From contig JAFGMI010000056.1 of NCBI GenBank assembly GCA_016927595.1, forward strand, positions 1 to 64,000: 64,000 nt of DNA, in the 5' to 3' direction. The DNA comes from Melioribacteraceae bacterium (GTDB taxonomy: Bacteria; Bacteroidota; Ignavibacteria; Ignavibacteriales; Melioribacteraceae). A program made the translations under genes and the position numbers. Numbering within the stretch: position 1 is the stretch's first letter; each line of letters begins with the position of its first letter. Below the pieces are notes generated by a model. That model was given only the letters and a program-made list of their open reading frames with translations. It did not search any database and was not told the DNA's origin. Shown here one piece after another: positions 1 through 64,000 of the stretch.

Positions 1-36
1 ATAGTTATTATTATAAAACAAAATACCAGTTGTTTT

Positions 37-711
37 ATGCGAATTCTTGATTCACTTGCGGAATGTATTGAACTTGGGAAATCCGATAGAGATTTTCCGT
101 ATCCGGAACATTTAAAGGGAAGAGAAGGTGCATCAGAATTAACATTGGCAGCGTTAAAAATGGGAATCAGTCCGGACGATATACTGAAGAAAGCATTAAT
201 GATCGGCATGAAAAGAATTGGGGAACAGTTTGCTGAAGGAAAAGTGTTTATACCAAATTTACTCATCTCGGCTAAAGCTATGTATGCTTCTATGGAACAT
301 CTTAAACCATATTTCGATTCGGGGGAGGCGGTACATAGAGGAACTTTTGTAATAGGCACGGTAGCCGGTGATCTGCATGATATCGGGAAAAATTTGGTTA
401 AAATGGTGATGGAAGGTGACGGGTGGAAAGTCATTGATTTAGGTACAAATGTAAGCAGTGATCGCTTTCTGGAGTCTGTACAGGAGAACAATGCCTCAGT
501 TCTAGGATTGAGTGCATTACTAACTACTACTATGCAGAACATGTCTGAAGTTGTGAATAGAGTGAAAGGATTTAATGAAGGTATTAAAATATTTATCGGA
601 GGAGCGCCGGTAACGAAGAAATATGCCGTTGAGATTGGAGCGGATGATTACTTCCCGGATCCACATAGTTTAGCAAGTGCATTTAATGAGAAGCGGTATG
701 AGAACAAGTGA
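37..711 (+). CDS. Corrinoid protein of a methyltransferase system
   Basis: A 224-residue cobalamin-binding protein of the MtaC/MtbC/MttC type, which carries a methyl group on corrinoid between two methyltransferases. Residues about 1-95 form the helical cap domain. The cobalamin-binding Rossmann domain follows, with the lower-axial-ligand motif D-x-H-x-x-G (D112, H114, G117) and the later S-x-L and G-G motifs (GLSALLTTTM, IGGAPVT). Length is normal for the family. The next two genes encode a reactivation-like protein and a URO-D-type methyltransferase, so this is probably the first gene of a small corrinoid operon. The substrate cannot be told from sequence. Only 36 bases precede the ATG, so the promoter, or any cobalamin riboswitch, lies outside the window. 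Confidence 0.9.
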   Translation: MRILDSLAECIELGKSDRDFPYPEHLKGREGASELTLAALKMGISPDDILKKALMIGMKRIGEQFAEGKVFIPNLLISAKAMYASMEHLKPYFDSGEAVHRGTFVIGTVAGDLHDIGKNLVKMVMEGDGWKVIDLGTNVSSDRFLESVQENNASVLGLSALLTTTMQNMSEVVNRVKGFNEGIKIFIGGAPVTKKYAVEIGADDYFPDPHSLASAFNEKRYENK

Positions 712-1420
712 TCAAATGAATCAGCATATTATTGAAACGTTCGGTTTAAATCTCAGTGATGTTGATATTAAAGTTGAAAAAATTAATAGAGGCATGGGCT
801 ATCCGACCGGAGGAACTCCCGAATATATCTCTGATATTGTGATGAAATACTTGGAAAGGGTTGATGATCACTTGTCACTTATGTGCGGATACAAAATAAT
901 TCCAGACGCAGATCTTAAAATTTCGAAGCAAACCATGTCAATAAAGGGCTGTGAATTTAATATTGATAAAATAATCGGGGCACACATCAGAAAGGCAGAA
1001 GAAATTATAATATTTGTCGCGACTGCCGGGATTAAATTTGATAAATGGATATTTGAATTATACAAATCGGGACATCAGCTGGATGCTTATGTTGTTGATA
1101 CAATAGGCTCCGAGGTTGTAGAATCAGCTGGAGATTGGCTTGAAACTTATTTGCAGAATTTGTACAGCGTAAAAGGGTTTAAGTGTTCAAACAGACTAAG
1201 CCCGGGTTACTGCAATTGGAATGTATCTGAGCAGCATAAGTTGTTCTCGTTTTTACCGGAAGGATTCTGTGGAATAAAATTGAATGATTCTGCCCTGATG
1301 ACGCCTATAAAATCAATCAGCGGAATTATCGGTGCAGGCAGGGAAGTGAAAAGACTCGATTATCAGTGCCAAATCTGTGATTTGCAGAATTGTTATAAAA
1401 GGAGAAGGGAATTTCTCTGA
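698..1420 (+). CDS. MetH activation domain-like protein (corrinoid reactivation)
   Basis: A protein of about 240 residues that resembles the C-terminal AdoMet-binding activation domain of B12-dependent methionine synthase. It has the family signature RLSPGY followed by an L-F-x-F-L segment, and the later SISG motif. There is no other MetH domain, so it is a stand-alone version. The C-terminus carries a Cys cluster (CQICDLQNC) that could hold metal. I chose the ATG at 698, which overlaps the upstream gene by 14 bases; 677 is the longest frame and 716 is also possible. Inference: it reductively reactivates the cob(II)alamin form of the neighbouring corrinoid protein, replacing the usual RamA-type activator. 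Confidence 0.75.
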   Translation: MRTSDQMNQHIIETFGLNLSDVDIKVEKINRGMGYPTGGTPEYISDIVMKYLERVDDHLSLMCGYKIIPDADLKISKQTMSIKGCEFNIDKIIGAHIRKAEEIIIFVATAGIKFDKWIFELYKSGHQLDAYVVDTIGSEVVESAGDWLETYLQNLYSVKGFKCSNRLSPGYCNWNVSEQHKLFSFLPEGFCGIKLNDSALMTPIKSISGIIGAGREVKRLDYQCQICDLQNCYKRRREFL

Positions 1421-1437
1421 TTTTCAAATCATATTGA

Positions 1438-2499
1438 ATGAATCTTTATGACATGATTAAAACATCTATTAAACCAGCGCCTGATATAACTGAACTGGTC
1501 AAAACTCTAACAAATAAAAAAGCATCTTACATTCCTGTAGTAGAACTGGGGATTCACCCGGTTATTAAAGAAGCGGTACTCGGACGAAACCTCATTGACA
1601 TTAAGGATGAAGTTGAATTCTGGTACAGAATGGGTTATGATTACGTTAAAATCCAGCCGGGGGCACAGTTTAATGTCATACATTCCCGAAATGGATTAGC
1701 CAATAACCTTGATTCAAGCATTAATTTTAACTGGGTTAATGAAGGTAAGGGCAGTATATCTATCAATACTGAATTTGAAAGATTTAAGTTTCCTGCTATT
1801 AACGATTTTGATTATTCCAAGTTTGATACTGTCAGGAAATTGCTGCCTGATGGAATGGGTGTCATCGGTCAATACGGAGACATATTTACGATGACGTGGG
1901 AGTTAATGGGTTTCGAAACTTTTTCTTACGCTCTGTTTGAAAATCCATCATTAATCAGAGCAATAAATGAAAAAGTAGGTGAATTGGTAGTGAGCATGTT
2001 CGAGACTATGGTACAGTATGAGCAGGTTAATGTCCTTTTTTACAGCGATGATATCGCCTTTACAAATGGACTGCTGGTGCCGCCGGACGTGCTGGATAGT
2101 TATTTCTTCCCATGGCTTAAAAAAATTGGAAACCTTGCAGCCGAATACAATAAACCTCTTATTTACCATTCAGATGGAGTTTTATACAGTATTATAAATC
2201 GAATTAAAGACTGCGGGGTTGACGCGCTTCATCCTATCGAACCTAAGGCAATGTCGTTGAAGGAACTTAAAGAAAAAGTTAAAAATACTCTTTGTTTAAT
2301 AGGTAATGTTGAAGTAGATACATTAGCCCGGGGTACACCCGAGGATGTAAGAAAAATAGTTAAAAATAATATTGAACTTTTTGAAGGCAATACCGGATAT
2401 TGTGTGGGTTCCAGCAACAGTATTCCTCAATATGTGAAAGTCGAAAATTATATTGCAATGAACGAAGCAGCGAAAGAATACGGAAAACTGGTGACATAA
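1438..2499 (+). CDS. Uroporphyrinogen decarboxylase-family methyltransferase
   Basis: A 353-residue TIM-barrel protein of the URO-D superfamily, which includes corrinoid-linked methyltransferases such as MtaA and CmuA as well as HemE. The C-terminal part carries the family pattern GNVEVDTLARGTPEDV and a glycine/serine-rich CVGSSNSIP loop near the barrel end. It lies 17 bp behind the activation-like gene and overlaps the following ROK gene by one base (TAATG). The corrinoid neighbours favour a methyltransferase over heme synthesis. Whether it takes methyl from a donor substrate or passes it to an acceptor such as homocysteine, coenzyme M or tetrahydrofolate is unknown. Confidence 0.8.
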   Translation: MNLYDMIKTSIKPAPDITELVKTLTNKKASYIPVVELGIHPVIKEAVLGRNLIDIKDEVEFWYRMGYDYVKIQPGAQFNVIHSRNGLANNLDSSINFNWVNEGKGSISINTEFERFKFPAINDFDYSKFDTVRKLLPDGMGVIGQYGDIFTMTWELMGFETFSYALFENPSLIRAINEKVGELVVSMFETMVQYEQVNVLFYSDDIAFTNGLLVPPDVLDSYFFPWLKKIGNLAAEYNKPLIYHSDGVLYSIINRIKDCGVDALHPIEPKAMSLKELKEKVKNTLCLIGNVEVDTLARGTPEDVRKIVKNNIELFEGNTGYCVGSSNSIPQYVKVENYIAMNEAAKEYGKLVT

Positions 2500-3668
2500 T
2501 GTATAAAAGTGCTAACGCAAAATCTGTACGCGAAATAAACAGACAGTATATCCTCAGTCTTGTGAAACTTAGTCCTGATATAACTGCCCGGGAAATAAGT
2601 AATAAGACGGGGCTTCAGATATCCACAGTACTTTACACGCTTAAATCACTTGAAGATGAAAAATATATTAAAAATCTTGGTATGGGAGATACAACGATAA
2701 AAGGTGGAAAGCCGCCGGTTATTTGGGGAATTAATCCGGATTTCGGAAAAGTTCTGGGACTGGAAATCCTCCCCGGGCAAATCAGGATTGTAATTTGCGA
2801 TTTTTCGGGTGCTATTATTTATAAAGAAATAATTACTATTCAGCATTCAACGAGTCATATCGTGCTGATTCATCAAATTGTAAACGCTATTGATGAAATT
2901 CTAAAAAAAAGTAAAATTAAAATCGGTGAATTGTATGGTATTGGTTTATCGTTTCCTGGAATTATTGATTATGATAACGGTTCTGTTATTTACTCAAATG
3001 AATTTGAATTTCATTCAATAAGATTAAAGCACTTACTGGAGAAACAAATAAAGGCGCCGGTCATTATAGATAATCCAGTATTTGCAATAGCTGCCGGACT
3101 TAAATGGACCAGCAAGACTTTACGGAAAACCGATAATATGGTAATTCTAAATGTAAATGATCAAACAACTTTAATATATGTAGGGATGCTTCTAAACGGA
3201 AAAATTTACAGAGGCGCAAATTTTTCAGCCGGTAAATTGAGCAACATTTTATCAAGGGATTCTTTATTGCGGATAGTAAATAATTCGATTAACAGAGATC
3301 CTAAAAATGGTGTAATGAAAAAATTAAGGGCGGATATGAATAAATTCAGTTTTACTGAACTTGTTAAACAATCTGATGATGGTAACCAGTCCGCTGTTTA
3401 TGTGTTGAAACAGATCGGTAAAGAGTTAAGCACCGGTATGAGTTCTATCCCCGGGCTTCTGGATCCTGAAACTATACTAATATGCGGTGATATCTGTAAA
3501 ACCGAAAAATATTTGAAATCGATATTAAGAGACAGATTGGTTAATAAAAAGACGAATGATTATGCCAATAATATTGAAATATGTTTTTCAGAGTACGGGG
3601 GATTAAGCGGTGCTGTAGGAGCCGCAGGATTAGTATTTGATAAAGTATTTTCAATTACGAATAATTAG
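2499..3668 (+). CDS. ROK-family transcriptional regulator
   Basis: A 389-residue protein with an N-terminal winged helix (about residues 1-75; ITAREISNKTGLQISTVLYT is the helix-turn-helix) joined to a ROK domain (about 85-389). The kinase phosphate loop D-x-G-G-T is replaced (GLEILPGQIRIVI) and the zinc motif CxCGxxGCxE is missing, so it is a regulator and not a sugar kinase. The ATG at 2499 overlaps the stop of the URO-D gene. A longer frame from 2400 lies inside that gene and is unlikely. Inference: local regulator of the corrinoid operon, with a ligand that need not be a sugar because the usual sugar-contacting motifs are eroded. Confidence 0.8.
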   Translation: MYKSANAKSVREINRQYILSLVKLSPDITAREISNKTGLQISTVLYTLKSLEDEKYIKNLGMGDTTIKGGKPPVIWGINPDFGKVLGLEILPGQIRIVICDFSGAIIYKEIITIQHSTSHIVLIHQIVNAIDEILKKSKIKIGELYGIGLSFPGIIDYDNGSVIYSNEFEFHSIRLKHLLEKQIKAPVIIDNPVFAIAAGLKWTSKTLRKTDNMVILNVNDQTTLIYVGMLLNGKIYRGANFSAGKLSNILSRDSLLRIVNNSINRDPKNGVMKKLRADMNKFSFTELVKQSDDGNQSAVYVLKQIGKELSTGMSSIPGLLDPETILICGDICKTEKYLKSILRDRLVNKKTNDYANNIEICFSEYGGLSGAVGAAGLVFDKVFSITNN

Positions 3669-3700
3669 TTTATTCTTTCGCCGATAATTTACAGGGATTT

Positions 3701-4603
3701 ATGGAAAAGCTCATTGAAGAATATCTGGATATTTCACCGACGCTGCAGGCGCAGATCATGGACACCGTTCTGATAATTTTAATAATCTGGATTGTACGAA
3801 AAATTACTATACGATTCCTGATCGATCGTTTCGAAGACTACAAAGACAGGTATCAGTGGACAAAAGCCATCAAAACGGTATCAGTCATATTAGCAATACT
3901 GCTGTTATCGAGGGTATGGTTCGGATTTTTTGAACATATCGGTACGTTCCTGGGTCTGTTGTCTGCTGGTCTCGCAATAGCTTTTAAGGACCTGCTTGTA
4001 AATCTCGGTGGATGGATGTTTATTCTGCTCAGGAAGCCGTTCAAGATAGGCGACAGAATCCAAATTGAGGAAGTTATTGGTGATGTAATCGATATAAGGC
4101 TTTTTCAGTTTTCTGTAATCGAGGTAGGGAACTGGGTTGATGCAGATCAGAGCACCGGCAGAATAATACATATACCAAACGGACTGGTATTCAGTAAATG
4201 GCAGGCAAATTACACCGCAGGTTTCGAGTATATATGGAACGAAATCCCGGTTCTGATTACATTCGAAAGCGATTGGAAAAAAGCAAAACATATACTGATA
4301 GATGTTGTTGGCAAGCATTCAGTCAATCTATCTCCCCAGGCTGAAAAGCAGATAAAAGAAGCCTCCAAGAAATACATGATTGTTTATCAGAACCTGACTC
4401 CTATTGTATATACATCTGTTCGTGACAGCGGTGTACTTCTGACTATGCGCTACATCTGTCATGCACGCAAACGACGAACGAGTGAAGAGAACATTTGGGA
4501 AGCGGTACTTGAAAGTTTTTCAAAGCATAAAGATATTGATTTTGCTTATCCAACTACCAGATTTTATAATAATAAAACAGAGGGCAAATTATCTCAGGAT
4601 TAA
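3701..4603 (+). CDS. MscS-family mechanosensitive channel
   Basis: A 300-residue membrane protein. Hydrophobic segments lie at about 20-37 and 58-75. A pore helix rich in Gly and Ala follows (GTFLGLLSAGLAIAFKDLLV), then the MscS beta-domain signature FKIGDRIQIEEVIGDV. The rest is a cytosolic alpha/beta domain. It is a distinct subfamily from the second MscS in this window (34047-34856): the loop contains an acidic NWVDADQSTG insertion before IHIPNG. Function: ion release under osmotic downshock, in the inner membrane. It stands alone, 32 bp after the ROK gene. Confidence 0.85.
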   Translation: MEKLIEEYLDISPTLQAQIMDTVLIILIIWIVRKITIRFLIDRFEDYKDRYQWTKAIKTVSVILAILLLSRVWFGFFEHIGTFLGLLSAGLAIAFKDLLVNLGGWMFILLRKPFKIGDRIQIEEVIGDVIDIRLFQFSVIEVGNWVDADQSTGRIIHIPNGLVFSKWQANYTAGFEYIWNEIPVLITFESDWKKAKHILIDVVGKHSVNLSPQAEKQIKEASKKYMIVYQNLTPIVYTSVRDSGVLLTMRYICHARKRRTSEENIWEAVLESFSKHKDIDFAYPTTRFYNNKTEGKLSQD

Positions 4604-4715
4604 TAAACAAATTGAAAGCAACCATAATTTATATGCAGAGAATAAGAATTACGATTAATATTTGTCAATTATTACTATCCCAGATTTTATTATTCTGTAC
4701 CGGAAAAGAGCAGTT

Positions 4716-7178
4716 TTGATCATTAAATTAACAATATTACTATTTTCTTTAATATTAAATACAGCCATCATTGCTCAGTATCAGGCAGTTAAAATAAGTA
4801 ATGATAACACTCCGTCAACTATCCTTCAGTCAAATCCAAAAATTTACAAAAAAAGCAATGATATATATTTGGTAGCATGGAAGGATCTGAGACAAGGTAC
4901 AAATTCTTACTATGCTCAGGGAATAAATTCTGACTTAATGCCTGTAGGTTCGAATTTTAAAATTTGTTCAAATCTGAAGACTGCATTTTTAAACAATTCA
5001 ACATATGTAACCCTGAATGAAGGGACATATTCATATTGGTATGATGTTTCTGGATATATGCTTGAAGCTGTTATGTATTCCGAATCCGGATCCAGGCAAA
5101 TTCTTATTGGTGCAGATATATTACCCCAGTGCGGTATGGGATGGCTGGGTATCTCGAACGATCTGGTAGCTTTCGACAGTTCATTCCTCGTCGCCTACAG
5201 ATATAGTGAGAGAATCAAGATTTATCGCTATGATCATGAAGGTAATCTTTTATTTGAGAAAAATTTAACAGGTTATGAAACAGACAATTATACCAGTGCA
5301 CTTTCAGTGGAGCTATTGTCACTTCCAGAATATTATATAGTTTCATGGGCTGAATTGTCTAATATCGATAATTATTACGACAAACCTACGGTCAATTGTA
5401 TGTTTAATATTTATAGCATACAGGACTCATTAGTCAATAACTTTTCGGTGGCGGATTGCTTGCTTTCAGAAGAATCGGTATGGGAATACAATAACTCTAA
5501 AACGCACAGATTAACTGCCTTAAATGATACATCTTTTGCAATAGCTTACTTAGATTCTTCGGCGATCAAGGTACAAGCATATTCTATCCTGGGCGATACC
5601 TTATCGGGTAATTTCAACTTCGACCTCGATGAGGTGGATTTTAACACTTTATCACAACAGATTATTAATTTCAGTATTTCCGAACAGATACAGAATAACC
5701 TGACTATTGTATTTACCTGGCTGGATTCTAAATACTTATATAATGAGTATAAAATTCAGATTGATCTATCGCTGGACGAAACATCAGTTAATTATCAAAA
5801 TGGATTAGCCGAAGCACGGCAATATGGTGATGATTTGTATTTTGATGATATGGGCGGAATGCTTTATGGGTACGATAAAGAAGGCGATGTTTATTTAGGG
5901 AAAATAAGAGATGGTTCTATAATTGATTCGGTTAAACTTAACGATGATTCCTCTGGGTCGAATGAATCCGCTCATGAAATCAAGATAGTGAATGATGATT
6001 TATATTTTTGTTCGTGGAAAGATGAAAAGGGGTACAAAGGGGCATATATTGATAACATCGGGAATACACTTTCGGATCAGCTGATTCCGAATACATCAAA
6101 CTATTTAATAAGGTGTGATAAATCAATTGTGTCGCTTGATGTAAGTGAATTCAATAGTGAATTTACAGTAGAATTAAAGCACCGTAACGAATATTTTAAT
6201 CCGGTTACGAACTCCCTTGTTATTACAGTAACAGGATACAAACCGCTGCTAAGTAATATAATTGAATTTGAAGATGAAATAATTTTCGGAGTATGTACGG
6301 ATAAAATGGTTAGATTATACAGATATGATTTGCTGTTGAACCCGAAAAATGAAATTCAATTCTTTCATAATAACAGAGTAGACCGTCTCAAATTGTTAAG
6401 CGATGAGAGGGATATTTTCTGGGTTGAATATGATTATAATCACAGGAAGTATGATAAAAATCTGGAATTAATATCGGATGCTGGGTATATATATTATAAT
6501 ACTTTTCTTGGGGGAGACAAATTTCTGCAGCATTTTACCACATACCCAGACAGTGTCAGTTTATGGGTATTAAATTCTGATAACGATACACTTGCAAACA
6601 GCACCATTGGAAAGGGATTCGAGGAAATTAAAGTCCTTCCGGTAAATGACAGAGACATCGCAGTATTTTATGTCTCAGATAATTCAATTTATGTAACGGT
6701 ATATGATCATGAATTGAATATTACCAAATCTCGGAAATTGCTTTATAACGCTGCCGTGGGTCCGATTAAGAACCTGAGAGTTGCCAGCAATTCCGGAAGT
6801 GCTTTAATAATATTTTCAGACAGGGAGACCGATGAGTCAGATTATGACATTTTTGTAATATCGCTTGATATTGATTTAATTACCGGAATTAATGAAAAAA
6901 GTCAGCAGGATCTGCCGGTATATAATTTGGCTGATCCATTTCCTAATCCATTTAATCCCTCTGCAAAAATTGAATTTGAATTAGCTGAAGATGGATTTGC
7001 ATCATTAAAAGTATATAATATTATTGGTGAGCAGGTTGCTGATTTGATTAATGGTGATTTCTCAAGTGGGAATTATAGTATCGTTTTTAACGCAGGTTCA
7101 TTGCCTGCCGGAGTCTACATCTACACTTTGGTAAGTGGAAATTATTCCGCCTCAAAAAAAATGGTTCTCCTGAAGTAA
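4716..7178 (+). CDS. Large secreted protein with T9SS C-terminal sorting domain
   Basis: About 820 residues exported through Sec and then the type IX system. The C-terminal ~80 residues are a classic Por sorting domain (DPFPNPFNPSAKIEFEL, LKVYNIIGEQV, LPAGVYIYTL, KKMVLLK). The preceding ~700 residues form a repetitive beta-rich region without a catalytic motif I recognise, possibly a beta-propeller. I prefer the TTG at 4716: GGAAAAGAG lies 5 bases upstream and it gives a compact signal peptide ending IIAQ. A TTG at 4662 in the same frame gives an 18-residue longer start. The substrate or adhesin role is unknown. Confidence 0.8.
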   Translation: MIIKLTILLFSLILNTAIIAQYQAVKISNDNTPSTILQSNPKIYKKSNDIYLVAWKDLRQGTNSYYAQGINSDLMPVGSNFKICSNLKTAFLNNSTYVTLNEGTYSYWYDVSGYMLEAVMYSESGSRQILIGADILPQCGMGWLGISNDLVAFDSSFLVAYRYSERIKIYRYDHEGNLLFEKNLTGYETDNYTSALSVELLSLPEYYIVSWAELSNIDNYYDKPTVNCMFNIYSIQDSLVNNFSVADCLLSEESVWEYNNSKTHRLTALNDTSFAIAYLDSSAIKVQAYSILGDTLSGNFNFDLDEVDFNTLSQQIINFSISEQIQNNLTIVFTWLDSKYLYNEYKIQIDLSLDETSVNYQNGLAEARQYGDDLYFDDMGGMLYGYDKEGDVYLGKIRDGSIIDSVKLNDDSSGSNESAHEIKIVNDDLYFCSWKDEKGYKGAYIDNIGNTLSDQLIPNTSNYLIRCDKSIVSLDVSEFNSEFTVELKHRNEYFNPVTNSLVITVTGYKPLLSNIIEFEDEIIFGVCTDKMVRLYRYDLLLNPKNEIQFFHNNRVDRLKLLSDERDIFWVEYDYNHRKYDKNLELISDAGYIYYNTFLGGDKFLQHFTTYPDSVSLWVLNSDNDTLANSTIGKGFEEIKVLPVNDRDIAVFYVSDNSIYVTVYDHELNITKSRKLLYNAAVGPIKNLRVASNSGSALIIFSDRETDESDYDIFVISLDIDLITGINEKSQQDLPVYNLADPFPNPFNPSAKIEFELAEDGFASLKVYNIIGEQVADLINGDFSSGNYSIVFNAGSLPAGVYIYTLVSGNYSASKKMVLLK

Positions 7179-7507
7179 GCGACTTATTTTTATCGAATTC
7201 GAGAAAGGAAATTATAATTAAGAAATTTTTCCACGCATTCCTGGAAGCTGACATCCTGTATTCTGGTGCAAAGTAAACGCCTCTCTCAGCATTATAAATA
7301 AAGAACTGTGTTTAAGATCATTAGAACAAGATTATTGCGCCGCTTACAAACGAGCAGATGTATTCTGTCAAATTCAGATTCTGAAGATTGTCTTAAAAAT
7401 TCCGATTTTTATTACTAAATACTCCAGAATATAGTGCAAAAATTTAGCACAGATTTTGTAAGTTGTTAGCCATAATAATAATAATTCTGTCTTAATATGA
7501 GGTTGAA
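7179..7507. other. Intergenic region before gdhA
   Basis: 329 bases without a credible reading frame. No clear terminator hairpin follows the T9SS gene, and I could not find a convincing TTG/TAnnTTTG promoter pair. The 3' end is AT-rich and includes an AAT repeat at about 7474-7483. It probably carries the gdhA promoter. Confidence 0.4.
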
Positions 7508-8794
7508 ATGATAAGTAAAGAGTTTAACGCTTTCGAAATGGCTCAGTCCCAGTTCGACAAAGTAGCAGATATGCTTAATCTGGACAGCAGTACCAGGGAT
7601 TTACTCAGAAATCCTCTCCGCGAATTTCATTTTAGTATACCCGTTAAAATGGATGACGGATCCACTAAAGTTTTCAGAGGTTTCCGGGTTCAACATAATG
7701 ATGCGCGCGGACCAGCAAAAGGCGGTATACGCTTCCATCCGCAGGAAACTGTTGATACTGTTAAAGCTCTGGCGACCTGGATGACATGGAAATGCGCAGT
7801 TGTTGATATTCCTTTGGGCGGGGGTAAAGGCGGCGTAATCTGTGACCCGCATAATCTTAGCATGAGGGAACAGGAACAGATATGCAGGGGATGGGTCCGT
7901 CAAATGGCTAAAAACGTGGGACCTATCAATGATGTTCCGGCTCCCGATGTAATGACCAGTAGTCAGCATATGCTCTGGATGCTCGACGAATTTGAAACAA
8001 TTAACGGTGCTAAATATCCGGGATTTATTACTGGTAAACCGGTCGGAATGGGCGGTTCGCTGGGAAGAACAGAAGCTACCGGCTATGGCGTTATATTCAC
8101 GGTACGCGAGGCACTCTCAGAGATGGGAATTAAACCTGAAGATACAACGGCAAGTGTACAGGGATTCGGAAATGTTGCTCAATACGCAATTCAGCTTTAT
8201 ACTCAACTTGGAGGCAAAGTAGTAAGTGTTGCATGCTGGGATCAGCAGGATCAGACCTCATACTCTTTCAGGAAGAAAACAGGTATTGATTTAAAGGAAT
8301 TACTGGATATTACGGATAAATTCGGAGGAATTAACAAAACTAAAGCCAAAGAACGCGGATATGAAGTCCTGCCGGGAGATGCATGGATTGAGCAGGAGGT
8401 GGATATCCTTATACCTGCTGCTCTGGAAAATCAGATAAACGGCAAAACAGTTACGATGATAAAAGATACAGTAAAAATTCTTGCTGAAGGTGCTAACGGA
8501 CCAACAACGCCTGAAGCTGATAAAGTCCTTCAGGAAAAAGGTATTAAAGTCATTCCCGATTTTCTGGCTAATGCCGGAGGCGTAACCTGCAGCTACTTTG
8601 AACAGGTACAAAGCAATATGAACTACTTCTGGGAAAAAGATGAAGTTCTCAACAAACTGGATCTGAAAATGACATCGGCTTATCATGCGGTTAGCGAATT
8701 ATCGGGCAAGAAAAATGTATATATGAGAGATGCAGCTTACATGATTGCAATTCAAAGAGTTGCACAGGCGTGTAAAGACAGAGGCTGGGTATAA
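7508..8794 (+). CDS. gdhA: Glutamate dehydrogenase
   Basis: A 428-residue Glu/Leu/Phe/Val dehydrogenase, interconverting glutamate with 2-oxoglutarate and ammonia. The substrate-binding lysines are visible in GPAKGGIRFHP and PLGGGKGGVICDP, the catalytic Asp in DVPAPDVMT, and the nucleotide fold in GFGNVAQYA. The C-terminus has NAGGVTCSYFEQVQ. Length fits the hexameric bacterial class of about 420-430 residues. Cofactor preference is not decided from sequence. It is monocistronic, closed by a clear terminator 20 bases downstream. Confidence 0.95.
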   Translation: MISKEFNAFEMAQSQFDKVADMLNLDSSTRDLLRNPLREFHFSIPVKMDDGSTKVFRGFRVQHNDARGPAKGGIRFHPQETVDTVKALATWMTWKCAVVDIPLGGGKGGVICDPHNLSMREQEQICRGWVRQMAKNVGPINDVPAPDVMTSSQHMLWMLDEFETINGAKYPGFITGKPVGMGGSLGRTEATGYGVIFTVREALSEMGIKPEDTTASVQGFGNVAQYAIQLYTQLGGKVVSVACWDQQDQTSYSFRKKTGIDLKELLDITDKFGGINKTKAKERGYEVLPGDAWIEQEVDILIPAALENQINGKTVTMIKDTVKILAEGANGPTTPEADKVLQEKGIKVIPDFLANAGGVTCSYFEQVQSNMNYFWEKDEVLNKLDLKMTSAYHAVSELSGKKNVYMRDAAYMIAIQRVAQACKDRGWV

Positions 8795-8813
8795 TATCTG
8801 TTAAATTGATTAT

Positions 8814-8850
8814 AAAAGAGGATTTCATTTGCATGGAATCCTCTTTTTAT
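8814..8850 (+). terminator. Intrinsic terminator of gdhA
   Basis: A hairpin with arms AAAGAGGATT and AATCCTCTTT around a short loop, followed by a T-rich tract. It sits 20 bases after the gdhA stop. Confidence 0.85.
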
Positions 8851-8884
8851 TTTAAAAGACTAATATTTTTCGTATATATATATT

Positions 8885-8892
8885 TATCTTTG
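8885..8892 (+). promoter_or_regulatory. Possible Bacteroidota-type -7 element
   Basis: TATCTTTG matches the TAnnTTTG element used by Bacteroidota primary sigma factors, 26 bases before the ATG at 8918. No good TTTG/TTG -33 element stands at the expected distance, so support is partial. Confidence 0.4.
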
Positions 8893-8917
8893 ATACGTAC
8901 CTAAACCGGAGTTTATA

Positions 8918-11900
8918 ATGACGGAGCATAAATCAAAACAACATAACACTCTTGTTCATGATCTTGAGGAAAGAGCGAAAGAACTTAAATGTCTCTATAA
9001 GATTGAGAATGTATTGAACGACCAGAATGCAAATTTGGAAGATACTCTTCAGTCTGTTGTTGATTTTGTTCCGACCGGATGGCAGTATCCCGATTTATGC
9101 GAAGCTCAGCTTGTTCTAAGGAACCTGGTATTTACGACAAACGGCTGGTGTGAGTCAAAATACTCTATTACACGTAGCATAACGATTCGAGGTAGAAAAG
9201 TAGGTGAAATTCAGGTAATTTATAGGCAAAACCCTCATAAACACAGCTTAGAGGTATTTCTTCCTGAAGAAGAAAATCTGCTGAAAACTATCGCTGAAAG
9301 AGTTGCTCACTTTGTTCTTCATAATGATCTTCGACATATTTTCAAAGAGGTTCAAAGTGTTAAAAAGATCGAAAAACATGAAGCCCCTGGTGAATGGAAA
9401 GTAGTATTGGATATGATACGCAAGACCGATCCGACACTATTTATGAGCATACTTCGCAAAATGCTCCACCAGTTGTGCTGGAAAGGTAATGAAGAAGCTG
9501 CTGCATTGCTGAGCCAGTCGAGTATAGAAATCAGAATTGACGAAGAAAAATCTTCGGGGAATGAAAATAAACCTCTTAAGAAAAAAATCATAAACAACTA
9601 TGAAGAATATATCAATGCCATATTGGGACTTTCTTATGAAAATTTTACAAATGAAGAACTTCTGCAAAAAATACAGAAATGGATACAGGAAGATAATTCG
9701 ATACCATTAATCAGAATACTCGAAGCAAGAGAATCAACTCTCGCGGAAATAAGCGATGCCATAAGAAAGTACTACCATATTGCCCCGGAAAAATTTGAAT
9801 TGTCACCATCAATGGCAATAGGATTAAGAGTTTCATTATTGAGAAGGTTTTTCACCGAAGATCTGAATTACATAAAAACTGCAAAGGAATTTGTAAAACT
9901 TACTGACTTCTATAATTTAATTGATAAAATGATTTATACACCTACAAGTCAGGGAAAATTAGGAGGAAAAAGTTCAGGTGTATTTGTTGCCTCCAACGTA
10001 TTAAATAAAAAATCAGATGATTCGGAAATACTCAAAAATATTAAAATTCCGAAAACATGGTTTCTTGCTTCCGACTGTGTGCTGGCATTCATGCGATACA
10101 ACAATCTTGAAGAGGTGCTTGAACAGAAATATAAACAGACACACGAACTTAAAATGGAATATCCATTGATTGTACAACTGTTCAAGAATTCGGAATTTCC
10201 ACCGGAAATTGAAAAAGGACTATCTGTTGCACTCGATGACCTGGGAAATGTACCTCTTGTCGTACGAAGTTCAAGTTTGCTTGAAGACCAGGCAGGAGCA
10301 TCTTTTTCTGGTAAATACAAAAGCCTTTTTCTTGCCAATCAGGGGACCAAAAAGGAAAGACTTCTTGCACTGGAAGATGCTATTGCCGAAGTGTATGCAT
10401 CAACTTTCGGTCCTGATCCTATTGAATACCGTGCTGAACGAGGCTTGCTTGATTTCCACGAGGAAATGGGCGTTATGATACAGCAGGTTGTCGGTAATAA
10501 AATCGGTAAGTATTATTTCCCGACATATGCCGGTGTAATGTTCAGTAATAATGAGTTCAGATGGTCACCAAGAATAAAACGTGAAGACGGACTTATTAGG
10601 CTTGTTCCTGGTCTTGGGACTAGAGCCGTTGACCGGATAGGTGATGATTATCCGATATTGATAGCACCGGGACAGCCAAACTTACGTGTAAACGTTTCGT
10701 ATGAAGATACGATAAGATATTCACCAAAATTTATGGACGTAATTAATCTTGAATCTAATCAATTCGAAACTATAACGGTTGAATCACTGGTTAAAGAATA
10801 CGGTGAGCAGTGTCCCGGCATTTATGAAATGATTTCGATTATCGACAATGAACGTTTACGACCCGCCAACATTATGGACGATTTATCTAAAAGTGAGGTA
10901 ATAGTAACATTTAACGGTTTATTGTCGAACACTAGATTTATTCAAAAGAGTTCGAAGATCATTAATACTCTTAAAAACAGTCTACAGACACCCGTCGATA
11001 TAGAATTTGCTTCGGACGGGAAAGATTTCTACATACTTCAATGCAGACCTCAGATTTCAATTACGGAACATACAGCAGATCTCATACCTAGAAATATTCC
11101 AAAAGACAGAATCATCTTTACTGCTAATAAACATATATCAAACGGGAAAGTCCCCGACATCACGCATATTGTTTATGTGGACGCCAAAAAGTACTCCGAA
11201 CTTCCCGACAGGGAAAGTATGACCAACGTGGGTCGGGCGATCGGCAGATTGAATAAACTGTTGCCGAAAAGAAAATTTATATTAATGGGACCGGGAAGAT
11301 GGGGCAGCAGGGGTGATATTAAATTGGGCGTAAGTGTTACTTATGCAGATATCAGCAATTCGGCAATGCTTATCGAAATTGCCCGCAAGAAGGGCAGTTA
11401 TATCCCTGATTTATCATTTGGGACACATTTCTTTCAGGATTTGATTGAGTCACGCATCAGGTACCTTCCGCTTTATCCTGATGATGAAGGAATTATATTC
11501 AATCAAAAGTTTCTGCAGTTATCAAAAAATAGTCTTATTGATCTGATCCCGGAGTATAAAAAATTGGTTCACGTCCTCAGGGTTATTGATATACCCGCAG
11601 TAACAGAAGGTAAGCATCTGCAGGTTCTTATTAATGCTGAAATTGATGAAGCCATGGCTATAATAAAAGACCATGGCGGTCAGCTGGATCAAAAAAAATC
11701 ATTTGTCAGATCAGGATCGGGTTATTCACCAGATGAATGGAAATGGAGATGCTCTATGGCTCAAAAAATTGCCGAACTGCTCGACTGTGAAAAATACGGT
11801 GTTAAAGGTATGTATATTTTCGGCAGCACACAGAATGCAAATGCCGGACCCGGAAGCGATATCGATCTTATTATCCACGTTGATGAAAAAAGTTGGAAGA

Positions 11901-12106
11901 AGGTGGAACTGGATGAGTGGTTTTTGGGATGGAGCCAGGCGCTGAGTGAAATGAATTATCTGCGATCAGGTTATAGAACTGATGGCTTATTAGATATTCA
12001 CTATATAACGGATACCGATATAAAAAAGAAGACCGGATATGCCTTAAAGTTAACCTCTGCGATAGATAAAGCAAAGCCCCTGAAAATAGCGAAGGGAATT
12101 AAATAA
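8918..12106 (+). CDS. PEP synthase-like ATP-grasp / nucleotidyltransferase fusion
   Basis: 1062 residues with three recognisable parts. Residues 1-140 look GAF-like. Residues about 345-715 match the nucleotide-binding domain of PEP synthase/pyruvate phosphate dikinase (LGGKSSGVFVASNVL; VVRSSSLLEDQAGASFSGKY; ending FYILQCRPQ). A conserved middle region follows (FILMGPGRWGSRGD, FGTHFFQDL). The C-terminus, about 960-1062, is a Pol-beta-type nucleotidyltransferase with G-S-x-D-x-D (FGSTQNANAGPGSDIDLI). The phosphohistidine domain and the PEP/pyruvate barrel of true dikinases are absent, so it cannot make PEP in the usual way. Inference: a regulatory or signalling enzyme that phosphorylates or nucleotidylates a partner. 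The gene stands alone. Confidence 0.75.
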   Translation: MTEHKSKQHNTLVHDLEERAKELKCLYKIENVLNDQNANLEDTLQSVVDFVPTGWQYPDLCEAQLVLRNLVFTTNGWCESKYSITRSITIRGRKVGEIQVIYRQNPHKHSLEVFLPEEENLLKTIAERVAHFVLHNDLRHIFKEVQSVKKIEKHEAPGEWKVVLDMIRKTDPTLFMSILRKMLHQLCWKGNEEAAALLSQSSIEIRIDEEKSSGNENKPLKKKIINNYEEYINAILGLSYENFTNEELLQKIQKWIQEDNSIPLIRILEARESTLAEISDAIRKYYHIAPEKFELSPSMAIGLRVSLLRRFFTEDLNYIKTAKEFVKLTDFYNLIDKMIYTPTSQGKLGGKSSGVFVASNVLNKKSDDSEILKNIKIPKTWFLASDCVLAFMRYNNLEEVLEQKYKQTHELKMEYPLIVQLFKNSEFPPEIEKGLSVALDDLGNVPLVVRSSSLLEDQAGASFSGKYKSLFLANQGTKKERLLALEDAIAEVYASTFGPDPIEYRAERGLLDFHEEMGVMIQQVVGNKIGKYYFPTYAGVMFSNNEFRWSPRIKREDGLIRLVPGLGTRAVDRIGDDYPILIAPGQPNLRVNVSYEDTIRYSPKFMDVINLESNQFETITVESLVKEYGEQCPGIYEMISIIDNERLRPANIMDDLSKSEVIVTFNGLLSNTRFIQKSSKIINTLKNSLQTPVDIEFASDGKDFYILQCRPQISITEHTADLIPRNIPKDRIIFTANKHISNGKVPDITHIVYVDAKKYSELPDRESMTNVGRAIGRLNKLLPKRKFILMGPGRWGSRGDIKLGVSVTYADISNSAMLIEIARKKGSYIPDLSFGTHFFQDLIESRIRYLPLYPDDEGIIFNQKFLQLSKNSLIDLIPEYKKLVHVLRVIDIPAVTEGKHLQVLINAEIDEAMAIIKDHGGQLDQKKSFVRSGSGYSPDEWKWRCSMAQKIAELLDCEKYGVKGMYIFGSTQNANAGPGSDIDLIIHVDEKSWKKVELDEWFLGWSQALSEMNYLRSGYRTDGLLDIHYITDTDIKKKTGYALKLTSAIDKAKPLKIAKGIK

Positions 12107-12557
12107 TAGGTAATCTGTTGTTCCCCGGATTCTTATTATTTGATCCCGATATGTAAATCAAGAAGAATATAATTATTTTTTTTCCGTAGATGTTATTCCG
12201 ACAATGTTTCATCTTATCTGCAGAAATATAATAGATGAAGAAAATTATTTTCTCATCCGAATATAGAGACATTCTCTTATTCCTCACCCAATGAATAAAA
12301 GCGGGAAGAATCCATTTACAGGATACTTCATTATATGTCTTGAAAAATAATAATTATTATTCTGCTATAAACGATACCTTTTGATTAAGTAGTATAAAAC
12401 ATATTCTTTGGTTTACTTCAGCAACAAGTTGTTGAACCATCCTTCAGTCAGTTTTTATTATTTTTACAAAAGGCTGAATACACAAAGGACAATATTTATT
12501 GAAGAATGCAGGATGAGCAACTGTTTAAATTCTTTAAAAATATTTTAAAGTATGTCA
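12107..12557. other. Intergenic region upstream of the his promoter
   Basis: About 450 AT-rich bases with no credible gene. One dyad is visible at 12417-12436 (TTCA..TGAA flanking CAACAAGTTGTTG), 120 bases before the putative his promoter, a possible operator. Nothing else stands out. Confidence 0.4.
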
Positions 12558-12585
12558 TTGATATTTAATTAATTATCACTATTTT
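12558..12585 (+). promoter_or_regulatory. Putative promoter of the his operon
   Basis: TTGATA at 12558-12563 and TATTTT at 12580-12585, separated by 16 bases. Read as the Bacteroidota form it is TTG-N19-TAnnTT. Transcription would begin near 12592, giving a leader of about 160 nt with the His leader peptide close to its 5' end. Confidence 0.4.
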
Positions 12586-12611
12586 CACGTAGTTAATTTC
12601 TGAGTTTAAGA

Positions 12612-12662
12612 ATGAAAATACGTACTCACTTACATCATCATCATATTTATTCCCTCAGATGA
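12612..12662 (+). CDS. hisL: His operon leader peptide
   Basis: A 16-codon frame (ATG to TGA) reading MKIRTHLHHHHIYSLR. Five of codons 6-11 are His (CAC, then CAT x4). It lies 90 bp before hisG and is followed at once by alternative antiterminator and terminator pairings. This is the layout of ribosome-mediated attenuation known from enterobacterial hisL. The match of His codons, position and hairpins makes chance unlikely, although the peptide is short. Confidence 0.88.
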   Translation: MKIRTHLHHHHIYSLR

Positions 12663-12720
12663 GTGTCGGTGAAATACGTTTATAAATTTTACAAACCCGG
12701 CACATGCCGGGTTTTTTGTT
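12663..12720 (+). promoter_or_regulatory. His attenuator (antiterminator and terminator)
   Basis: The terminator is a perfect stem with AAACCCGGC (12693-12701) pairing GCCGGGTTT (12706-12714) across an ACAT loop, followed by a T run. The competing antiterminator pairs GTGTCGG (12663-12669), directly after the leader stop codon, with CCGGCAC (12697-12703): seven pairs including one G-U. Forming it consumes the 5' arm of the terminator. A ribosome stalled on the His codons leaves 12663-12669 free, so hisG is transcribed. A ribosome at the stop codon covers it, so the terminator forms. Confidence 0.85.
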
Positions 12721-12751
12721 TTAAATGTGAATACAATTTTGGGAGAATAAA

Positions 12752-13621
12752 ATGGCTAACGGTAATTTGAAATTAGCGATACAAAAAAGCGGGCGGCTTA
12801 CCGAAAAATCGCTGCAGCTTCTGCGAATCTGTGGGATTGATGTTGAAAACTATAAGGACAGGTTATTTGTAACAGCAGGCAACTTTAATATGGACATACT
12901 TTTTCTCAGGGATGACGATATACCCGAGTATGTGCAGGATGGTGTTGCAGATATCGGATTTGTTGGTGAGAATGTTGTTTTGGAAAAAAGAGCCGATATT
13001 GAAATAGTAAAAAAACTTGGTTACAGCAGATGCAATTTGCGGATTGGTATCCCGGAAGATGAGGAACTGAGGGGTATTAAAGAGCTCAGCGGCAAAACTA
13101 TAGCTACATCTTATCCGAATATATTAAAAGACTTTCTCGATAAGAATAAGATTGAAGCGAAAGTTATCCAAATAAGCGGTTCTGTTGAAATTACCCCTTC
13201 ACTGGGTATTGCTGATTATATTTGTGATCTTGTATCAACCGGAACAACTTTAAAGATGAATAAACTTAAAAAGAGTTTCTCTATTCTGGACTCCGAAGCA
13301 GTATTAATTAAGAATAAAAATCTTTATAGTAACCATGAGAAGAACAGTCTTTTCATTAAACTGCTGACAAGAATTGAATCAGCACTGAACGCCCGGAACA
13401 GTAAATACTTAATGATGAACATTCCTAAAGATGCACTTGAGAATATCGTTGAAATTATCCCCTCTTTAAAAAGCCCGACTATTCTTAATCTTGCTGATGA
13501 ATCGATGCTTGCAGTGCAATCGGTTATCCCGGCTGAAAAGTTCTGGGAGATAAATGACAAATTGCATAGGGCAGGTGCAACAGATATTTTATTACTACCA
13601 ATTGAGAATATAATATTATGA
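12752..13621 (+). CDS. hisG: ATP phosphoribosyltransferase
   Basis: The first enzyme of histidine biosynthesis, joining ATP and PRPP. At 289 residues it is the long form with a C-terminal ACT-like regulatory domain (about 215-289), so it should be feedback-inhibited by His and not need HisZ. Motifs: KLAIQKSGRL at the start and the PRPP-binding DLVSTGTTLKMNKL. An in-frame ATG follows GGGAGAATAA. It overlaps hisD by four bases (ATGA). Confidence 0.96.
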   Translation: MANGNLKLAIQKSGRLTEKSLQLLRICGIDVENYKDRLFVTAGNFNMDILFLRDDDIPEYVQDGVADIGFVGENVVLEKRADIEIVKKLGYSRCNLRIGIPEDEELRGIKELSGKTIATSYPNILKDFLDKNKIEAKVIQISGSVEITPSLGIADYICDLVSTGTTLKMNKLKKSFSILDSEAVLIKNKNLYSNHEKNSLFIKLLTRIESALNARNSKYLMMNIPKDALENIVEIIPSLKSPTILNLADESMLAVQSVIPAEKFWEINDKLHRAGATDILLLPIENIIL

Positions 13622-14898
13622 AAGTAATTGAAATTAATAATCTGTCGGAGGACGAACTACTTGCACTTACGAAGCGACCTGCAATAAATATGGATTCTTC
13701 TTTTAAGGTGGTACGTCCGATAATTGATGATGTGAAAATATATGGGAAGTATAAACTGATCGAATATGCCCGGAAATATGATAATTATTCAGCAGATTCG
13801 CTCCGTGTATCTCCCGAAGAGATCAGTGAGGCTGAAGAAAGTCTTCCTGAATCAGTAAAAAAAGCAATAGATGTTTCGGCAGATAATATCAGAAAATTTC
13901 ACAAGTGTGAAAAACCTCAGGATATTGTCGTTGATATCAGACCCGGTATCAAATGCAGCAGGAGATTCGTTGCAATAGAAAATGTGGGATTATATATACC
14001 TGGAGGATCTGCTGTACTTCCTTCTACAATGTTAATGCTCGGTATTCCGGCAAGCATCGCCGGATGCAGAAGGATTATAGCATGTACTCCGGTAAGTGAA
14101 ATAATTAATCCCGCTGTACTTTATGCGGCAAAGCTTGCTGGCGTAAAGGAAATTTATAAAGTTGGAGGAGCACAGGCTATTGCGATGATGGCGTACGGAG
14201 TGGAGAACGTGAAAAAGGTTGACAAAATATTCGGTCCGGGTAACCAGTATGTTACTGCCGCTAAAGCTCTTGTAAGTACCGATCCTGACGGCTGTTTGAT
14301 AGACATGCCGGCAGGACCAAGCGAGGTGCTTGTAATAGCTGATGATGGTGCCGATCCTAAATATATTGCTGCGGATCTCTTGTCTCAGGCAGAACACGGG
14401 GCAGACTCACAGGTGGTATTATGTTGTACAAGCAGGAATGCAGCGGACAGAATTCTGACTGAACTGGAAATTCAACTGGATATGCTTCCCAGAAAAGAAC
14501 TGGCTGCAAAAGCACTGGATTCGAGTTTCTGTTTGTTAGTGGGAAGTTACGATCAGGCTATAACTTTTTCTAATAGTTACGCCCCCGAGCACCTTATAAT
14601 GAATTTTAACGATTCAGCCGGTTATGTGGAAAAGGTTGTAAATGCGGGATCAGTATTCATAGGTCCTTATTCACCGGAAAGCGCTGGTGATTATTCATCC
14701 GGGACAAATCATTCACTGCCGACTTATGGATATTCAAAAGCAACAGGCGGGGTAACAGTAGAAATGTTCATGAAATCAATTACGTTTCAGGAATTAACTA
14801 ACGAAGGGTTAAGGTCGATCGCTGAGACGATTATTACAATGGCGGAGACAGAAAAATTAAACGCACATGCAAATTCAGTAAAGGTGAGGTTTGAATGA
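13618..14898 (+). CDS. hisD: Histidinol dehydrogenase
   Basis: A 426-residue NAD-dependent, zinc-binding enzyme that oxidises histidinol to histidine in two steps. Visible motifs include the glycine-rich VGLYIPGG, IFGPGNQYVTAAK, the zinc/catalytic segment YAPEHL and the GTNHSLPT segment near the C-terminus. Length is normal. Its start overlaps hisG and its end overlaps hisC, showing translational coupling along the operon. Confidence 0.97.
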   Translation: MKVIEINNLSEDELLALTKRPAINMDSSFKVVRPIIDDVKIYGKYKLIEYARKYDNYSADSLRVSPEEISEAEESLPESVKKAIDVSADNIRKFHKCEKPQDIVVDIRPGIKCSRRFVAIENVGLYIPGGSAVLPSTMLMLGIPASIAGCRRIIACTPVSEIINPAVLYAAKLAGVKEIYKVGGAQAIAMMAYGVENVKKVDKIFGPGNQYVTAAKALVSTDPDGCLIDMPAGPSEVLVIADDGADPKYIAADLLSQAEHGADSQVVLCCTSRNAADRILTELEIQLDMLPRKELAAKALDSSFCLLVGSYDQAITFSNSYAPEHLIMNFNDSAGYVEKVVNAGSVFIGPYSPESAGDYSSGTNHSLPTYGYSKATGGVTVEMFMKSITFQELTNEGLRSIAETIITMAETEKLNAHANSVKVRFE

Positions 14899-15941
14899 GT
14901 ATGATTGAGATGCTTGTCAGAGAAAACATTAAAAGACTTAAACCTTATACTTCAGCGAGAGATAGTCACCTTAACGGTATACTTCTGGACGCAAATGAAA
15001 ACAGTTTCGGAAGTGTTGTTGAGAATGAACTTGAATTAAACCGTTATCCGGATCCCTCTCAAAAGAAACTCAGACAAAAGTTGAGCAGTGTAATCGGTAT
15101 AGATTATTCTAAAATATTTTTAGGAGTCGGTTCAGATGAAATAATCGATTTGCTCGTAAGAGTATTCTGTGAGCCTAAAGAAGATAATGTTGTAATACCG
15201 GAACCGACTTACGGTATGTATAAGGTCGTGTGTGATATTAATAATGTTTCATCTTTTTCGGTGGAGCTTAATAATTCATTTCAGCTTGATGTTGCTGAGA
15301 CCCTGAGTTTATGCAATGAAAAGACTAAAATGTTGTTTCTGTGTTCTCCTAACAATCCTACAGGGAATGTACTACGTAAGTCAGACATTGAGGAAATATG
15401 CAGATCATTTAAAGGAATAGTTGTAGTTGATGAGGCGTATTATGATTTCGATACGGAATATTCTCTTGAAAGTCTTCTATATTCCCATAGAAATATCGTG
15501 CTGCTTAGAACATTTTCCAAGGCTTGGGGATTGGCTGGAGCGAGATGCGGGTATTGTCTGGCAGACAAAGAAGTAATATCTTATTTATATAAAGTTAAAG
15601 CTCCGTATAATTTAAATAAACTTACAACCGATATAGTTATGAGAGCTCTGGATAATACAGATAAGAGGGACAAGTTTATAAATATGATTAAAGTTGAGAG
15701 GCAAAGGATTATAAATGCATTAAGAAAGAATAAAAAAGTCCTGAACGTTTTTGATTCGAATGCTAATTTCATTTTATTTGAGATTGAAAATGCAAAATCT
15801 GTTTACGATCAACTCGCCCGGGAAGGTGTAATCATAAGAGACAGAAGTTCACAGATTAATCTGAAAAACTGTTTAAGGGTTTCCGTCGGGAAACCTGAGG
15901 AAAATGATAAATTTATAAAATCGATACAGGAATTGACATGA
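14895..15941 (+). CDS. hisC: Histidinol-phosphate aminotransferase
   Basis: A 348-residue PLP aminotransferase of class I/II, making histidinol phosphate from imidazole acetol phosphate with glutamate. Motifs: SPNNPTGN, the VVVDEAYYDF segment, and the PLP lysine in TFSKAWGLAGARCGY. It overlaps hisD and hisB by four bases each. Confidence 0.96.
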   Translation: MSMIEMLVRENIKRLKPYTSARDSHLNGILLDANENSFGSVVENELELNRYPDPSQKKLRQKLSSVIGIDYSKIFLGVGSDEIIDLLVRVFCEPKEDNVVIPEPTYGMYKVVCDINNVSSFSVELNNSFQLDVAETLSLCNEKTKMLFLCSPNNPTGNVLRKSDIEEICRSFKGIVVVDEAYYDFDTEYSLESLLYSHRNIVLLRTFSKAWGLAGARCGYCLADKEVISYLYKVKAPYNLNKLTTDIVMRALDNTDKRDKFINMIKVERQRIINALRKNKKVLNVFDSNANFILFEIENAKSVYDQLAREGVIIRDRSSQINLKNCLRVSVGKPEENDKFIKSIQELT

Positions 15942-16831
15942 AATATGCTTTGCTGGAAAAAACATTTTTTGATTTTTCTGACCCGGTAGGCAGTCAGTTA
16001 TTCGAGTCACTACTACTGTTGTCTGATCATGGATGGAGGATCGTTATTGAGAGTTATAATGATTTACCGGCGGCTGTTAAAACGATAATTGAAAACGAGA
16101 GAATAGGACTATATGAATTGCCTCAAGAAGAATCTGCTAAAGTATTTACATTCAGATTGAGTCGTGGTAACAATATCAGTAAAGTCAGGACTGATAATGA
16201 CGTGTTCTATGATAATATTTATGATGCCGTTGCTTCTGTTGTTAAAATTAGCAGAGAATGTGAACATAAAAGAACTACCAGGGAAACCGATGTTAATGTA
16301 AAATTGAATCTCGACGGAACAGGTAATTCAAATATTAATTCGGGTATAGGTTTTTTTGACCATATGCTCGAACAAATAAGCAGACACGGTAATATCGACC
16401 TGGACATTCAGGTTAATGGAGATTTACAAGTTGATGAACATCATAGTATTGAGGATGTTGGTATTACACTGGGCGAAGCTATTGTAAAGGCTCTTGGTAA
16501 CAAGTCCGGTATCAAAAGATATGGTTATTTTCTCCCGATGGATGATTCTGTGGCAAAGGTGACTCTTGATCTGGGAGGACGCCCGTATCTGAATTTCAAA
16601 TGTAGGTTCAGACGTGAAACTGTAGGTGAATTCCCGACTGAACTGACGGAGGAATTTTTTAAAGGGCTTTCACAGGGGATGAAAGCAAATTTATATATCA
16701 GGGCAAAGGGTAATAATGATCACCATAAGATTGAATCTATCTTTAAAGCATTTGCAAAATCATTGAACGAAGCATGCAGAATAGATGAGCGGGCAAAAGG
16801 TAATCTGCCCTCGACCAAAGGAGTTTTATGA
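15938..16831 (+). CDS. hisB: Imidazoleglycerol-phosphate dehydratase with eroded N-terminal domain
   Basis: 297 residues. Residues about 106-297 are a complete dehydratase with the metal-binding motifs DEHHSIED (HH 168-169) and NDHHKIES (HH 262-263) and a C-terminus PSTKGVL. Its sequence resembles the dehydratase half of bifunctional HisB. Residues 1-105 align by eye with pieces of the HAD histidinol-phosphatase half: KYALLEKTF where bifunctional HisB has KYLFIDRDGT, and LLLLSDHGWRIVIESYN where it has the GY-LVM-TNQ segment. The catalytic DxDGT aspartates and the zinc Cys cluster are missing and the domain is about 60 residues short. The dehydratase should work; the phosphatase should not. 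Confidence 0.93.
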   Translation: MKYALLEKTFFDFSDPVGSQLFESLLLLSDHGWRIVIESYNDLPAAVKTIIENERIGLYELPQEESAKVFTFRLSRGNNISKVRTDNDVFYDNIYDAVASVVKISRECEHKRTTRETDVNVKLNLDGTGNSNINSGIGFFDHMLEQISRHGNIDLDIQVNGDLQVDEHHSIEDVGITLGEAIVKALGNKSGIKRYGYFLPMDDSVAKVTLDLGGRPYLNFKCRFRRETVGEFPTELTEEFFKGLSQGMKANLYIRAKGNNDHHKIESIFKAFAKSLNEACRIDERAKGNLPSTKGVL

Positions 16832-17415
16832 TTGCACTAATTGATTATGGAGCAGGTAATACTGCATCAGTATCGAATGTACTTAAAGATCTTGATGTGG
16901 ATTATGTGATTACTAAAAAGGAATCGGATATTTGTAATGCAGATAAAATCATATTCCCGGGAGTTGGCGAAGCCTCATATGCGGTCAGAAAATTACATCT
17001 TTATAATCTGTTTAATCTTCTGCGGATAATGAAAAAACCATTTCTTGGAATATGTCTGGGTATGCAACTAATGTGTAATGAATCTGATGAGGGAAATGTT
17101 AAGTGTCTGGGATTGTTCCCTACAGGCTGTAAATTGTTTAGCGAACCGGGTATTAAAATACCCCACATGGGTTGGAATCAAATTGAGATTACAAAAAATA
17201 ATCCGTTATTTGATGGAGTAAAATCGGGCGAGTATTTTTATTTCGCTCATTCATACTATGTACCTGAAAACGATTATACTATCGCTGAAACTGGGTACGG
17301 ACTAAATTTCACATCAGCAATGAATAAGGATAATTTTTACGGTGTTCAATTTCATCCTGAAAAATCAGGACTTGCCGGTATTCAGGTAATGAGAAATTTT
17401 GTGAAGAAATGTTAG
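16828..17415 (+). CDS. hisH: Imidazole glycerol phosphate synthase, glutaminase subunit
   Basis: A 195-residue class I glutamine amidotransferase that supplies ammonia to HisF. The nucleophile Cys sits in GICLGMQL, the oxyanion region in PHMGWNQI, and the His/Glu of the triad in VQFHPEKSG. It overlaps hisB by four and hisA by seven bases. Confidence 0.96.
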   Translation: MIALIDYGAGNTASVSNVLKDLDVDYVITKKESDICNADKIIFPGVGEASYAVRKLHLYNLFNLLRIMKKPFLGICLGMQLMCNESDEGNVKCLGLFPTGCKLFSEPGIKIPHMGWNQIEITKNNPLFDGVKSGEYFYFAHSYYVPENDYTIAETGYGLNFTSAMNKDNFYGVQFHPEKSGLAGIQVMRNFVKKC

Positions 17416-18149
17416 TAATTCCTGCAATTGATATAATAGGCGGAAATGTAGTCAGACTGTCGAAGGGACAGTACGACAGTGCTGTTAAGTATAATAATAC
17501 TCCCATGGAACATGCAAAAATATACGATGACTATGGTTTTGAATGGCTGCACGTTGTTGATTTAATAGGCTCCAGAAACGGTAATATAAACGTGCTCGAT
17601 ATTATCGCCGAAATAAAAAATGGGACTAAACTCAAAGTTGAACTCGGGGGAGGAATCAGAACATTGCAGGATGTTCAAAGGCTAATATCTGCCGGAGTAG
17701 ACAGAGTAGTAATCGGGTCAATGTCGGTAATCGATAAACCTGAATTTGAAAAAGTTGCCGGGAATATTACTTCTGAAAAGCTAGTTGTTGCATCCGATGT
17801 TCTTAATAATGAAATACGAGTTAAAGGATGGACAGAGGACAGCGGTATTAATTTAGAAGATCATATAAAATACTGCAGTGATTTAGGGATTGATATGTTT
17901 CTTGTTACTGATATTGATAAAGACGGACTGCTTTCCGGTCCAAGTTTCAAATTGTATGAAGGACTGTTAAGTAAATTTCCGGAAATGAAATTAATTGCAT
18001 CAGGTGGTATTAGTAAGATCGGGGAGTTGAAAGAGCTATCACATCTGAACTGCTATGCTGCAGTGATAGGTAAAGCAATTTACGAAAATAAAATTAATTT
18101 AGAGGAACTAAAGGAAATTGATAACAAAGAGAATAATACCTTGTCTTGA
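17409..18149 (+). CDS. hisA: ProFAR isomerase (phosphoribosylformimino-AICAR-phosphate isomerase)
   Basis: A 246-residue TIM barrel that performs the Amadori rearrangement of ProFAR. The catalytic Asp residues appear in IPAIDIIGG and VASDVLNN. Phosphate-binding segments are GGGIRTL and ASGGISK. Its 3' end overlaps hisF by 32 bases. A second, divergent HisA is encoded at 38843-39592. Confidence 0.95.
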   Translation: MLVIPAIDIIGGNVVRLSKGQYDSAVKYNNTPMEHAKIYDDYGFEWLHVVDLIGSRNGNINVLDIIAEIKNGTKLKVELGGGIRTLQDVQRLISAGVDRVVIGSMSVIDKPEFEKVAGNITSEKLVVASDVLNNEIRVKGWTEDSGINLEDHIKYCSDLGIDMFLVTDIDKDGLLSGPSFKLYEGLLSKFPEMKLIASGGISKIGELKELSHLNCYAAVIGKAIYENKINLEELKEIDNKENNTLS

Positions 18150-18873
18150 TGTTAAAGAGGGGAGAGTTGTAAAAGGGACTAACTTTATTAATTTGAGGGA
18201 TGCGGGCTCAGCAGTAGAACTGGCTGAAAGATACTACAATGAAGGAGCGGATGAACTTGTTTTTCTTGATATAACAGCCTCTGAAGAGAAAAGGAAAACA
18301 CTTCTTAAACTTGTTGAAGATGTAGCCTCGGTAATCCGGATACCGTTTACTGTCGGAGGTGGTATATCGGAACTGAATGATATAGACAACCTATTAAAAG
18401 CCGGATCGGATAAAGTGTCTCTCAACACACAAATTGTATATAATCCGGAATTAATAACCAGATCGGCAAAACAATTCGGGAGCCAGGCTATTGTTGCGGC
18501 AATTGATGTAAAAAAAACCGATAATAATTATAAGGTTTTCGTTAAGGGCGGTAAAGAAGAGACCGATAAAAGCGGGATAGAGTGGTGCCGGGAATGTGAG
18601 GACAGGGGCGCAGGTGAAATACTGTTAACTTCAATGGACAGAGATGGCACTAAAGACGGTTATGATAACGGGTTTTTAAAAATATTGTGCGCTAGTGTTA
18701 ATATACCAGTCATTGCATCAGGTGGAGCCGGAGCCAAAGAACATTTTTTAACGACTTTTAAAGAAACAAATGCAGATGCATGTCTGGCTGCGAGTTTATT
18801 CCACTATGGAGAACTCGGAATAAAAGAACTAAAAGAGTATCTGCTAAAAAACAACATACCGGTGAGAATATGA
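18118..18873 (+). CDS. hisF: Imidazole glycerol phosphate synthase, cyclase subunit
   Basis: A 251-residue TIM barrel that makes imidazole glycerol phosphate and AICAR with HisH. Motifs: RIIPCLDVKEGRVVKG at the N-terminus (catalytic Asp), GGGISEL, LTSMDRDGTKDGY (second Asp) and ASGGAG. The start is TTG at 18118, placed five or fewer bases after AAGGA and inside the end of hisA. The 32-base overlap is unusually long for this operon but both frames are intact. Confidence 0.95.
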   Translation: MITKRIIPCLDVKEGRVVKGTNFINLRDAGSAVELAERYYNEGADELVFLDITASEEKRKTLLKLVEDVASVIRIPFTVGGGISELNDIDNLLKAGSDKVSLNTQIVYNPELITRSAKQFGSQAIVAAIDVKKTDNNYKVFVKGGKEETDKSGIEWCRECEDRGAGEILLTSMDRDGTKDGYDNGFLKILCASVNIPVIASGGAGAKEHFLTTFKETNADACLAASLFHYGELGIKELKEYLLKNNIPVRI

Positions 18874-19478
18874 TAGATAAATCAGAATTAAATTTTCAAA
18901 AAATGGGTGGGCTTATTCCAGCTATAATAACTGATGAAAGAACAAAACAGGTGTTAATGCTAGGTTTTATGAATGAAGATGCTTTTGACAAAACCATTGA
19001 GACGAAAAAGGTGACTTTTTTCAGCAGATCAAAAAAGTCCTTATGGACAAAAGGAGAAACGTCCGGTAATTTTTTGAATCTTGTAAACATCCGGTCAGAT
19101 TGCGACAACGATACATTGCTGATCAGTGCTATTCCGGATGGACCGACCTGCCACACAGGTGCGTATTCATGTTTTAATCTTGAAAAGAACACAAATCAAT
19201 TATCCTTTCTAAATGAACTTTTTAGTCTGATCAAAGAACGAAAAATTCTGCTTCCCGAAAAATCGTATACAGCGCAATTATTTAAATCGGGCAGCAGCAG
19301 GATTATACAAAAGGTAGGGGAGGAAGCTGTTGAGACGATAATAGCTGCCAAGAATGAAGATAAGAATGAATTGGTTAACGAGGTCTCCGATCTGATCTAT
19401 CACCTGCTTGTAATGCTTGCTGATCAGGGAATTGAATTAAATGCAATTGTTGAAAACCTTGAGGCAAGGCATCGATAG
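18870..19478 (+). CDS. hisIE: Bifunctional PRA-CH / PRA-PH
   Basis: 202 residues catalysing steps two and three of the pathway. The N-terminal cyclohydrolase (about 1-110) shows the metal-binding SDCDNDT and the Cys motif CHTGAYSCF. The C-terminal pyrophosphohydrolase (about 115-202) shows KVGEEAVETIIAA and NEVSDLIYHLLVML. The ATG at 18870 overlaps the hisF stop (ATGATAG); a longer frame upstream lies within hisF. Confidence 0.95.
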   Translation: MIDKSELNFQKMGGLIPAIITDERTKQVLMLGFMNEDAFDKTIETKKVTFFSRSKKSLWTKGETSGNFLNLVNIRSDCDNDTLLISAIPDGPTCHTGAYSCFNLEKNTNQLSFLNELFSLIKERKILLPEKSYTAQLFKSGSSRIIQKVGEEAVETIIAAKNEDKNELVNEVSDLIYHLLVMLADQGIELNAIVENLEARHR

Positions 19479-19502
19479 GCAATTTATTTATGGAGTCAGT
19501 AA

Positions 19503-20414
19503 ATGGATAACCACGGCTTTAAAAAATTATTCGATGCTTATTCAGATAATAACCTCAACCGTATTACAAGCAAACTTATCGAGATTTACAGAAACAATGA
19601 TTTTATGCAGCTTAGGGGTATTGCTGAGAAGATATCACGTATCATTCAGATCGACTCTGATAATCATGTAAAATGTTTTACAAAATTAATGACAATATAT
19701 CACCCGGATAAGGGTGAGTATTTCAGAAGTCAGATTAAAAAACATTTTAATGATAAAAATTATGAAGAACTGGAAAAATTTACACATATTCATCTGATTG
19801 AAGACATTGATAAAATCAGTACTTCGAAAAAAACGGAATATTTAGAAGATAATTCGGAATATATGTGGGAAGAACCTGTTGATGGATTTGAATATTACGG
19901 AGACAATGATGACGAGCAGGGAAGATATTACGAAGAAAGTAACGTTAACCCTGATGATGAATATACTGATATAAATAATTCTGAAAAAACATTCTATAAT
20001 GCAGTGAAGCTGCGGGAATTCGGTAATATTGAAATTGAATTTCCTCCTTATTATCTCGAAGATTTCAAAGACATAAATTTCCCTGACTCCGGTATTGAAA
20101 CTCTTGACGGGATTCAGTATTGCAGGGATGCAGTTGTTTTAGATTTTACGAATAATAACCTGATTGATATATCGGATGCAGCATTGCTGAAAAAAGTAGA
20201 AGAAGTGTATTTCGGTAACAATCAAATAGGTTATATTGATGCTCTTGGTTGTCTTTTAAGGCTAAGAGTTGTCGATTTATCAAACAATGGACTTGGCGAT
20301 ATTTCTCCGCTCCTGAATCTGGAGAATCTAGAATTTGTTAATTTAATCGGAAACAATGTCCCTGAAGAACAAGTGGAGGCACTAAATAGAAATAATGTTA
20401 TCGTACTGACTTAG
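19503..20414 (+). CDS. Leucine-rich repeat protein with J-like N-terminus
   Basis: A 303-residue soluble protein 24 bp after hisIE, so likely in the his transcript. Residues about 55-80 contain a J-domain-like helix and loop with the HPD tripeptide (KLMTIYHPDK, HPD 67-69). An acidic, Tyr-rich linker (about 110-165) follows. Residues about 190-303 carry LRR units (VVLDFTNNNLIDIS, VEEVYFGNNQIGYI, LRVVDLSNNGLGDIS, LEFVNLIGNNV). No signal peptide or membrane segment. Not a known his enzyme. The J assignment rests on the HPD and local helix only. Confidence 0.65.
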   Translation: MDNHGFKKLFDAYSDNNLNRITSKLIEIYRNNDFMQLRGIAEKISRIIQIDSDNHVKCFTKLMTIYHPDKGEYFRSQIKKHFNDKNYEELEKFTHIHLIEDIDKISTSKKTEYLEDNSEYMWEEPVDGFEYYGDNDDEQGRYYEESNVNPDDEYTDINNSEKTFYNAVKLREFGNIEIEFPPYYLEDFKDINFPDSGIETLDGIQYCRDAVVLDFTNNNLIDISDAALLKKVEEVYFGNNQIGYIDALGCLLRLRVVDLSNNGLGDISPLLNLENLEFVNLIGNNVPEEQVEALNRNNVIVLT

Positions 20415-20435
20415 TTTATTCGTATAGTATAATAG

Positions 20436-21221
20436 TTATCTGCAAGCTTCTTTTAGTTCTCTTACTAATTCAGAAGTTTTGGTAAATTTATCATCGTCTG
20501 CAGATAAGCTTTTAACAATCGCACTTCCAACAATAACTCCGTCGCAATAAGGAGAAAATGTTTTAACATCCTCACCGCTTTTAATACCGAATCCTATCAG
20601 CATTTTATTTTTGACGATAGTATTATAAGTTCTCTCCAGATTCAAAATTACCTCATTACCGAAAGCACCTCTTGTCCCGGTTATACCAACTACACTAACG
20701 CAATAGACGAATCCAGAACTTAGTTCGTCAATCATCCTTATTCTTGATTCAGAGGAAGTCGGTGTTGTAAGTATGATTTTATCAAATTTATCAAATTTGT
20801 CTGAATAAAATTCCTCATGTTCTTCAAGAGGAATGTCCGGAAGTATCAGACCGTTTATTCCAGCATTAAAGGCATCATTGCAGAATTTATCTAAACCGTA
20901 ACTGTTAACCGGATTTGCAGAACTCATAAGGATCACCGGTATATCCGAGTAATATTTTATTTCCTCGGTGAATTTTAGAGTATCTTTTATTGTAATGCCG
21001 TTCTTCAGAGCAGTAGTAAATGAACTTTGTATAACAGGACCGTCAGCCAGTGAATCACCGAACGGAACACCGATTTCAATAATATCGGCACCATTATTAA
21101 TAACTGCTTTTGCAGCGTTTATGAATGATTCTCTTTCAGGAAATCCGGCTGTTAAAAAAACCGATAATACTTTCTGCTGACTTATGTTAATCCTTTCAAT
21201 CCTTTCCGATATATAACTCAT
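20436..21221 (-). CDS. trpA: Tryptophan synthase alpha subunit
   Basis: A 261-residue TIM barrel releasing indole from indole-3-glycerol phosphate. The catalytic Glu and Asp are in DIIEIGVPFGDSLADGPVIQ, and the phosphate site is near GIKSGEDV. It is the last gene of the trp operon. Its ATG abuts the trpB stop, and it converges with the LRR gene 21 bases away with no obvious terminator between them. Confidence 0.96.
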   Translation of the reverse strand: MSYISERIERINISQQKVLSVFLTAGFPERESFINAAKAVINNGADIIEIGVPFGDSLADGPVIQSSFTTALKNGITIKDTLKFTEEIKYYSDIPVILMSSANPVNSYGLDKFCNDAFNAGINGLILPDIPLEEHEEFYSDKFDKFDKIILTTPTSSESRIRMIDELSSGFVYCVSVVGITGTRGAFGNEVILNLERTYNTIVKNKMLIGFGIKSGEDVKTFSPYCDGVIVGSAIVKSLSADDDKFTKTSELVRELKEACR

Positions 21222-22435
21222 TAAAACTGTTCTCCGGTTTCTTTAATAATTGTATTTAAATCTTTATCACCCCTTCCACTCACATTAACAACCACTATCT
21301 CATTCTCTGCTGTCGACGGCATCAATTTATCTAAATATGCGAAAGCATGTGCTGTTTCCAATGCGGGCAAAATGCCCTCTAATTTTGCTAATGTTCCTGT
21401 CGAATATAAAGCCTCTTTGTCTGTAACTGAATAATACTCCGCACGTTTTATATCTTTAAGCAGACTGTGTTCGGGACCTACACCAGGGTAATCGAGTCCA
21501 GCTGAAATTGAATGAACCTCCGATATCTGCCCGTTGACATTCTGCAGTAAATAAGTTTTCATTCCCTGAAAAATTCCTGTCGTGCCAAGCGATAGAGTTG
21601 CACAGTGTTTATCAGTGTCAATACCGTATCCTGCTGCTTCAACCCCTATCAGTCGAACATTTGGATCGTTAACGAATGGGTAGAATATGCCGATAGCATT
21701 AGAGCCTCCGCCTACACATGCAACGATATAGTCTGGGAGTTTGTTCTCTTTTACTTTTAGTTGATTCTTGGTCTCAATCCCGATAATTGACTGAAAATCC
21801 CTCACGAGCATAGGGTAAGGATGCGGACCGACTACCGACCCGATTATATAATGCGTATCTACAACATTGGTAACCCAGTCTCTTATTGCCTCATTAGTAG
21901 CATCCTTTAATGTTTTACTTCCGGATTCAACAGGTATAACTTCCGCACCGAGCATTTTCATCCTGAATACATTTAGCTTTTGCCGTTCAACATCGACTGA
22001 TCCCATATAAACTACACACTTCAAACCGAATTTGGCACAGACAGTTGCTGTCGCGACCCCATGCTGTCCTGCACCGGTCTCGGCAATTATTCTTTTTTTA
22101 CCGAGTCTTTTTGCAAGAAGTATTTGTCCCAGCGCATTATTCAACTTATGTGCACCGGTATGGCATAAATCTTCACGCTTTAGATAAATTTTTGCTTTCC
22201 TGTAATGTTCTGTTAATCGTTCTGCGAATGTTAAAGGTGTGGGACGACCATTATAATCTATTTGCAGAGCATTCAGTTCGTCGATAAACCGGGTATCTTT
22301 CTTGTATTTAGTGTAAGCTGCTTCAAGTTCTGTCAATGCGGTCATTAATGTTTCCGGTACAAACCTGCCTCCGTAAATGCCGAATTTACCTTTAACATCT
22401 GGATAGTTATAAATATTATCCTTTGGTGTCATCAA
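21221..22435 (-). CDS. trpB: Tryptophan synthase beta subunit
   Basis: 404 residues, PLP enzyme joining indole to serine. The PLP lysine is in [13 protein letters not shown], and the phosphate-binding GGGSNAIG and the C-terminal SGRGDKDL are present. It belongs to the TrpB1 class by sequence and context. It overlaps the DAHP synthase gene by four bases. Confidence 0.97.
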
Positions 22436-23451
22436 CTAATTTTCCTCCCGACCACTTGAGCCAATTCTTTTAGTTTTTCGAGTAATGATTTAAATTGTCC
22501 CGGTGTCAGTGACTGATAGCCGTCTGATAATGCTTCCTCGGGTTTATGATGTACTTCGATAATCAATCCATCCGCTCCTGCAGCTATTGATGCCATCGCC
22601 ATCGCAGGTACTTTGTCCCATATCCCAACACCGTGTGAGGGATCAACAATAATAGGCAGGTGTGAGTGTTTTTTTACAACCGGCACGGCATTTAAATCGA
22701 GTGTATTTCTCGTTGAATTTTCAAATGTTCTTATGCCTCTTTCGCAAAGTATTACATTATAATTATCCTGCGCAAGAATATATTCAGCACTCAGCAGGAG
22801 ATCCTCGACCGTTGCTGACATACCTCTTTTTAATAAAATTGGTTTTTTTGTTGTGCCTGCTTCAACAAGTAAAGTAAAGTTCTGCATGTTACGGGCTCCT
22901 ATCTGTAGTATATCTGCAGTCTGTGCCACTGCAGGCAAAGATTCAGTATTCAGAACTTCAGTTACGATTTTTAATCCGTACTTGACTTTTACTTCAGCAA
23001 GATATTCAAGTCCTTTCTCCTTCAACCCCTGGAATGCATATGGGCTGCTTCGGGGTTTGTACGCACCAGCTCGAAGAAATTTAACCCCCATTTCAGACAA
23101 TTGTCCTGCAATATCATGTATCTGATCCCGGCTTTCAACCGAGCAAGGTCCGGCACATATAAAAAGTTCCTGCGAACCGATCTCAGTATTATCAAATTCT
23201 ATAACAGTATCCTCATTTTTCATCTGCCTGCTTACGAGCTTGTATTTTTTTGTTACTCTCACAACTTCCTGTACCGAAGGCATTAATTGAAAGTATTCTT
23301 CATCAAGTTTATTTGTCTGTCCGGTAATTCCGATCGCAAGTTTTGATGAACCGGGTATTTCATGGGGAGTGCAGCCGAGTGAGCGTATCTTTTCAACAAC
23401 TTTTTCCACATCCGAACGAGGCGAATTCAAATCCATTATTACCAGCATCAT
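22432..23451 (-). CDS. aroF: 3-deoxy-7-phosphoheptulonate (DAHP) synthase
   Basis: 339 residues of the type I-beta DAHP synthase/KDO8P synthase family. An N-terminal ferredoxin-like regulatory domain (about 1-70) precedes the TIM barrel, with [40 protein letters not shown] and a C-terminal metal/substrate region. It makes the first intermediate of the shikimate pathway. It sits between trpF and trpB, so entry into aromatic synthesis should follow the trp attenuator. Allosteric control by Phe or Tyr is usual for the domain layout but is not shown here. Confidence 0.92.
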
Positions 23452-24062
23452 CTTCCTCTGAGAGAATTAAACATATTCATAAGTTCATTTAATTTATAAG
23501 GATTTTTTTTGCCTGGTGAATCTTCAATCGAAGATGACAGATCAATTGCTTCGGGCTTTATTTTTGTGATAATATATTCAAGATTATCAACCGATATACC
23601 GCCGGCAATAATCAATTTGCTTCTTAGATTTACCGGAATATTATCCCAGTTGAAACTTTTTCCCGTACCGCCTAATTCATTCTTATCAAATCCGTCGAGC
23701 AGATGAGAGCAATCATGGAATTCTTCAAGAAGTGAAAAATTAAAACCATCTTCTACGCGAAAGGCTTTGATAACCGGCAAAGATATTTTATCGGCATATT
23801 CAGTTGTCTCGTTCCCGTGAAGCTGTACTGCATTCAGACCAATTTTATCGGCAGTTGAATTAACCTCATCAAAACCTTCATCAACGAACACACCAACCTT
23901 GACAAGGAATGCAGGAAGTTTTTTAATGATCAACCTTGCATCATTCGGAGCAATAAATCTCTTGCTGTGTCTGTAAAATATAAACCCTATTGCATCAGCG
24001 CCTTTTTCTGCTGCTAGTTTTGCATCTCCAAGATTAGTAATACCGCATATTTTAACTCTCAT
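23448..24062 (-). CDS. trpF: Phosphoribosylanthranilate isomerase
   Basis: A 204-residue TIM barrel performing the Amadori rearrangement of phosphoribosylanthranilate. Catalytic Cys is in KICGITN, Asp in HLLDGFDKNELGGTGKSF, and the phosphate site in IAGGISVDNL. It overlaps trpC by 11 bases and aroF by four. Its presence means the HisA proteins are not required to be PriA-like. Confidence 0.94.
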   Translation of the reverse strand: MRVKICGITNLGDAKLAAEKGADAIGFIFYRHSKRFIAPNDARLIIKKLPAFLVKVGVFVDEGFDEVNSTADKIGLNAVQLHGNETTEYADKISLPVIKAFRVEDGFNFSLLEEFHDCSHLLDGFDKNELGGTGKSFNWDNIPVNLRSKLIIAGGISVDNLEYIITKIKPEAIDLSSSIEDSPGKKNPYKLNELMNMFNSLRGR

Positions 24063-24849
24063 TTGAACACCATTCTCTCATTTGCCTGAATGAATTATTT
24101 ATATCTTTCTGCTTCATGAAATATTCACCGATCAGAACTGCTTGCACTCCGGAATTTCTCAACAGGTCAATATCGTTTTTTGAATGGATGCCAGATTCTG
24201 AAACAAGAACAACGTCTTCAGGAATTTGTTTGCTCAATTCGATAGTCGAATTTAAATCAACTGAAAAATCATCGAGATTACGATTATTAACTCCTATAAG
24301 TTTGTTGATGTTAAAATCTATTTTTGTTAATTGTCCGCCATCGTGAAGTTCAAGTAACACTTCAAGATCATTCTCTCTTGCAGCATGAGATAACTCCATG
24401 ATCTGATTTTTTGACAAGGCTTCTGCGATTAAAAGTATAATATCAGCACCATGTGCCTTTGCCTCGAAAATCTGATATTCATCTATAATAAAATCTTTTC
24501 TTAACAGGGGACAGCTTTTTACTGTCGCGATGTCACTCAAATATTTAATATCACCCTGGAAAAAATATTTGTCTGTTAAAACTGAGATGGCTGCTGCACC
24601 GCCGTTCATAAAAATATCAGCAATTTTAAGGTGATTAAAATTCTCTCGTATTATTCCTTTCGACGGACTGGCTTTTTTTACCTCAGCAATAATTCCAATT
24701 TCATTACCGCTGCCGAGTTTCTCGGTAAATTTAATTCTTCTTGTATTAAAGAAATCAAAGTTGGTAAAACGCGTAAATGTAAATTCTTTCCTGAGTTGTT
24801 TTACTTCCTCTTTCTTAGTTTCCAGTATATCGGATAAAATATTTTTCAA
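24052..24849 (-). CDS. trpC: Indole-3-glycerol phosphate synthase
   Basis: A 265-residue TIM barrel. The catalytic Lys and Glu lie in IAEVKKASPSKG and the LVSESGIHS segment; GVNNRNLDDF is the family strand-7 motif. The gene starts immediately after trpD. Confidence 0.95.
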   Translation of the reverse strand: MKNILSDILETKKEEVKQLRKEFTFTRFTNFDFFNTRRIKFTEKLGSGNEIGIIAEVKKASPSKGIIRENFNHLKIADIFMNGGAAAISVLTDKYFFQGDIKYLSDIATVKSCPLLRKDFIIDEYQIFEAKAHGADIILLIAEALSKNQIMELSHAARENDLEVLLELHDGGQLTKIDFNINKLIGVNNRNLDDFSVDLNSTIELSKQIPEDVVLVSESGIHSKNDIDLLRNSGVQAVLIGEYFMKQKDINNSFRQMREWCSNES

Positions 24850-25857
24850 TTAATCTCCGAATGATTTTAATTCATTCAATTTATTCATTGCTTTACCGGA
24901 TAATATCGATTCCTCCGCAAGACTTATACATTCATTAAAATCTTCTGAAACTCCAGCAACTTTTAATGCAAGCGCAGCATTAGCCGCTACAACATAATAT
25001 GGCGCGGACTTTTCTCTGCCTGAAAATATGTTGTAAATTATTTCTGCGTTCTCTTTTGCCGAATTACCCTTTATTGCCTCAACATCAATTCGGGGAAAGT
25101 TAAAGCTGTTGTGGTCGAGCTTGTACATGCTTTTCATTAAAGGAGAATATTCAATTATGCTTGAGGGATGCGATAAACTTATTTCATCAAAAGAATTATT
25201 CGTACAAACGAAACAAACTTTATCCATATCGAGATACTCCACAGCCTCTGACATTAATTTGGATGCATATTCATTGAATGTTCCTATGAGCTGTCGCTTT
25301 GTTCCGGCAGGATTTGTCAGGGGACCCAGAATATTAAAAATTGATCTGAACTCGAGCTCTTTTCTGATTGGCGCTACATGTTTCATAGCTGGATGATAAA
25401 GAGGCGCAAATAAAAATGCTATGCCGATTGTATTCAACGCCCACTGCGAACTCTCGGGAGATAGATTAACATCCACACCCAGTTCGTGAAGCACATCCGA
25501 ACTTCCGCTCTTACTGGAAATTGAGCGGTTGCCGTGCTTTGCAACTTTAACCCCCGCGCCGGCCACTACAAAACAGACTGCAGTTGAAATATTGAATGAG
25601 CCGGAGCCGTCGCCTCCGGTTCCGCATACGTCAATTACAACATCATCATCGCATTCAATTTTAATTACTTTTTCGCGCATCGCTTTTACAAAACCAGCAA
25701 CTTCCTGGCTAGTTTCGCCTTTCATCTTTAATGCTGTAAGCAGGGAAGCGATTTGGGAATTATTTTCATTACCGCTCATTATTGAATACATAATCTTATA
25801 GGCTTCGTCTAAAGTAAGACTTTCGCCTGCAATTACTTTTTCTAGATATTGTTTCAT
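24850..25857 (-). CDS. trpD: Anthranilate phosphoribosyltransferase
   Basis: 335 residues. The PRPP-binding motif is CGTGGDGSGSFNIST and the anthranilate pocket includes KHGNRSISSKSGSSDVLHELG. Normal length, not fused to trpG. It overlaps trpG by four bases. Confidence 0.96.
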   Translation of the reverse strand: MKQYLEKVIAGESLTLDEAYKIMYSIMSGNENNSQIASLLTALKMKGETSQEVAGFVKAMREKVIKIECDDDVVIDVCGTGGDGSGSFNISTAVCFVVAGAGVKVAKHGNRSISSKSGSSDVLHELGVDVNLSPESSQWALNTIGIAFLFAPLYHPAMKHVAPIRKELEFRSIFNILGPLTNPAGTKRQLIGTFNEYASKLMSEAVEYLDMDKVCFVCTNNSFDEISLSHPSSIIEYSPLMKSMYKLDHNSFNFPRIDVEAIKGNSAKENAEIIYNIFSGREKSAPYYVVAANAALALKVAGVSEDFNECISLAEESILSGKAMNKLNELKSFGD

Positions 25858-26420
25858 AGCTCCAACCAGTTTTTAATTATTCTATCACCCATTGGTGTTA
25901 ATATTGATTCGGGATGGAATTGAATTCCCTCAACAGGATATGATTTGTGTCTTACTCCCATTATTACATCTTCGTCGGTTGTTGAGGTAATCTCAAGTTC
26001 CGCTGGAAAATTTCTGTGTGATATTACAAGAGAATGATACCTGCCCGCTTCGAATTTTTGCGGTATGTTCTCGTAGACTGTTCTGCAGTCATGCACAACA
26101 AGCGAGGTTTTCCCATGCATCAAAGTTGGTGCGTGCTCAATTGTTCCGCCAAATGTTATTCCGATACCCTGATGACCGAGGCAGACACCCAGAACAGGAA
26201 CGGATTTTCCCAGCTCTTTTATGACTTCCAGAGATATTTTGGAATCTTCAGGTCTGCCGGGTCCCGGTGAGATAACAATCTTATCGGGTTTTAAGTTTTC
26301 TATTTCATCCAGAGAAATCTTATCATTTCTTTTTACGACTATGTCTTTTGTGAACTTACCTACAAGCTGTACCAGATTGTAAGTGAAAGAATCATAGTTA
26401 TCAATCATCAGAATTTTCAT
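25854..26420 (-). CDS. trpG: Anthranilate synthase, glutamine amidotransferase subunit
   Basis: 188 residues supplying ammonia to TrpE. Nucleophile Cys in GVCLGHQGIG, triad His/Glu in IQFHPESIL, family start MIDNYDSFTYNL. I place the start at the ATG at 26420, overlapping trpE by 20 bases; a start at 26447 lies further inside trpE and is less likely. It may also serve PabA function. Confidence 0.94.
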   Translation of the reverse strand: MKILMIDNYDSFTYNLVQLVGKFTKDIVVKRNDKISLDEIENLKPDKIVISPGPGRPEDSKISLEVIKELGKSVPVLGVCLGHQGIGITFGGTIEHAPTLMHGKTSLVVHDCRTVYENIPQKFEAGRYHSLVISHRNFPAELEITSTTDEDVIMGVRHKSYPVEGIQFHPESILTPMGDRIIKNWLEL

Positions 26421-27879
26421 CAATAACCTCTGCGAATTTAAGCGCACTCAAAAGAACTGCCGATTTGTTTCTTATTTCTTTCAACTCAAGTTCGGGTATG
26501 CTGTCTGCAACAATTCCGGCTCCCGCCTGCCAGTAAATGTTATCATTAGCTGCGAATAATGTGCGAATGGCAATGCACATATCAAGATTACCGCTGAAAT
26601 CTATATATCCTACTGCGCCGGCATAAACATTGCGTTTAAGCTTTTCGTATTCATTTATTAATTGTATCGCCCGAATTTTAGGTGCACCGGAAACGGTTCC
26701 TGCTGGAAAACTCGCATTCAGAGCATCAATACAATCCATACCGTCTCTCAGCAATCCTTCAACTCTTGACACAATATGCATTACATGAGAGAACCTGTGA
26801 ATTTTCATTTTCTCGCTGACTGAAACTGTATCATAATTACAAACTCTTCCTAAATCATTGCGCGCCAGATCAACAAGCATCTGATGCTCTGCTATTTCTT
26901 TGGGATCATTTAATAAGTCATTTTCGAGCGAATGATCCTGCTCTATGGTTTCACCACGCTTTCTTGTTCCAGCGATGGGAAGGATGGTTGCTCTGTTATC
27001 CTTTACTTTAATAAGATCTTCGGGTGATGTTCCGATTATGGTAAGCTCATTTCCAAACTCCATGAAGTACATATATGGCGACGGATTTATAATTCTCAAT
27101 GCGCGATAAACATTAAGGAGATCACCGATGTAACCGCTTTTAAATCTTTTCGAAAGTACTAGCTGAAATACATCACCCTCATAGATGTTCTGTTTACCTT
27201 TATTAACAATTTCGAAAAATTCTTTTTCATCGAATTGCTCGTATATGTTGTCAAGCAGCTTAAAATCGGATGAATATTGCAAGGGATGTAATAGAGTCTT
27301 CTTAACTGAATCAATTTCACTTACGGCATAATCATAAGCTTCTCTGATGTCGTTAAATTCATCAAGATTAATATTGCAGATAATAATAACCTGGTGTTTA
27401 TAATGATCAAACGCAATTACGGTATTAAACAATCCAAAGATTGAATCGGGAGTATTAAGATGATCCTTACCGTTAAATTCAATTGTATTCTCTATTAAAG
27501 AGATATTTTCAAATCCGATATACCCTACAAGACCACCGGTAAAATCAGGTAATCCGTCAACAGAAGAATGTTTATACTTCTTCACTTCTCTTTTAAGGTA
27601 AGTAAATATATTTTCATTCAATCTGGTTTCAGATCCGTTCTGGTTAACCGAAATATGATAGCCGTAATTTTTTATAATCATCTTCGGATCTTTTCCGATG
27701 AACGAAAAGCGCGCAAGCCTTCCGATTCCTTCAACAGATTCCAGTAAAAAACTATAGCCGCCTGTGCTTCTTAGCTTAAGATAGGCTAAAACCGGTGTCA
27801 GTAAATCACCGGTAATTTTTTTATGAACAGGAATAATCCTGTATCTTTTTGTCAATTCAGAAAATTCTTCAAATATCAT
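26401..27879 (-). CDS. trpE: Anthranilate synthase component I
   Basis: 492 residues. The N-terminal Trp-binding motif LLESVEG shows that feedback inhibition is retained. The C-terminal chorismate-binding domain shows GTRKRG, DLARNDLGRV, FPAGTVSGAPKIRA and GAVGYIDFSGNLDMCIAIRT. First enzyme gene of the operon. It is preceded by a Trp leader peptide and attenuator, so it is controlled both allosterically and by attenuation. Confidence 0.96.
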   Translation of the reverse strand: MIFEEFSELTKRYRIIPVHKKITGDLLTPVLAYLKLRSTGGYSFLLESVEGIGRLARFSFIGKDPKMIIKNYGYHISVNQNGSETRLNENIFTYLKREVKKYKHSSVDGLPDFTGGLVGYIGFENISLIENTIEFNGKDHLNTPDSIFGLFNTVIAFDHYKHQVIIICNINLDEFNDIREAYDYAVSEIDSVKKTLLHPLQYSSDFKLLDNIYEQFDEKEFFEIVNKGKQNIYEGDVFQLVLSKRFKSGYIGDLLNVYRALRIINPSPYMYFMEFGNELTIIGTSPEDLIKVKDNRATILPIAGTRKRGETIEQDHSLENDLLNDPKEIAEHQMLVDLARNDLGRVCNYDTVSVSEKMKIHRFSHVMHIVSRVEGLLRDGMDCIDALNASFPAGTVSGAPKIRAIQLINEYEKLKRNVYAGAVGYIDFSGNLDMCIAIRTLFAANDNIYWQAGAGIVADSIPELELKEIRNKSAVLLSALKFAEVIDENSDD

Positions 27880-27920
27880 CTTTACCTGTAAGTCTTTAAG
27901 CTATTATTCCGACTAGAACT

Positions 27921-27954
27921 AAAAAACCCCTCTCAGCGGTGCCGGGAGGGGTTT
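27921..27954 (-). terminator. Trp attenuator terminator, with antiterminator 27930-27995
   Basis: On the minus strand AAACCCCTC pairs GAGGGGTTT around a GC-rich loop, followed by six T. The competing antiterminator pairs CTCTCAGTGG (27995-27986, inside the end of the leader frame) with CCGCTGAGAG (27939-27930): ten pairs including one G-U. It consumes the terminator loop and part of the 3' arm. A ribosome stalled at the Trp codons leaves it free; one that reaches the leader stop codon covers it. Confidence 0.87.
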
Positions 27955-27980
27955 CCAAATAAAAAATTATGTTAATCACC

Positions 27981-28070
27981 TCATTCCACTGAGAGCTCCC
28001 GTGAATCCATATGCCACCACCACCAGTTTTTGTTTTGAATGAGTTGATATTTCATTTTTTCGGTTTTCAT
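27981..28070 (-). CDS. trpL: Trp operon leader peptide
   Basis: A 29-codon frame with four consecutive TGG codons (residues 16-19, NWWWWH), starting MKTEKMKYQL and ending in TGA at 27981. It lies about 100 bp before trpE and directly upstream of a terminator and antiterminator pair. Four adjacent Trp codons at this place are diagnostic of a trp leader peptide. An in-frame ATG at codon 6 is an alternative start. Confidence 0.92.
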   Translation of the reverse strand: MKTEKMKYQLIQNKNWWWWHMDSRELSVE

Positions 28071-28078
28071 ATTGCATG

Positions 28079-28110
28079 CAAACATAAATAAATTTGTATA
28101 CTGTTGTCAA
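28079..28110 (-). promoter_or_regulatory. Promoter of the trp operon
   Basis: On the minus strand TTGACA (28110-28105) is followed, 21 bases after its TTG, by TATGTTTG (28086-28079), an exact TAnnTTTG element. Transcription should begin near 28072, placing the leader ATG at 28070 almost at the 5' end. The promoter lies just past the end of the gene at 28134-29615. Confidence 0.65.
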
Positions 28111-28133
28111 GCAAAAAAAATGAAATAAGCTGG

Positions 28134-29615
28134 TTATAACGATTCAGCATGGAACCAGTCACTTACAAACACACTCCTGTTCTCGGTCGATTTATGAGTA
28201 AATTCGTTTGTCCTGCTCGAGTAAATATAATCTTTGGCCCATTCATCTCCGTACTTTACTGTCTCTTCTATTGCGTCCAGACAATATTCAAGCTCTTCAT
28301 CTGTCATGGTTGGATGAATTGAAATTCGAACCCAGCCTGGTTTATCGGACAAGTCGCCTTGATTAATTTTTTCAGTAATTTTTTTTGACCGGGTCGGATC
28401 GAGATGGAGTAAATAATGCCCGTATGTACCAGCGCATGAGCAGCCGCCTCTTACCTGTATGCCGAATTTATCATTAAGCATTTTAACAATAAGATTATAA
28501 TGAAAATCCTCTGCATAAAATGATAATACACCCAGCCTATCCTTCTGATTATTTGCAAGGAGGTGGATTTTTTTTATCTCTCTGAAGCGTTCGAAAAATC
28601 TTTTAAGTAATTCTTCCTCACGGGCAATGATGTTTCCTGTGCCCATTTGCTCTTTCAGTTTTATAGCTAATGCAGTTTTAATAGCTTGCAGAAAACCCGG
28701 GGTACCGCCATCTTCTCTTGTTTCAATATCAGTAATGTATATGTGGTCACCCCAAGGATTTGTCCAATCGACTGTACCGCCACCCGGATGATCCGGAATA
28801 TTTTTATTATAAAGCTTTTTATCGAATATCAGAACACCTGATGTTCCGGGACCTCCCAGAAATTTATGAGGTGAAAAAAATATTGCATCAAGTTTTTCTT
28901 CGGGATCCTCAGGGTGCATATCTATCGGAACGTATGGTGCAGAAGCTGCAAAATCTATAAATGCCAGTCCGCCGTATCTATGCATAATTTTTGCCAGTTT
29001 ATAATAGTCAGTTTTTATACCTGTTACATTTGAGCATGCCGTGAATGATCCGATTTTAAGAGGTCTATTGCTGAATTTTTTAAGCTGATCTTCAAGATTG
29101 CTATACTCAATTAAACCTTCATCGTTCGGCTCGATAATAATAACATCTGCAATTGTTTCAAGCCATGAAGTATGATTTGAATGATGCTCCATATGCGTAA
29201 TGAATACAACGGGTCGTTCTTGTTCGGGAATAACAACATACTTTCGGAGTTGTTCGCATACTTTCAACCCCAGTATTCTCTGAAATTTGTTTATTACAGT
29301 TGTCATTCCGAATCCGGCTGTTATAATTACATCATTGTCGTTTGCATTAACATGCTGCTTAATAATCTTATGAGCTTCCCGATAAGCCCTAGTCATTGTT
29401 GTCCCGGTTATACTTGTTTCAGTATGGGTATTCCCAATCCATGGACCAAAAACGTTTGTCAATCTATCTTCAATGGGTTTATACAATCTGCCGCTGGCAA
29501 CCCAGTCAGCATATATTATTTTCTTTTCCCCGTTTGGTGAAATGAATGTCTTATCTATACCGATAATATTATTTCTGAATTTCTCGAAATACTTCTGAAG
29601 ATTTTCCATATTCAA
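28134..29615 (-). CDS. Class V aminotransferase, cysteine desulfurase-like
   Basis: 493 residues, PLP-dependent, resembling cysteine desulfurase/selenocysteine lyase. PLP lysine in FFSPHKFLGGPGTSGVLIF; the His of HMEHHSNHTSW stacks on PLP in this fold; a Cys-containing loop is at RGGCSCAGTYGHYLL, where desulfurases have the active Cys. It is longer than IscS/SufS (about 400) through a C-terminal extension. No SufBCD or IscU gene is nearby, so sulfur transfer in Fe-S assembly is unproven. It stands alone behind a 500-base gap. Confidence 0.8.
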   Translation of the reverse strand: MNMENLQKYFEKFRNNIIGIDKTFISPNGEKKIIYADWVASGRLYKPIEDRLTNVFGPWIGNTHTETSITGTTMTRAYREAHKIIKQHVNANDNDVIITAGFGMTTVINKFQRILGLKVCEQLRKYVVIPEQERPVVFITHMEHHSNHTSWLETIADVIIIEPNDEGLIEYSNLEDQLKKFSNRPLKIGSFTACSNVTGIKTDYYKLAKIMHRYGGLAFIDFAASAPYVPIDMHPEDPEEKLDAIFFSPHKFLGGPGTSGVLIFDKKLYNKNIPDHPGGGTVDWTNPWGDHIYITDIETREDGGTPGFLQAIKTALAIKLKEQMGTGNIIAREEELLKRFFERFREIKKIHLLANNQKDRLGVLSFYAEDFHYNLIVKMLNDKFGIQVRGGCSCAGTYGHYLLHLDPTRSKKITEKINQGDLSDKPGWVRISIHPTMTDEELEYCLDAIEETVKYGDEWAKDYIYSSRTNEFTHKSTENRSVFVSDWFHAESL

Positions 29616-30112
29616 TTCTGATTATATTTTAGATTGTAAAATATACTAAAACCAAGGCGAGTATTTAAAGTCAATTTAATTCTTAGATCTGAATGAAAGG
29701 AAAAATATTTCATTTTATCCGGGACTTTTATTCAGATTGATAATCCTTTAAAAGCGTAAAACTTACTAATCTACATTTTGTTTTTTTTAATATAATCATA
29801 GAAAATTCACCGAAAAACCTTTAAAAACCCATTTAATAGTGGATTGATCTTGGACATGTTGCGACTTTCTATTGTAATTTTTCAGCAGTAATTTGTGGAA
29901 GGCTAAAAGTTGATCATTTTTACGAGCAGATAATAATTGATTTTTTGTTGTACGGTTGTATGGATTATTTTCAGAGCGTATTAGTTATTTTTGGCTATCC
30001 TGTATCTTCGGTTAGTTTTATCGGATAAATTATTAATGCATTACTGATACTTTTATTGCAATGAGAGTTAAAAACAAATAGCCCTCACAAATATGAGCGG
30101 GCTAATTATTTA
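29616..30112. other. Intergenic region between sigma factor and desulfurase-like gene
   Basis: About 500 AT-rich bases. Apart from the terminator of the sigma gene at its right end I see no gene, RNA or clear TAnnTTTG promoter. It should hold the promoter for 28134-29615. Confidence 0.4.
30071..30104 (-). terminator. Terminator of the sigma factor gene
   Basis: On the minus strand TAGCCCGCTCA pairs, with one bulge, to TGAGGGCTA, followed by TTTGTTTTT. It starts nine bases after the sigma gene stop. Confidence 0.75.
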
Positions 30113-30973
30113 TTAACCTAGATAAACCTGTAAATTCTTACTCCTGGAAGAATGTCTGAGTCTGTGGAGAGCTTTTTCTTTTATTTGTCTTACTCTTTCT
30201 CGGGTTAGATTTAACATTTCACCAATCTCTTCCAGTGTAGCCGAATATTCTGTATTTATACCGAAATAAAGCCTGATTACTTCAGCTTCGCGCTCACTTA
30301 AAGTAGATAACGATCTTTCAATATCCGACTTGAGCGAATACGTCATAAGAGAATTATCAGGATCCGGTTGTTCGTTGTTGGACAACACATCCAGCAGACT
30401 GCTCTTATCATTATCGCTTTGACTGAAAGGAGCATCAACTGAAACATGTCTTCCGGCAACTTTAAGTGCATAAGCTACATCCTCGGCATCCATATCCAAC
30501 TCTTTGGCGATTTCCTCAGTAGAAGGCTTTCTCTCAAATTCCTGTTCTAATTCAGATGCGATCTTTGAGATTTTTGTAAGAGCACCAACCCGGTTAAGAG
30601 GAAGTCTTACCATCCTGGACTGATCGGCTATTGCCTGCATAATTGATTGTTTTATCCACCACACTGCGTATGAAATGAATTTAAATCCTCTCGTTTCGTC
30701 GAATTTCTTGGCTGCTTTTATAAGTCCGATATTTCCTTCATTTATAAGGTCACTAAGTGGCAAACCTTTATTCTGATATTGCTTTGCGACGCTCACCACA
30801 AATCTCAGGTTGGCTTTTGTTAGTCTATCCAACGCTGTCTGGTCACCCTTTTTTATCTTTTTTGCTAATTCAATCTCTTCCTCTGCTGTAATCAGATCTT
30901 CTTTGCCAATCTCCTGAAGATATTTATCCAAACTCTGACTTTCCCGATTAGTAAATTGTTTGGTGATTTTCAC
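30113..30973 (-). CDS. rpoD: Primary RNA polymerase sigma factor, Bacteroidota type
   Basis: 286 residues, without the long region 1.1 and non-conserved insert of proteobacterial sigma70. This is the size and form of the primary sigma factor of Bacteroidota. Region 1.2 is [16 protein letters not shown], region 2 includes [30 protein letters not shown] (as two adjacent motifs) and [15 protein letters not shown], and region 4 has [20 protein letters not shown]. It should read TTG/TAnnTTTG promoters such as the one before trpL. Confidence 0.94.
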
Positions 30974-31094
30974 AGTCTATTACTCCTTTTTTCTTAGAAC
31001 CACGTGCTTAACAACTGTTAAAGAGGATTTTTTGTTCCTCATTAAAACAAAATATTCTGCAAAAAGCAGGTCAAATTTTTCAGCATTGACCAAA

Positions 31095-31133
31095 AAATAT
31101 ATAAAGAAAGCCAATTTCCGGGTGGAAATTGGC
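31095..31133 (-). terminator. Terminator of trxA
   Basis: A perfect 10-bp stem, GCCAATTTCC with GGAAATTGGC and a four-base loop, followed on the minus strand by a T-rich stretch. It lies about 37 bases past the thioredoxin stop. Confidence 0.85.
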
Positions 31134-31169
31134 CAATAACAATTAATTAAGCTATAAAATATAATTTAT

Positions 31170-31538
31170 TTAATTCAAAGATTCAACTTTTAAAAGTACG
31201 CTCTCAATAGCGTTTTTCAGAGCATCTTTAGGTAAAGCTCCCTGTGCCATTTGTGGTTTTTCGGATTTAGGAATGAATAAAATTGAAGGGATACTTCTGA
31301 TTCCGAACACTGCAGCCAGTTCTTGTTCTGCTTCAGTATCAACTTTATAAATATTTATTTTCCCATCATATTCTTCAGCTAATTCTTCTAAAACAGGTGC
31401 AACCATCTTACAGGGAGCACACCAATCTGCATAGAAATCTATGATTGCAGGTAATTCACCGCTGAAATTCCAATCTGTGTTTGAAGTATAATCAAAAACT
31501 TTTTCCTTGAATTCTTGTGTTGTTAAGTGCTGGATCAT
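31170..31538 (-). CDS. trxA: Thioredoxin
   Basis: 122 residues, single thioredoxin fold with the redox motif WCAPCK and the cis-Pro segment SIPSILF. No signal peptide, so cytoplasmic. It is monocistronic. Confidence 0.93.
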   Translation of the reverse strand: MIQHLTTQEFKEKVFDYTSNTDWNFSGELPAIIDFYADWCAPCKMVAPVLEELAEEYDGKINIYKVDTEAEQELAAVFGIRSIPSILFIPKSEKPQMAQGALPKDALKNAIESVLLKVESLN

Positions 31539-31680
31539 TTTTTCTCCGTTTTTTAAGAAATATGATGCATCTATATAAAATAGGATTCAAGAAGTTTTAA
31601 AAATTCTTGATTTGTTTGAAGCTATTAAGTAGAATGTCCTCTGAAATAATTAATAGTGTTAAATTAAAAGCGGTTTACTG

Positions 31681-32484
31681 ATGAGACAGAAAAGAATAGC
31701 AATACTGGCTTTGCTGCTCGCAATTATTATTATATCATGTTCTACGGTTGCAATAACCGGCAGAAAGCAGCTTAACTTAATACCTGATGCAACAATTTTG
31801 TCAATGAGTTTCCAGCAGTATGATCAGTTCGTCAATGAAAACAAATTGAGTACTGATAAACAAAAAACAGCGCTTATAAAAAAAGTTGGCATTAATATTC
31901 AGGGTGCAGTCGAAAAATATTTTGCCGAAAAAAAATTGAGTGGCAGGCTCAAGAATTTCGAATGGGAGTTTAATCTGGTAGAATCGGATCAGATAAACGC
32001 ATGGTGCATGCCTGGAGGGAAGGTAGTATTTTATACAGGTATTCTGCCGATATGCCAGGATGAAACCGGAGTAGCTGTTGTTATGGGACACGAAGTTGCG
32101 CATGCGATAGCAGAGCATGGCAGCGAGAGAATGAGCCAGGTGCTTTTAACGCAACTCGGAGGCATGGCGCTTGACAAAGCACTTGAGGATGAACCCGAAC
32201 TGACGCGGGCCCTGGCTTTAACGGCATTCGGAGCAGGTACTCAATTGGGAATTCTATTGCCCTATAGCCGTTTGCATGAAAGTGAAGCCGATAGACTTGG
32301 ATTAATATTCATGGCAATGGCTGGATACGATCCCGGTGCTGCTGTGAATTTCTGGGAAAGAATGGCTGAGCAGAAGGGTGGTCAGGCTCCCCCGGAATTT
32401 TTAAGCACTCATCCATCAGATGAAAACAGGATTAAGGATTTGAAAAATCTTCTTCCGGAGGCTATGCAATATTATAATAAATAA
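31681..32484 (+). CDS. M48-family metalloprotease, lipoprotein
   Basis: 267 residues. The N-terminal hydrophobic segment ends in a lipobox-like IIISCS. The zinc site is GHEVAHAIAEHG with the third ligand in HESEADRLG. It resembles the periplasmic LoiP/BepA group, which act on misfolded outer-membrane proteins. The next gene, a PBP4-type enzyme, is 45 bp downstream on the same strand. Confidence 0.9.
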   Translation: MRQKRIAILALLLAIIIISCSTVAITGRKQLNLIPDATILSMSFQQYDQFVNENKLSTDKQKTALIKKVGINIQGAVEKYFAEKKLSGRLKNFEWEFNLVESDQINAWCMPGGKVVFYTGILPICQDETGVAVVMGHEVAHAIAEHGSERMSQVLLTQLGGMALDKALEDEPELTRALALTAFGAGTQLGILLPYSRLHESEADRLGLIFMAMAGYDPGAAVNFWERMAEQKGGQAPPEFLSTHPSDENRIKDLKNLLPEAMQYYNK

Positions 32485-32529
32485 TTAGTTCAGTTCACCA
32501 GTCGATTTAATAAATCCGGAAATAAAACT

Positions 32530-34005
32530 ATGAGAAAATACTCTACAGTTACCCTAGCTATATTATTATTTATCTTATCAGCCTGCTCTTCTTCGAAATT
32601 TACAGGTGATGCCGATAAATTCAACATTATGATAACGGAGATAGATAATGTTTTTAACGATTCATCTTTTGCTCATGCACATTGGGGGGCATTGATTAAA
32701 TCGCTGGATACTGGTGCGATCTGGTATGAAAGAAATTCCCAAAAAGTTTTTATGCCCGCTTCAAATCAGAAAATTATCACAACATCTTCCGCACTGCTGA
32801 ATCTTGGGGCAGATTTCAAGTTTACCACTTTAGTGGCAACAAATGGTGAAATTGAAGACAGTCTTCTTAATGGCGATTTGATCATTATAGGGAATGGCGA
32901 TCCGACATTGTACACGAAATTTTACGAATCGCCCGATCAGGTATTCAAACAGTGGAGTGATTCGTTGAAAGCAAGAGGCATAAATCATATTGGAGGCAGG
33001 ATTATCGGTTACGACGACTATTTCGATGATCAGGAATTGGGTCAGGGTTGGTCTTTTGATTATCTCGATGCCTGGTATGCAGCTCCTATAGGACCGCTTC
33101 AATTTAATGAGAACTATATTGATCTGACAATAACGCCCGGAATACAGGCAGGTGATACTGCGAGAGTATTACCAAACATCTTTACAGACTATGTTAAAAT
33201 AAAAAATCATGTAACGACTACTGATACAGGGAAGACCAGATACAGATACCATAGAGAATATGGAAGTAATGTCATTGTTATCGAAGGTCAGATAAATCTC
33301 AATACGGAAAAAATTGAAATATCGCCTTCTATATTCAACCCAACGAAATTTTATATTACCGTACTGAAAGAAGTATTACAGAAAAACGAGTTAATTATAG
33401 ATGGTGAAGCAGTTGACTGCGACGAAATTGATTCCATTGACATGAATAATCTGGAAGTGATTATCTCTCATGAATCGCCTCCTCTGAGTGAGATTGTAGA
33501 GGGATTGATGAAGAGAAGTCAGAATCTTTATGCTGAAACGATGGTGAGAATTTTAGGTCTGGAAAAGTATGGACTTGGTTCATTCAGAAACGGGAAAAAA
33601 GTAATAAATGAATCACTGTCTTTGATGGGAATTGATGAAAATTTATATAATTATGCGGACGGTTCCGGTTTAACAAGATATAATTTTATAAGTCCTGAAC
33701 AACTGGTTAAGATTCTCGAATTTATGTATAACAGCGAATTCAAGGATTTGTGGCTTGATATACAACCCATTGCAGGAATTGACGGCACACTTCAAAACAG
33801 AATGAAAGATACTGCTGCCGAAAAGAATGTTAGAGCTAAAACAGGTACTATTTCGAATGTACGCGGTTTATCCGGTTATTTAAAAACTGCGGCAGGGGAG
33901 AATATTGTTTTTTCATTTTTGGTAAACGGGCATTTAATGAGTCCGCGTGACACAGAAAAAATTACGGACTCGGTGTTGTCGCTAATTGCTCAGTTCGGGA
34001 ATTAA
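32530..34005 (+). CDS. dacB: D-alanyl-D-alanine carboxypeptidase/endopeptidase (PBP4 class)
   Basis: 491 residues with a lipoprotein signal (LSACSSS). Penicillin-binding motifs are S-x-x-K in PASNQKIITT, S-x-N in KRSQNLYAETM and K-T-G in RAKTGTISNV. The long insertion between the first two motifs is typical of PBP4/DacB. It trims peptidoglycan cross-links in the periplasm. Confidence 0.9.
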   Translation: MRKYSTVTLAILLFILSACSSSKFTGDADKFNIMITEIDNVFNDSSFAHAHWGALIKSLDTGAIWYERNSQKVFMPASNQKIITTSSALLNLGADFKFTTLVATNGEIEDSLLNGDLIIIGNGDPTLYTKFYESPDQVFKQWSDSLKARGINHIGGRIIGYDDYFDDQELGQGWSFDYLDAWYAAPIGPLQFNENYIDLTITPGIQAGDTARVLPNIFTDYVKIKNHVTTTDTGKTRYRYHREYGSNVIVIEGQINLNTEKIEISPSIFNPTKFYITVLKEVLQKNELIIDGEAVDCDEIDSIDMNNLEVIISHESPPLSEIVEGLMKRSQNLYAETMVRILGLEKYGLGSFRNGKKVINESLSLMGIDENLYNYADGSGLTRYNFISPEQLVKILEFMYNSEFKDLWLDIQPIAGIDGTLQNRMKDTAAEKNVRAKTGTISNVRGLSGYLKTAAGENIVFSFLVNGHLMSPRDTEKITDSVLSLIAQFGN

Positions 34006-34012
34006 TTTGAAA

Positions 34013-34036
34013 GCGGGTTTTGATTTTTCAAAGCCC
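34013..34036. terminator. Possible bidirectional terminator
   Basis: GGGTTTTGA pairs TCAAAGCCC (one G-U) around a four-base loop between two convergent genes. The T tract is weak on both strands. Confidence 0.4.
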
Positions 34037-34046
34037 TGTAATGGAA

Positions 34047-34856
34047 TTAATTTTTCTGGTAAAGATGAACATCCCTTTGCGGGAAGGGAATAGATATTCC
34101 ATTAGAATCGAACTCCTTCTTAATATTTTCGGTTGTATCAAAATATACATTCCAGTAATCAGAAGAATAAACCCACGGACGTGCAACAATATTAACGCTG
34201 CTGTCGGCTAATTCGGAAACAGCTATCTGAACCGGAGGATCTTTTAATACTCTCGGATCATTTTCAAGGTATCCTCTAATAATACTTTTAGCTTTGTCTA
34301 TATCATCAGTGTATCCGATACCGAAAACCATATCGACTCTTCTGGTAGGCTGTGTGGAGAAATTAACGATATTGTCACCAGTGATTTTTGAATTCGGAAT
34401 AAAGATGGTTTTGTTATCAGGTGTTTTAAGAGTTGTCACAAACATTTGAATTGCTTCGACCGAACCATTCTCACCGCCCGCTGTAATATAGTCGCCGACT
34501 TTAAAAGGGCGGAATACTATCAGCATTACACCTGCCGCGAAATTTGATAACGAGCCTTGTAATGCAAAGCCCACAGCAAGACCTGCGGCACCTATCAATG
34601 CAATAAATGATGTTGTCTCAATGCCTAATTGTCCAAGTGTCGCAAGAATTACAACCGCATAAAGTAAAGCTTTAATTAAACTTGAAAGGAATTTAACAAC
34701 CGTTTGATCAATTTCTCTTTTGTTGAACATTTTGACAACAGCAGATGTAATAATATTCGATATCCAGATACCCAGTATGAGAATTACCAAAGCCCATAAA
34801 AGCATCCATCCATAAGTCATTAATAATTCAGGCAGGTCATTTATAAACTGCTCCAT
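34047..34856 (-). CDS. mscS: MscS-family mechanosensitive channel
   Basis: 269 residues, close to the length of E. coli MscS. Three membrane segments; the third is GAAGLAVGFALQGSLSNFAAG followed by VFRPFKVGDYI. The beta domain has IFIPNSKI. It is much closer to classical MscS than the copy at 3701-4603. An inner-membrane osmotic safety valve. Confidence 0.93.
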   Translation of the reverse strand: MEQFINDLPELLMTYGWMLLWALVILILGIWISNIITSAVVKMFNKREIDQTVVKFLSSLIKALLYAVVILATLGQLGIETTSFIALIGAAGLAVGFALQGSLSNFAAGVMLIVFRPFKVGDYITAGGENGSVEAIQMFVTTLKTPDNKTIFIPNSKITGDNIVNFSTQPTRRVDMVFGIGYTDDIDKAKSIIRGYLENDPRVLKDPPVQIAVSELADSSVNIVARPWVYSSDYWNVYFDTTENIKKEFDSNGISIPFPQRDVHLYQKN

Positions 34857-34892
34857 TTTTCCTCCTTAAAAATTAAAGACACTAGCTCATAG

Positions 34893-34920
34893 AAAAAACC
34901 CCCGCTGGAAGGCGGGGGTT
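34893..34920 (-). terminator. Terminator of the OmpA/TSP3 gene
   Basis: A 9-bp GC-rich stem, AACCCCCGC with GCGGGGGTT, and six T on the minus strand, directly after the stop of the OmpA-like gene. Confidence 0.92.
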
Positions 34921-34927
34921 AGTAAAA

Positions 34928-36475
34928 CTACTTACCGGCTACAATTAATTCAGCACGTCGGTTCTTTGCTTGACCTTCAGCAGTATTATTGTCCCCTATA
35001 GGATCAGCTTCACCTAATGCCTTGGTCATAATTCTATCGGTTGAAACTCCCTTATTAACAAGCCAATTCTTTGCTGCTTCGGCTCTCCTCTCGGAAAGTT
35101 TTAAATTATAGAATTCATCACCGCGGCTGTCTGCATAGCCCTTAATAACAAGCTCTGCATCCTTATTCTCATTCATGAATGAAAGAACTTTCATTAATTT
35201 TTCAACTTCCGATTTTTCGATTGTGTTTTCGGCAGTACTAAAGAATACAGGTTCAAACTCCGGAATTTTCATCGATGCCACATCGTCACTGCCATTTAAC
35301 GGATCGGTACCGTTTTCAACTTCTTCTCCATCCTTTACAGAACCATTATCGGTATCGGCTACGAGAGGATTTGTTTTATACTTGGTTACTTCTTCGCCGT
35401 CGTATAAAGCATCGTTGTCGCTGTCAGCTTTCAACGGATTAGTCTTATGTATTTTTATTTCATCGCCATCTTTTAATCCGTCGCCGTCGGTATCTTTTTT
35501 ATTAGGATCTGTTTTATGAGTGTTTACCTCATCACCGTCATTTAAGCCATCACCGTCAGTATCAGCATTGGCAGGATCAGTTTTATGAGTATTGACCTCA
35601 ACACCGTCGGAGAGACCATCATCGTCACTGTCAGCTTTGTTAGGATTTGTTTGATGTGTTTTAATTTCAGCTCCGTCAGATAATCCATCACCATCACTGT
35701 CATTATTTTTTGGATCTGTGTTGTATTGTTTCATTTCATCGCCATCGTTCAATCCATCGCCGTCGGTATCAGCACTCATAGGATCAGTTCCCAATTCATC
35801 CTCTTCACAGGTTGTAAGTCCGTCGTTATCAGGATCAACATCACAACCTTCAGCCGCATACGCTACTCCAAGAGAAACTGTGAGATACCTGTCATAATCA
35901 TGCAGGAAACCATCTTCATCATTTGTTGCAAGACCATTAACCTTATCATCAACAAAGAAGTTGAAAGCGACATTAAAATCGAGAACCCAGCTATGGCTCA
36001 GTGCAATTTCAGTACCTATACCGGATTCCACAATCGGACTAAAACCGCTCAACTCATCGTCAGGCGGATAGGATGGATTACCGGGTGAATCATCTAGCCA
36101 CCATTGAGCGCCACCGGCACCAATATAAATGTAAGGGTTCCAGCTTTCTTCATAGAGCGGGGTAAAAAGTAATCGTACATCAATCGGTACAAATTCGGTT
36201 GAGTAATCGTTACCGGTATAACTCAAACCTTGGAACATTCCGTATCCCAAACCTGCACCAAGGTGAAAATCATCCGAGAGTTGGAAACGACCAAAAACTC
36301 TTGCCATACCTGAAAATCCATCATTTTCAAACTCATTCCAGGGGATCAAATAACTTCCTTGAAATCCAATTTTGTAACTGTAATCTCTAAATTGAGCATT
36401 ACTATCGTTTATTGGAACAACAAAAAGGAGTGATAATAAAATTAAGAGTGAATAGTGTAATGAATATTTTCTCAT
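34928..36475 (-). CDS. OmpA-family outer membrane protein with TSP3 repeats
   Basis: 515 residues. After a signal peptide (ends NDSNAQ), residues about 28-205 look like an outer-membrane beta-barrel. Next come seven thrombospondin type 3-like units of 23 residues (DTDGDGLNDGDE...), each an acidic calcium-binding loop. The C-terminus (about 405-515) is an OmpA domain binding peptidoglycan (IKGYADSRGDEFYNLKLSERRAEA). It should tether outer membrane to cell wall. Monocistronic with a strong terminator. Confidence 0.9.
   Translation of the reverse strand: MRKYSLHYSLLILLSLLFVVPINDSNAQFRDYSYKIGFQGSYLIPWNEFENDGFSGMARVFGRFQLSDDFHLGAGLGYGMFQGLSYTGNDYSTEFVPIDVRLLFTPLYEESWNPYIYIGAGGAQWWLDDSPGNPSYPPDDELSGFSPIVESGIGTEIALSHSWVLDFNVAFNFFVDDKVNGLATNDEDGFLHDYDRYLTVSLGVAYAAEGCDVDPDNDGLTTCEEDELGTDPMSADTDGDGLNDGDEMKQYNTDPKNNDSDGDGLSDGAEIKTHQTNPNKADSDDDGLSDGVEVNTHKTDPANADTDGDGLNDGDEVNTHKTDPNKKDTDGDGLKDGDEIKIHKTNPLKADSDNDALYDGEEVTKYKTNPLVADTDNGSVKDGEEVENGTDPLNGSDDVASMKIPEFEPVFFSTAENTIEKSEVEKLMKVLSFMNENKDAELVIKGYADSRGDEFYNLKLSERRAEAAKNWLVNKGVSTDRIMTKALGEADPIGDNNTAEGQAKNRRAELIVAGK
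35291..35770 (-). repeat. Seven tandem 69-bp units encoding TSP3 repeats
   Basis: Each unit encodes 23 residues starting D-x-D-x-D/N-x. Units differ in bases and residues, so the array is old and diverged; the last is about 66 bp. This is a coding repeat and not a CRISPR array. Confidence 0.85.
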
Positions 36476-36676
36476 GATACCCTCAATTGGTTAGTAGTTA
36501 TATTTTTAAAATTTTTGTTTCGACTTAGCCCTAGAGTTAAATTTAACTTAAAATCATGAATAAAGCCACATTTTTAATTAGGCAATGATACTTTAAGGTA
36601 ATAAATTTATTGCAAAAAGTTTTCTTAAAATAGTCAGAACTCTTCGGTTTTAACAAAATAATTCCGGAAAAGTGAA

Positions 36677-37024
36677 GTGGAAAAAATATTTATCTCAACT
36701 CTGGATGAACTAATGAAATTAATCAACAGCGGAAAAGTACTTGTATTGTTCAAGCACAGTCCGATCTGTTATATCAGCGCAAGAGCAAAACGAAAAATAG
36801 ATCTATGGTCGATAAAAAATAACGATCTCAATATTATTCTAATTCAAGTAAATGTAATTCAACAACGAAATCTAAGTCAGGGTATAGCTGAAATATTTGA
36901 TGTTCGTCACGAATCACCGCAAATAATTATAATTGATAAATCCGGGAAGGTGATATGGAGTGCAAGTCACTTTAGTATTTCCGAAAAAAATATAGAGTCA
37001 GTTTTATCAAACCAGGTATACTAG
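36677..37024 (+). CDS. ytxJ: Bacilliredoxin-like protein YtxJ
   Basis: 115 residues with a thioredoxin-like fold and one redox Cys in VLFKHSPICYISARAK, followed by the family segments RHESPQII and WSASHFSIS. It belongs to the YtxJ bacillithiol-linked family, where CPIS is more usual than CYIS. The start is GTG at 36677. It converges with the eIF2B-like gene, overlapping it by four bases. No bacillithiol synthesis gene is in the window. Confidence 0.82.
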   Translation: MEKIFISTLDELMKLINSGKVLVLFKHSPICYISARAKRKIDLWSIKNNDLNIILIQVNVIQQRNLSQGIAEIFDVRHESPQIIIIDKSGKVIWSASHFSISEKNIESVLSNQVY

Positions 37025-37806
37025 TCGGTAATAATATTTGTAATCAGATCACGTGGAATCAATTCAAAATAGTAGTTCTTGATTACGATTTTACTATCCC
37101 TTTTAGACCATACTTCATCGGTTGGGTAATTTTTCGGTTTAAAATTTGTCTGCTCAGAGTACTTTGTTTGATCTGTTAATACGAATAGAGGCTTCCTAAA
37201 ATATTTACATGCTACTGCCAGGATCATACTGCCTGCTTTGTTTACAACATCTCCGTTTTTCAATATTCTATCTGCACCGATTACCGCACAATCAATTTCC
37301 GGTATCATCAAAGGGATTTGCGACTCAGTTAATATAGTACATGAGATATTGTTTCTTGCCAGCTCTTCTGCAAGTATTCTTCCTTCCAAAACGGGTCGTG
37401 ACTCAGAAATAAAAATATTCAATTTAGGGGATTCAGAATGAATTTTTAAAAGGACATGAAAAACCGTATTGCTGTTTGACAAAGTTATTAAGGATTTGAT
37501 ATTACCAGCTTCTTTCTTAAAATTATTGTAAATCCTCACAGGAATTTCTTTTAAATAAATTTCGGTGCTGCGTACAAGTGTCAGTTTCCCAATTAGATCT
37601 TTCTTCTTTTTTAGTTCTGCAAGTCTCGTTAAATATTTATTAATATTCTCAAATTGTCTGAGATGGTCAAACAGGCGCCTAAAATCGGATACAGAAGGAA
37701 AATTCTTTTCCGGTAAATTTTTAATTATGCTGTTAAGAGACTTCAGCAAAGTTAAACTCCCGGAGGAGTTGTCTTTTAGTAATTCATCAAAATAATTTTC
37801 ATTCAA
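37021..37806 (-). CDS. eIF2B / ribose-1,5-bisphosphate isomerase-like protein
   Basis: 261 residues. The N-terminal helical half precedes a C-terminal Rossmann-like half with the family motifs SESRPVLEGRILAEEL (135-150), AVIGADRILKNGDVVNKAGS (174-193) and FVLTDQTKY. This is the superfamily of MtnA, R15P isomerase and eIF2B alpha. The catalytic Asp of GADR is kept, but the catalytic Cys of MtnA (T-H-C-N-A-G) is replaced by LSNSNTV (109-115). It may bind a sugar phosphate or nucleotide without isomerising it. Last gene of a four-gene operon. Confidence 0.72.
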   Translation of the reverse strand: MNENYFDELLKDNSSGSLTLLKSLNSIIKNLPEKNFPSVSDFRRLFDHLRQFENINKYLTRLAELKKKKDLIGKLTLVRSTEIYLKEIPVRIYNNFKKEAGNIKSLITLSNSNTVFHVLLKIHSESPKLNIFISESRPVLEGRILAEELARNNISCTILTESQIPLMIPEIDCAVIGADRILKNGDVVNKAGSMILAVACKYFRKPLFVLTDQTKYSEQTNFKPKNYPTDEVWSKRDSKIVIKNYYFELIPRDLITNIITD

Positions 37807-37820
37807 ATTTAATAAATCTG

Positions 37821-38288
37821 CTATTGTTTGAATTTAAATCCCTTAATAGGTTCACGAATAGAGAGTACAGGGCATGGTGCTTTTCTAACAACTTTTTCTG
37901 CGGTACTGCCAAAAAGTAAATGTTCAACTCCGGTATGCCCGTGAGTCGCAATAATAATCAGGTCAATATCAAGCTCAGATGCAGTATCAATTATTTCGTA
38001 AAATGGTTTCCCCGATTTAATTATAATTTCGACTTCAATACTGCTATCGAATTCTGTTTTGGCAAGATTCTGCAGCTCTTCTTGTGCTCTTTTCGATACA
38101 TCCACATCCGCGGAGGGAACCGCAATCTGACCCATGCTAAAATCTGCCGGATAAATAGTAGGTTCGATAATGTAGATTAAATACATTTTAGCAGAAAACT
38201 TTTTAGCGAAACCGGTTGAATAACGAAGGGCATTTTTTGAATAATCTGAAAAATCGATAGGTACCAGAATCTTTTTAATATCATTCAT
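37821..38288 (-). CDS. Universal stress protein UspA family
   Basis: 155 residues, one Usp domain. The start is ILVPIDFSDYSKNAL and the ATP-binding motif near the end is THGHTGVEHLLFGSTAEKV, so it is an ATP-binding type. It overlaps the cNMP-domain gene by eight bases and lies 14 bases before the eIF2B-like gene. Confidence 0.92.
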   Translation of the reverse strand: MNDIKKILVPIDFSDYSKNALRYSTGFAKKFSAKMYLIYIIEPTIYPADFSMGQIAVPSADVDVSKRAQEELQNLAKTEFDSSIEVEIIIKSGKPFYEIIDTASELDIDLIIIATHGHTGVEHLLFGSTAEKVVRKAPCPVLSIREPIKGFKFKQ

Positions 38289-38835
38289 TTTTCACCTCGT
38301 CTGAATTATTTTGAGTTTTGCTGTATAATGCAAGAAATTCTTCATCAAGTAGTCTTAATCGTGTGGCGATTATCTGAGCCAGACCTTTTAATATTTTTAT
38401 CCCGACTTTGGGAAATCTATCTATAAATTTATCTAAGTCAGGTCTGAAAATAACTGTGATTTTGGACTCTTTAACAGCTATTGCCGAGGCAGACCGTACA
38501 TCGTCGTCCAATAAAGCTAATTCACCGAAAAAATCTCCACGATTAAAATGAGCAAGTTCAATCTCATCGCTGTTATCGTTATGCTTCATTATTCGAATTT
38601 CACCATCGGTTATTAAATATAGAGCAATACCGGGATCACCCTGATAAAATATGTATTCACCGGCTGAATAAACCCTGTTGTGAGCAATCTCAAGAAGATA
38701 TTTTAATTGTGTGCTATTCAGATGTTTGAATGTAGGCATCGACGAAAGCACCTCTTCAAGGTCACTTTTGCGAGCAGGAGTTTTAAATAGATTTGACCAG
38801 AATGTGCTTTTTGAAATTTTATTGTTGTTATCCAT
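38281..38835 (-). CDS. Cyclic nucleotide-binding domain protein
   Basis: 184 residues with one cNMP-binding domain (about 35-155): YIFYQGDPGIALYLITDGEIRI, then GDFFGELALLDDDVRSASAIA, the phosphate-binding cassette form. No helix-turn-helix domain follows, so it is not a Crp-type activator. It likely senses a cyclic nucleotide for a protein partner, perhaps one of the operon members. Confidence 0.85.
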   Translation of the reverse strand: MDNNNKISKSTFWSNLFKTPARKSDLEEVLSSMPTFKHLNSTQLKYLLEIAHNRVYSAGEYIFYQGDPGIALYLITDGEIRIMKHNDNSDEIELAHFNRGDFFGELALLDDDVRSASAIAVKESKITVIFRPDLDKFIDRFPKVGIKILKGLAQIIATRLRLLDEEFLALYSKTQNNSDEVKNE

Positions 38836-38842
38836 TTAGCCC

Positions 38843-39592
38843 TCAGTTAAAAAGACCTGATTCAGCTTTTCGCCAGATCTTCTGGCAGGGGAACCTGTTT
38901 TCGTACAATGCTCTGCCAATAATTACGGAATCTATTCCTAAAGATACTACTTCTGTTAATTTTTTCAAGTCGCTGTAATCCTTAACTCCACCTGAGTGTG
39001 TAACTTTTAATCCCGTTTCCGATGCTATTCTTTTTGATAGTTCAATATTGGCACCCTGAAGCATACCGTTTCGTTTTACATCAGTTACAATGCATCTCTG
39101 AATACCCATCTTTTCAAGTATTTGAGCATAAGAAACCGGATCAAGAACTGTTTTTTCACGTCGCCCTTTGATAACAACATTGTTATCCACAACGTCGATT
39201 GCCGCTGATATTTTCTGAGGTCCTACTGACGAAATTATTTTTTCGAATTCCGATCTGTTTACAACAGCAAGCGATCCTATTACCAGTCTGTATACCCCCA
39301 GGTTCATAACTTCAACAGCTTCATCGAGTGAGCTTATTCCGCCTCCGAATTCGACCGGAATAATAACCGATTCACAAATATTTTTTATGATATCAAAATT
39401 TATATGGGAATGCTCCTGCGAACAGTTAAAATCAACAACGTGCAAAAGTTTTGCATTCTCTGCTCTCCAAATCATCGCCATTTCTACAGGATCGTTGCCG
39501 TAATCTTGGCAATCCAGTTCAGGTATTCCCTGAACAATCCTGACTGTTTTTCCATCTTTAATGTCGATAGATGGTATTACTAGCAGCGACAT
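38843..39592 (-). CDS. HisA paralogue (HisA/HisF-family isomerase)
   Basis: 249 residues, TIM barrel, clearly HisA-like but distinct from the operon copy. Catalytic positions look intact: Asp in IPSIDIKDG, Asp in AAIDVVDNN, and Thr/Asp in CIVTDVKRNGML. Phosphate segments are EFGGGISSL, HSGGVKDY and VIIGRALYEN. It is first in an operon with the cNMP-domain, Usp and eIF2B-like genes (gaps of 7, -8 and 14 bases). Inference: it may act on another phosphoribosyl aminoimidazole-like or sugar phosphate substrate; simple redundancy with HisA is also possible. Confidence 0.82.
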   Translation of the reverse strand: MSLLVIPSIDIKDGKTVRIVQGIPELDCQDYGNDPVEMAMIWRAENAKLLHVVDFNCSQEHSHINFDIIKNICESVIIPVEFGGGISSLDEAVEVMNLGVYRLVIGSLAVVNRSEFEKIISSVGPQKISAAIDVVDNNVVIKGRREKTVLDPVSYAQILEKMGIQRCIVTDVKRNGMLQGANIELSKRIASETGLKVTHSGGVKDYSDLKKLTEVVSLGIDSVIIGRALYENRFPCQKIWRKAESGLFN

Positions 39593-39851
39593 TTAACTAA
39601 CACTTTTCTTTATTTGGTAATATGCGAATTAGGAGTAAATATATTATTATGCACAGAAAATCAGAAATTAACCGCAAGCATAATGATTGATATTTCCAGA
39701 ATTAAGATAAACAAAATAATTATTTACAGAGAAAGAAAATCGGTTCTAATGCTGAATATACCATTTTCAGCACTTTGAATCTGAATCGAGATTTAACTTA
39801 AATTTTTACTAAAATCTTGACTTTTCAGCGCATAAATGGCATATTAAACCT

Positions 39852-40688
39852 ATGAGCCGAAATTATTCCTTGAAAACCTTAGGAAATGATGTTCTTTCAA
39901 TAACGACTTATGGGAATGATGCGATTGAAACGAGAAATTGTTTGATATATATCCACGGTTTCAAAGGCTTTAAGGACTGGGGCTTCGGTCCTTATTTAGG
40001 TAAGTATTTTTCAGAAAATAATTTTTTCGTAATAACGTTTAATTTTTCACATAACGGAATCGGATGTAATAGTAGTGAGTTTACAGAGTTCGAAAAATTT
40101 GCGGGAAATACCTACTCTTTAGAATTAGAAGAGTTAAACCAGGTCATAAAAGCTTATAAAAATAATTTTTTCGGAGAAATTAGTGAATCGAATAAAATTG
40201 GATTAATCGGTCACAGCAGAGGAGGTGGAATTGCACTCCTGACTGCTGGATCGAATAAAGATGTTGATGCTGTAACAACCTGGTCATCAATTGCAAAATT
40301 TGATCGTTTTACAAAAAGACAGAAAAAAGAATGGAAAGAGAAGGGATTCTTGGAAATTTTAAACGCCAGAACAAAACAAATTATGAAATTAGGTCTGCCG
40401 TTGTTAAATGATATTGAAGAAAATATTGATGGCAAATTAAATTTATCGGAATCATTAAAGAATCTGAAAAAACCCTTACTTTTTGTGCAGGGGGAACAGG
40501 ATTTGGCAGTAACAATGAAAGAGGCGGAAAATTTATATAAATGGTCGGATAAAAATTATTCAACATTTATTTCCATACCAAAAGCGGGTCATACTTTTGA
40601 TATTACTCATCCTTTTACGGGTTCCAATGATAAATTCGACAGAGTCCTGAAAGAAACCAGGGAATTTTTTATAAACAATTTTAGTTAA
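39852..40688 (+). CDS. Alpha/beta hydrolase
   Basis: 278 residues. The nucleophile elbow is GHSRGGGIALL, with a late Asp (VQGEQDLAVT) and His (KAGHTFDIT) completing a Ser-Asp-His triad. No signal peptide. A likely esterase or acyl-peptidase-like enzyme of unknown substrate. It lies 22 bp before the next gene on the same strand. Confidence 0.85.
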   Translation: MSRNYSLKTLGNDVLSITTYGNDAIETRNCLIYIHGFKGFKDWGFGPYLGKYFSENNFFVITFNFSHNGIGCNSSEFTEFEKFAGNTYSLELEELNQVIKAYKNNFFGEISESNKIGLIGHSRGGGIALLTAGSNKDVDAVTTWSSIAKFDRFTKRQKKEWKEKGFLEILNARTKQIMKLGLPLLNDIEENIDGKLNLSESLKNLKKPLLFVQGEQDLAVTMKEAENLYKWSDKNYSTFISIPKAGHTFDITHPFTGSNDKFDRVLKETREFFINNFS

Positions 40689-40710
40689 AGTAATCCGGAT
40701 ATTTTTCATT

Positions 40711-42708
40711 ATGGAAATCAGGAATTTTGTTTATATACTTGTTTTTATTGCGTCATTCGGGCTTCTGTTTAGAAATTTATTCCGCGTTTATAAATATCTG
40801 AAAACTGGTCGTGACGAGAACAGATTTGAAAATACCGGCGAAAGAATATTAAATGTAATTAAAATTGCTTTCGGACAGACAAAGTTATTGAGGGATAAAA
40901 CAGCAGGTGCTGTTCATTTTCTGCTATTCTGGGGATTTGTATTCTTTTTATTTGCTGTATTTGAATCAATAATTCAAGGATTTTATTCACCATTCAGTCT
41001 GGAATTTTCAGGTCCGGTTTTCGGCATTATAACGGTTACTCAGGATATATTCGGTATTCTCGTATTTCTTGCTGTTATCACAGCGCTTTATCGCAGATTT
41101 GTACGAAAAATTAAAAGATTACAAGGCGATAAAGCCGAGAAAATTGACGCATCCATTATACTCATCCTGATCCTCTTCGTCGTTGTTACAATGTTCGGAC
41201 AAAATGCATCATCAATCGCATTATCGGGCTTTAATACTGCAGAATATGAATTAAGACCGATATCTTTATCAATAAGTTCTTTACTATTCAGCGGAACAGA
41301 GAATAGTGCCTATTTGTACTATGAAATATTTTGGTGGTTGCATATCATCGTCATTTTTACGTTTATGAATTATCTGCCATATTCAAAACATTTTCATGTA
41401 TTCACTTCAATCCCGAATGTGTATTTTGGTAAAACAGGTAATAATAAATATGCTCTTAAACCTATTGATCTTGAAGATGAATCCATCGAACAATTTGGAG
41501 CGGCTGACATAGAGCACTTAACGTGGAAACAAATACTTGATGGCTTCTCCTGCACCGAATGCGGCAGGTGTACTGATGCATGCCCGGCAGCGTCAACCGG
41601 AAAGGCTCTTTCTCCAAAGAGGATAATTGAACAAATTCGAAAACGCACCGAACATAAAGCACCCCTGATAATTGCCGGATTAGAAGAAGACGGGATAACT
41701 GATAAAACTCTTGTTCATGATTACATTACGCAGGACGAATTGTGGGCTTGCACAACTTGTATGGCATGCGTTCAGGAATGTCCTATAACAATTGAGCATG
41801 TTGACTCTATTGTCGAAATGAGGCGTAATCTTACGTTAATGGAATCATCATTCCCACCTGAATTGAATAGTGTTTTCAAAAATATGGAAACGAATTTTAC
41901 ACCATGGGCATTTAATAAGAATGACAGAGCGGATTGGGCAGAAGGATTGAATATTAAGACTATGGCTCAGGATCCTGATTGTGAATATTTATTCTGGGTT
42001 GGATGCGCCGGCTCGTTTGATGCCCGTTATCAAAAAGTTTCTGTGGCGTTTTCCAAAATTATGCAAAAAGCTGGTATAGACTTTAGAATACTGGGAGTTG
42101 AAGAAAAGTGCAACGGTGATACTGCAAGACGACTAGGGAACGAATATCTTGCTCAAATGCTTATTCAAGAAAATGTTGAGACTTTGAATAAGTATAAAGT
42201 TAAAAAAATTGTTACAGCTTGTCCGCACTGCTTTAATTCGCTTAAAAACGAATATTCTCAGTTCGGAGGCAATTTTGAGGTGATCCATCATTCAGAAATG
42301 ATTGAAAAGCTGCTCAACCAGGGGAAAATTAAAATTAGCGATAAATCAATTAAAAATAAGGTAACTTTTCACGATTCTTGTTATCTTGGAAGATATAACG
42401 ATATTTATGATGCTCCAAGACAAAGTCTTATGAATGTTAACGGTCTGGAACTTATTGAGATGGACCGTAACAGGGATAAAGGCTTCTGTTGCGGTGCAGG
42501 CGGTGGAAGAATGTTCATGGAGGAAACCGAAGGTACCAGAATAAATGAAAATAGAGCTAAAGAAGCTCTGGATACAGGTGCTGATACAATAGCTGCGGCT
42601 TGTCCGTTTTGTATGACGATGATGTCAGATGGGGTTAAATCCTTTGACAAATCAGATGAAGTTGCAGTGAAGGATATTGCAGAAATTGTTCTTGACAACC
42701 TAAAATAA
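40711..42708 (+). CDS. Cytochrome b / heterodisulfide reductase-like Fe-S protein
   Basis: 665 residues. Residues about 1-225 are a membrane domain like NarI/HdrE, with His residues placed for heme (GAVHFLLFWG, WWLHIIVIF, SKHFHVF). Then two 4Fe-4S motifs (CTECGRCTDACP and CTTCMACVQECP), and two CCG domains (CNGDTAR..CPHC; DSCYLGRY, FCCGAGGGRMF, CPFC), as in HdrD and DsrK. It should move electrons between menaquinol and a thiol or Fe-S partner at the membrane. One polypeptide joins parts that are separate subunits in HdrDE and DsrMK. Confidence 0.88.
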   Translation: MEIRNFVYILVFIASFGLLFRNLFRVYKYLKTGRDENRFENTGERILNVIKIAFGQTKLLRDKTAGAVHFLLFWGFVFFLFAVFESIIQGFYSPFSLEFSGPVFGIITVTQDIFGILVFLAVITALYRRFVRKIKRLQGDKAEKIDASIILILILFVVVTMFGQNASSIALSGFNTAEYELRPISLSISSLLFSGTENSAYLYYEIFWWLHIIVIFTFMNYLPYSKHFHVFTSIPNVYFGKTGNNKYALKPIDLEDESIEQFGAADIEHLTWKQILDGFSCTECGRCTDACPAASTGKALSPKRIIEQIRKRTEHKAPLIIAGLEEDGITDKTLVHDYITQDELWACTTCMACVQECPITIEHVDSIVEMRRNLTLMESSFPPELNSVFKNMETNFTPWAFNKNDRADWAEGLNIKTMAQDPDCEYLFWVGCAGSFDARYQKVSVAFSKIMQKAGIDFRILGVEEKCNGDTARRLGNEYLAQMLIQENVETLNKYKVKKIVTACPHCFNSLKNEYSQFGGNFEVIHHSEMIEKLLNQGKIKISDKSIKNKVTFHDSCYLGRYNDIYDAPRQSLMNVNGLELIEMDRNRDKGFCCGAGGGRMFMEETEGTRINENRAKEALDTGADTIAAACPFCMTMMSDGVKSFDKSDEVAVKDIAEIVLDNLK

Positions 42709-42739
42709 CTTATTTACTAATTTCATTTTGGAGGTTTAA

Positions 42740-42934
42740 ATGGCTCAAAAATATTATGATTTAATCGAATATTTGAAAAGTCTTGAAGCAGATGTACTGA
42801 AGTTTTATGAAAAGGGACAATCTGCTGCCGGAACACGTGTTCGTAAAGGCTTGAGCGAATTGAAGAAAAAAGCTCAGGATATCAGAAACGATGTTCAGGA
42901 AATCAAAGCTTCGAGGAAAGCAGAAAAAAATTAA
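42740..42934 (+). CDS. Histone H1-like Hc1-family protein
   Basis: 64 residues, basic, helical, with the family core KFYEKGQSAAGTRVRKGLSE and a Lys-rich tail. It resembles the small Hc1-type proteins of Bacteroidota and Chlamydiae, which bind DNA non-specifically and compact the nucleoid. It has a good GGAGG ribosome site (about 42730) and its own terminator. Confidence 0.85.
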   Translation: MAQKYYDLIEYLKSLEADVLKFYEKGQSAAGTRVRKGLSELKKKAQDIRNDVQEIKASRKAEKN

Positions 42935-42950
42935 TTATTAGTCAAACACA

Positions 42951-42985
42951 AAAATGCCCGGATGTTTTTGCGCCCGGGCATTTTT
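42951..42985 (+). terminator. Terminator after the Hc1-like gene
   Basis: An 11-bp stem, AAAATGCCCGG with CCGGGCATTTT, and a loop of about 12 bases, followed by T residues. Confidence 0.9.
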
Positions 42986-43038
42986 ATATTCAGGCGAAAT
43001 TTTTGGTAAAAAGAAATATATTGTACCTGTCTGTGAGA

Positions 43039-44160
43039 ATGAATCTCGCTGTTATTTTCTTTCTGTTTCATGTCTCAATTTATGCACAAAAAGATCACAG
43101 TGATGCCGACTCGTTAAGTAAGATCACGATTTCAGCAGTCGGAGATCTGATGTGCCATTCAACACAATACAAATGGGCGAAGGTATCTGCAGATTCATTT
43201 GACTTTAAACCTGTCTTCAGGATAGTCAAACCGTATCTCGAAAAAGCTGATTTCACTATCGGTAATCTTGAAACAGTAATAGCAGGTCCCTCAAAAGAAT
43301 ATTCAGGTTATCCTGTCTTTAATACACCAAAACACTTTCTCGAAGGATTAAAAGATGCAGGATTTGACATTCTCGTAACTGCCAATAATCATATTACAGA
43401 CGGCAGAAAGGATGGAATAATAAATACTATAAGCGAGATCAATAATTATGACATGATGAATGTCGGTACATTTGTAAACCGACAGGAGTCAGATTCGGCA
43501 ATTGTATTAATGAAGAACAATATAAGATTTTCATTACTTGCTTATACCTATGCTCTGAATATAAATAATCTGAAAAGAGAAGACAGTTACATGGTGAATT
43601 TAATTGACACTGTTAAAATAAAATCTGACATTGAAAATGCCAGGCAAAACAACGCTGATTTCGTTATAGTGTATCTCCATATTGGCAATGAAAACAAAAG
43701 AGAGCCTGATTCATACCACCGCCAAACAGTACGCAAGGTTGTTGAGTATGGCGCGGATGTAGTATTATGCGCATCAACTCATACTCTGCAGCCGATTGAG
43801 ATAATTCACAGAGAGAATAAAAATGATTCCGCCCTCGTTTTCTACTCACTGGGTAATTTTATAAGTAATCAGAGATGGAGATTTTCGGACGGTGGTGTAA
43901 TCGTCAACTTTTCATTTTATAAAAATAATAGAAACGGCAGCACACACATAGATAATGTCGGATTTCTTCCAATATGGGTATTTAAAGGTATCAACGGGAA
44001 TAAATACGAATATGTCATACTTCCATCCCACGAAAGCGAAATATATTCCTATCCTTTTCTGACAGGGACTGATTTGAAGAATATGAAACAAAGTTATGAA
44101 GATACTTATGATATTTTACTAAGATATGGATTCACCCCAAAATTAATGTCAACTAACTGA
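43039..44160 (+). CDS. CapA-family (poly-gamma-glutamate synthesis-like) protein
   Basis: About 373 residues from the ATG at 43039; a TTG at 43003 in frame is possible. A signal peptide (MNLAVIFFLFHVSIYAQ) is followed by a CapA calcineurin-like phosphoesterase fold: VGDLMCHSTQ, GNLETVIAG, TANNHITDGRKDG, YLHIGNE and SLGNFISNQRW with metal-binding Asp, Asn and His. In Bacillus, CapA helps export poly-gamma-glutamate; most relatives have other, unknown envelope roles. No capB or capC nearby. Confidence 0.82.
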   Translation: MNLAVIFFLFHVSIYAQKDHSDADSLSKITISAVGDLMCHSTQYKWAKVSADSFDFKPVFRIVKPYLEKADFTIGNLETVIAGPSKEYSGYPVFNTPKHFLEGLKDAGFDILVTANNHITDGRKDGIINTISEINNYDMMNVGTFVNRQESDSAIVLMKNNIRFSLLAYTYALNINNLKREDSYMVNLIDTVKIKSDIENARQNNADFVIVYLHIGNENKREPDSYHRQTVRKVVEYGADVVLCASTHTLQPIEIIHRENKNDSALVFYSLGNFISNQRWRFSDGGVIVNFSFYKNNRNGSTHIDNVGFLPIWVFKGINGNKYEYVILPSHESEIYSYPFLTGTDLKNMKQSYEDTYDILLRYGFTPKLMSTN

Positions 44161-44229
44161 GTATTTAAATATTTTAGTCAGACGTTTTCTTTTATTATTT
44201 TTACCGCTCTAATTTAACTAGGTAAATAA

Positions 44230-45423
44230 TTGAACCGGTCAAAGGCTTCATTACCAATTATTTTCAGCACAGTTTTTATTGATTTAATGGGATTCGGTAT
44301 TCTTATTCCGATTCTTCCAACATTTGCAAGCAAGCTGCTGGACATATCAGACTTCGGTATTGGATTGATTGTAGCAATCTATTCCTTGGTGCAGTTTTTA
44401 TTTAATCCTGTTCTTGGTAAAATCTCCGATAATTTCGGGAGGAAGCCGATAATTATTGTTTCACTTCTGATTACTTCAATCTCTTATCTGATGTTTAGTT
44501 TTTCAGAATCATTTTTAATCCTCTTTCTTTCAAGAATGCTTGGTGGCTTGGGGGGGAGTAACATCGGTGTTGCACAAGCGTATATCGCAGATATTACAAC
44601 AAAAAGCGAAAGGTCAAGAGGAATGGGATTGATAGGCGCCGCATTCGGACTGGGATTTGTTTTTGGTCCTTTGGTAGGCGGGCTGCTATCGGAATATGGT
44701 TATGCTTTTGCAGGATATGCAAGCGCCGCTTTTTCATTTACAGCGATGCTGTTTGCAATATTCTTTTTACCTGAGAGCAATTTAAAAAAGACTCGGGGCG
44801 GCAGAATCTCCTTCAGAATATTTGATCCAGAAGAACTTAAATCAACTTTTAAACTTCCTTCGGTCGGTTTATTATTAGTCTTATTTTTTATTATTATTTT
44901 TTCAATTGCGAATATATACGGTACGTTTGCTCTTCTTGGATTTAAAAAATTTGGATTTACAGATATACAAAACGGTTACTTGTTCGGATTGATGGGAATT
45001 GTAAGCAGCGTAGTGCAGGGTGGTCTGCTAAAAAGGTTATCTGTGTGGTTTAGAGCTAAGTACTTAATACTGATAGGTTTGTTGTTTATGATGTCCGGAC
45101 TTGGACTAATCCCGTATGGAATAAACTTTACCGGTGTTGCAATCGCCGGTGCGGTTCTGAATGTAGGTACCGGAATACTTCAGCCAACAATATTAAGTCT
45201 GATTTCGAGTGCTGCCCCTGAAAACAAACAGGGTACAATTCTTGGGATTAATCAGTCCTTTTCTGCTTTGGCAAGGGTACTTGGTCCCCTCTGGGGAGGC
45301 ATTGCATTTGAATTTATTGGCTATGAATTCCCGTTTTTAACGGGTGCTGTGTTTACATTAATAACTTTATTAATCACAATTAAATTTTTAAATAAAGACA
45401 CATTAGAAAATTCAGATGTTTAA
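44230..45423 (+). CDS. Major facilitator superfamily transporter
   Basis: 397 residues, about 12 membrane segments. The inter-helix motif GKISDNFGRKPI matches MFS motif A, and GAAFGLGFVFGPLVGG is the antiporter motif C of the TetA-like drug/H+ group. The start is TTG at 44230 after an AGG. Substrate not predictable. It overlaps dusB by eight bases. Confidence 0.88.
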   Translation: MNRSKASLPIIFSTVFIDLMGFGILIPILPTFASKLLDISDFGIGLIVAIYSLVQFLFNPVLGKISDNFGRKPIIIVSLLITSISYLMFSFSESFLILFLSRMLGGLGGSNIGVAQAYIADITTKSERSRGMGLIGAAFGLGFVFGPLVGGLLSEYGYAFAGYASAAFSFTAMLFAIFFLPESNLKKTRGGRISFRIFDPEELKSTFKLPSVGLLLVLFFIIIFSIANIYGTFALLGFKKFGFTDIQNGYLFGLMGIVSSVVQGGLLKRLSVWFRAKYLILIGLLFMMSGLGLIPYGINFTGVAIAGAVLNVGTGILQPTILSLISSAAPENKQGTILGINQSFSALARVLGPLWGGIAFEFIGYEFPFLTGAVFTLITLLITIKFLNKDTLENSDV

Positions 45424-46426
45424 AATAGATGAAATAGAAATTGAAAGGGCACTATTACTTGCTCCTATGGAAGATGTAACCGATCTAGGTTATCGAAAAT
45501 TATGTAAAGAACTGGGAGCGGATATAGTTTATACCGAATTTGTTAATTCAGACGGTTTAATCAGAAATAATAAAAAGACACAGAAAAAACTTCAAATATC
45601 TGAATCTGAACGTCCGGTAGGAATACAGATTTATGGACAGGACATTGAATCTATGGTTCAGGCAGCGATCATAGCTGAACAGGAAAATCCCGATCTGATT
45701 GATATAAATGCAGGCTGCTGGGTTAAAAAAGTTGCCAACAGAGGCGCTGGTGCAGGATTACTGAAGGATCCTCCGTATATGCAGAAAATGGTTGAAGAGA
45801 TAGTTCGTTCAGTATCCAAACCCGTAACGGTTAAAACGAGAATAGGATGGGATTCAGACTCAATACAAATTGTTGATGTTGCTAAAAGAATAGAGGATGC
45901 CGGAGCGAAGGCTTTAACTATACATTGCAGAACACGACAACAGGGACATACAGGTGATCCCGATTTCAGCTGGATACCAAGGATCAAGAATGCAGTACAT
46001 ATTCCTGTGGCAGTTAACGGAGGGATATTTTCTGCAGAGGATGTTAAAAATGCTTTCGACGAAACCGGCGCAGATGCGGTAATGATCGCCAGAGGAGCAA
46101 TACAACATCCCTGGATTTTCCGTGAGGCAAAATATTTGCTTCAAAACGGTAAGTCGCCGGATAAGGTTTCAATTGAAGAGAGAATTCATACTGCGCTAAA
46201 GCATTTGGAATATGAGATTGCGATTAAAGATGAACCTCGGTTCGCCATTATACCTTTCAGGAAGTATTATTCGGGTTATTTGAAGGGCATGTATGGTGCG
46301 TCAAAGATCAGACAAAAACTCATGGAATTTGTGGATTATGATCCAATTAAAAATTTATTACTCGAGTATCTGGAAGAATTAAAAAATCGTGAATCGTTTG
46401 AAGACGTAACAGATGGGAAAATCTAA
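45416..46426 (+). CDS. dusB: tRNA-dihydrouridine synthase
   Basis: 336 residues, FMN TIM barrel reducing uridines in the tRNA D-loop. Motifs: LAPMEDVTD, the catalytic Cys in DINAGCWVKKV, VKTRIGWD, IHCRTRQQGHTG, and VNGGI. The expected NxGCPxxxV is NAGCWVKKV here, so the Pro is replaced but the Cys is kept. Normal length. Confidence 0.92.
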   Translation: MFKIDEIEIERALLLAPMEDVTDLGYRKLCKELGADIVYTEFVNSDGLIRNNKKTQKKLQISESERPVGIQIYGQDIESMVQAAIIAEQENPDLIDINAGCWVKKVANRGAGAGLLKDPPYMQKMVEEIVRSVSKPVTVKTRIGWDSDSIQIVDVAKRIEDAGAKALTIHCRTRQQGHTGDPDFSWIPRIKNAVHIPVAVNGGIFSAEDVKNAFDETGADAVMIARGAIQHPWIFREAKYLLQNGKSPDKVSIEERIHTALKHLEYEIAIKDEPRFAIIPFRKYYSGYLKGMYGASKIRQKLMEFVDYDPIKNLLLEYLEELKNRESFEDVTDGKI

Positions 46427-47015
46427 ATTGAGTAATCTTTACAATAGGATTGCGCGCATAATTTCTACTTTATTTGTTCCGCCGTCACTTAATTTATTAT
46501 TGTTTATTTTTCTGGGGATAAATGTATCTTCCGACTTAAACATGTTAATAATTATTTTAACTTTCAGCTTATTACTGGGATTTATTTTTCCTATAATTTT
46601 TTTTATTAAGCAGAGGAAGAAAGGGATAGTAAGTGATATCGATATTACAATTAAAGAGGAAAGAAATAATTCATATATTTTTGCTGTAATTCTTTCAGGC
46701 ATTGGTTTTGCAGGGACAAATTTTTTACTAGAGATCGGAATAATTACTACAGTTTGGCTAATTTATCTGATAAGCTCAATTCTGATTCTCATTATCAACA
46801 GATTCTGGAAAATCAGTGCCCATACTCTGGGAGCATCAATACCAACCGGCGTCCTGTTCTGTTACGATACTGTTTTAAGTATTTATATGCTCCCGATATT
46901 ACTTTCTGTGGGCTGGTCGAGATTAGCTCTCTGTAAACATACTATTCTGCAGGTTTTTGTCGGTGCAATCCTAGGATTATTAATATCGGCTATTGTTTTC
47001 TATATGGTTGTATAA
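46413..47015 (+). CDS. PAP2-like membrane protein
   Basis: 200 residues, five or six membrane segments. It resembles PAP2-superfamily proteins of Bacteroidota: DIDITIKEERN, ISAHTLGA and GWSRLALCKHT. The Arg and His of the third motif are present, but its final Asp is replaced and the first K-x6-RP motif is not evident, so phosphatase activity is doubtful. It overlaps dusB by 14 bases. Confidence 0.65.
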   Translation: MGKSKLSNLYNRIARIISTLFVPPSLNLLLFIFLGINVSSDLNMLIIILTFSLLLGFIFPIIFFIKQRKKGIVSDIDITIKEERNNSYIFAVILSGIGFAGTNFLLEIGIITTVWLIYLISSILILIINRFWKISAHTLGASIPTGVLFCYDTVLSIYMLPILLSVGWSRLALCKHTILQVFVGAILGLLISAIVFYMVV

Positions 47016-47299
47016 CAAAAATATATTCTCGGATTATAACTTTAGCTAGTTATGCTATAATATTATAAAATAATAAATTACAGAGAACAATTAAATAAAT
47101 GTGTTGTATATTTATGATTATTGATTGTATTATTGATATTCCTTTGAATCCGGTCTATTAGTTTATTTTCTGAATTGTAAATTTTACTGATATTAAAAAT
47201 TGTGCTCCCGGAAGCATTATTCATGTTTTCATGTGGACTCAGAAATTGTAAATTGGTTATTATAAAAATTTTAGTTCTTTCATCATTATTGAGGTAGTT

Positions 47300-47812
47300 A
47301 TGGATCTGAAATCTGCTATTCGTGATGTACCTGATTTCCCGATCAAGGGTATAATTTTTAAGGATATCACAACACTCCTGAAGAATCATGAAGCTTTTAA
47401 AGAGACTTTAGATTTATTATACGATTTTTCCAAGAATAAAGGTATAACTAAAGTAGTTGGTATTGAATCGAGAGGATTTATCTTCGGCGGTGCTCTCGCT
47501 TATAAATTGAATGCTGGGTTTGTACCGATCCGAAAACCAGGTAAATTACCGTCCGAAACTCTAAATGAAAGTTACGAACTTGAATACGGTACAGACTCGA
47601 TTGAAATCCATAAAGATGGAGTTGGAGCCGGTGATAAAGTGCTTTTGCACGACGATCTTTTAGCTACTGGCGGCACTATGGAAGCTGCATGCAAATTAAT
47701 TGAAAAAGCAGGAGCCGAAGTATCTCAAATATCATTCCTTATAGAACTTAAATTCCTTAACGGCAGAAAAAAATTAAATGGTTACGAGATTAAATCAATC
47801 ATAGAATACTAA
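47300..47812 (+). CDS. apt: Adenine phosphoribosyltransferase
   Basis: 170 residues salvaging adenine to AMP. The PRPP loop is VLLHDDLLATGGTMEAA and the N-terminal flap has IRDVPDFPIKGIIFKDIT. Normal length. The 285-base upstream gap holds no other gene I can see. Confidence 0.96.
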   Translation: MDLKSAIRDVPDFPIKGIIFKDITTLLKNHEAFKETLDLLYDFSKNKGITKVVGIESRGFIFGGALAYKLNAGFVPIRKPGKLPSETLNESYELEYGTDSIEIHKDGVGAGDKVLLHDDLLATGGTMEAACKLIEKAGAEVSQISFLIELKFLNGRKKLNGYEIKSIIEY

Positions 47813-47822
47813 TCTGGAGTTT

Positions 47823-48506
47823 TTATAACTGCTGCCACGAGACAGGTGCTATACATACAACGAATTCACCTTTCAGATTCATATCGGCAAGTCCCTTAAC
47901 TAATTCCGGGGGATAACCTCTGACAATTTCCTCATACATTTTGGTTAGTTCTCGGCAAATTACGACGAATCTATCCTGCATAAATTCATTAAGTTCATTT
48001 AACAATTTTTCAATTCTATATGTTGATTCATAAAGTATAATTGTTTTATCTGTTAAACTCAGTTCCTTCAATAATTTCTGTCTCCCTTTTTTCTGGGGGA
48101 GGAAACCTTCAAAGAGGAACGAGTCAGTCGGTATACCTGCAATGCTGAGTGCTGCGATAGCTGCATTCGGACCCGGAACGCTACTGACAGTAATATTATT
48201 TTTGTGTGATGCATTAATCAATCGTACTCCCGGATCTGAGATGCAAGGTGTACCGGCATCCGAAACAAGTGCGCATTTGTGCCCGCTGAGTATTTTATTC
48301 AGAATTAATTTAATTCTCGATTCTTCATTCCTGGCATTCAATGTTAACAGTTCCTTTTTAATACCCAGTTTTTGAAGCAAACGGGAAGTAATTCGTGTGT
48401 CTTCACATACTATGAAATCGACTTCCTTCAGTATTTCAACTGCTCTGAATGTGATGTCATTAAGATTCCCGATTGGAGTTGCTACTACATAAAGCATAGT
48501 GTCCAT
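47823..48506 (-). CDS. rsmI: 16S rRNA (cytidine-2'-O)-methyltransferase
   Basis: 227 residues with the tetrapyrrole methylase fold. Motifs: YVVATPIGNLNDIT, CEDTRITSRLL, ALVSDAGTPCISDPG and VPGPNAAIAAL. It modifies C1402 of 16S rRNA. It converges with apt with only ten bases between them. Confidence 0.94.
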   Translation of the reverse strand: MDTMLYVVATPIGNLNDITFRAVEILKEVDFIVCEDTRITSRLLQKLGIKKELLTLNARNEESRIKLILNKILSGHKCALVSDAGTPCISDPGVRLINASHKNNITVSSVPGPNAAIAALSIAGIPTDSFLFEGFLPQKKGRQKLLKELSLTDKTIILYESTYRIEKLLNELNEFMQDRFVVICRELTKMYEEIVRGYPPELVKGLADMNLKGEFVVCIAPVSWQQL

Positions 48507-48601
48507 TTAATATAATTTTTATTATAGATTTGTTTATTAAATTAAAGAAAAAATTTTATTCAATAAGATAAAACTTTCTACTTGATTTTAGTTATTCTAT
48601 A

Positions 48602-48620
48602 TGTTACACTATCTGTAACA
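48602..48620. promoter_or_regulatory. Inverted repeat, likely Rrf2 operator
   Basis: TGTTAC-N7-GTAACA, a perfect 19-base dyad, 14 bases before the Rrf2-family ATG at 48634 and in the gap to divergent rsmI. Its position over the likely transcription start fits autorepression. Confidence 0.65.
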
Positions 48621-48633
48621 AATTGAAAAACTT

Positions 48634-49068
48634 ATGTCAGCCTCGAAAAAATTATCTACTTCAGTAAAGGCGATCTGTTATTTAGCAGAGTCTTATCCCA
48701 GTCCTCGCAATAGTAAAGAAATTGCCGATAGTATAGGCGGCAATGCAAGCAAAATAAGACAATTACTTTCAATGCTTGCCCGCAACGGAATAGTGAAAAG
48801 TACGCAGGGTACCAAGGGCGGCTTTATTTTAATTAAGGATCCGCAATTAATACATTTACAGGAAGTATATTGTTCTGTTGAGGACAGGAAAGCATTTCAC
48901 CTGGATGTAAATCACTCGCATGGCGAATCTGCGGACAGAACCACTTTGTTCAATGATTATTTCCTTGACCTGTTTGCTGAAGTTCAAGTGGATATTGAGG
49001 ATAAAATGAGACTCATAAGTATTGCCAGAATAATGAATTCATTAAGAATAAATAATAATTATAAATAA
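48634..49068 (+). CDS. Rrf2-family transcriptional regulator
   Basis: 144 residues with an N-terminal winged helix (STSVKAICYLAESY, KEIADSIGGNASKIRQLLSML, GTKGGFIL). The three clustered Cys that hold the Fe-S cluster in IscR and NsrR are absent; only VYCSVED has a Cys, and several His follow (DVNHSHGES). It is probably a YwnA-like sensor without a cluster. It lies 30 bp before the aldehyde dehydrogenase gene and may control the lysine genes. Confidence 0.85.
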   Translation: MSASKKLSTSVKAICYLAESYPSPRNSKEIADSIGGNASKIRQLLSMLARNGIVKSTQGTKGGFILIKDPQLIHLQEVYCSVEDRKAFHLDVNHSHGESADRTTLFNDYFLDLFAEVQVDIEDKMRLISIARIMNSLRINNNYK

Positions 49069-49098
49069 GTATGCATTTAAAAATTAATAGGTGAATAC

Positions 49099-50631
49099 AT
49101 GGATTTTTTGAGAAAGCTTGGTATTAAAAAAAGAAATCTTGGGGCTTCAACAGGATTAAAATGGTATGGTTCATCAAAAGGCGATGAACTAAAAATATAT
49201 TCACCGATCAATGGACAGTTCATTGCATCGGTAGTACAGGCAAACGAAAAAGATTATAATAAAATAATAACGAAGGCTCATGATGCATTCCTGCATTGGA
49301 GAACCGTCCCGGCGCCTAAAAGGGGAGAAGTTGTTCGCGCCATCGGGGATCAGCTAAGGAAAAATAAAGATGCATTAGGCAGACTGGTAACATACGAAAT
49401 GGGCAAATCGCTGCAGGAAGGATGGGGAGAAGTTCAGGAAATGATTGATATATGTGATTTTGCAGTGGGGCAATCCCGGCAATTATATGGATTTACAATG
49501 CATTCAGAAAGGACCGAACACAGAATGTACGACCAGTATCACCCTCTCGGTGTAGTTGCAACCATATCATCTTTTAATTTCCCTGTAGCTGTATGGTCAT
49601 GGAATGCCATGATTGCTGCTGTATGCGGCGATTCAAACCTATGGAAACCGTCATCTAAAACTCCCCTTACAGCTATAGCTGTTCAGAATATACTGGCTGA
49701 TGTAATACGCAAATTTAATTTGCCTGAAGGACTGTTTTCTCTTGTAATTGGGAAAGGCGCGACAATTGGCGAAAGAATTGTTACTGACAAACGGATTCCT
49801 TTAGTGTCATTAACCGGGTCGACCGCAGTTGGGCGGAAAGCTGCTCAGAAAATTTCCGCCCGCTTCGGAAAATCCATTTTGGAACTGGGAGGCAATAACG
49901 CAATAATACTAACATCTAATGCTGATCTTAAAATGGCTATGCCGGCAATTGTATTCGGTGCGGTCGGGACTGCCGGACAGAGGTGTACATCAACCAGAAG
50001 GTTAATTGTTCACGAAAGCATTTACCCTAAAGTTAAGCAGTCCATCTTAAAGGCTTATAAGGGGCTCAGAATAGGATCACCACTTGATCAGAAAAATCAT
50101 GTGGGTCCACTGATTGATAAGGCATCTGTCGAGGATTTCAAGTCGGCTCTAGTAAGACTTAAAAAGGAAGGCGGGAAAATTATATACGGAGGGGAAGTGT
50201 TAAACGGAAAAGGCTTTGGTTCGGGGTGTTATGTACGTCCGGTAATTGCGGAAGCCGAAAACCATTACGGGATTGTTCAGGAAGAAACGTTTGCACCAAT
50301 ACTTTATTTAATAAAATATAAAGGCAATGTTACTAATGCGATAGAAATTCAAAACAATGTTGTTCAGGGTCTTTCATCATCGATATTCACTACCGATATG
50401 CGAGAAGCAGAACAATTCCTTTCTCACTGGGGATCGGACTGTGGTATTGCTAACGTTAATATAGGTACATCCGGAGCTGAAATTGGAGGTGCTTTCGGCG
50501 GTGAAAAAGAAACAGGCGGAGGAAGGGAATCAGGTTCAGATGCCTGGAAAGCTTATATGCGCAGACAAACGAATACGATCAATTATGGTACCAAACTGCC
50601 GCTTGCTCAAGGTATAAAATTTGAAATTTAA
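49099..50631 (+). CDS. Aldehyde dehydrogenase ALDH7 (2-aminoadipate semialdehyde dehydrogenase-like)
   Basis: 510 residues, NAD-dependent aldehyde dehydrogenase. The catalytic Glu is in LELGGNNAI, Cys in TAGQRCTSTRRL, cofactor site in SLTGSTAVGR. The sequence (FNFPVAVWSWN; GGGRESGSDAWKAYMRRQTN near the end) is of the antiquitin/ALDH7 type, which oxidises alpha-aminoadipate semialdehyde from lysine. The following gene encodes a lysine-ketoglutarate reductase-like enzyme, supporting that role. Confidence 0.9.
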   Translation: MDFLRKLGIKKRNLGASTGLKWYGSSKGDELKIYSPINGQFIASVVQANEKDYNKIITKAHDAFLHWRTVPAPKRGEVVRAIGDQLRKNKDALGRLVTYEMGKSLQEGWGEVQEMIDICDFAVGQSRQLYGFTMHSERTEHRMYDQYHPLGVVATISSFNFPVAVWSWNAMIAAVCGDSNLWKPSSKTPLTAIAVQNILADVIRKFNLPEGLFSLVIGKGATIGERIVTDKRIPLVSLTGSTAVGRKAAQKISARFGKSILELGGNNAIILTSNADLKMAMPAIVFGAVGTAGQRCTSTRRLIVHESIYPKVKQSILKAYKGLRIGSPLDQKNHVGPLIDKASVEDFKSALVRLKKEGGKIIYGGEVLNGKGFGSGCYVRPVIAEAENHYGIVQEETFAPILYLIKYKGNVTNAIEIQNNVVQGLSSSIFTTDMREAEQFLSHWGSDCGIANVNIGTSGAEIGGAFGGEKETGGGRESGSDAWKAYMRRQTNTINYGTKLPLAQGIKFEI

Positions 50632-50687
50632 CTTTAATCATATATGTAGTAATTGTTCTTTGATTCAAGACGTGTAAGGTAGGATTG

Positions 50688-51983
50688 ATGAATAAACTTA
50701 TCGGAATAAGGAGAGAGGATAAAAATATATGGGAAAGGCGTGTGCCGCTTGTACCCGAACATGTAAAAAAACTCTACGAGGAATATAATATACAAACAGT
50801 CCTTCAACCGTTTGCAAGAAGGGCTTTTAGTGAATCGGAATATAAAGAAGTAAATGCAATATTCAGTGAGGATTTAAGTGATTGTCCGATTATTCTCGCG
50901 GTTAAGGAAATTCCTCTGAATTTTGTAATGCCTGATAAAACCTACATTTTCTTTTCACATACAATTAAAGGTCAACATTATAATATGCCTTTATTGAAAG
51001 AACTGATAGATAAGAAATGCACTTTAATTGATTACGAATGTATTAAAAATTCTGAAGGGAAAAGAGTGGTTTTTTTTGGTCATTTTGCCGGCGTTGCAGG
51101 TATGATTGATGCACTACACGGCTATGGTTTGAGGTTGAAAAACCTGGGTATCGAGAACCATCTTGCTGAGATTAAGCCTGCATATGAATATAAAGATATT
51201 AATGAAGCCAGAGAACATATCAAGGCAGTTTCAAGAAAAATAAAGACGGACGGACTTCCGGATGAAAAGGCACCGTATATATTCGGTTTCATGGGATACG
51301 GTAATGTATCGAAAGGTGCGCAGGAAATATTCGATCTATTGCCATTCGAGGAGATTGATCCCTCCGAAATTTCAGAATTGAAAAGGCTCGATAAAATATT
51401 ATTTTATAAAACTGTATTCAAAGAAGAACATCTCGTCAGACCAATCAAGCCCGGCGATAAGTTTGAACTCCAGGATTATTTTGACAATCCTCAAAAGTAT
51501 GAGTCCCGGTTCGAAGAATTTCTGCCGTATCTTTCACTTGTAGTCAACTGCATTTTCTGGGATGAGAACTATCCTCGTTTTATCACTAAACATTATCTTA
51601 ATTCAAATCAGCATTTAAGGCTAGATCTGATCTGTGATATTACTTGTGATATAAATGGAGCTGTTGAAATAACCTACAAATCCACTGGATCTGATAATCC
51701 GGCTTATACATATGACCCTTCAAATGGCGAATTTACAGATGGCTTTGCAGGCAGGGGTATTGTAAATATTGCGGTGGATAATCTACCGACTGAGCTTCCA
51801 CGTGATTCGTCAATCGAATTCAGTAACGCATTATACCCGTTTATAGAGGGAATTGTCAATGCTGATATGTCCTTAAAGTTTGATGATGTAAATTATCCGG
51901 AGGAGATCAAAAACGCTGTGATTGTATACAAGGGGGAACTGACTCCAGCATTTAACTACCTGCAAAAACTGCTTCCAGACTAA
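50688..51983 (+). CDS. Lysine-ketoglutarate reductase domain protein (saccharopine-forming)
   Basis: 431 residues from the ATG at 50688; an in-frame TTG at 50685 is less likely. It is related to alanine dehydrogenase and to the N-terminal LKR half of AASS: IGIRREDKNIWERRVPLVPEHV, then VVFFGHFAGVAGMIDALHGYG and the nucleotide fold FGFMGYGNVSKGA. It would join lysine and 2-oxoglutarate into saccharopine. The SDH half that cleaves saccharopine is absent. It lies in an apparent operon with ALDH7 and the Rrf2 gene. Confidence 0.82.
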   Translation: MNKLIGIRREDKNIWERRVPLVPEHVKKLYEEYNIQTVLQPFARRAFSESEYKEVNAIFSEDLSDCPIILAVKEIPLNFVMPDKTYIFFSHTIKGQHYNMPLLKELIDKKCTLIDYECIKNSEGKRVVFFGHFAGVAGMIDALHGYGLRLKNLGIENHLAEIKPAYEYKDINEAREHIKAVSRKIKTDGLPDEKAPYIFGFMGYGNVSKGAQEIFDLLPFEEIDPSEISELKRLDKILFYKTVFKEEHLVRPIKPGDKFELQDYFDNPQKYESRFEEFLPYLSLVVNCIFWDENYPRFITKHYLNSNQHLRLDLICDITCDINGAVEITYKSTGSDNPAYTYDPSNGEFTDGFAGRGIVNIAVDNLPTELPRDSSIEFSNALYPFIEGIVNADMSLKFDDVNYPEEIKNAVIVYKGELTPAFNYLQKLLPD

Positions 51984-52131
51984 AATGATTCTTATTTAAC
52001 GAGAATATACCTGTGTACTTTAAATTATATATGTTCATAAAATAAATTATTACCTCAGCGAAAGTATACCTGACTTTTTTTTTCTATATTATTTAATAAA
52101 AATCTATCGTTTATCAAATTCCGAGGACTGA

Positions 52132-53901
52132 ATGCGATTATCTGTTTATACATCATGCCTTGTAATAATCCTTTCCATCAACACAATTTCTCAAGATGTT
52201 GAGAAAGAATGGCTGACAAAATTTGAATATTCCAATTTCCTGGAGACAGCCAGATATGAAGAATCCTTAAATCTGGTCAAAAAAATCGCGGATGCTTCCC
52301 CGTATGCAATGATGAAAAGCATCGGGATTTCGCCGCAAGGAAGAAGTATCGAGTGTGTAATCGTTTCTAAAGGTCATGGTTTCACACCGGAAGAGGTAAA
52401 AGATGACGATGCACCTGTAATCTTGATACTGAATGCTATACATTCCGGAGAGATTAACGGGAAAGATGCTTCAACGATTCTACTGAGAGAGATTTTAATT
52501 ACGAAAGAAAAGATTTCCTTAATCGATAATGTAGTTCTTCTGGTAATACCTATATTCAGTGTTGATTCACATGAAAGATTTTCTGCTTTTAACAGAATAA
52601 ACCAAATCGGTCCTAAAGAAATGGGTTGGAGAACAACAGCTCAGAATCTGAATCTCAACAGAGATTTCATGAAAGCAGACGCACCTGAAATGCAGGCTTT
52701 ACTTAAACTCTATAGTGAGTGGCTGCCCGATTTTCTGATAGATGTTCATGCAACCGATGGTTCAGATTTTCAGTATCAGACAACTTATGCGATTGAAAAA
52801 CACGAGAATACTACTCCTATGATAAGCAACTGGGTGAAAAATATTTTCAATCCCTATATTGTTGATGCTGTAAATAGGAAAGGATTCAGCATTTCGCCAT
52901 TTGTCGGGATGATTAAAGGGGATCCACGGAATGGAATATATGACTGGGTGCCACTTCCCAGATTTTCCAACGGTTATGTTACACTTCAAAACCGTCCCGG
53001 CTTATTGATCGAATCACATATTTTAAAAACCTACAAGGAAAGAGTATATTCAACAAAAGCTGTTATCGAATCGGTAATTGAGTTGCTGAATCAAAAACCT
53101 GATGATTTCCTTTCTATCTGCGAGGAATCAGATGATTATGTTAACGAGATGTTTATTGAAGAGGGGAAATCCTATCCGGTTTCTTTCAAACGGACAGACG
53201 AAAGTACAGTGTTCCGGTTTGAAGGTATAGATTACGATTTTATTGAGTCAAAAGTAGCGGGTAAAAAGGTAAGAATATTTAACGGTAAAAAATACAGTGC
53301 AGAGGTACCTTATTACAACAAAGCGGTAGCCGATAAAACTATTACGGTTCCCGTCGCATATATCATTCCGAGGGAATGGAGTATAATAGTTGATAGAATT
53401 AAGCTTCACGGAATTGAGGTTGAATTTTTTAATGAAAAAAAGCAATATAAAGTTGAGCGATATAAATTTTTTAATGTAAGATTTCCATCTAAACCATACG
53501 AAGGGCATTTTAATCCAGAGTTTGATTATGTTAAAAATGAAGATACCGTTACCGTTCAAATAGGAGACTGCTACATCTCAACCGACCAGAGAGCACCGGG
53601 AATCATAATTAACCTTTTGGAACCCGATGCAGATGATTCTTTTGTGCGCTGGGGATTTTTTAATTCAATATTTGAACGTGCAGAATATTATGAGGACTAT
53701 GCACTTCAACCTATTGCTGAAGAGATGTATAGTAATAACAAGAAAGTTAAGGCAGAATTCCAGGCTAAATTAAGAAGTGATTCTGTATTCGCTGATAGTC
53801 CAAGGCAGAGACTTGATTTCTTTTATGAAAAGACTCCATATTACGATGATCATTATAATATTTATCCGGTGTTAAGAGTAGTTGAAGAAATTGATGATTG
53901 A
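52132..53901 (+). CDS. Secreted M14-family zinc carboxypeptidase
   Basis: 589 residues. Signal peptide at residues 1-20 (MRLSVYTSCLVIILSINTIS). The M14 zinc ligands appear as HSGEINGK (H and E) and DVHATDGSDF (H), with NLNRDFMKADAPE between. The ~250-residue C-terminal part is beta-rich and unassigned. A periplasmic or outer peptidase of unknown target. Its end overlaps the LysE gene by eight bases. Confidence 0.85.
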   Translation: MRLSVYTSCLVIILSINTISQDVEKEWLTKFEYSNFLETARYEESLNLVKKIADASPYAMMKSIGISPQGRSIECVIVSKGHGFTPEEVKDDDAPVILILNAIHSGEINGKDASTILLREILITKEKISLIDNVVLLVIPIFSVDSHERFSAFNRINQIGPKEMGWRTTAQNLNLNRDFMKADAPEMQALLKLYSEWLPDFLIDVHATDGSDFQYQTTYAIEKHENTTPMISNWVKNIFNPYIVDAVNRKGFSISPFVGMIKGDPRNGIYDWVPLPRFSNGYVTLQNRPGLLIESHILKTYKERVYSTKAVIESVIELLNQKPDDFLSICEESDDYVNEMFIEEGKSYPVSFKRTDESTVFRFEGIDYDFIESKVAGKKVRIFNGKKYSAEVPYYNKAVADKTITVPVAYIIPREWSIIVDRIKLHGIEVEFFNEKKQYKVERYKFFNVRFPSKPYEGHFNPEFDYVKNEDTVTVQIGDCYISTDQRAPGIIINLLEPDADDSFVRWGFFNSIFERAEYYEDYALQPIAEEMYSNNKKVKAEFQAKLRSDSVFADSPRQRLDFFYEKTPYYDDHYNIYPVLRVVEEIDD

Positions 53902-54523
53902 CAATTCTGTTTACGGTTACCTGATTTCGGGTATTCTTTTGGGTGCCGGTTCAGCAATAACCCCTGGTCCGTTGACTGCTCTGGTAATATCACAATCATT
54001 AAAGTATGGGAAGCGGGAAGGTATTAAGGTGGCAATTGCACCGGCATTAACCGATGCACCAATAATACTGCTTTCACTTCTGTTTATAATCGAGATTTCA
54101 AAACTTGAATTCCTGCTGGGTATAGTCACCATTTTCGGTTCAATTTTCATAATATTTTTAGGGTACAAAGATCTGAAGTATAAAACGAATGGAATTAATT
54201 TTAACCATTACGAAATCAACAGTTTAATTAAAGGTGTATCTACAAACCTTGTTACACCTTATCCCTACATATTCTGGATTACAATCGGAGCCCCATTAGT
54301 TCTGGAAGCATATAGTATGTCGACTATTCACTCAATAGCTTTTATCGGTTCATTTTATTTAATGCTTATCGGGTTTAAAGTTATACTCGCCTTATTTACG
54401 GATAAAATAAGAGAAGTTTTAAAAAATAATTCCTTTAAAGTGATTGTTAATATTATGGGAATGGTGTTAATCCTTTTCGGAGTAATTTTATTTATTAACG
54501 GTATTAATAGAATAATTGAATAG
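53894..54523 (+). CDS. LysE-family amino acid exporter
   Basis: 209 residues, five to six membrane segments, with the family pattern SAITPGPLTALVISQSLKYG and a second copy of the Gly/Pro pattern after residue 120. I use the ATG at 53894 (a TTG at 53882 is an alternative). Close to lysine-degradation genes, but the exported substrate is not established. Confidence 0.82.
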   Translation: MIDNSVYGYLISGILLGAGSAITPGPLTALVISQSLKYGKREGIKVAIAPALTDAPIILLSLLFIIEISKLEFLLGIVTIFGSIFIIFLGYKDLKYKTNGINFNHYEINSLIKGVSTNLVTPYPYIFWITIGAPLVLEAYSMSTIHSIAFIGSFYLMLIGFKVILALFTDKIREVLKNNSFKVIVNIMGMVLILFGVILFINGINRIIE

Positions 54524-54642
54524 CAGATAACTAATAATATTCTTGAAAAAATTAGTTAAAAGCTTGATGCAAAAATACGTTTTAGTGTTTATTTCGTCAT
54601 TTTGAATTATTATAATTCGATTATGAATAAAGCTCTAAAAGT

Positions 54643-55902
54643 ATGAGTAAGAGAATTCCCTTTGTATTATGGAATCTTGTGGTAATCATCTCCACAAGTT
54701 ATTTTGCTGTGTTCACACCGATCAATTCGGTAGTTGATCTGCATGCACATACAATATTTCAAAAACTTAGCTATGCAGCTAACATTATTTTACTGCTTGA
54801 TCTCATCTTTAATCTTTACAGGTATAAATACAGAGAAACCGAATTACTATTTGAAACGAAGAGTAATCTCAGTTATTATATGACGAGATGGTTTGTTTTT
54901 GATCTGATACCTGTAATACCATTCTATTTGTTTGATGTGCATATAATATTAAAATTGCTTGTATTGTTTAAATTAATAAAGATTGCCTACTACTTCAGGG
55001 TTGTTAAAATAAATGAGATCGAATATTCCAACTTTTTCACCATGGGATTTTTCATCTACTGGATAAGTCATTTTGCGCATTGGATTGCATGCGGATGGCT
55101 TTATCTAAGGGGTATCGATCCGTCATTATCATTGTTCGACAATTATGTGAAATCTCTTTACTGGACAATTACCACAATTACTACTGTCGGCTATGGAGAT
55201 ATTACCCCTGTAAATACAATCCAGATATTCTATGCTCTTTTTGTGGAACTTGTTGGAGTGGGGACATACGGATACCTGATAGGTAAGATTGCAAGTTTTC
55301 TTGGCAAACGGGATCCGGCTAAAAACAGATATATTAATAATCTTGAAAATCTCTCTTCTCTTGTAAGACTTAGAGATATTCCGCCCGGTCTCCAAAAAAG
55401 AATTAGGGATTATTATACCTATGTATTCAAACATAAAAGCGGTTTTGATGAATCAAAATTTATAGAGGGACTTCCTGAGAGTCTTCAGAAAGAATTGAGT
55501 ATTGCATTAAAGAAAACTACATTGCAGAAAATTCCTTTATTCAAAGATGCAGAATCGGAATTTATTCAGGAGGTTGCTATGCATCTGAAGCCTGTTATTT
55601 TTACCCCCGGCGATTATGTGTTCCGTGAAGGAGATGAAGGGCATAACGTTTATTTCGTCATCAAAGGGGAGTTAGAAGTCATTTCAGAAAAAGAAAACAA
55701 AATAATCGGAGTCCTGCGCAATGGAGACTTTTTCGGAGAGATTGCACTATTCAAGAATGTTCCGAGAACTGCTACAATAAAAGCTGTTGATTATTGTGAC
55801 CTTTATACTCTGACCAAAGCTCGTTTTGATTATGCTCTTTCAAAATTCCCCGGATTAAGTAAATTGATAAAGGAAAAAATTGCGTCGCGGCAAAGTCTCT
55901 GA
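54643..55902 (+). CDS. Potassium channel with cyclic nucleotide-binding domain
   Basis: 419 residues. Six membrane segments (S1-S6) with a pore loop holding the potassium filter TTVGYGDITP. Residues about 290-410 are a cNMP-binding domain (PGDYVFREGDEGHNVYFVIKG; GDFFGEIALFKNVPRTATIKA). It resembles bacterial CNG/HCN-like channels. S4 is only weakly charged, so ligand gating is more likely than strong voltage gating. Confidence 0.92.
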   Translation: MSKRIPFVLWNLVVIISTSYFAVFTPINSVVDLHAHTIFQKLSYAANIILLLDLIFNLYRYKYRETELLFETKSNLSYYMTRWFVFDLIPVIPFYLFDVHIILKLLVLFKLIKIAYYFRVVKINEIEYSNFFTMGFFIYWISHFAHWIACGWLYLRGIDPSLSLFDNYVKSLYWTITTITTVGYGDITPVNTIQIFYALFVELVGVGTYGYLIGKIASFLGKRDPAKNRYINNLENLSSLVRLRDIPPGLQKRIRDYYTYVFKHKSGFDESKFIEGLPESLQKELSIALKKTTLQKIPLFKDAESEFIQEVAMHLKPVIFTPGDYVFREGDEGHNVYFVIKGELEVISEKENKIIGVLRNGDFFGEIALFKNVPRTATIKAVDYCDLYTLTKARFDYALSKFPGLSKLIKEKIASRQSL

Positions 55903-55928
55903 TACAATAAAATATTATTACGGATAAT

Positions 55929-56621
55929 ATGAGAATGTTTTTCAATACTGTTCTAAAAATAATTCTTGTGTTTATTATAGCCACAATTCTTCAGGTTTTG
56001 TTTTTCAGGTTTGTGAATCCGCCAGCCTCCGCTTATATGATCAGCCTAGAATCCGCAAATTTATATTCATTATTTACAACAAGTAATCTGAGTAAATCAT
56101 GGGTATCGAGCAGGGAAATATCGTCCAACGTAAAACTGGCAGTAATTTCAGCTGAAGATCAAAGGTTTAAAGATCATTTCGGTTTCGACTTAAAGCAAAT
56201 AGAAAATGCAGTTAATGAAATTAATAAAGGTAAACGGGTAAGGGGGGCAAGTACAATAACACAACAGGTTGCTAAAAATCTGTTTTTAACGCACGGTAAA
56301 AATTTTGTTAGGAAAGGTATAGAGGCATATTATACATTGCTGATTGAATTATTATGGAGTAAGAAAAGGATACTCGAAGTTTATCTTAATATTGCGGAGA
56401 TGGGCAATATGATATTCGGAATTGAAAGTGCTTCCAGACGCTATTTCAAAAAAAGTGCAGAACGATTAAATTCTTATGAAGCTGCATTGATCGCTGCAAT
56501 TTTGCCGGACCCATTAAAAAGAAACATTGTTAAGCCCAGTAAATATTTGTCAGAAAGAGTTTCACAAATTCAGGATCAGATGAAAAATATGGGTGGTGCA
56601 GATATTGTGAAAGATTTATGA
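55929..56621 (+). CDS. mtgA: Monofunctional peptidoglycan glycosyltransferase
   Basis: 230 residues. One N-terminal membrane anchor, then a GT51 domain with the catalytic Glu in ISAEDQRFKDHFGFD and the second motif GASTITQQVAKNLFL, plus KKRILEVYLNIAEMG. It polymerises lipid II at the inner membrane. Stand-alone form without a transpeptidase domain. Confidence 0.94.
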   Translation: MRMFFNTVLKIILVFIIATILQVLFFRFVNPPASAYMISLESANLYSLFTTSNLSKSWVSSREISSNVKLAVISAEDQRFKDHFGFDLKQIENAVNEINKGKRVRGASTITQQVAKNLFLTHGKNFVRKGIEAYYTLLIELLWSKKRILEVYLNIAEMGNMIFGIESASRRYFKKSAERLNSYEAALIAAILPDPLKRNIVKPSKYLSERVSQIQDQMKNMGGADIVKDL

Positions 56622-56625
56622 TTAT

Positions 56626-57024
56626 TTAATTATGACAGACACTGCAAGTGCACATTTCGTAGATTTCTTCATATCCGTAATCAATTGTTAATTCTTCACC
56701 TTTGGAAATATTTTTAGCCGAAACCAGATTAAGCGAGTTTTCATTTCTATCTGTTACTTCACAGTTTGGCGCACAGCTATGATTTATATATTTAATTTTG
56801 TTGGTATTACTAGTGTCGATATAATTATCACCGTTCCAGAAAATATAAACATTGTTTTCCTCATCCTCTCTGCGCATACATTCATCTCCATCGATAACTT
56901 CACCTTCAATTACCATCACTAATTCACCTTCGGGTATATCGCTTGTTGTAAATATTCCTCTGCCTTCGATAGGCGAACTTTTAACAACCACATATTTTTC
57001 CCAACTATTATTATAATCCGGCAT
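56626..57024 (-). CDS. SET-domain protein (putative protein lysine methyltransferase)
   Basis: 132 residues, almost entirely a SET domain: GRGIFTTSDIPEGELVM, the AdoMet/knot motif YINHSCAPNCEV, GEELTIDYGYEE, and a post-SET Cys motif CTCSVC. No targeting sequence. SET proteins are common in eukaryotes and sporadic in bacteria, where known targets include histone-like proteins in Chlamydia. The target here is unknown. Confidence 0.88.
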   Translation of the reverse strand: MPDYNNSWEKYVVVKSSPIEGRGIFTTSDIPEGELVMVIEGEVIDGDECMRREDEENNVYIFWNGDNYIDTSNTNKIKYINHSCAPNCEVTDRNENSLNLVSAKNISKGEELTIDYGYEEIYEMCTCSVCHN

Positions 57025-57027
57025 GAA

Positions 57028-57468
57028 TTAATCTCCTTCAATTTCACGAAGGCATCTATTAAGAATCAAATCTACAAGAGAGTTTTTGAAAATGGGCAGA
57101 CTGTATCTATATTCCGGGTCATCGGAATCATATTCGTAATTGAAATCTCTGATAACGTTATTACCTTCATCATAGTATATAATTTCTTTGATGCTGTATT
57201 TCATTAATGATTTGCTGATAAGGTAGTAGGTTTTTGTCGCAGATATCTCGTTATTAACCACATCAATTTCCAAAGACGGGTTGTGTTTCTCCAGCGTCCA
57301 GACGTATATCTCGTCGCCTGTAAAACTTTTAATGTTGGACAAATCAAGATATACCAGATTATTATTATATGAAACCGGGACCCAGTTCTCTTCAATTATC
57401 TGTGCTCGGGAATTACAGAATGCTATAATGAATAATATTACTAATGATGATATAATGTATCTTTTCAC
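57028..57468 (-). CDS. Small secreted protein, unknown function
   Basis: 146 residues with a signal peptide (residues 1-22, ends NSRAQ) and a beta-rich body (EENWVPVSYNNNLVYLDLSNI, YVWTLEKHN). The pattern of short strands recalls surface-adhesin E-like small proteins, a weak resemblance only. It sits three bases upstream of the SET gene on the same strand, so the two are probably co-transcribed. Confidence 0.6.
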   Translation of the reverse strand: MKRYIISSLVILFIIAFCNSRAQIIEENWVPVSYNNNLVYLDLSNIKSFTGDEIYVWTLEKHNPSLEIDVVNNEISATKTYYLISKSLMKYSIKEIIYYDEGNNVIRDFNYEYDSDDPEYRYSLPIFKNSLVDLILNRCLREIEGD

Positions 57469-57595
57469 AGACTTAATCTATTATGGTGAGTAAAACTAAT
57501 CAATAATTTTTAATTTGGAAAGTGATGTGAGTTAGAGGCATACATCAGGACCTGCTGAGGACTAGCAAATTATTACAATGGGAAAAATAAACTTG

Positions 57596-57682
57596 CGGAG
57601 AGAGTGGGATTCGAACCCACGGTACGGTTACCCGTACACACGCTCTCCAGGCGTGCCAGTTCAACCACTCCTGCATCTCTCC
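57596..57682 (-). tRNA. tRNA-Ser(GGA)
   Basis: On the minus strand: acceptor GGAGAGA pairing TCTCTCC, a long variable arm (GTACGGGTAACCGTAC), T-loop GGTTCGAATCC and anticodon loop CTGGAGA, giving anticodon GGA. Class II tRNA of 87 nt with discriminator G; CCA is not encoded. Confidence 0.95.
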
Positions 57683-57745
57683 GAAAAATTCGGTCACAAA
57701 TATAACCTTTTATTAAGAAAAGAGAAATTTGATTTATGTATTATT

Positions 57746-58072
57746 TTAATCAGTATCGAAAAAAGTCTTATACAGATTAAAATAAATATATGCATAAACC
57801 GAAATGAGAAGAAGAATTAAAAGAAATAAGTAAAATATCGGGGATTTTAAATACCCGGTTGTAAAACCGAACAGGGAATAGAAAAATGCGGCGATCCAGT
57901 AAACCAGCATAAACCATAGAATGCCAATGCTGATCTGAAATATTATTCCGCCGATTTTAACTGAGAAAGCCATCCCGATAAATGAAGCCAGTGCGACAAT
58001 TGCACTTATGAGTATGATGTACTGGTAGTGGATACCAAATATATAGAAAGGATCGCTGAAAAAAGATTCCAT
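57746..58072 (-). CDS. Small membrane protein, unknown function
   Basis: 108 residues with three hydrophobic segments (about 17-38, 41-68 and 78-100). No motif recognised. It stands alone between the two tRNA genes. Confidence 0.6.
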   Translation of the reverse strand: MESFFSDPFYIFGIHYQYIILISAIVALASFIGMAFSVKIGGIIFQISIGILWFMLVYWIAAFFYSLFGFTTGYLKSPIFYLFLLILLLISVYAYIYFNLYKTFFDTD

Positions 58073-58160
58073 AATAAGTAATCAATAAATATAACGTTTA
58101 ATATACATCAATTTTTCCGGTAAATAAACTTTTAATATATTTGCTAAATAAATTCAAAGT

Positions 58161-58248
58161 GGAAAGGTGCCGGAGTGGTTGAACGGGGCGGTCTCGAAAA
58201 CCGTTGATCCCATTTTGGGATCCGAGGGTTCGAATCCCTCCCTTTCCG
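58161..58248 (+). tRNA. tRNA-Ser(CGA)
   Basis: Acceptor GGAAAGG pairing CCTTTCC, anticodon loop CTCGAAA giving anticodon CGA, a long variable arm (GATCCCATTTTGGGATC) and T-loop GGTTCGAATCC. Class II tRNA-Ser of 88 nt with discriminator G; CCA is not encoded. Confidence 0.95.
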
Positions 58249-58330
58249 CATGTATAATAATTTTCAGTCGGAATGTTTTGCCCTAAGATTATTTATATCT
58301 GAGATTTACAGAGTGTTGTAAAATCAGGTA

Positions 58331-58876
58331 TTACTTCAATAGTAGTACTTTCCTCGATGTGATATAATGTTTATCAGTAGTGCCGGATTTGGCTTGCATG
58401 TTTACAAGATAAATCCCGCTCGAAAGATTTTCCGCGTTCCATGTAAACTTGTAATTTCCCGCAGGAAGAACTTTATTAATTAATTCATTGACCTTTTCAC
58501 CCAGAATATTAATTATATCAATTCGCACTGCACTTTCTTTGGGCAGATCGAACTCAACAACAGTACTTGGATTAAAAGGATTAGGATAATTCTGGTGTAA
58601 ATTATATCTGTCCGGTAAACCATTTTCTCCATCACGTTCGACGTTTGTTATATTTTTGTCGTCGATAAAAAGAGATGTGGTCAGAATAAAGCTTTCACTT
58701 TTACCGTCCAGGATAAAACTATTACCTAAAAAGGCATTCACAATATAGGTCAATGAATTAAATTCCATGGGTGCGGAGTTTATTTCCACCCAATCCATCT
58801 GATATGAACTTTGCTGCGAGCTGATAGGAGAGTAAAGTAATAAAAGTAAAGCTGCTGCATATATAAATTTCATCAT
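58331..58876 (-). CDS. Small secreted protein with T9SS sorting domain
   Basis: 181 residues. Signal peptide (residues 1-20, ends SPISS), about 65 residues of unassigned sequence, then a full Por sorting domain (LHQNYPNPFNPSTVVEF, IINILGEKV, LSSGIYLVNM, SRKVLLLK). Nearly half the mature protein is sorting signal. It starts nine bases after the collagen-like gene ends, so the two are probably one operon. Confidence 0.85.
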   Translation of the reverse strand: MMKFIYAAALLLLLYSPISSQQSSYQMDWVEINSAPMEFNSLTYIVNAFLGNSFILDGKSESFILTTSLFIDDKNITNVERDGENGLPDRYNLHQNYPNPFNPSTVVEFDLPKESAVRIDIINILGEKVNELINKVLPAGNYKFTWNAENLSSGIYLVNMQAKSGTTDKHYITSRKVLLLK

Positions 58877-58884
58877 TCGGATAT

Positions 58885-60294
58885 CTAATCCTCTAAAATT
58901 TTCTTGATGAATTTAACACCTGGCATATTCGAATTTACAGGTGCATTACCGCTGGGACTCATTCGTACTTCTTCCCAGCCGGCGGGGATTTGATCTCCCA
59001 TATACATCATTATTATACCTTCAGGAAAGTTCTTTGTAATATCCGAACCTAACTTTGCCCACTCATAATCAGTTGCTGTTTGGGATTCTTTAGAAGCAGT
59101 TTTATTGGTCGCAATGCCGATATATAATTTATCATCAGGATTATCTGATAGTCCTGTCCCATCCGGACGATCTGCATACTTTATCCACGTAAATACAGAT
59201 GCTGCCGGATCACCCCGGTCACCTTTATCACCTTTGTCACCTTTATCACCTTTAGGACCCTGTGGTCCGGCCGGACCAGGATCGCCTCTATCGCCTTTGT
59301 CTCCTTTGTCTCCTTTGAGTCCGGGAGGTCCTTGCATTCCTCTTTCGCCCTGATCACCCTTAGCGCCCTGTGCTCCCTGATCGCCTTTGTCACCGCGGTC
59401 ACCTTTAGCACCTTGTGGACCTGTATCGCCTTTGTCACCGCGGTCACCTTTAGTGCCCTGTGCTCCTTGTTCTCCTTTGTCACCTTTTGGTCCCTGAGTC
59501 CCGGCAACTCCTTTCTCGCCCTTTTCACCACGATCGCCTTTAACTCCTTGTTCTCCGTTCTCACCCTTTTCGCCACGATCGCCTTTAACTCCTTGTTCTC
59601 CGTTCTCACCCTTTTCGCCACGATCGCCTTTAGCGCCTTGTTCTCCTTTCTCGCCCTTTTCGCCACGATCGCCTTTAGCGCCCTGTTCTCCTTGTTCTCC
59701 TTTTTCACCACGGTCGCCTTTAACACCTTGTGGACCCGTATCGCCTTTTTCGCCTCGGTCGCCTTTAGCACCTTGCAGACCTTGTTCTCCCGTATCGCCT
59801 TTATCTCCTTTTGGTCCTGTTAAACCGGTGGATTCACCGACCCATTTACCGCCTTCGTCAACAACTTTAACACCATTAATTGTAATACTTGATGGATTGA
59901 TATCTTTATTCTTTACATCTTCAGCATAGAGACTATTTATTGCATATGGGACAGATAAAACCGGTTGTCTGGGAGACATTTCCGAGTCGTCACCTATTTT
60001 AATTCCAAGCCATGTCTGGGTGCTAAATATTCCATCGAGAGGATTAATTCCCCCTAGCAAAACACTCAGAATGCCATCTTGAATAAATGTGTTGTGAGTT
60101 TCTGTCCACAAGACGTTCCCGCCGGACGGATTATCATACAGTCTAAAGATTACTGTATGCTGACCGCTAATAGGGTCTCCGGAATTATCTGATATTTTAG
60201 CTGTGAAGTTTAGTAACTGATTATTCTGTGCTGGTATTGTCGCGAAAAAAAGAAGTATAAAGAAAAGACAATTTAAAAAACTTTTTTTAATCAT
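58885..60294 (-). CDS. Collagen-like surface protein
   Basis: 469 residues from the ATG at 60294 (AAGGGAACC upstream); a longer frame to 60351 is less likely. Signal peptide ending TIPAQ. Residues about 25-155 are a beta domain common in secreted Bacteroidota proteins ([18 protein letters not shown]). Residues 157-363 are 69 uninterrupted G-X-Y triplets, charged ([11 protein letters not shown]). The C-terminal ~105 residues resemble phage tail-fibre and collar modules ([26 protein letters not shown]). It likely forms trimeric triple-helix fibres outside the cell. Confidence 0.85.
59206..59826 (-). repeat. Collagen-coding tandem repeats (69 G-X-Y codon triplets)
   Basis: 621 bp of 9-bp-phased repeats. 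Around 59530-59690 the period rises to 45 bp, encoding near-identical 15-residue blocks, indicating recent tandem duplication. The array also creates long spurious open frames on both strands. Confidence 0.85.
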
Positions 60295-60575
60295 TTTATT
60301 GGTTCCCTTTCCCTCGGAGTGAAGATAAGAAGAATAAAAATTATTCACCACAATTTAGTTTTATGATGTGATATTCATCAATTATGAATTATTATAACTC
60401 ATATAAAAACTATTCAAAATAATAGTATCAGGAACAGAAACTGATGGATTAATTAACGAGATTATTGTGACAGGGAAAGTAAAATTCAATTAAATAAAAA
60501 AATAATTTATTCCATTATTCAGGAGTAATAAAAGTCCGAATACAAAGAAATTTACTTGAATCTTTTATTTAAAAC
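60295..60575. other. Divergent intergenic region with two putative promoters
   Basis: AT-rich gap between the collagen-like gene (minus) and the esterase (plus). On the minus strand a TTG is followed after 21 bases by TAAATTGT, about 80 bases before the collagen-like ATG, a plausible Bacteroidota-type promoter. Nothing else was found. Confidence 0.35.
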
Positions 60576-60603
60576 TTGATTATATTAAAATCCAATTTAC
60601 ATT
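60576..60603 (+). promoter_or_regulatory. Putative promoter of the amidoligase operon
   Basis: TTGATT (60576-60581) and TACATT (60598-60603) with a 16-base spacer, or TTG-N19-TAnnTT in the Bacteroidota reading. It lies 27 bases before the TTG start at 60630. Confidence 0.35.
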
Positions 60604-60629
60604 GTTATCCATAAAACATGATATAAAAT

Positions 60630-61352
60630 TTGAAAGAACATTATCACAAATGGTACTCCCAATATTTAAGTCGTGATTTTGAGATGCTCGTATTCGGACA
60701 CGCCGGATACCCGGTAATACTTTTCCCGACTTCAAGAGGAAGATATTTTGAAAATAAGGATTTTGGTCTTATTGGCTCAGCACATCAAATGATTAATGAT
60801 GGCAGAGTAAGGATTTATTGTCCCGATGGTATTGACAGAGAAAGCTGGTATAATTATAGTATTCATCCGGCAGATAGAGTTAAAACTCATATGGCATATG
60901 AACGTTTAATTCTTCATGATGTTATAGATTTTGCCATTTACGAAACAAACTCATCAAAGGTAGCAGTTGCAGGCTGCAGTTTCGGTGGATACCATGCTGC
61001 CAACATCGCTTTCAGAAATCCGAATAAGGTTAGTTATTTATTCAGTATGAGTGGTGCATTTAATATCAAGCAGTTTATTATGGGATATTACGATGACAAT
61101 TGTTATTTCAATAATCCTCCTGACTATATCCCTGGAATAACTGATCAGGTTTATCTGGATCAGATCAAATCCATGGGAATTATTCTGGGAGCAGGTGAGC
61201 ATGATATCTGCTTGGATGATAATAAACAATTCTCATCGATGCTTAATGAAAAAGGGATCCCGCATTGGCTGGATATCAGAATCGGTGCTAACCACGATTG
61301 GCCGGTATGGCATGGCATGTTTCCATATTATTTGTCAAGAATTAATAATTAA
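60630..61352 (+). CDS. Esterase-family alpha/beta hydrolase
   Basis: 240 residues. Start is TTG; the family N-terminus (EHYHKWYSQYLSRDFEMLVFGH) confirms it. The nucleophile elbow is GCSFGGYHAA, a late Asp lies in GAGEHDICLDD and the His in GANHDWPVWH. Its predicted role is ester or amide hydrolysis in the pathway of the next genes. First gene of an operon with two ligases. Confidence 0.8.
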   Translation: MKEHYHKWYSQYLSRDFEMLVFGHAGYPVILFPTSRGRYFENKDFGLIGSAHQMINDGRVRIYCPDGIDRESWYNYSIHPADRVKTHMAYERLILHDVIDFAIYETNSSKVAVAGCSFGGYHAANIAFRNPNKVSYLFSMSGAFNIKQFIMGYYDDNCYFNNPPDYIPGITDQVYLDQIKSMGIILGAGEHDICLDDNKQFSSMLNEKGIPHWLDIRIGANHDWPVWHGMFPYYLSRINN

Positions 61353-61371
61353 TAGACAGAAGGGAGTAAGG

Positions 61372-62349
61372 ATGAAAAAGATCGGTATTCTGTTCGGTCA
61401 GGAGAATACATTCCCTCAGGCGTTTGTTGAAAGAGTAAATTCCAAAAAAGAAAATGGAATTAAGGCAGAATTTGTTAAGATCGATAAGGTTGTTCAGGGC
61501 GAACCTCAAGGTTATGATGTATTAATTGACCGGATATCGCAGGATATTCCGTTTTACAGAGGTATGCTGAAAAATGCAGCATTAAGCGGAACAGCAGTTA
61601 TAAATAATCCTTTCTGGTGGAGTGCAGACGAAAAGTTTTTTAACAACGCACTTGCTACCAAGATTGGTGTAAAAGTTCCAAAGACCGTACTGCTGCCTTC
61701 CAATCAGCATCCTCCGGATACTAACGAATACTCTATGAGAAATTTAGCATATCCTCTGGACTGGGAGTGGATATTCAGTTACGTCGGATTTCCGGCATTC
61801 TTTAAACCTTTCGCCGGAGGAGGATGGAAGAATGTCTATAAACTCGAAAACCGTGACGAGTTTTTTAATGCATACAACGAGACCGGAACACTTGTTATGA
61901 TGCTGCAGGAAGCAATTGAATTTACAGATTACTTCAGATGTTATTGCCTTGATAGAAATTTTGTGAGGATAATGCAGTACGACCCGAAACAGCCACATCA
62001 TTTAAGATATATTAAGAACGCAGCTCCGGTTGAAAGAAAAATGCTTCAGACAATTGAAGAAAACGTATTGAAAATTAATAACGGACTCGGTTACGACTTC
62101 AATACTGCTGAGTTTGCAGTGCGAGACGGAATTGCTTACGCTATAGATTTTTGTAATCCGGCTCCCGATGCGGATATTCATTCTGTAGGAGAAGAAAATT
62201 TTGAATGGGTAGTTGAGCATGCTGCACTGATGGCAATCGACAGAGCGAAGAAACATATAGAAGGGCAGAATAACTTAACGTGGGGAGATTTTATTCTTTC
62301 ATTTACTCAGTCCGGAAAAATAGAAGCAAACTCAAAGAAGAATATATAA
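61372..62349 (+). CDS. ATP-grasp ligase
   Basis: 325 residues from the ATG at 61372 with an AAGGGAG ribosome site; a longer frame from 61195 overlaps the esterase and is unlikely. ATP-grasp features: a Lys/Gly loop in FPAFFKPFAGGGWKNVY and metal ligands in TAEFAVRDGIAYAIDFCNPAPDAD. This family makes C-N bonds by acyl-phosphate formation. Start and stop spacing to the esterase and the GCS2-type gene (one base) shows one operon. Confidence 0.82.
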   Translation: MKKIGILFGQENTFPQAFVERVNSKKENGIKAEFVKIDKVVQGEPQGYDVLIDRISQDIPFYRGMLKNAALSGTAVINNPFWWSADEKFFNNALATKIGVKVPKTVLLPSNQHPPDTNEYSMRNLAYPLDWEWIFSYVGFPAFFKPFAGGGWKNVYKLENRDEFFNAYNETGTLVMMLQEAIEFTDYFRCYCLDRNFVRIMQYDPKQPHHLRYIKNAAPVERKMLQTIEENVLKINNGLGYDFNTAEFAVRDGIAYAIDFCNPAPDADIHSVGEENFEWVVEHAALMAIDRAKKHIEGQNNLTWGDFILSFTQSGKIEANSKKNI

Positions 62350-62350
62350 A

Positions 62351-63460
62351 ATGGAAAGTAAAAAACTTTTTACAATCGGGATTGAGGAAGAATTTCAAAT
62401 CATCGATCCCGAGACAGGAGAATTGAAATCCCACATACAGCAGCTTCTGGACGAAGGGAAAATGATTTTCAAAGAACATGCTAAAGCTGAAATGCACCAG
62501 TCTGTTGTTGAAGTAGGTTCTTCCGTCTGTTATAATATTAAGGAAGCAAAGGAGGAGGTCAAAAGGTTAAGAAGAGAACTAAAAAATGTTGCAGGCAGAC
62601 ACGGATTGGCTATTGGCGCTGCAGGAACACATCCTTTTTCCCGGTGGGAAGATCAGCAGATTACGGACAGACCCAGATATAAAGATGTTGTTGAAGAAAT
62701 GCAGCAGGTTGCACGTGCTAATCTTATATTTGGTCTGCATGTCCACATTGGAATCGACGATAAGGAACAAGCAATTCATATCATGAATGCAGCTCGTTAT
62801 TTTGTTCCGCATATCTTTGCACTTTCTACAAACTCTCCGTTCTGGAAGGGAAGAAATACCGGGTTTAAATCATACAGAGCAAAGATATTCGACAGATTTC
62901 CGCGTACCGGACTACCGGATCATTTCGGCAGTCATAATGAATACCTTTCTTATGTCAATATGCTTGTTAAAACCAGATGCATTGAGGATGCAAGTAAAAT
63001 CTGGTGGGATATAAGACCTCATCCTAAGTATCCAACTCTTGAGTTCAGGATGTGTGATGTACAATTAACGGTTGATGAAACAGTTGCTCTGGCAGCACTT
63101 ATTCAGGCTGTCGTGGCTAAGTTGTACAAATTACTCCAGCAAAATCTTGGTTTCAGGTTATACAGAAGGCTGTATATTAATGAAAATAAATGGCGTGCAT
63201 CCCGTTATGGTGTTGAAGGTAAGCTGATTGATTTTGGGAAACAGAGAGAAGTTCCAACGAGTGAACTTATTCATGAACTTTTAGAATTTGTTGAAGATGT
63301 TATCGACGAACTAGGGAGCAGGGAAGAACTTCAAAATGTTTATAAAACCCTTAAAAACGGGACAGGAGCAAAACGTCAGCTTGAGGTTTTCAATAACACC
63401 GGAGACCTTAAAAAAGTAGTTGATTTTATTATTGAACAAACGAATCTTAACCTGGACTGA
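62351..63460 (+). CDS. GCS2-type carboxylate-amine ligase (YbdK family)
   Basis: 369 residues. The start TIGIEEEFQIIDPETGEL and the segments FGLHVHIGID, TLEFRMCDVQ and NKWRASRYG are typical of the YbdK/glutamate-cysteine ligase GCS2 family. It forms an amide between a carboxylate and an amine with ATP; glutamate and cysteine are the best-known but not the only substrates. Its stop overlaps the next ATG by one base (TGATG). Confidence 0.88.
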   Translation: MESKKLFTIGIEEEFQIIDPETGELKSHIQQLLDEGKMIFKEHAKAEMHQSVVEVGSSVCYNIKEAKEEVKRLRRELKNVAGRHGLAIGAAGTHPFSRWEDQQITDRPRYKDVVEEMQQVARANLIFGLHVHIGIDDKEQAIHIMNAARYFVPHIFALSTNSPFWKGRNTGFKSYRAKIFDRFPRTGLPDHFGSHNEYLSYVNMLVKTRCIEDASKIWWDIRPHPKYPTLEFRMCDVQLTVDETVALAALIQAVVAKLYKLLQQNLGFRLYRRLYINENKWRASRYGVEGKLIDFGKQREVPTSELIHELLEFVEDVIDELGSREELQNVYKTLKNGTGAKRQLEVFNNTGDLKKVVDFIIEQTNLNLD

Positions 63461-64000
63461 TGATTAAGCATTTCAGAGAAAAATTTAACTCGGAGTTTAC
63501 ATCCTCCTCCTATAACTCGTTTCTGAATGACATTTGGGATATAACAGGTTCAGAGGCTGATTTCAGAATTTGTGAAACACCGCTGTTTATAGACAAAGAA
63601 CTTTCTGAAAAGCTCTTGAATGCCGGCAATGCAGTAATACAGCAACTTAAAGAAAAGCAATTTGAAAAATATTCTTCCGGAGCAATTCCGGAAAAAATGT
63701 ATGTGCCTGGAGAAACAGATCATCCTCATTTTTTGCAATTGGACTTCGGACTGATCAATGAAGGTGGCTTAATCAGTCCCCGTTTAATCGAACTTCAGGG
63801 ATTCCCCTCATTATATGCTTTCCAGGTGTTTCTGGATAAGAAGATAAGGGATTATTTCAATATCGATAATACATTGTCGACTTATTATAATGATTTCATT
63901 TTTGATTCGTACTTAAACTTGTTCAGAAAAATAATTTGTAACGATAGTGATCCTGAAAATATAATACTTCTTGAAATAAATCCCGGCAAGCAGAAAACCC
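63460..64000 (+). CDS. Amidoligase-operon protein, partial (3' end outside window)
   Basis: An open frame of 180 codons that runs off the window end. It begins at ATG 63460, overlapping the previous stop. No signal peptide. Segments such as DFGLINEGGLISPRLIELQ and GFPSLYAFQ, and a late EINPGKQKT, recall the unusual, possibly permuted, ATP-grasp proteins found beside GCS2 ligases in Bacteroidota. I cannot confirm the family from this fragment. Confidence 0.7.
   Translation, partial: MIKHFREKFNSEFTSSSYNSFLNDIWDITGSEADFRICETPLFIDKELSEKLLNAGNAVIQQLKEKQFEKYSSGAIPEKMYVPGETDHPHFLQLDFGLINEGGLISPRLIELQGFPSLYAFQVFLDKKIRDYFNIDNTLSTYYNDFIFDSYLNLFRKIICNDSDPENIILLEINPGKQKT

Follow-up and report, generated by a model that had tools for sequence, protein, structure and literature searches.

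The window, that is, the whole 64,000-nucleotide stretch of DNA analyzed here, carries on its minus strand a trp operon whose first gene, trpE (26401–27879), is followed by trpG, trpD, trpC, trpF, a DAHP synthase gene of the TIGR01361 type, trpB, and trpA (20436–26447). The assignment of trpE is based on a TIGR00564 score of 515.1 bits, against a cut-off of 517.7, and on the operon context, which also names the gene. The DAHP synthase gene is located at 22432–23451 (minus), flanked by trpF and trpB, and through it the first step of the shikimate pathway may come under the same Trp attenuator control as the remainder of the operon.

To judge from its nearest named relatives, the genome seems to belong to the Melioribacteraceae (Ignavibacteria). 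On the minus strand, the leader region is flanked by a cysteine-desulfurase-like gene (28134–29615) and trpE (26401–27879). It contains a leader ORF, MKTEKMKYQLIQNKNWWWWHMDSRELSVE, consisting of 29 codons and a TGA stop (27981–28070, minus; ATG at 28070–28068 and TGA at 27983–27981), which is kept in relatives and in which four consecutive regulatory TGG codons can be read directly at 28014–28025. Downstream of the ORF, the sequence, its folding, and the alignment all identify a terminator, in which the 5′ arm AAACCCCTC (27954–27946) and the 3′ arm GAGGGGTTT (27932–27924) form a 9-bp stem, the 3′ arm and the six T (27926–27921) together occupying 27921–27932. The general features of a trp attenuator, namely, a tandem-Trp leader ORF ahead of trpE and an intrinsic terminator between the ORF and trpE, are both present at this locus; the terminator (27954–27921) was absent from the list of a consensus scan.

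Between the Trp codons and the terminator, CTCTCAGTGG (27995–27986) pairs with CCGCTGAGAG (27939–27930) over 10 bp, including one G-U. The former segment is the antiterminator strand (hereafter designated strand 2a; CUCUCAGUGG at 27986–27995, minus), and the latter, its target (strand 3; 27930–27939, minus), comprises the terminator loop and the upper 3′ arm, a pairing that belongs to the family as a whole. An extra 4-bp stem (CGGC/GCTG) sits within the terminator 'loop', on top of a C-A mismatch, so that the upper part of the terminator stem is likewise taken up by the competing pairing. The pairing energy with the loop and 3′ arm is −18.8 kcal/mol in the window, a value equalled by none of 100 dinucleotide-preserving shuffles of the sequence linking the Trp codons to the terminator. 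Two further pairings accompany it on the same strand: GAGG of strand 2b (27979–27982) pairs with CCUC (27949–27946) of the terminator 5′ arm, forming an inner antiterminator helix, and strand 1 (AUCA, A, CUCAUUC; 28037–28048) pairs with 27986–27975 in a 1:2 protector hairpin. A sequence-only reading of this DNA had already named the 29-codon frame with its four TGG, the 9-bp stem with six T, and the 10-bp competing pairing, all of which agree with the sequence to the nucleotide; missing from it were the 1:2 hairpin, the minor helix formed with the 5′ arm, and a promoter of the Bacteroidota type.

This candidate promoter consists of TTGACA, a −33 type element (28105–28110, minus), and the −7 element TATGTTTG (28079–28086, minus) of the Bacteroidota sigma-A type TAnnTTTG, separated from the leader ATG by 8 nt. 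The motif is also present in relatives. In the 32 nt preceding the leader ATG, the exact TAnnTTTG occurred in 33/61 leaders (a count that omits the window leader, L001, and L009, for both of which a further-upstream ATG was used as the anchor), as compared with 43/2570 places chosen at random in these regions, and its end was separated from the ATG by 6–12 nt in 30 of the 33. A loose motif (TAnnTTT, or TA plus three bases plus TTTG) was found in 47/61 leaders, yet also at 341/2570 random places, and among the 61 relatives examined, 47 had a −7 like motif, 38 of them with a similarly spaced TTGA. Because the motif spans positions −12 to −5 in Flavobacterium psychrophilum (PMC9723704), the leader transcript is predicted to start at about 28074, which would leave the window with about 4 nt of 5′ UTR and, by the same reckoning, the 30 relatives with TAnnTTTG at 6–12 nt from the ATG with 2–8 nt. 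In the consulted parts of two papers, leaderless mRNAs account for 5.5% in F. psychrophilum (PMC9723704), and 5′ UTRs shorter than 10 nt for about 3.7% in Bacteroides (PMC7366714).

Conservation of the leader and the grip of the antiterminator

TrpE was detected in 46/58 relatives, and a species collection contributed 54 loci. The 99 trpE loci, from which the partial matches G028:C389 and G032:C242 were left out, yielded 80 distinct upstream regions, 78 without L082 and L095, and 61 after dereplication. A Trp-rich leader frame with a terminator, defined as a frame opening with ATG and holding two or more TGG within four codons, with a hairpin and T run at −11.5 kcal/mol or better behind it (a limit chosen after the real values were known), was detected in 78/80 distinct regions and in 0/400 dinucleotide-shuffled regions; among the latter, the frame occurred in 12 and any hairpin in 6 of those, none reaching −11.5 kcal/mol. 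At least three TGG were present in 66/80 real regions, against 0/400 shuffled ones. The two failing regions were L095, with neither frame nor terminator, and L082, with a terminator and without two TGG within four codons.

The spacing of these elements is also largely shared, strand 2a starting 28–37 nt after the first Trp codon in 66/78 leaders and 30 nt after it in the window. The antiterminator had been placed by the sequence-only reading inside the last leader codons, which is correct for the window and does not extend to a general rule: among the 78 leaders, strand 2a starts anywhere between 19 nt upstream and 24 nt downstream of the first nucleotide of the stop codon.

In alignment A1 of the 61 dereplicated leaders, strand 2 occupies columns 49–59 and the terminator loop with the upper 3′ arm columns 122–132. 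Within the antiterminator helix, 70.0% of the cells were paired, as compared with 31–42% when the helix was slid, and 63 cells were changed on both sides, as compared with 28.0 in shuffles (reached by 0/500); examples are U-A to C-G in columns 52/129 (23 and 19 rows) and A-U to G-C in columns 54/127 (38 and 11 rows). The two measures least misled by relatedness gave 7 pairs with both-sided changes, which is the shuffle level (mean 6.8, reached by 300/500), and 22 further pair types, reached by 19/500 shuffles. For the terminator, 95.6% of the cells were paired, and 9 of 13 pairs had both-sided changes, against 4.7 in shuffles (0/500). Paired changes in the antiterminator, which is exclusive with the terminator, are therefore seen on most measures, the count of both-sided pairs being the one at shuffle level. 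Together with the TGG run and terminator in 78/80 trpE upstream regions, this covariation bears out the earlier proposal, and the leader, terminator, and pairing evidence from the relatives supports trp attenuation by a trpL-like logic as the probable function.

Which terminator arm is gripped was examined by an own-species test, in which the pairing energy of a species' own strands is compared with that of strands exchanged between species (2000 exchanges). Strand 2a showed a marked preference for its own loop and upper 3′ arm (z −10.3; 0/2000), as opposed to the terminator 5′ arm (z −0.9; 391/2000), and the 5′ arm was in turn preferred by 2b, the segment just after 2a (z −6.0; 0/2000). Strand 1, which served as the background control, gave z −2.0 with the 5′ arm and −2.6 with the loop and 3′ arm. 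In terms of energy, the pairing with the loop and 3′ arm was stronger than that with the 5′ arm and loop in 57/61 dereplicated leaders, the exceptions being L037, L045, and L092, which favour the 5′ arm, and L029, which ties; taken singly, the pairing of 2a with the loop and 3′ arm surpassed the leader's own shuffles at the 0.05 level in 34/61 cases. The same procedure applied to E. coli trpL gave the reverse, strand 2 pairing at −10.9 with the 5′ arm (with or without the loop) and at −4.9 with the loop and 3′ arm. From the own-species z scores, the energy preference, and the contrast with E. coli, the antiterminator of this family is a two-helix clamp, in which a main helix holds the loop and upper 3′ arm and a small, inner one the 5′ arm. 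The assignment of the antiterminator to the loop and 3′ arm rather than the 5′ arm, made from the sequence alone, accordingly stands for the main helix and needs correction for the 5′ arm, which is also engaged by 2b.

The strand shared by the two helices is paired unequally well in them. In 57/61 rows, the upper five pairs of the terminator include a wobble, mismatch, or gap, most commonly one G-U, which falls on one or the other of two adjacent positions (18 and 14 rows), and at 44 of 53 terminator wobble cells the antiterminator is Watson-Crick with the same base; the non-Watson-Crick cells number 90 in the terminator (gaps counted) versus 56 in the antiterminator. The antiterminator core of five pairs is fully Watson-Crick in 24/61 leaders, with at least two mismatches in 5 rows. 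The terminator wobble may tilt the shared strand to the antiterminator side for as long as the terminator is unfinished.

The z scores of 2a (−0.9 for the 5′ arm and −10.3 for the loop and 3′ arm), the stronger pairing with the latter in 57/61 leaders, and its Watson-Crick match to the 3′ arm at 44/53 terminator wobbles also make it unlikely that this is a plain attenuator of the E. coli type, in which strand 2 would act on the terminator 5′ arm and its match to the loop and 3′ arm would follow incidentally from the similarity of strand 2 to the 5′ arm. The 5′-arm pairing of the window is appreciable (−11.7 kcal/mol) and ranks at 0.017 among the partners from other species, but at 0.28 versus shuffles, and in 59/61 leaders this pairing falls within the shuffle range (p above 0.05). 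Taken whole, strand 2 slightly prefers the 5′ arm of its own species (z −4.8), and the his leaders of the same genomes, as well as the trp leaders of f7 and f43 described below, are of the E. coli type. As the main antiterminator, then, the 5′-arm pairing is not supported (shuffle range in 59/61, z −0.9, and 57/61 preferring the loop and 3′ arm), and the classical 2:3/3:4 arrangement, with the antiterminator strand on the 5′ arm, was not found for 2a, the minor 2b being the part that does touch this arm.

Protector hairpin and competition between folds

The codons preceding the Trp run (strand 1) pair with strand 2. Over all 61 leaders, the energy of this 1:2 pairing was −15.07 for own strands versus −10.50 for exchanged ones (z −12.1; 0/2000); 30/61 leaders taken singly beat their own shuffles at 0.05, and the window's own 1:2 energy was within the shuffle range (0.31). 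The hairpin shows two registers among the relatives. In group A2 (17/78 leaders, selected by motif), the partner of strand 1 is 2a together with the stretch before it; 83.8% of the cells were paired (29–40% when slid), with 18 both-sided cells versus 6.6 in shuffles, 6 both-sided pairs versus 4.4 (78/500), and fewer pair types than in shuffles. In group A3 (19 leaders including the window, 15/24 picked by motif and 4 by hand), strand 1 is paired chiefly to 2b and the stretch behind it; 80.6% of the cells were paired (37–48% when slid), with 26 both-sided cells versus 10.9 in shuffles and 8 both-sided pairs versus 5.2 (14/500). Both groups hold near-duplicates absent from the 61 and lean towards 1:2, the unselected test being the z of −12.1. 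One such exchange is seen between the similar leaders L001 and L009 (CUCAUUC/GAAUGAG vs CUUAUUC/GAAUAAG). As judged from these sequences, the 1:2 hairpin is present at the family level, the window alone being no better than shuffles.

The competing states were folded with the ribosome and all RNA behind it removed and with an assumed footprint of 12 nt ahead; the same 12 nt downstream of the stop are also used in the consulted part of PMC4833913. For transcripts ending at column 132, a ribosome at the first Trp codon gave the antiterminator (P > 0.5) in 47/61 leaders and the terminator in 9/61. With the ribosome at the stop, the terminator formed in 50/61 and the antiterminator in 7/61, a result built in by construction where the stop falls in or after strand 2; without a ribosome, the corresponding numbers were 41/61 and 14/61. 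At column 130, the antiterminator was favoured with the ribosome at the first Trp codon (51/61, terminator 1/61) and without a ribosome (27/61, terminator 15/61), and the terminator with the ribosome at the stop (44/61, antiterminator 7/61). The folding of the leader, named beforehand as a check on the attenuator, gave at column 132 a change from the antiterminator under stalling (47/61) to the terminator at the stop (50/61). Both helices of the clamp appeared in these folds: for a ribosome at the first Trp codon and a transcript ending at column 131, the main helix was formed at P > 0.5 in 49/61 leaders and both helices in 46/61, and some pair between the post-2a segment and the 5′ arm in 51/61. 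The window at column 132 gave values of 1.00 for the antiterminator when stalled, 0.98 for the terminator at the stop, and, without a ribosome, 0.63 for the antiterminator and 0.16 for the terminator; at column 130, the values were 0.37 for the antiterminator when stalled and 0.93 for the terminator at the stop, with neither formed in the ribosome-free state.

In the full transcript, the terminator was favoured in 59/61 leaders under all three ribosome states. The antiterminator as an equilibrium fold during the ribosome stall is ruled out by this result. Since the terminator wins the full transcript in every state, the antiterminator would have to outrun the polymerase, and the folding model points to the trp leader being a kinetic switch.

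A ribosome at the stop left the antiterminator free in 7/61 leaders. Eight leaders (L003, L011, L020, L040, L073, L079, L087, and L099) have an antiterminator strand starting 11–13 nt after the first stop nucleotide, where occlusion at the stop is not obvious because this distance is the edge of the assumed footprint. A stop codon far downstream in region II lowers basal read-through according to a remark by Elf and Ehrenberg, in the consulted part of their paper (PMC1183508), and a stop inside strand 2 fits this remark.

The ribosome-free folds bear on a second reading, namely, a two-state switch having no working 1:2 hairpin, in which a ribosome at the stop would alone decide by covering strand 2 and an untranslated leader would read through. 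The own-species 1:2 pairing is strong over the 61 leaders (z −12.1), the 1:2 helix has paired changes in the two chosen groups A2 and A3, and the ribosome-free state favours the terminator in 41/61 leaders at column 132. These results render such a switch distinctly improbable, although the ribosome-free window favours the antiterminator at column 132 (0.63 vs 0.16), as does the family at column 130 (27 vs 15 of 61), the window's 1:2 hairpin is no better than shuffles, and the leader stop lies inside the strand-2 region.

In other bacteria, trp is under TRAP or T-box like control; a protein- or tRNA-sensing leader of this kind with an incidental Trp-rich frame is here hardly credible, with a clustered-TGG frame in 78/80 upstream regions, 2a starting 28–37 nt after the first Trp codon in 66/78 leaders, and no Rfam family at this leader at the gathering score. 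When the threshold was relaxed (up to E 5), the Rfam search returned five weak matches, to PyrR, STnc180, STnc560, and two snoRNA families, and neither Trp_leader nor T-box.

We thus consider it likely that the trp operon is controlled by a ribosome-mediated transcription attenuator with a mirror-image, two-helix antiterminator. This reading is based on the sequences, their conservation, the family-level pairing of the helices, the arm preference, and the folding competition. Translation, stalling, the response to Trp, and the kinetic race would enter the attenuator model as follows. RNA polymerase would start a few nucleotides before the leader AUG, and a ribosome would follow. When charged tRNA-Trp is scarce, the ribosome would stall on the four UGG codons and keep strand 1 off strand 2, and strand 2a would stay free because its start lies 30 nt downstream of the first Trp codon. 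The loop and upper 3′ arm of the terminator, as they emerge, would then be captured by 2a, with part of the 5′ arm held by 2b, and the clamped terminator would fail to nucleate before the polymerase leaves the T run, so that trpE would be transcribed. When Trp is plentiful, the ribosome would reach the stop codon and cover 2a and 2b, and the terminator would form. A leader free of ribosomes would presumably fold 1:2 and terminate in many relatives, and not clearly so in the window.

Polarity of the grip among related and distant leaders

The window leader and E. coli trpL are alike in having a short tandem-Trp ORF, a terminator before trpE, a competing antiterminator, and a 1:2 protector hairpin. 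They differ in the polarity of the grip, strand 2 of the window family pairing with the loop and upper 3′ arm and having a second helix on the 5′ arm, and in the position of the Trp codons, which lie in the 1:2 hairpin loop in the window family and within strand 1 in E. coli trpL. The Rfam Trp_leader covariance model (presumably RF00513) gave no match to the window leader at the gathering score or up to E 5.

Leaders of the opposite polarity occur in the same genomes. hisG was found in 31 of 39 relatives, and among the 30 hisG loci read, 24 had His-run leaders, 23 of them with a terminator. These resemble the trp leader in having a His-run ORF, a terminator, and a strand 2 that uses the terminator loop; unlike in the trp leader, the pairing with the 5′ arm and loop was the stronger in 20/23, the exceptions being L162, L171, and L173. 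The window itself carries such a his attenuator ahead of hisG (12612–12717, plus), with the leader MKIRTHLHHHHIYSLR and the terminator AAACCCGGC ACAT GCCGGGTTT, and its strand 2 pairs with the 5′ arm and loop. The same polarity was observed in trp leaders from outside the order, namely, those of f7, from relatives of the class (6/6; −14.2 to −24.0), and of f43, from another class (3/3; −13.8 to −15.9), which share with the window family a Trp-rich leader before trpE (named by eye), a terminator, and a strand 2 complementary to it. One trp leader of f24 resembles the window type, and two of f5 and one of f20 are ambiguous in arm preference.

Because the his, f7, and f43 leaders favour the 5′ arm and loop and the window family the loop and 3′ arm, the grip polarity has probably changed at least once in these leaders, provided that they are of common descent. 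A simple path would be that strand 2, as the reverse complement of a terminator stretch, slid from the 5′ arm and loop towards the loop and 3′ arm, in which case 2b could be a remnant of the old 5′-arm contact. Separately, L092, L045, L037, and L029, the leaders of the window family that favour the 5′ arm or tie, could be intermediate stages of this change in polarity or cases of its reversal.

No description of trp attenuation in Ignavibacteria, and none of a loop/3′-arm antiterminator in a leader-peptide attenuator, was found among the matches listed in a literature search that excluded most subscription journals. An article by Lopatovskaya et al. (2010; Mol Biol 44:128), cited in PMC4833913, may cover trp attenuators in Bacteroidetes/Chlorobi. 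The trp attenuators of actinobacteria (Corynebacterium and Streptomyces) are candidate classical ones with gGCC-rGCy-GGCC triples (PMC1262725); they are similar in having UGG repeats, a terminator, and an antiterminator, and differ in that no loop/3′-arm antiterminator is described in the consulted part of that paper. A riboswitch description in the consulted part of PMC10653944 has the 5′ side used, and that of PMC9723704 mentions 'strong clues' that amino-acid operons of F. psychrophilum are preceded by attenuators of the leader-peptide kind. Ribosome-mediated trp attenuation is thus known, and what appears to be new, as far as sequences can tell, is the grip of the antiterminator on the loop and 3′ arm in Ignavibacteria.

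In textbook attenuation, the antiterminator takes the near (5′) arm, which is the first to be made by the polymerase. The relatives examined use the far arm, which is made last, and the choice would therefore be settled at the moment of that arm's emergence. This kinetic question is directly testable, with natural opposites available as controls in the his leaders of the same genomes and the trp leaders of other lineages, and mirror-image parts of this kind may be useful for synthetic switches. The findings would also extend ribosome-mediated trp and his attenuation to a little-studied group, the Ignavibacteria. On balance, we lean towards a broader picture, in which these bacteria use a kinetic mirror-image attenuator that clamps both half-made terminator arms, mainly the loop and 3′ arm; the polarity of the grip would have flipped within the leader of one operon with the logic kept, the terminator would be weakened by wobble where the antiterminator is strong, and the peptide would be read from an almost leaderless mRNA.

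Related leaders elsewhere were sought with model R1. In the window's own genome, it matched 13 places at E up to 10, strongly only at the known site (5.5e-10; next 0.022), and three further places read (L149–L151) held no leader of this kind. Among the matches listed in other genomes of the class, 15 places were read, of which 10 precede trpE, 1 a TrpB-like gene, and 4 neither (genes named by eye); in the wider phylum, 3 of 9 places read precede trpE and 6 do not, one of the three having a GTG start only and another just two Trp codons. The use of R1 as a detector elsewhere was rejected, its weak matches mixing real and chance ones. A scan for Leu/Ile/Val-run leaders upstream of ilvB, requiring runs of at least 4, found none in 14 regions.

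A second WWWW leader, MKLNLNIAYVNLFWWWWRYSSLPS, with a terminator was observed at L141 (G254:C23:1475–1573, minus), where it stands before a TrpB-like gene (by eye) instead of trpE. L150 (G000:C16, around 65700–66000) has, ahead of a gene for a PLP enzyme of sulfhydrylase-like appearance, a stretch that by eye resembles an S-box (SAM) riboswitch. The window also contains two tRNA genes, at 58161–58248 (plus) and 57596–57682 (minus).
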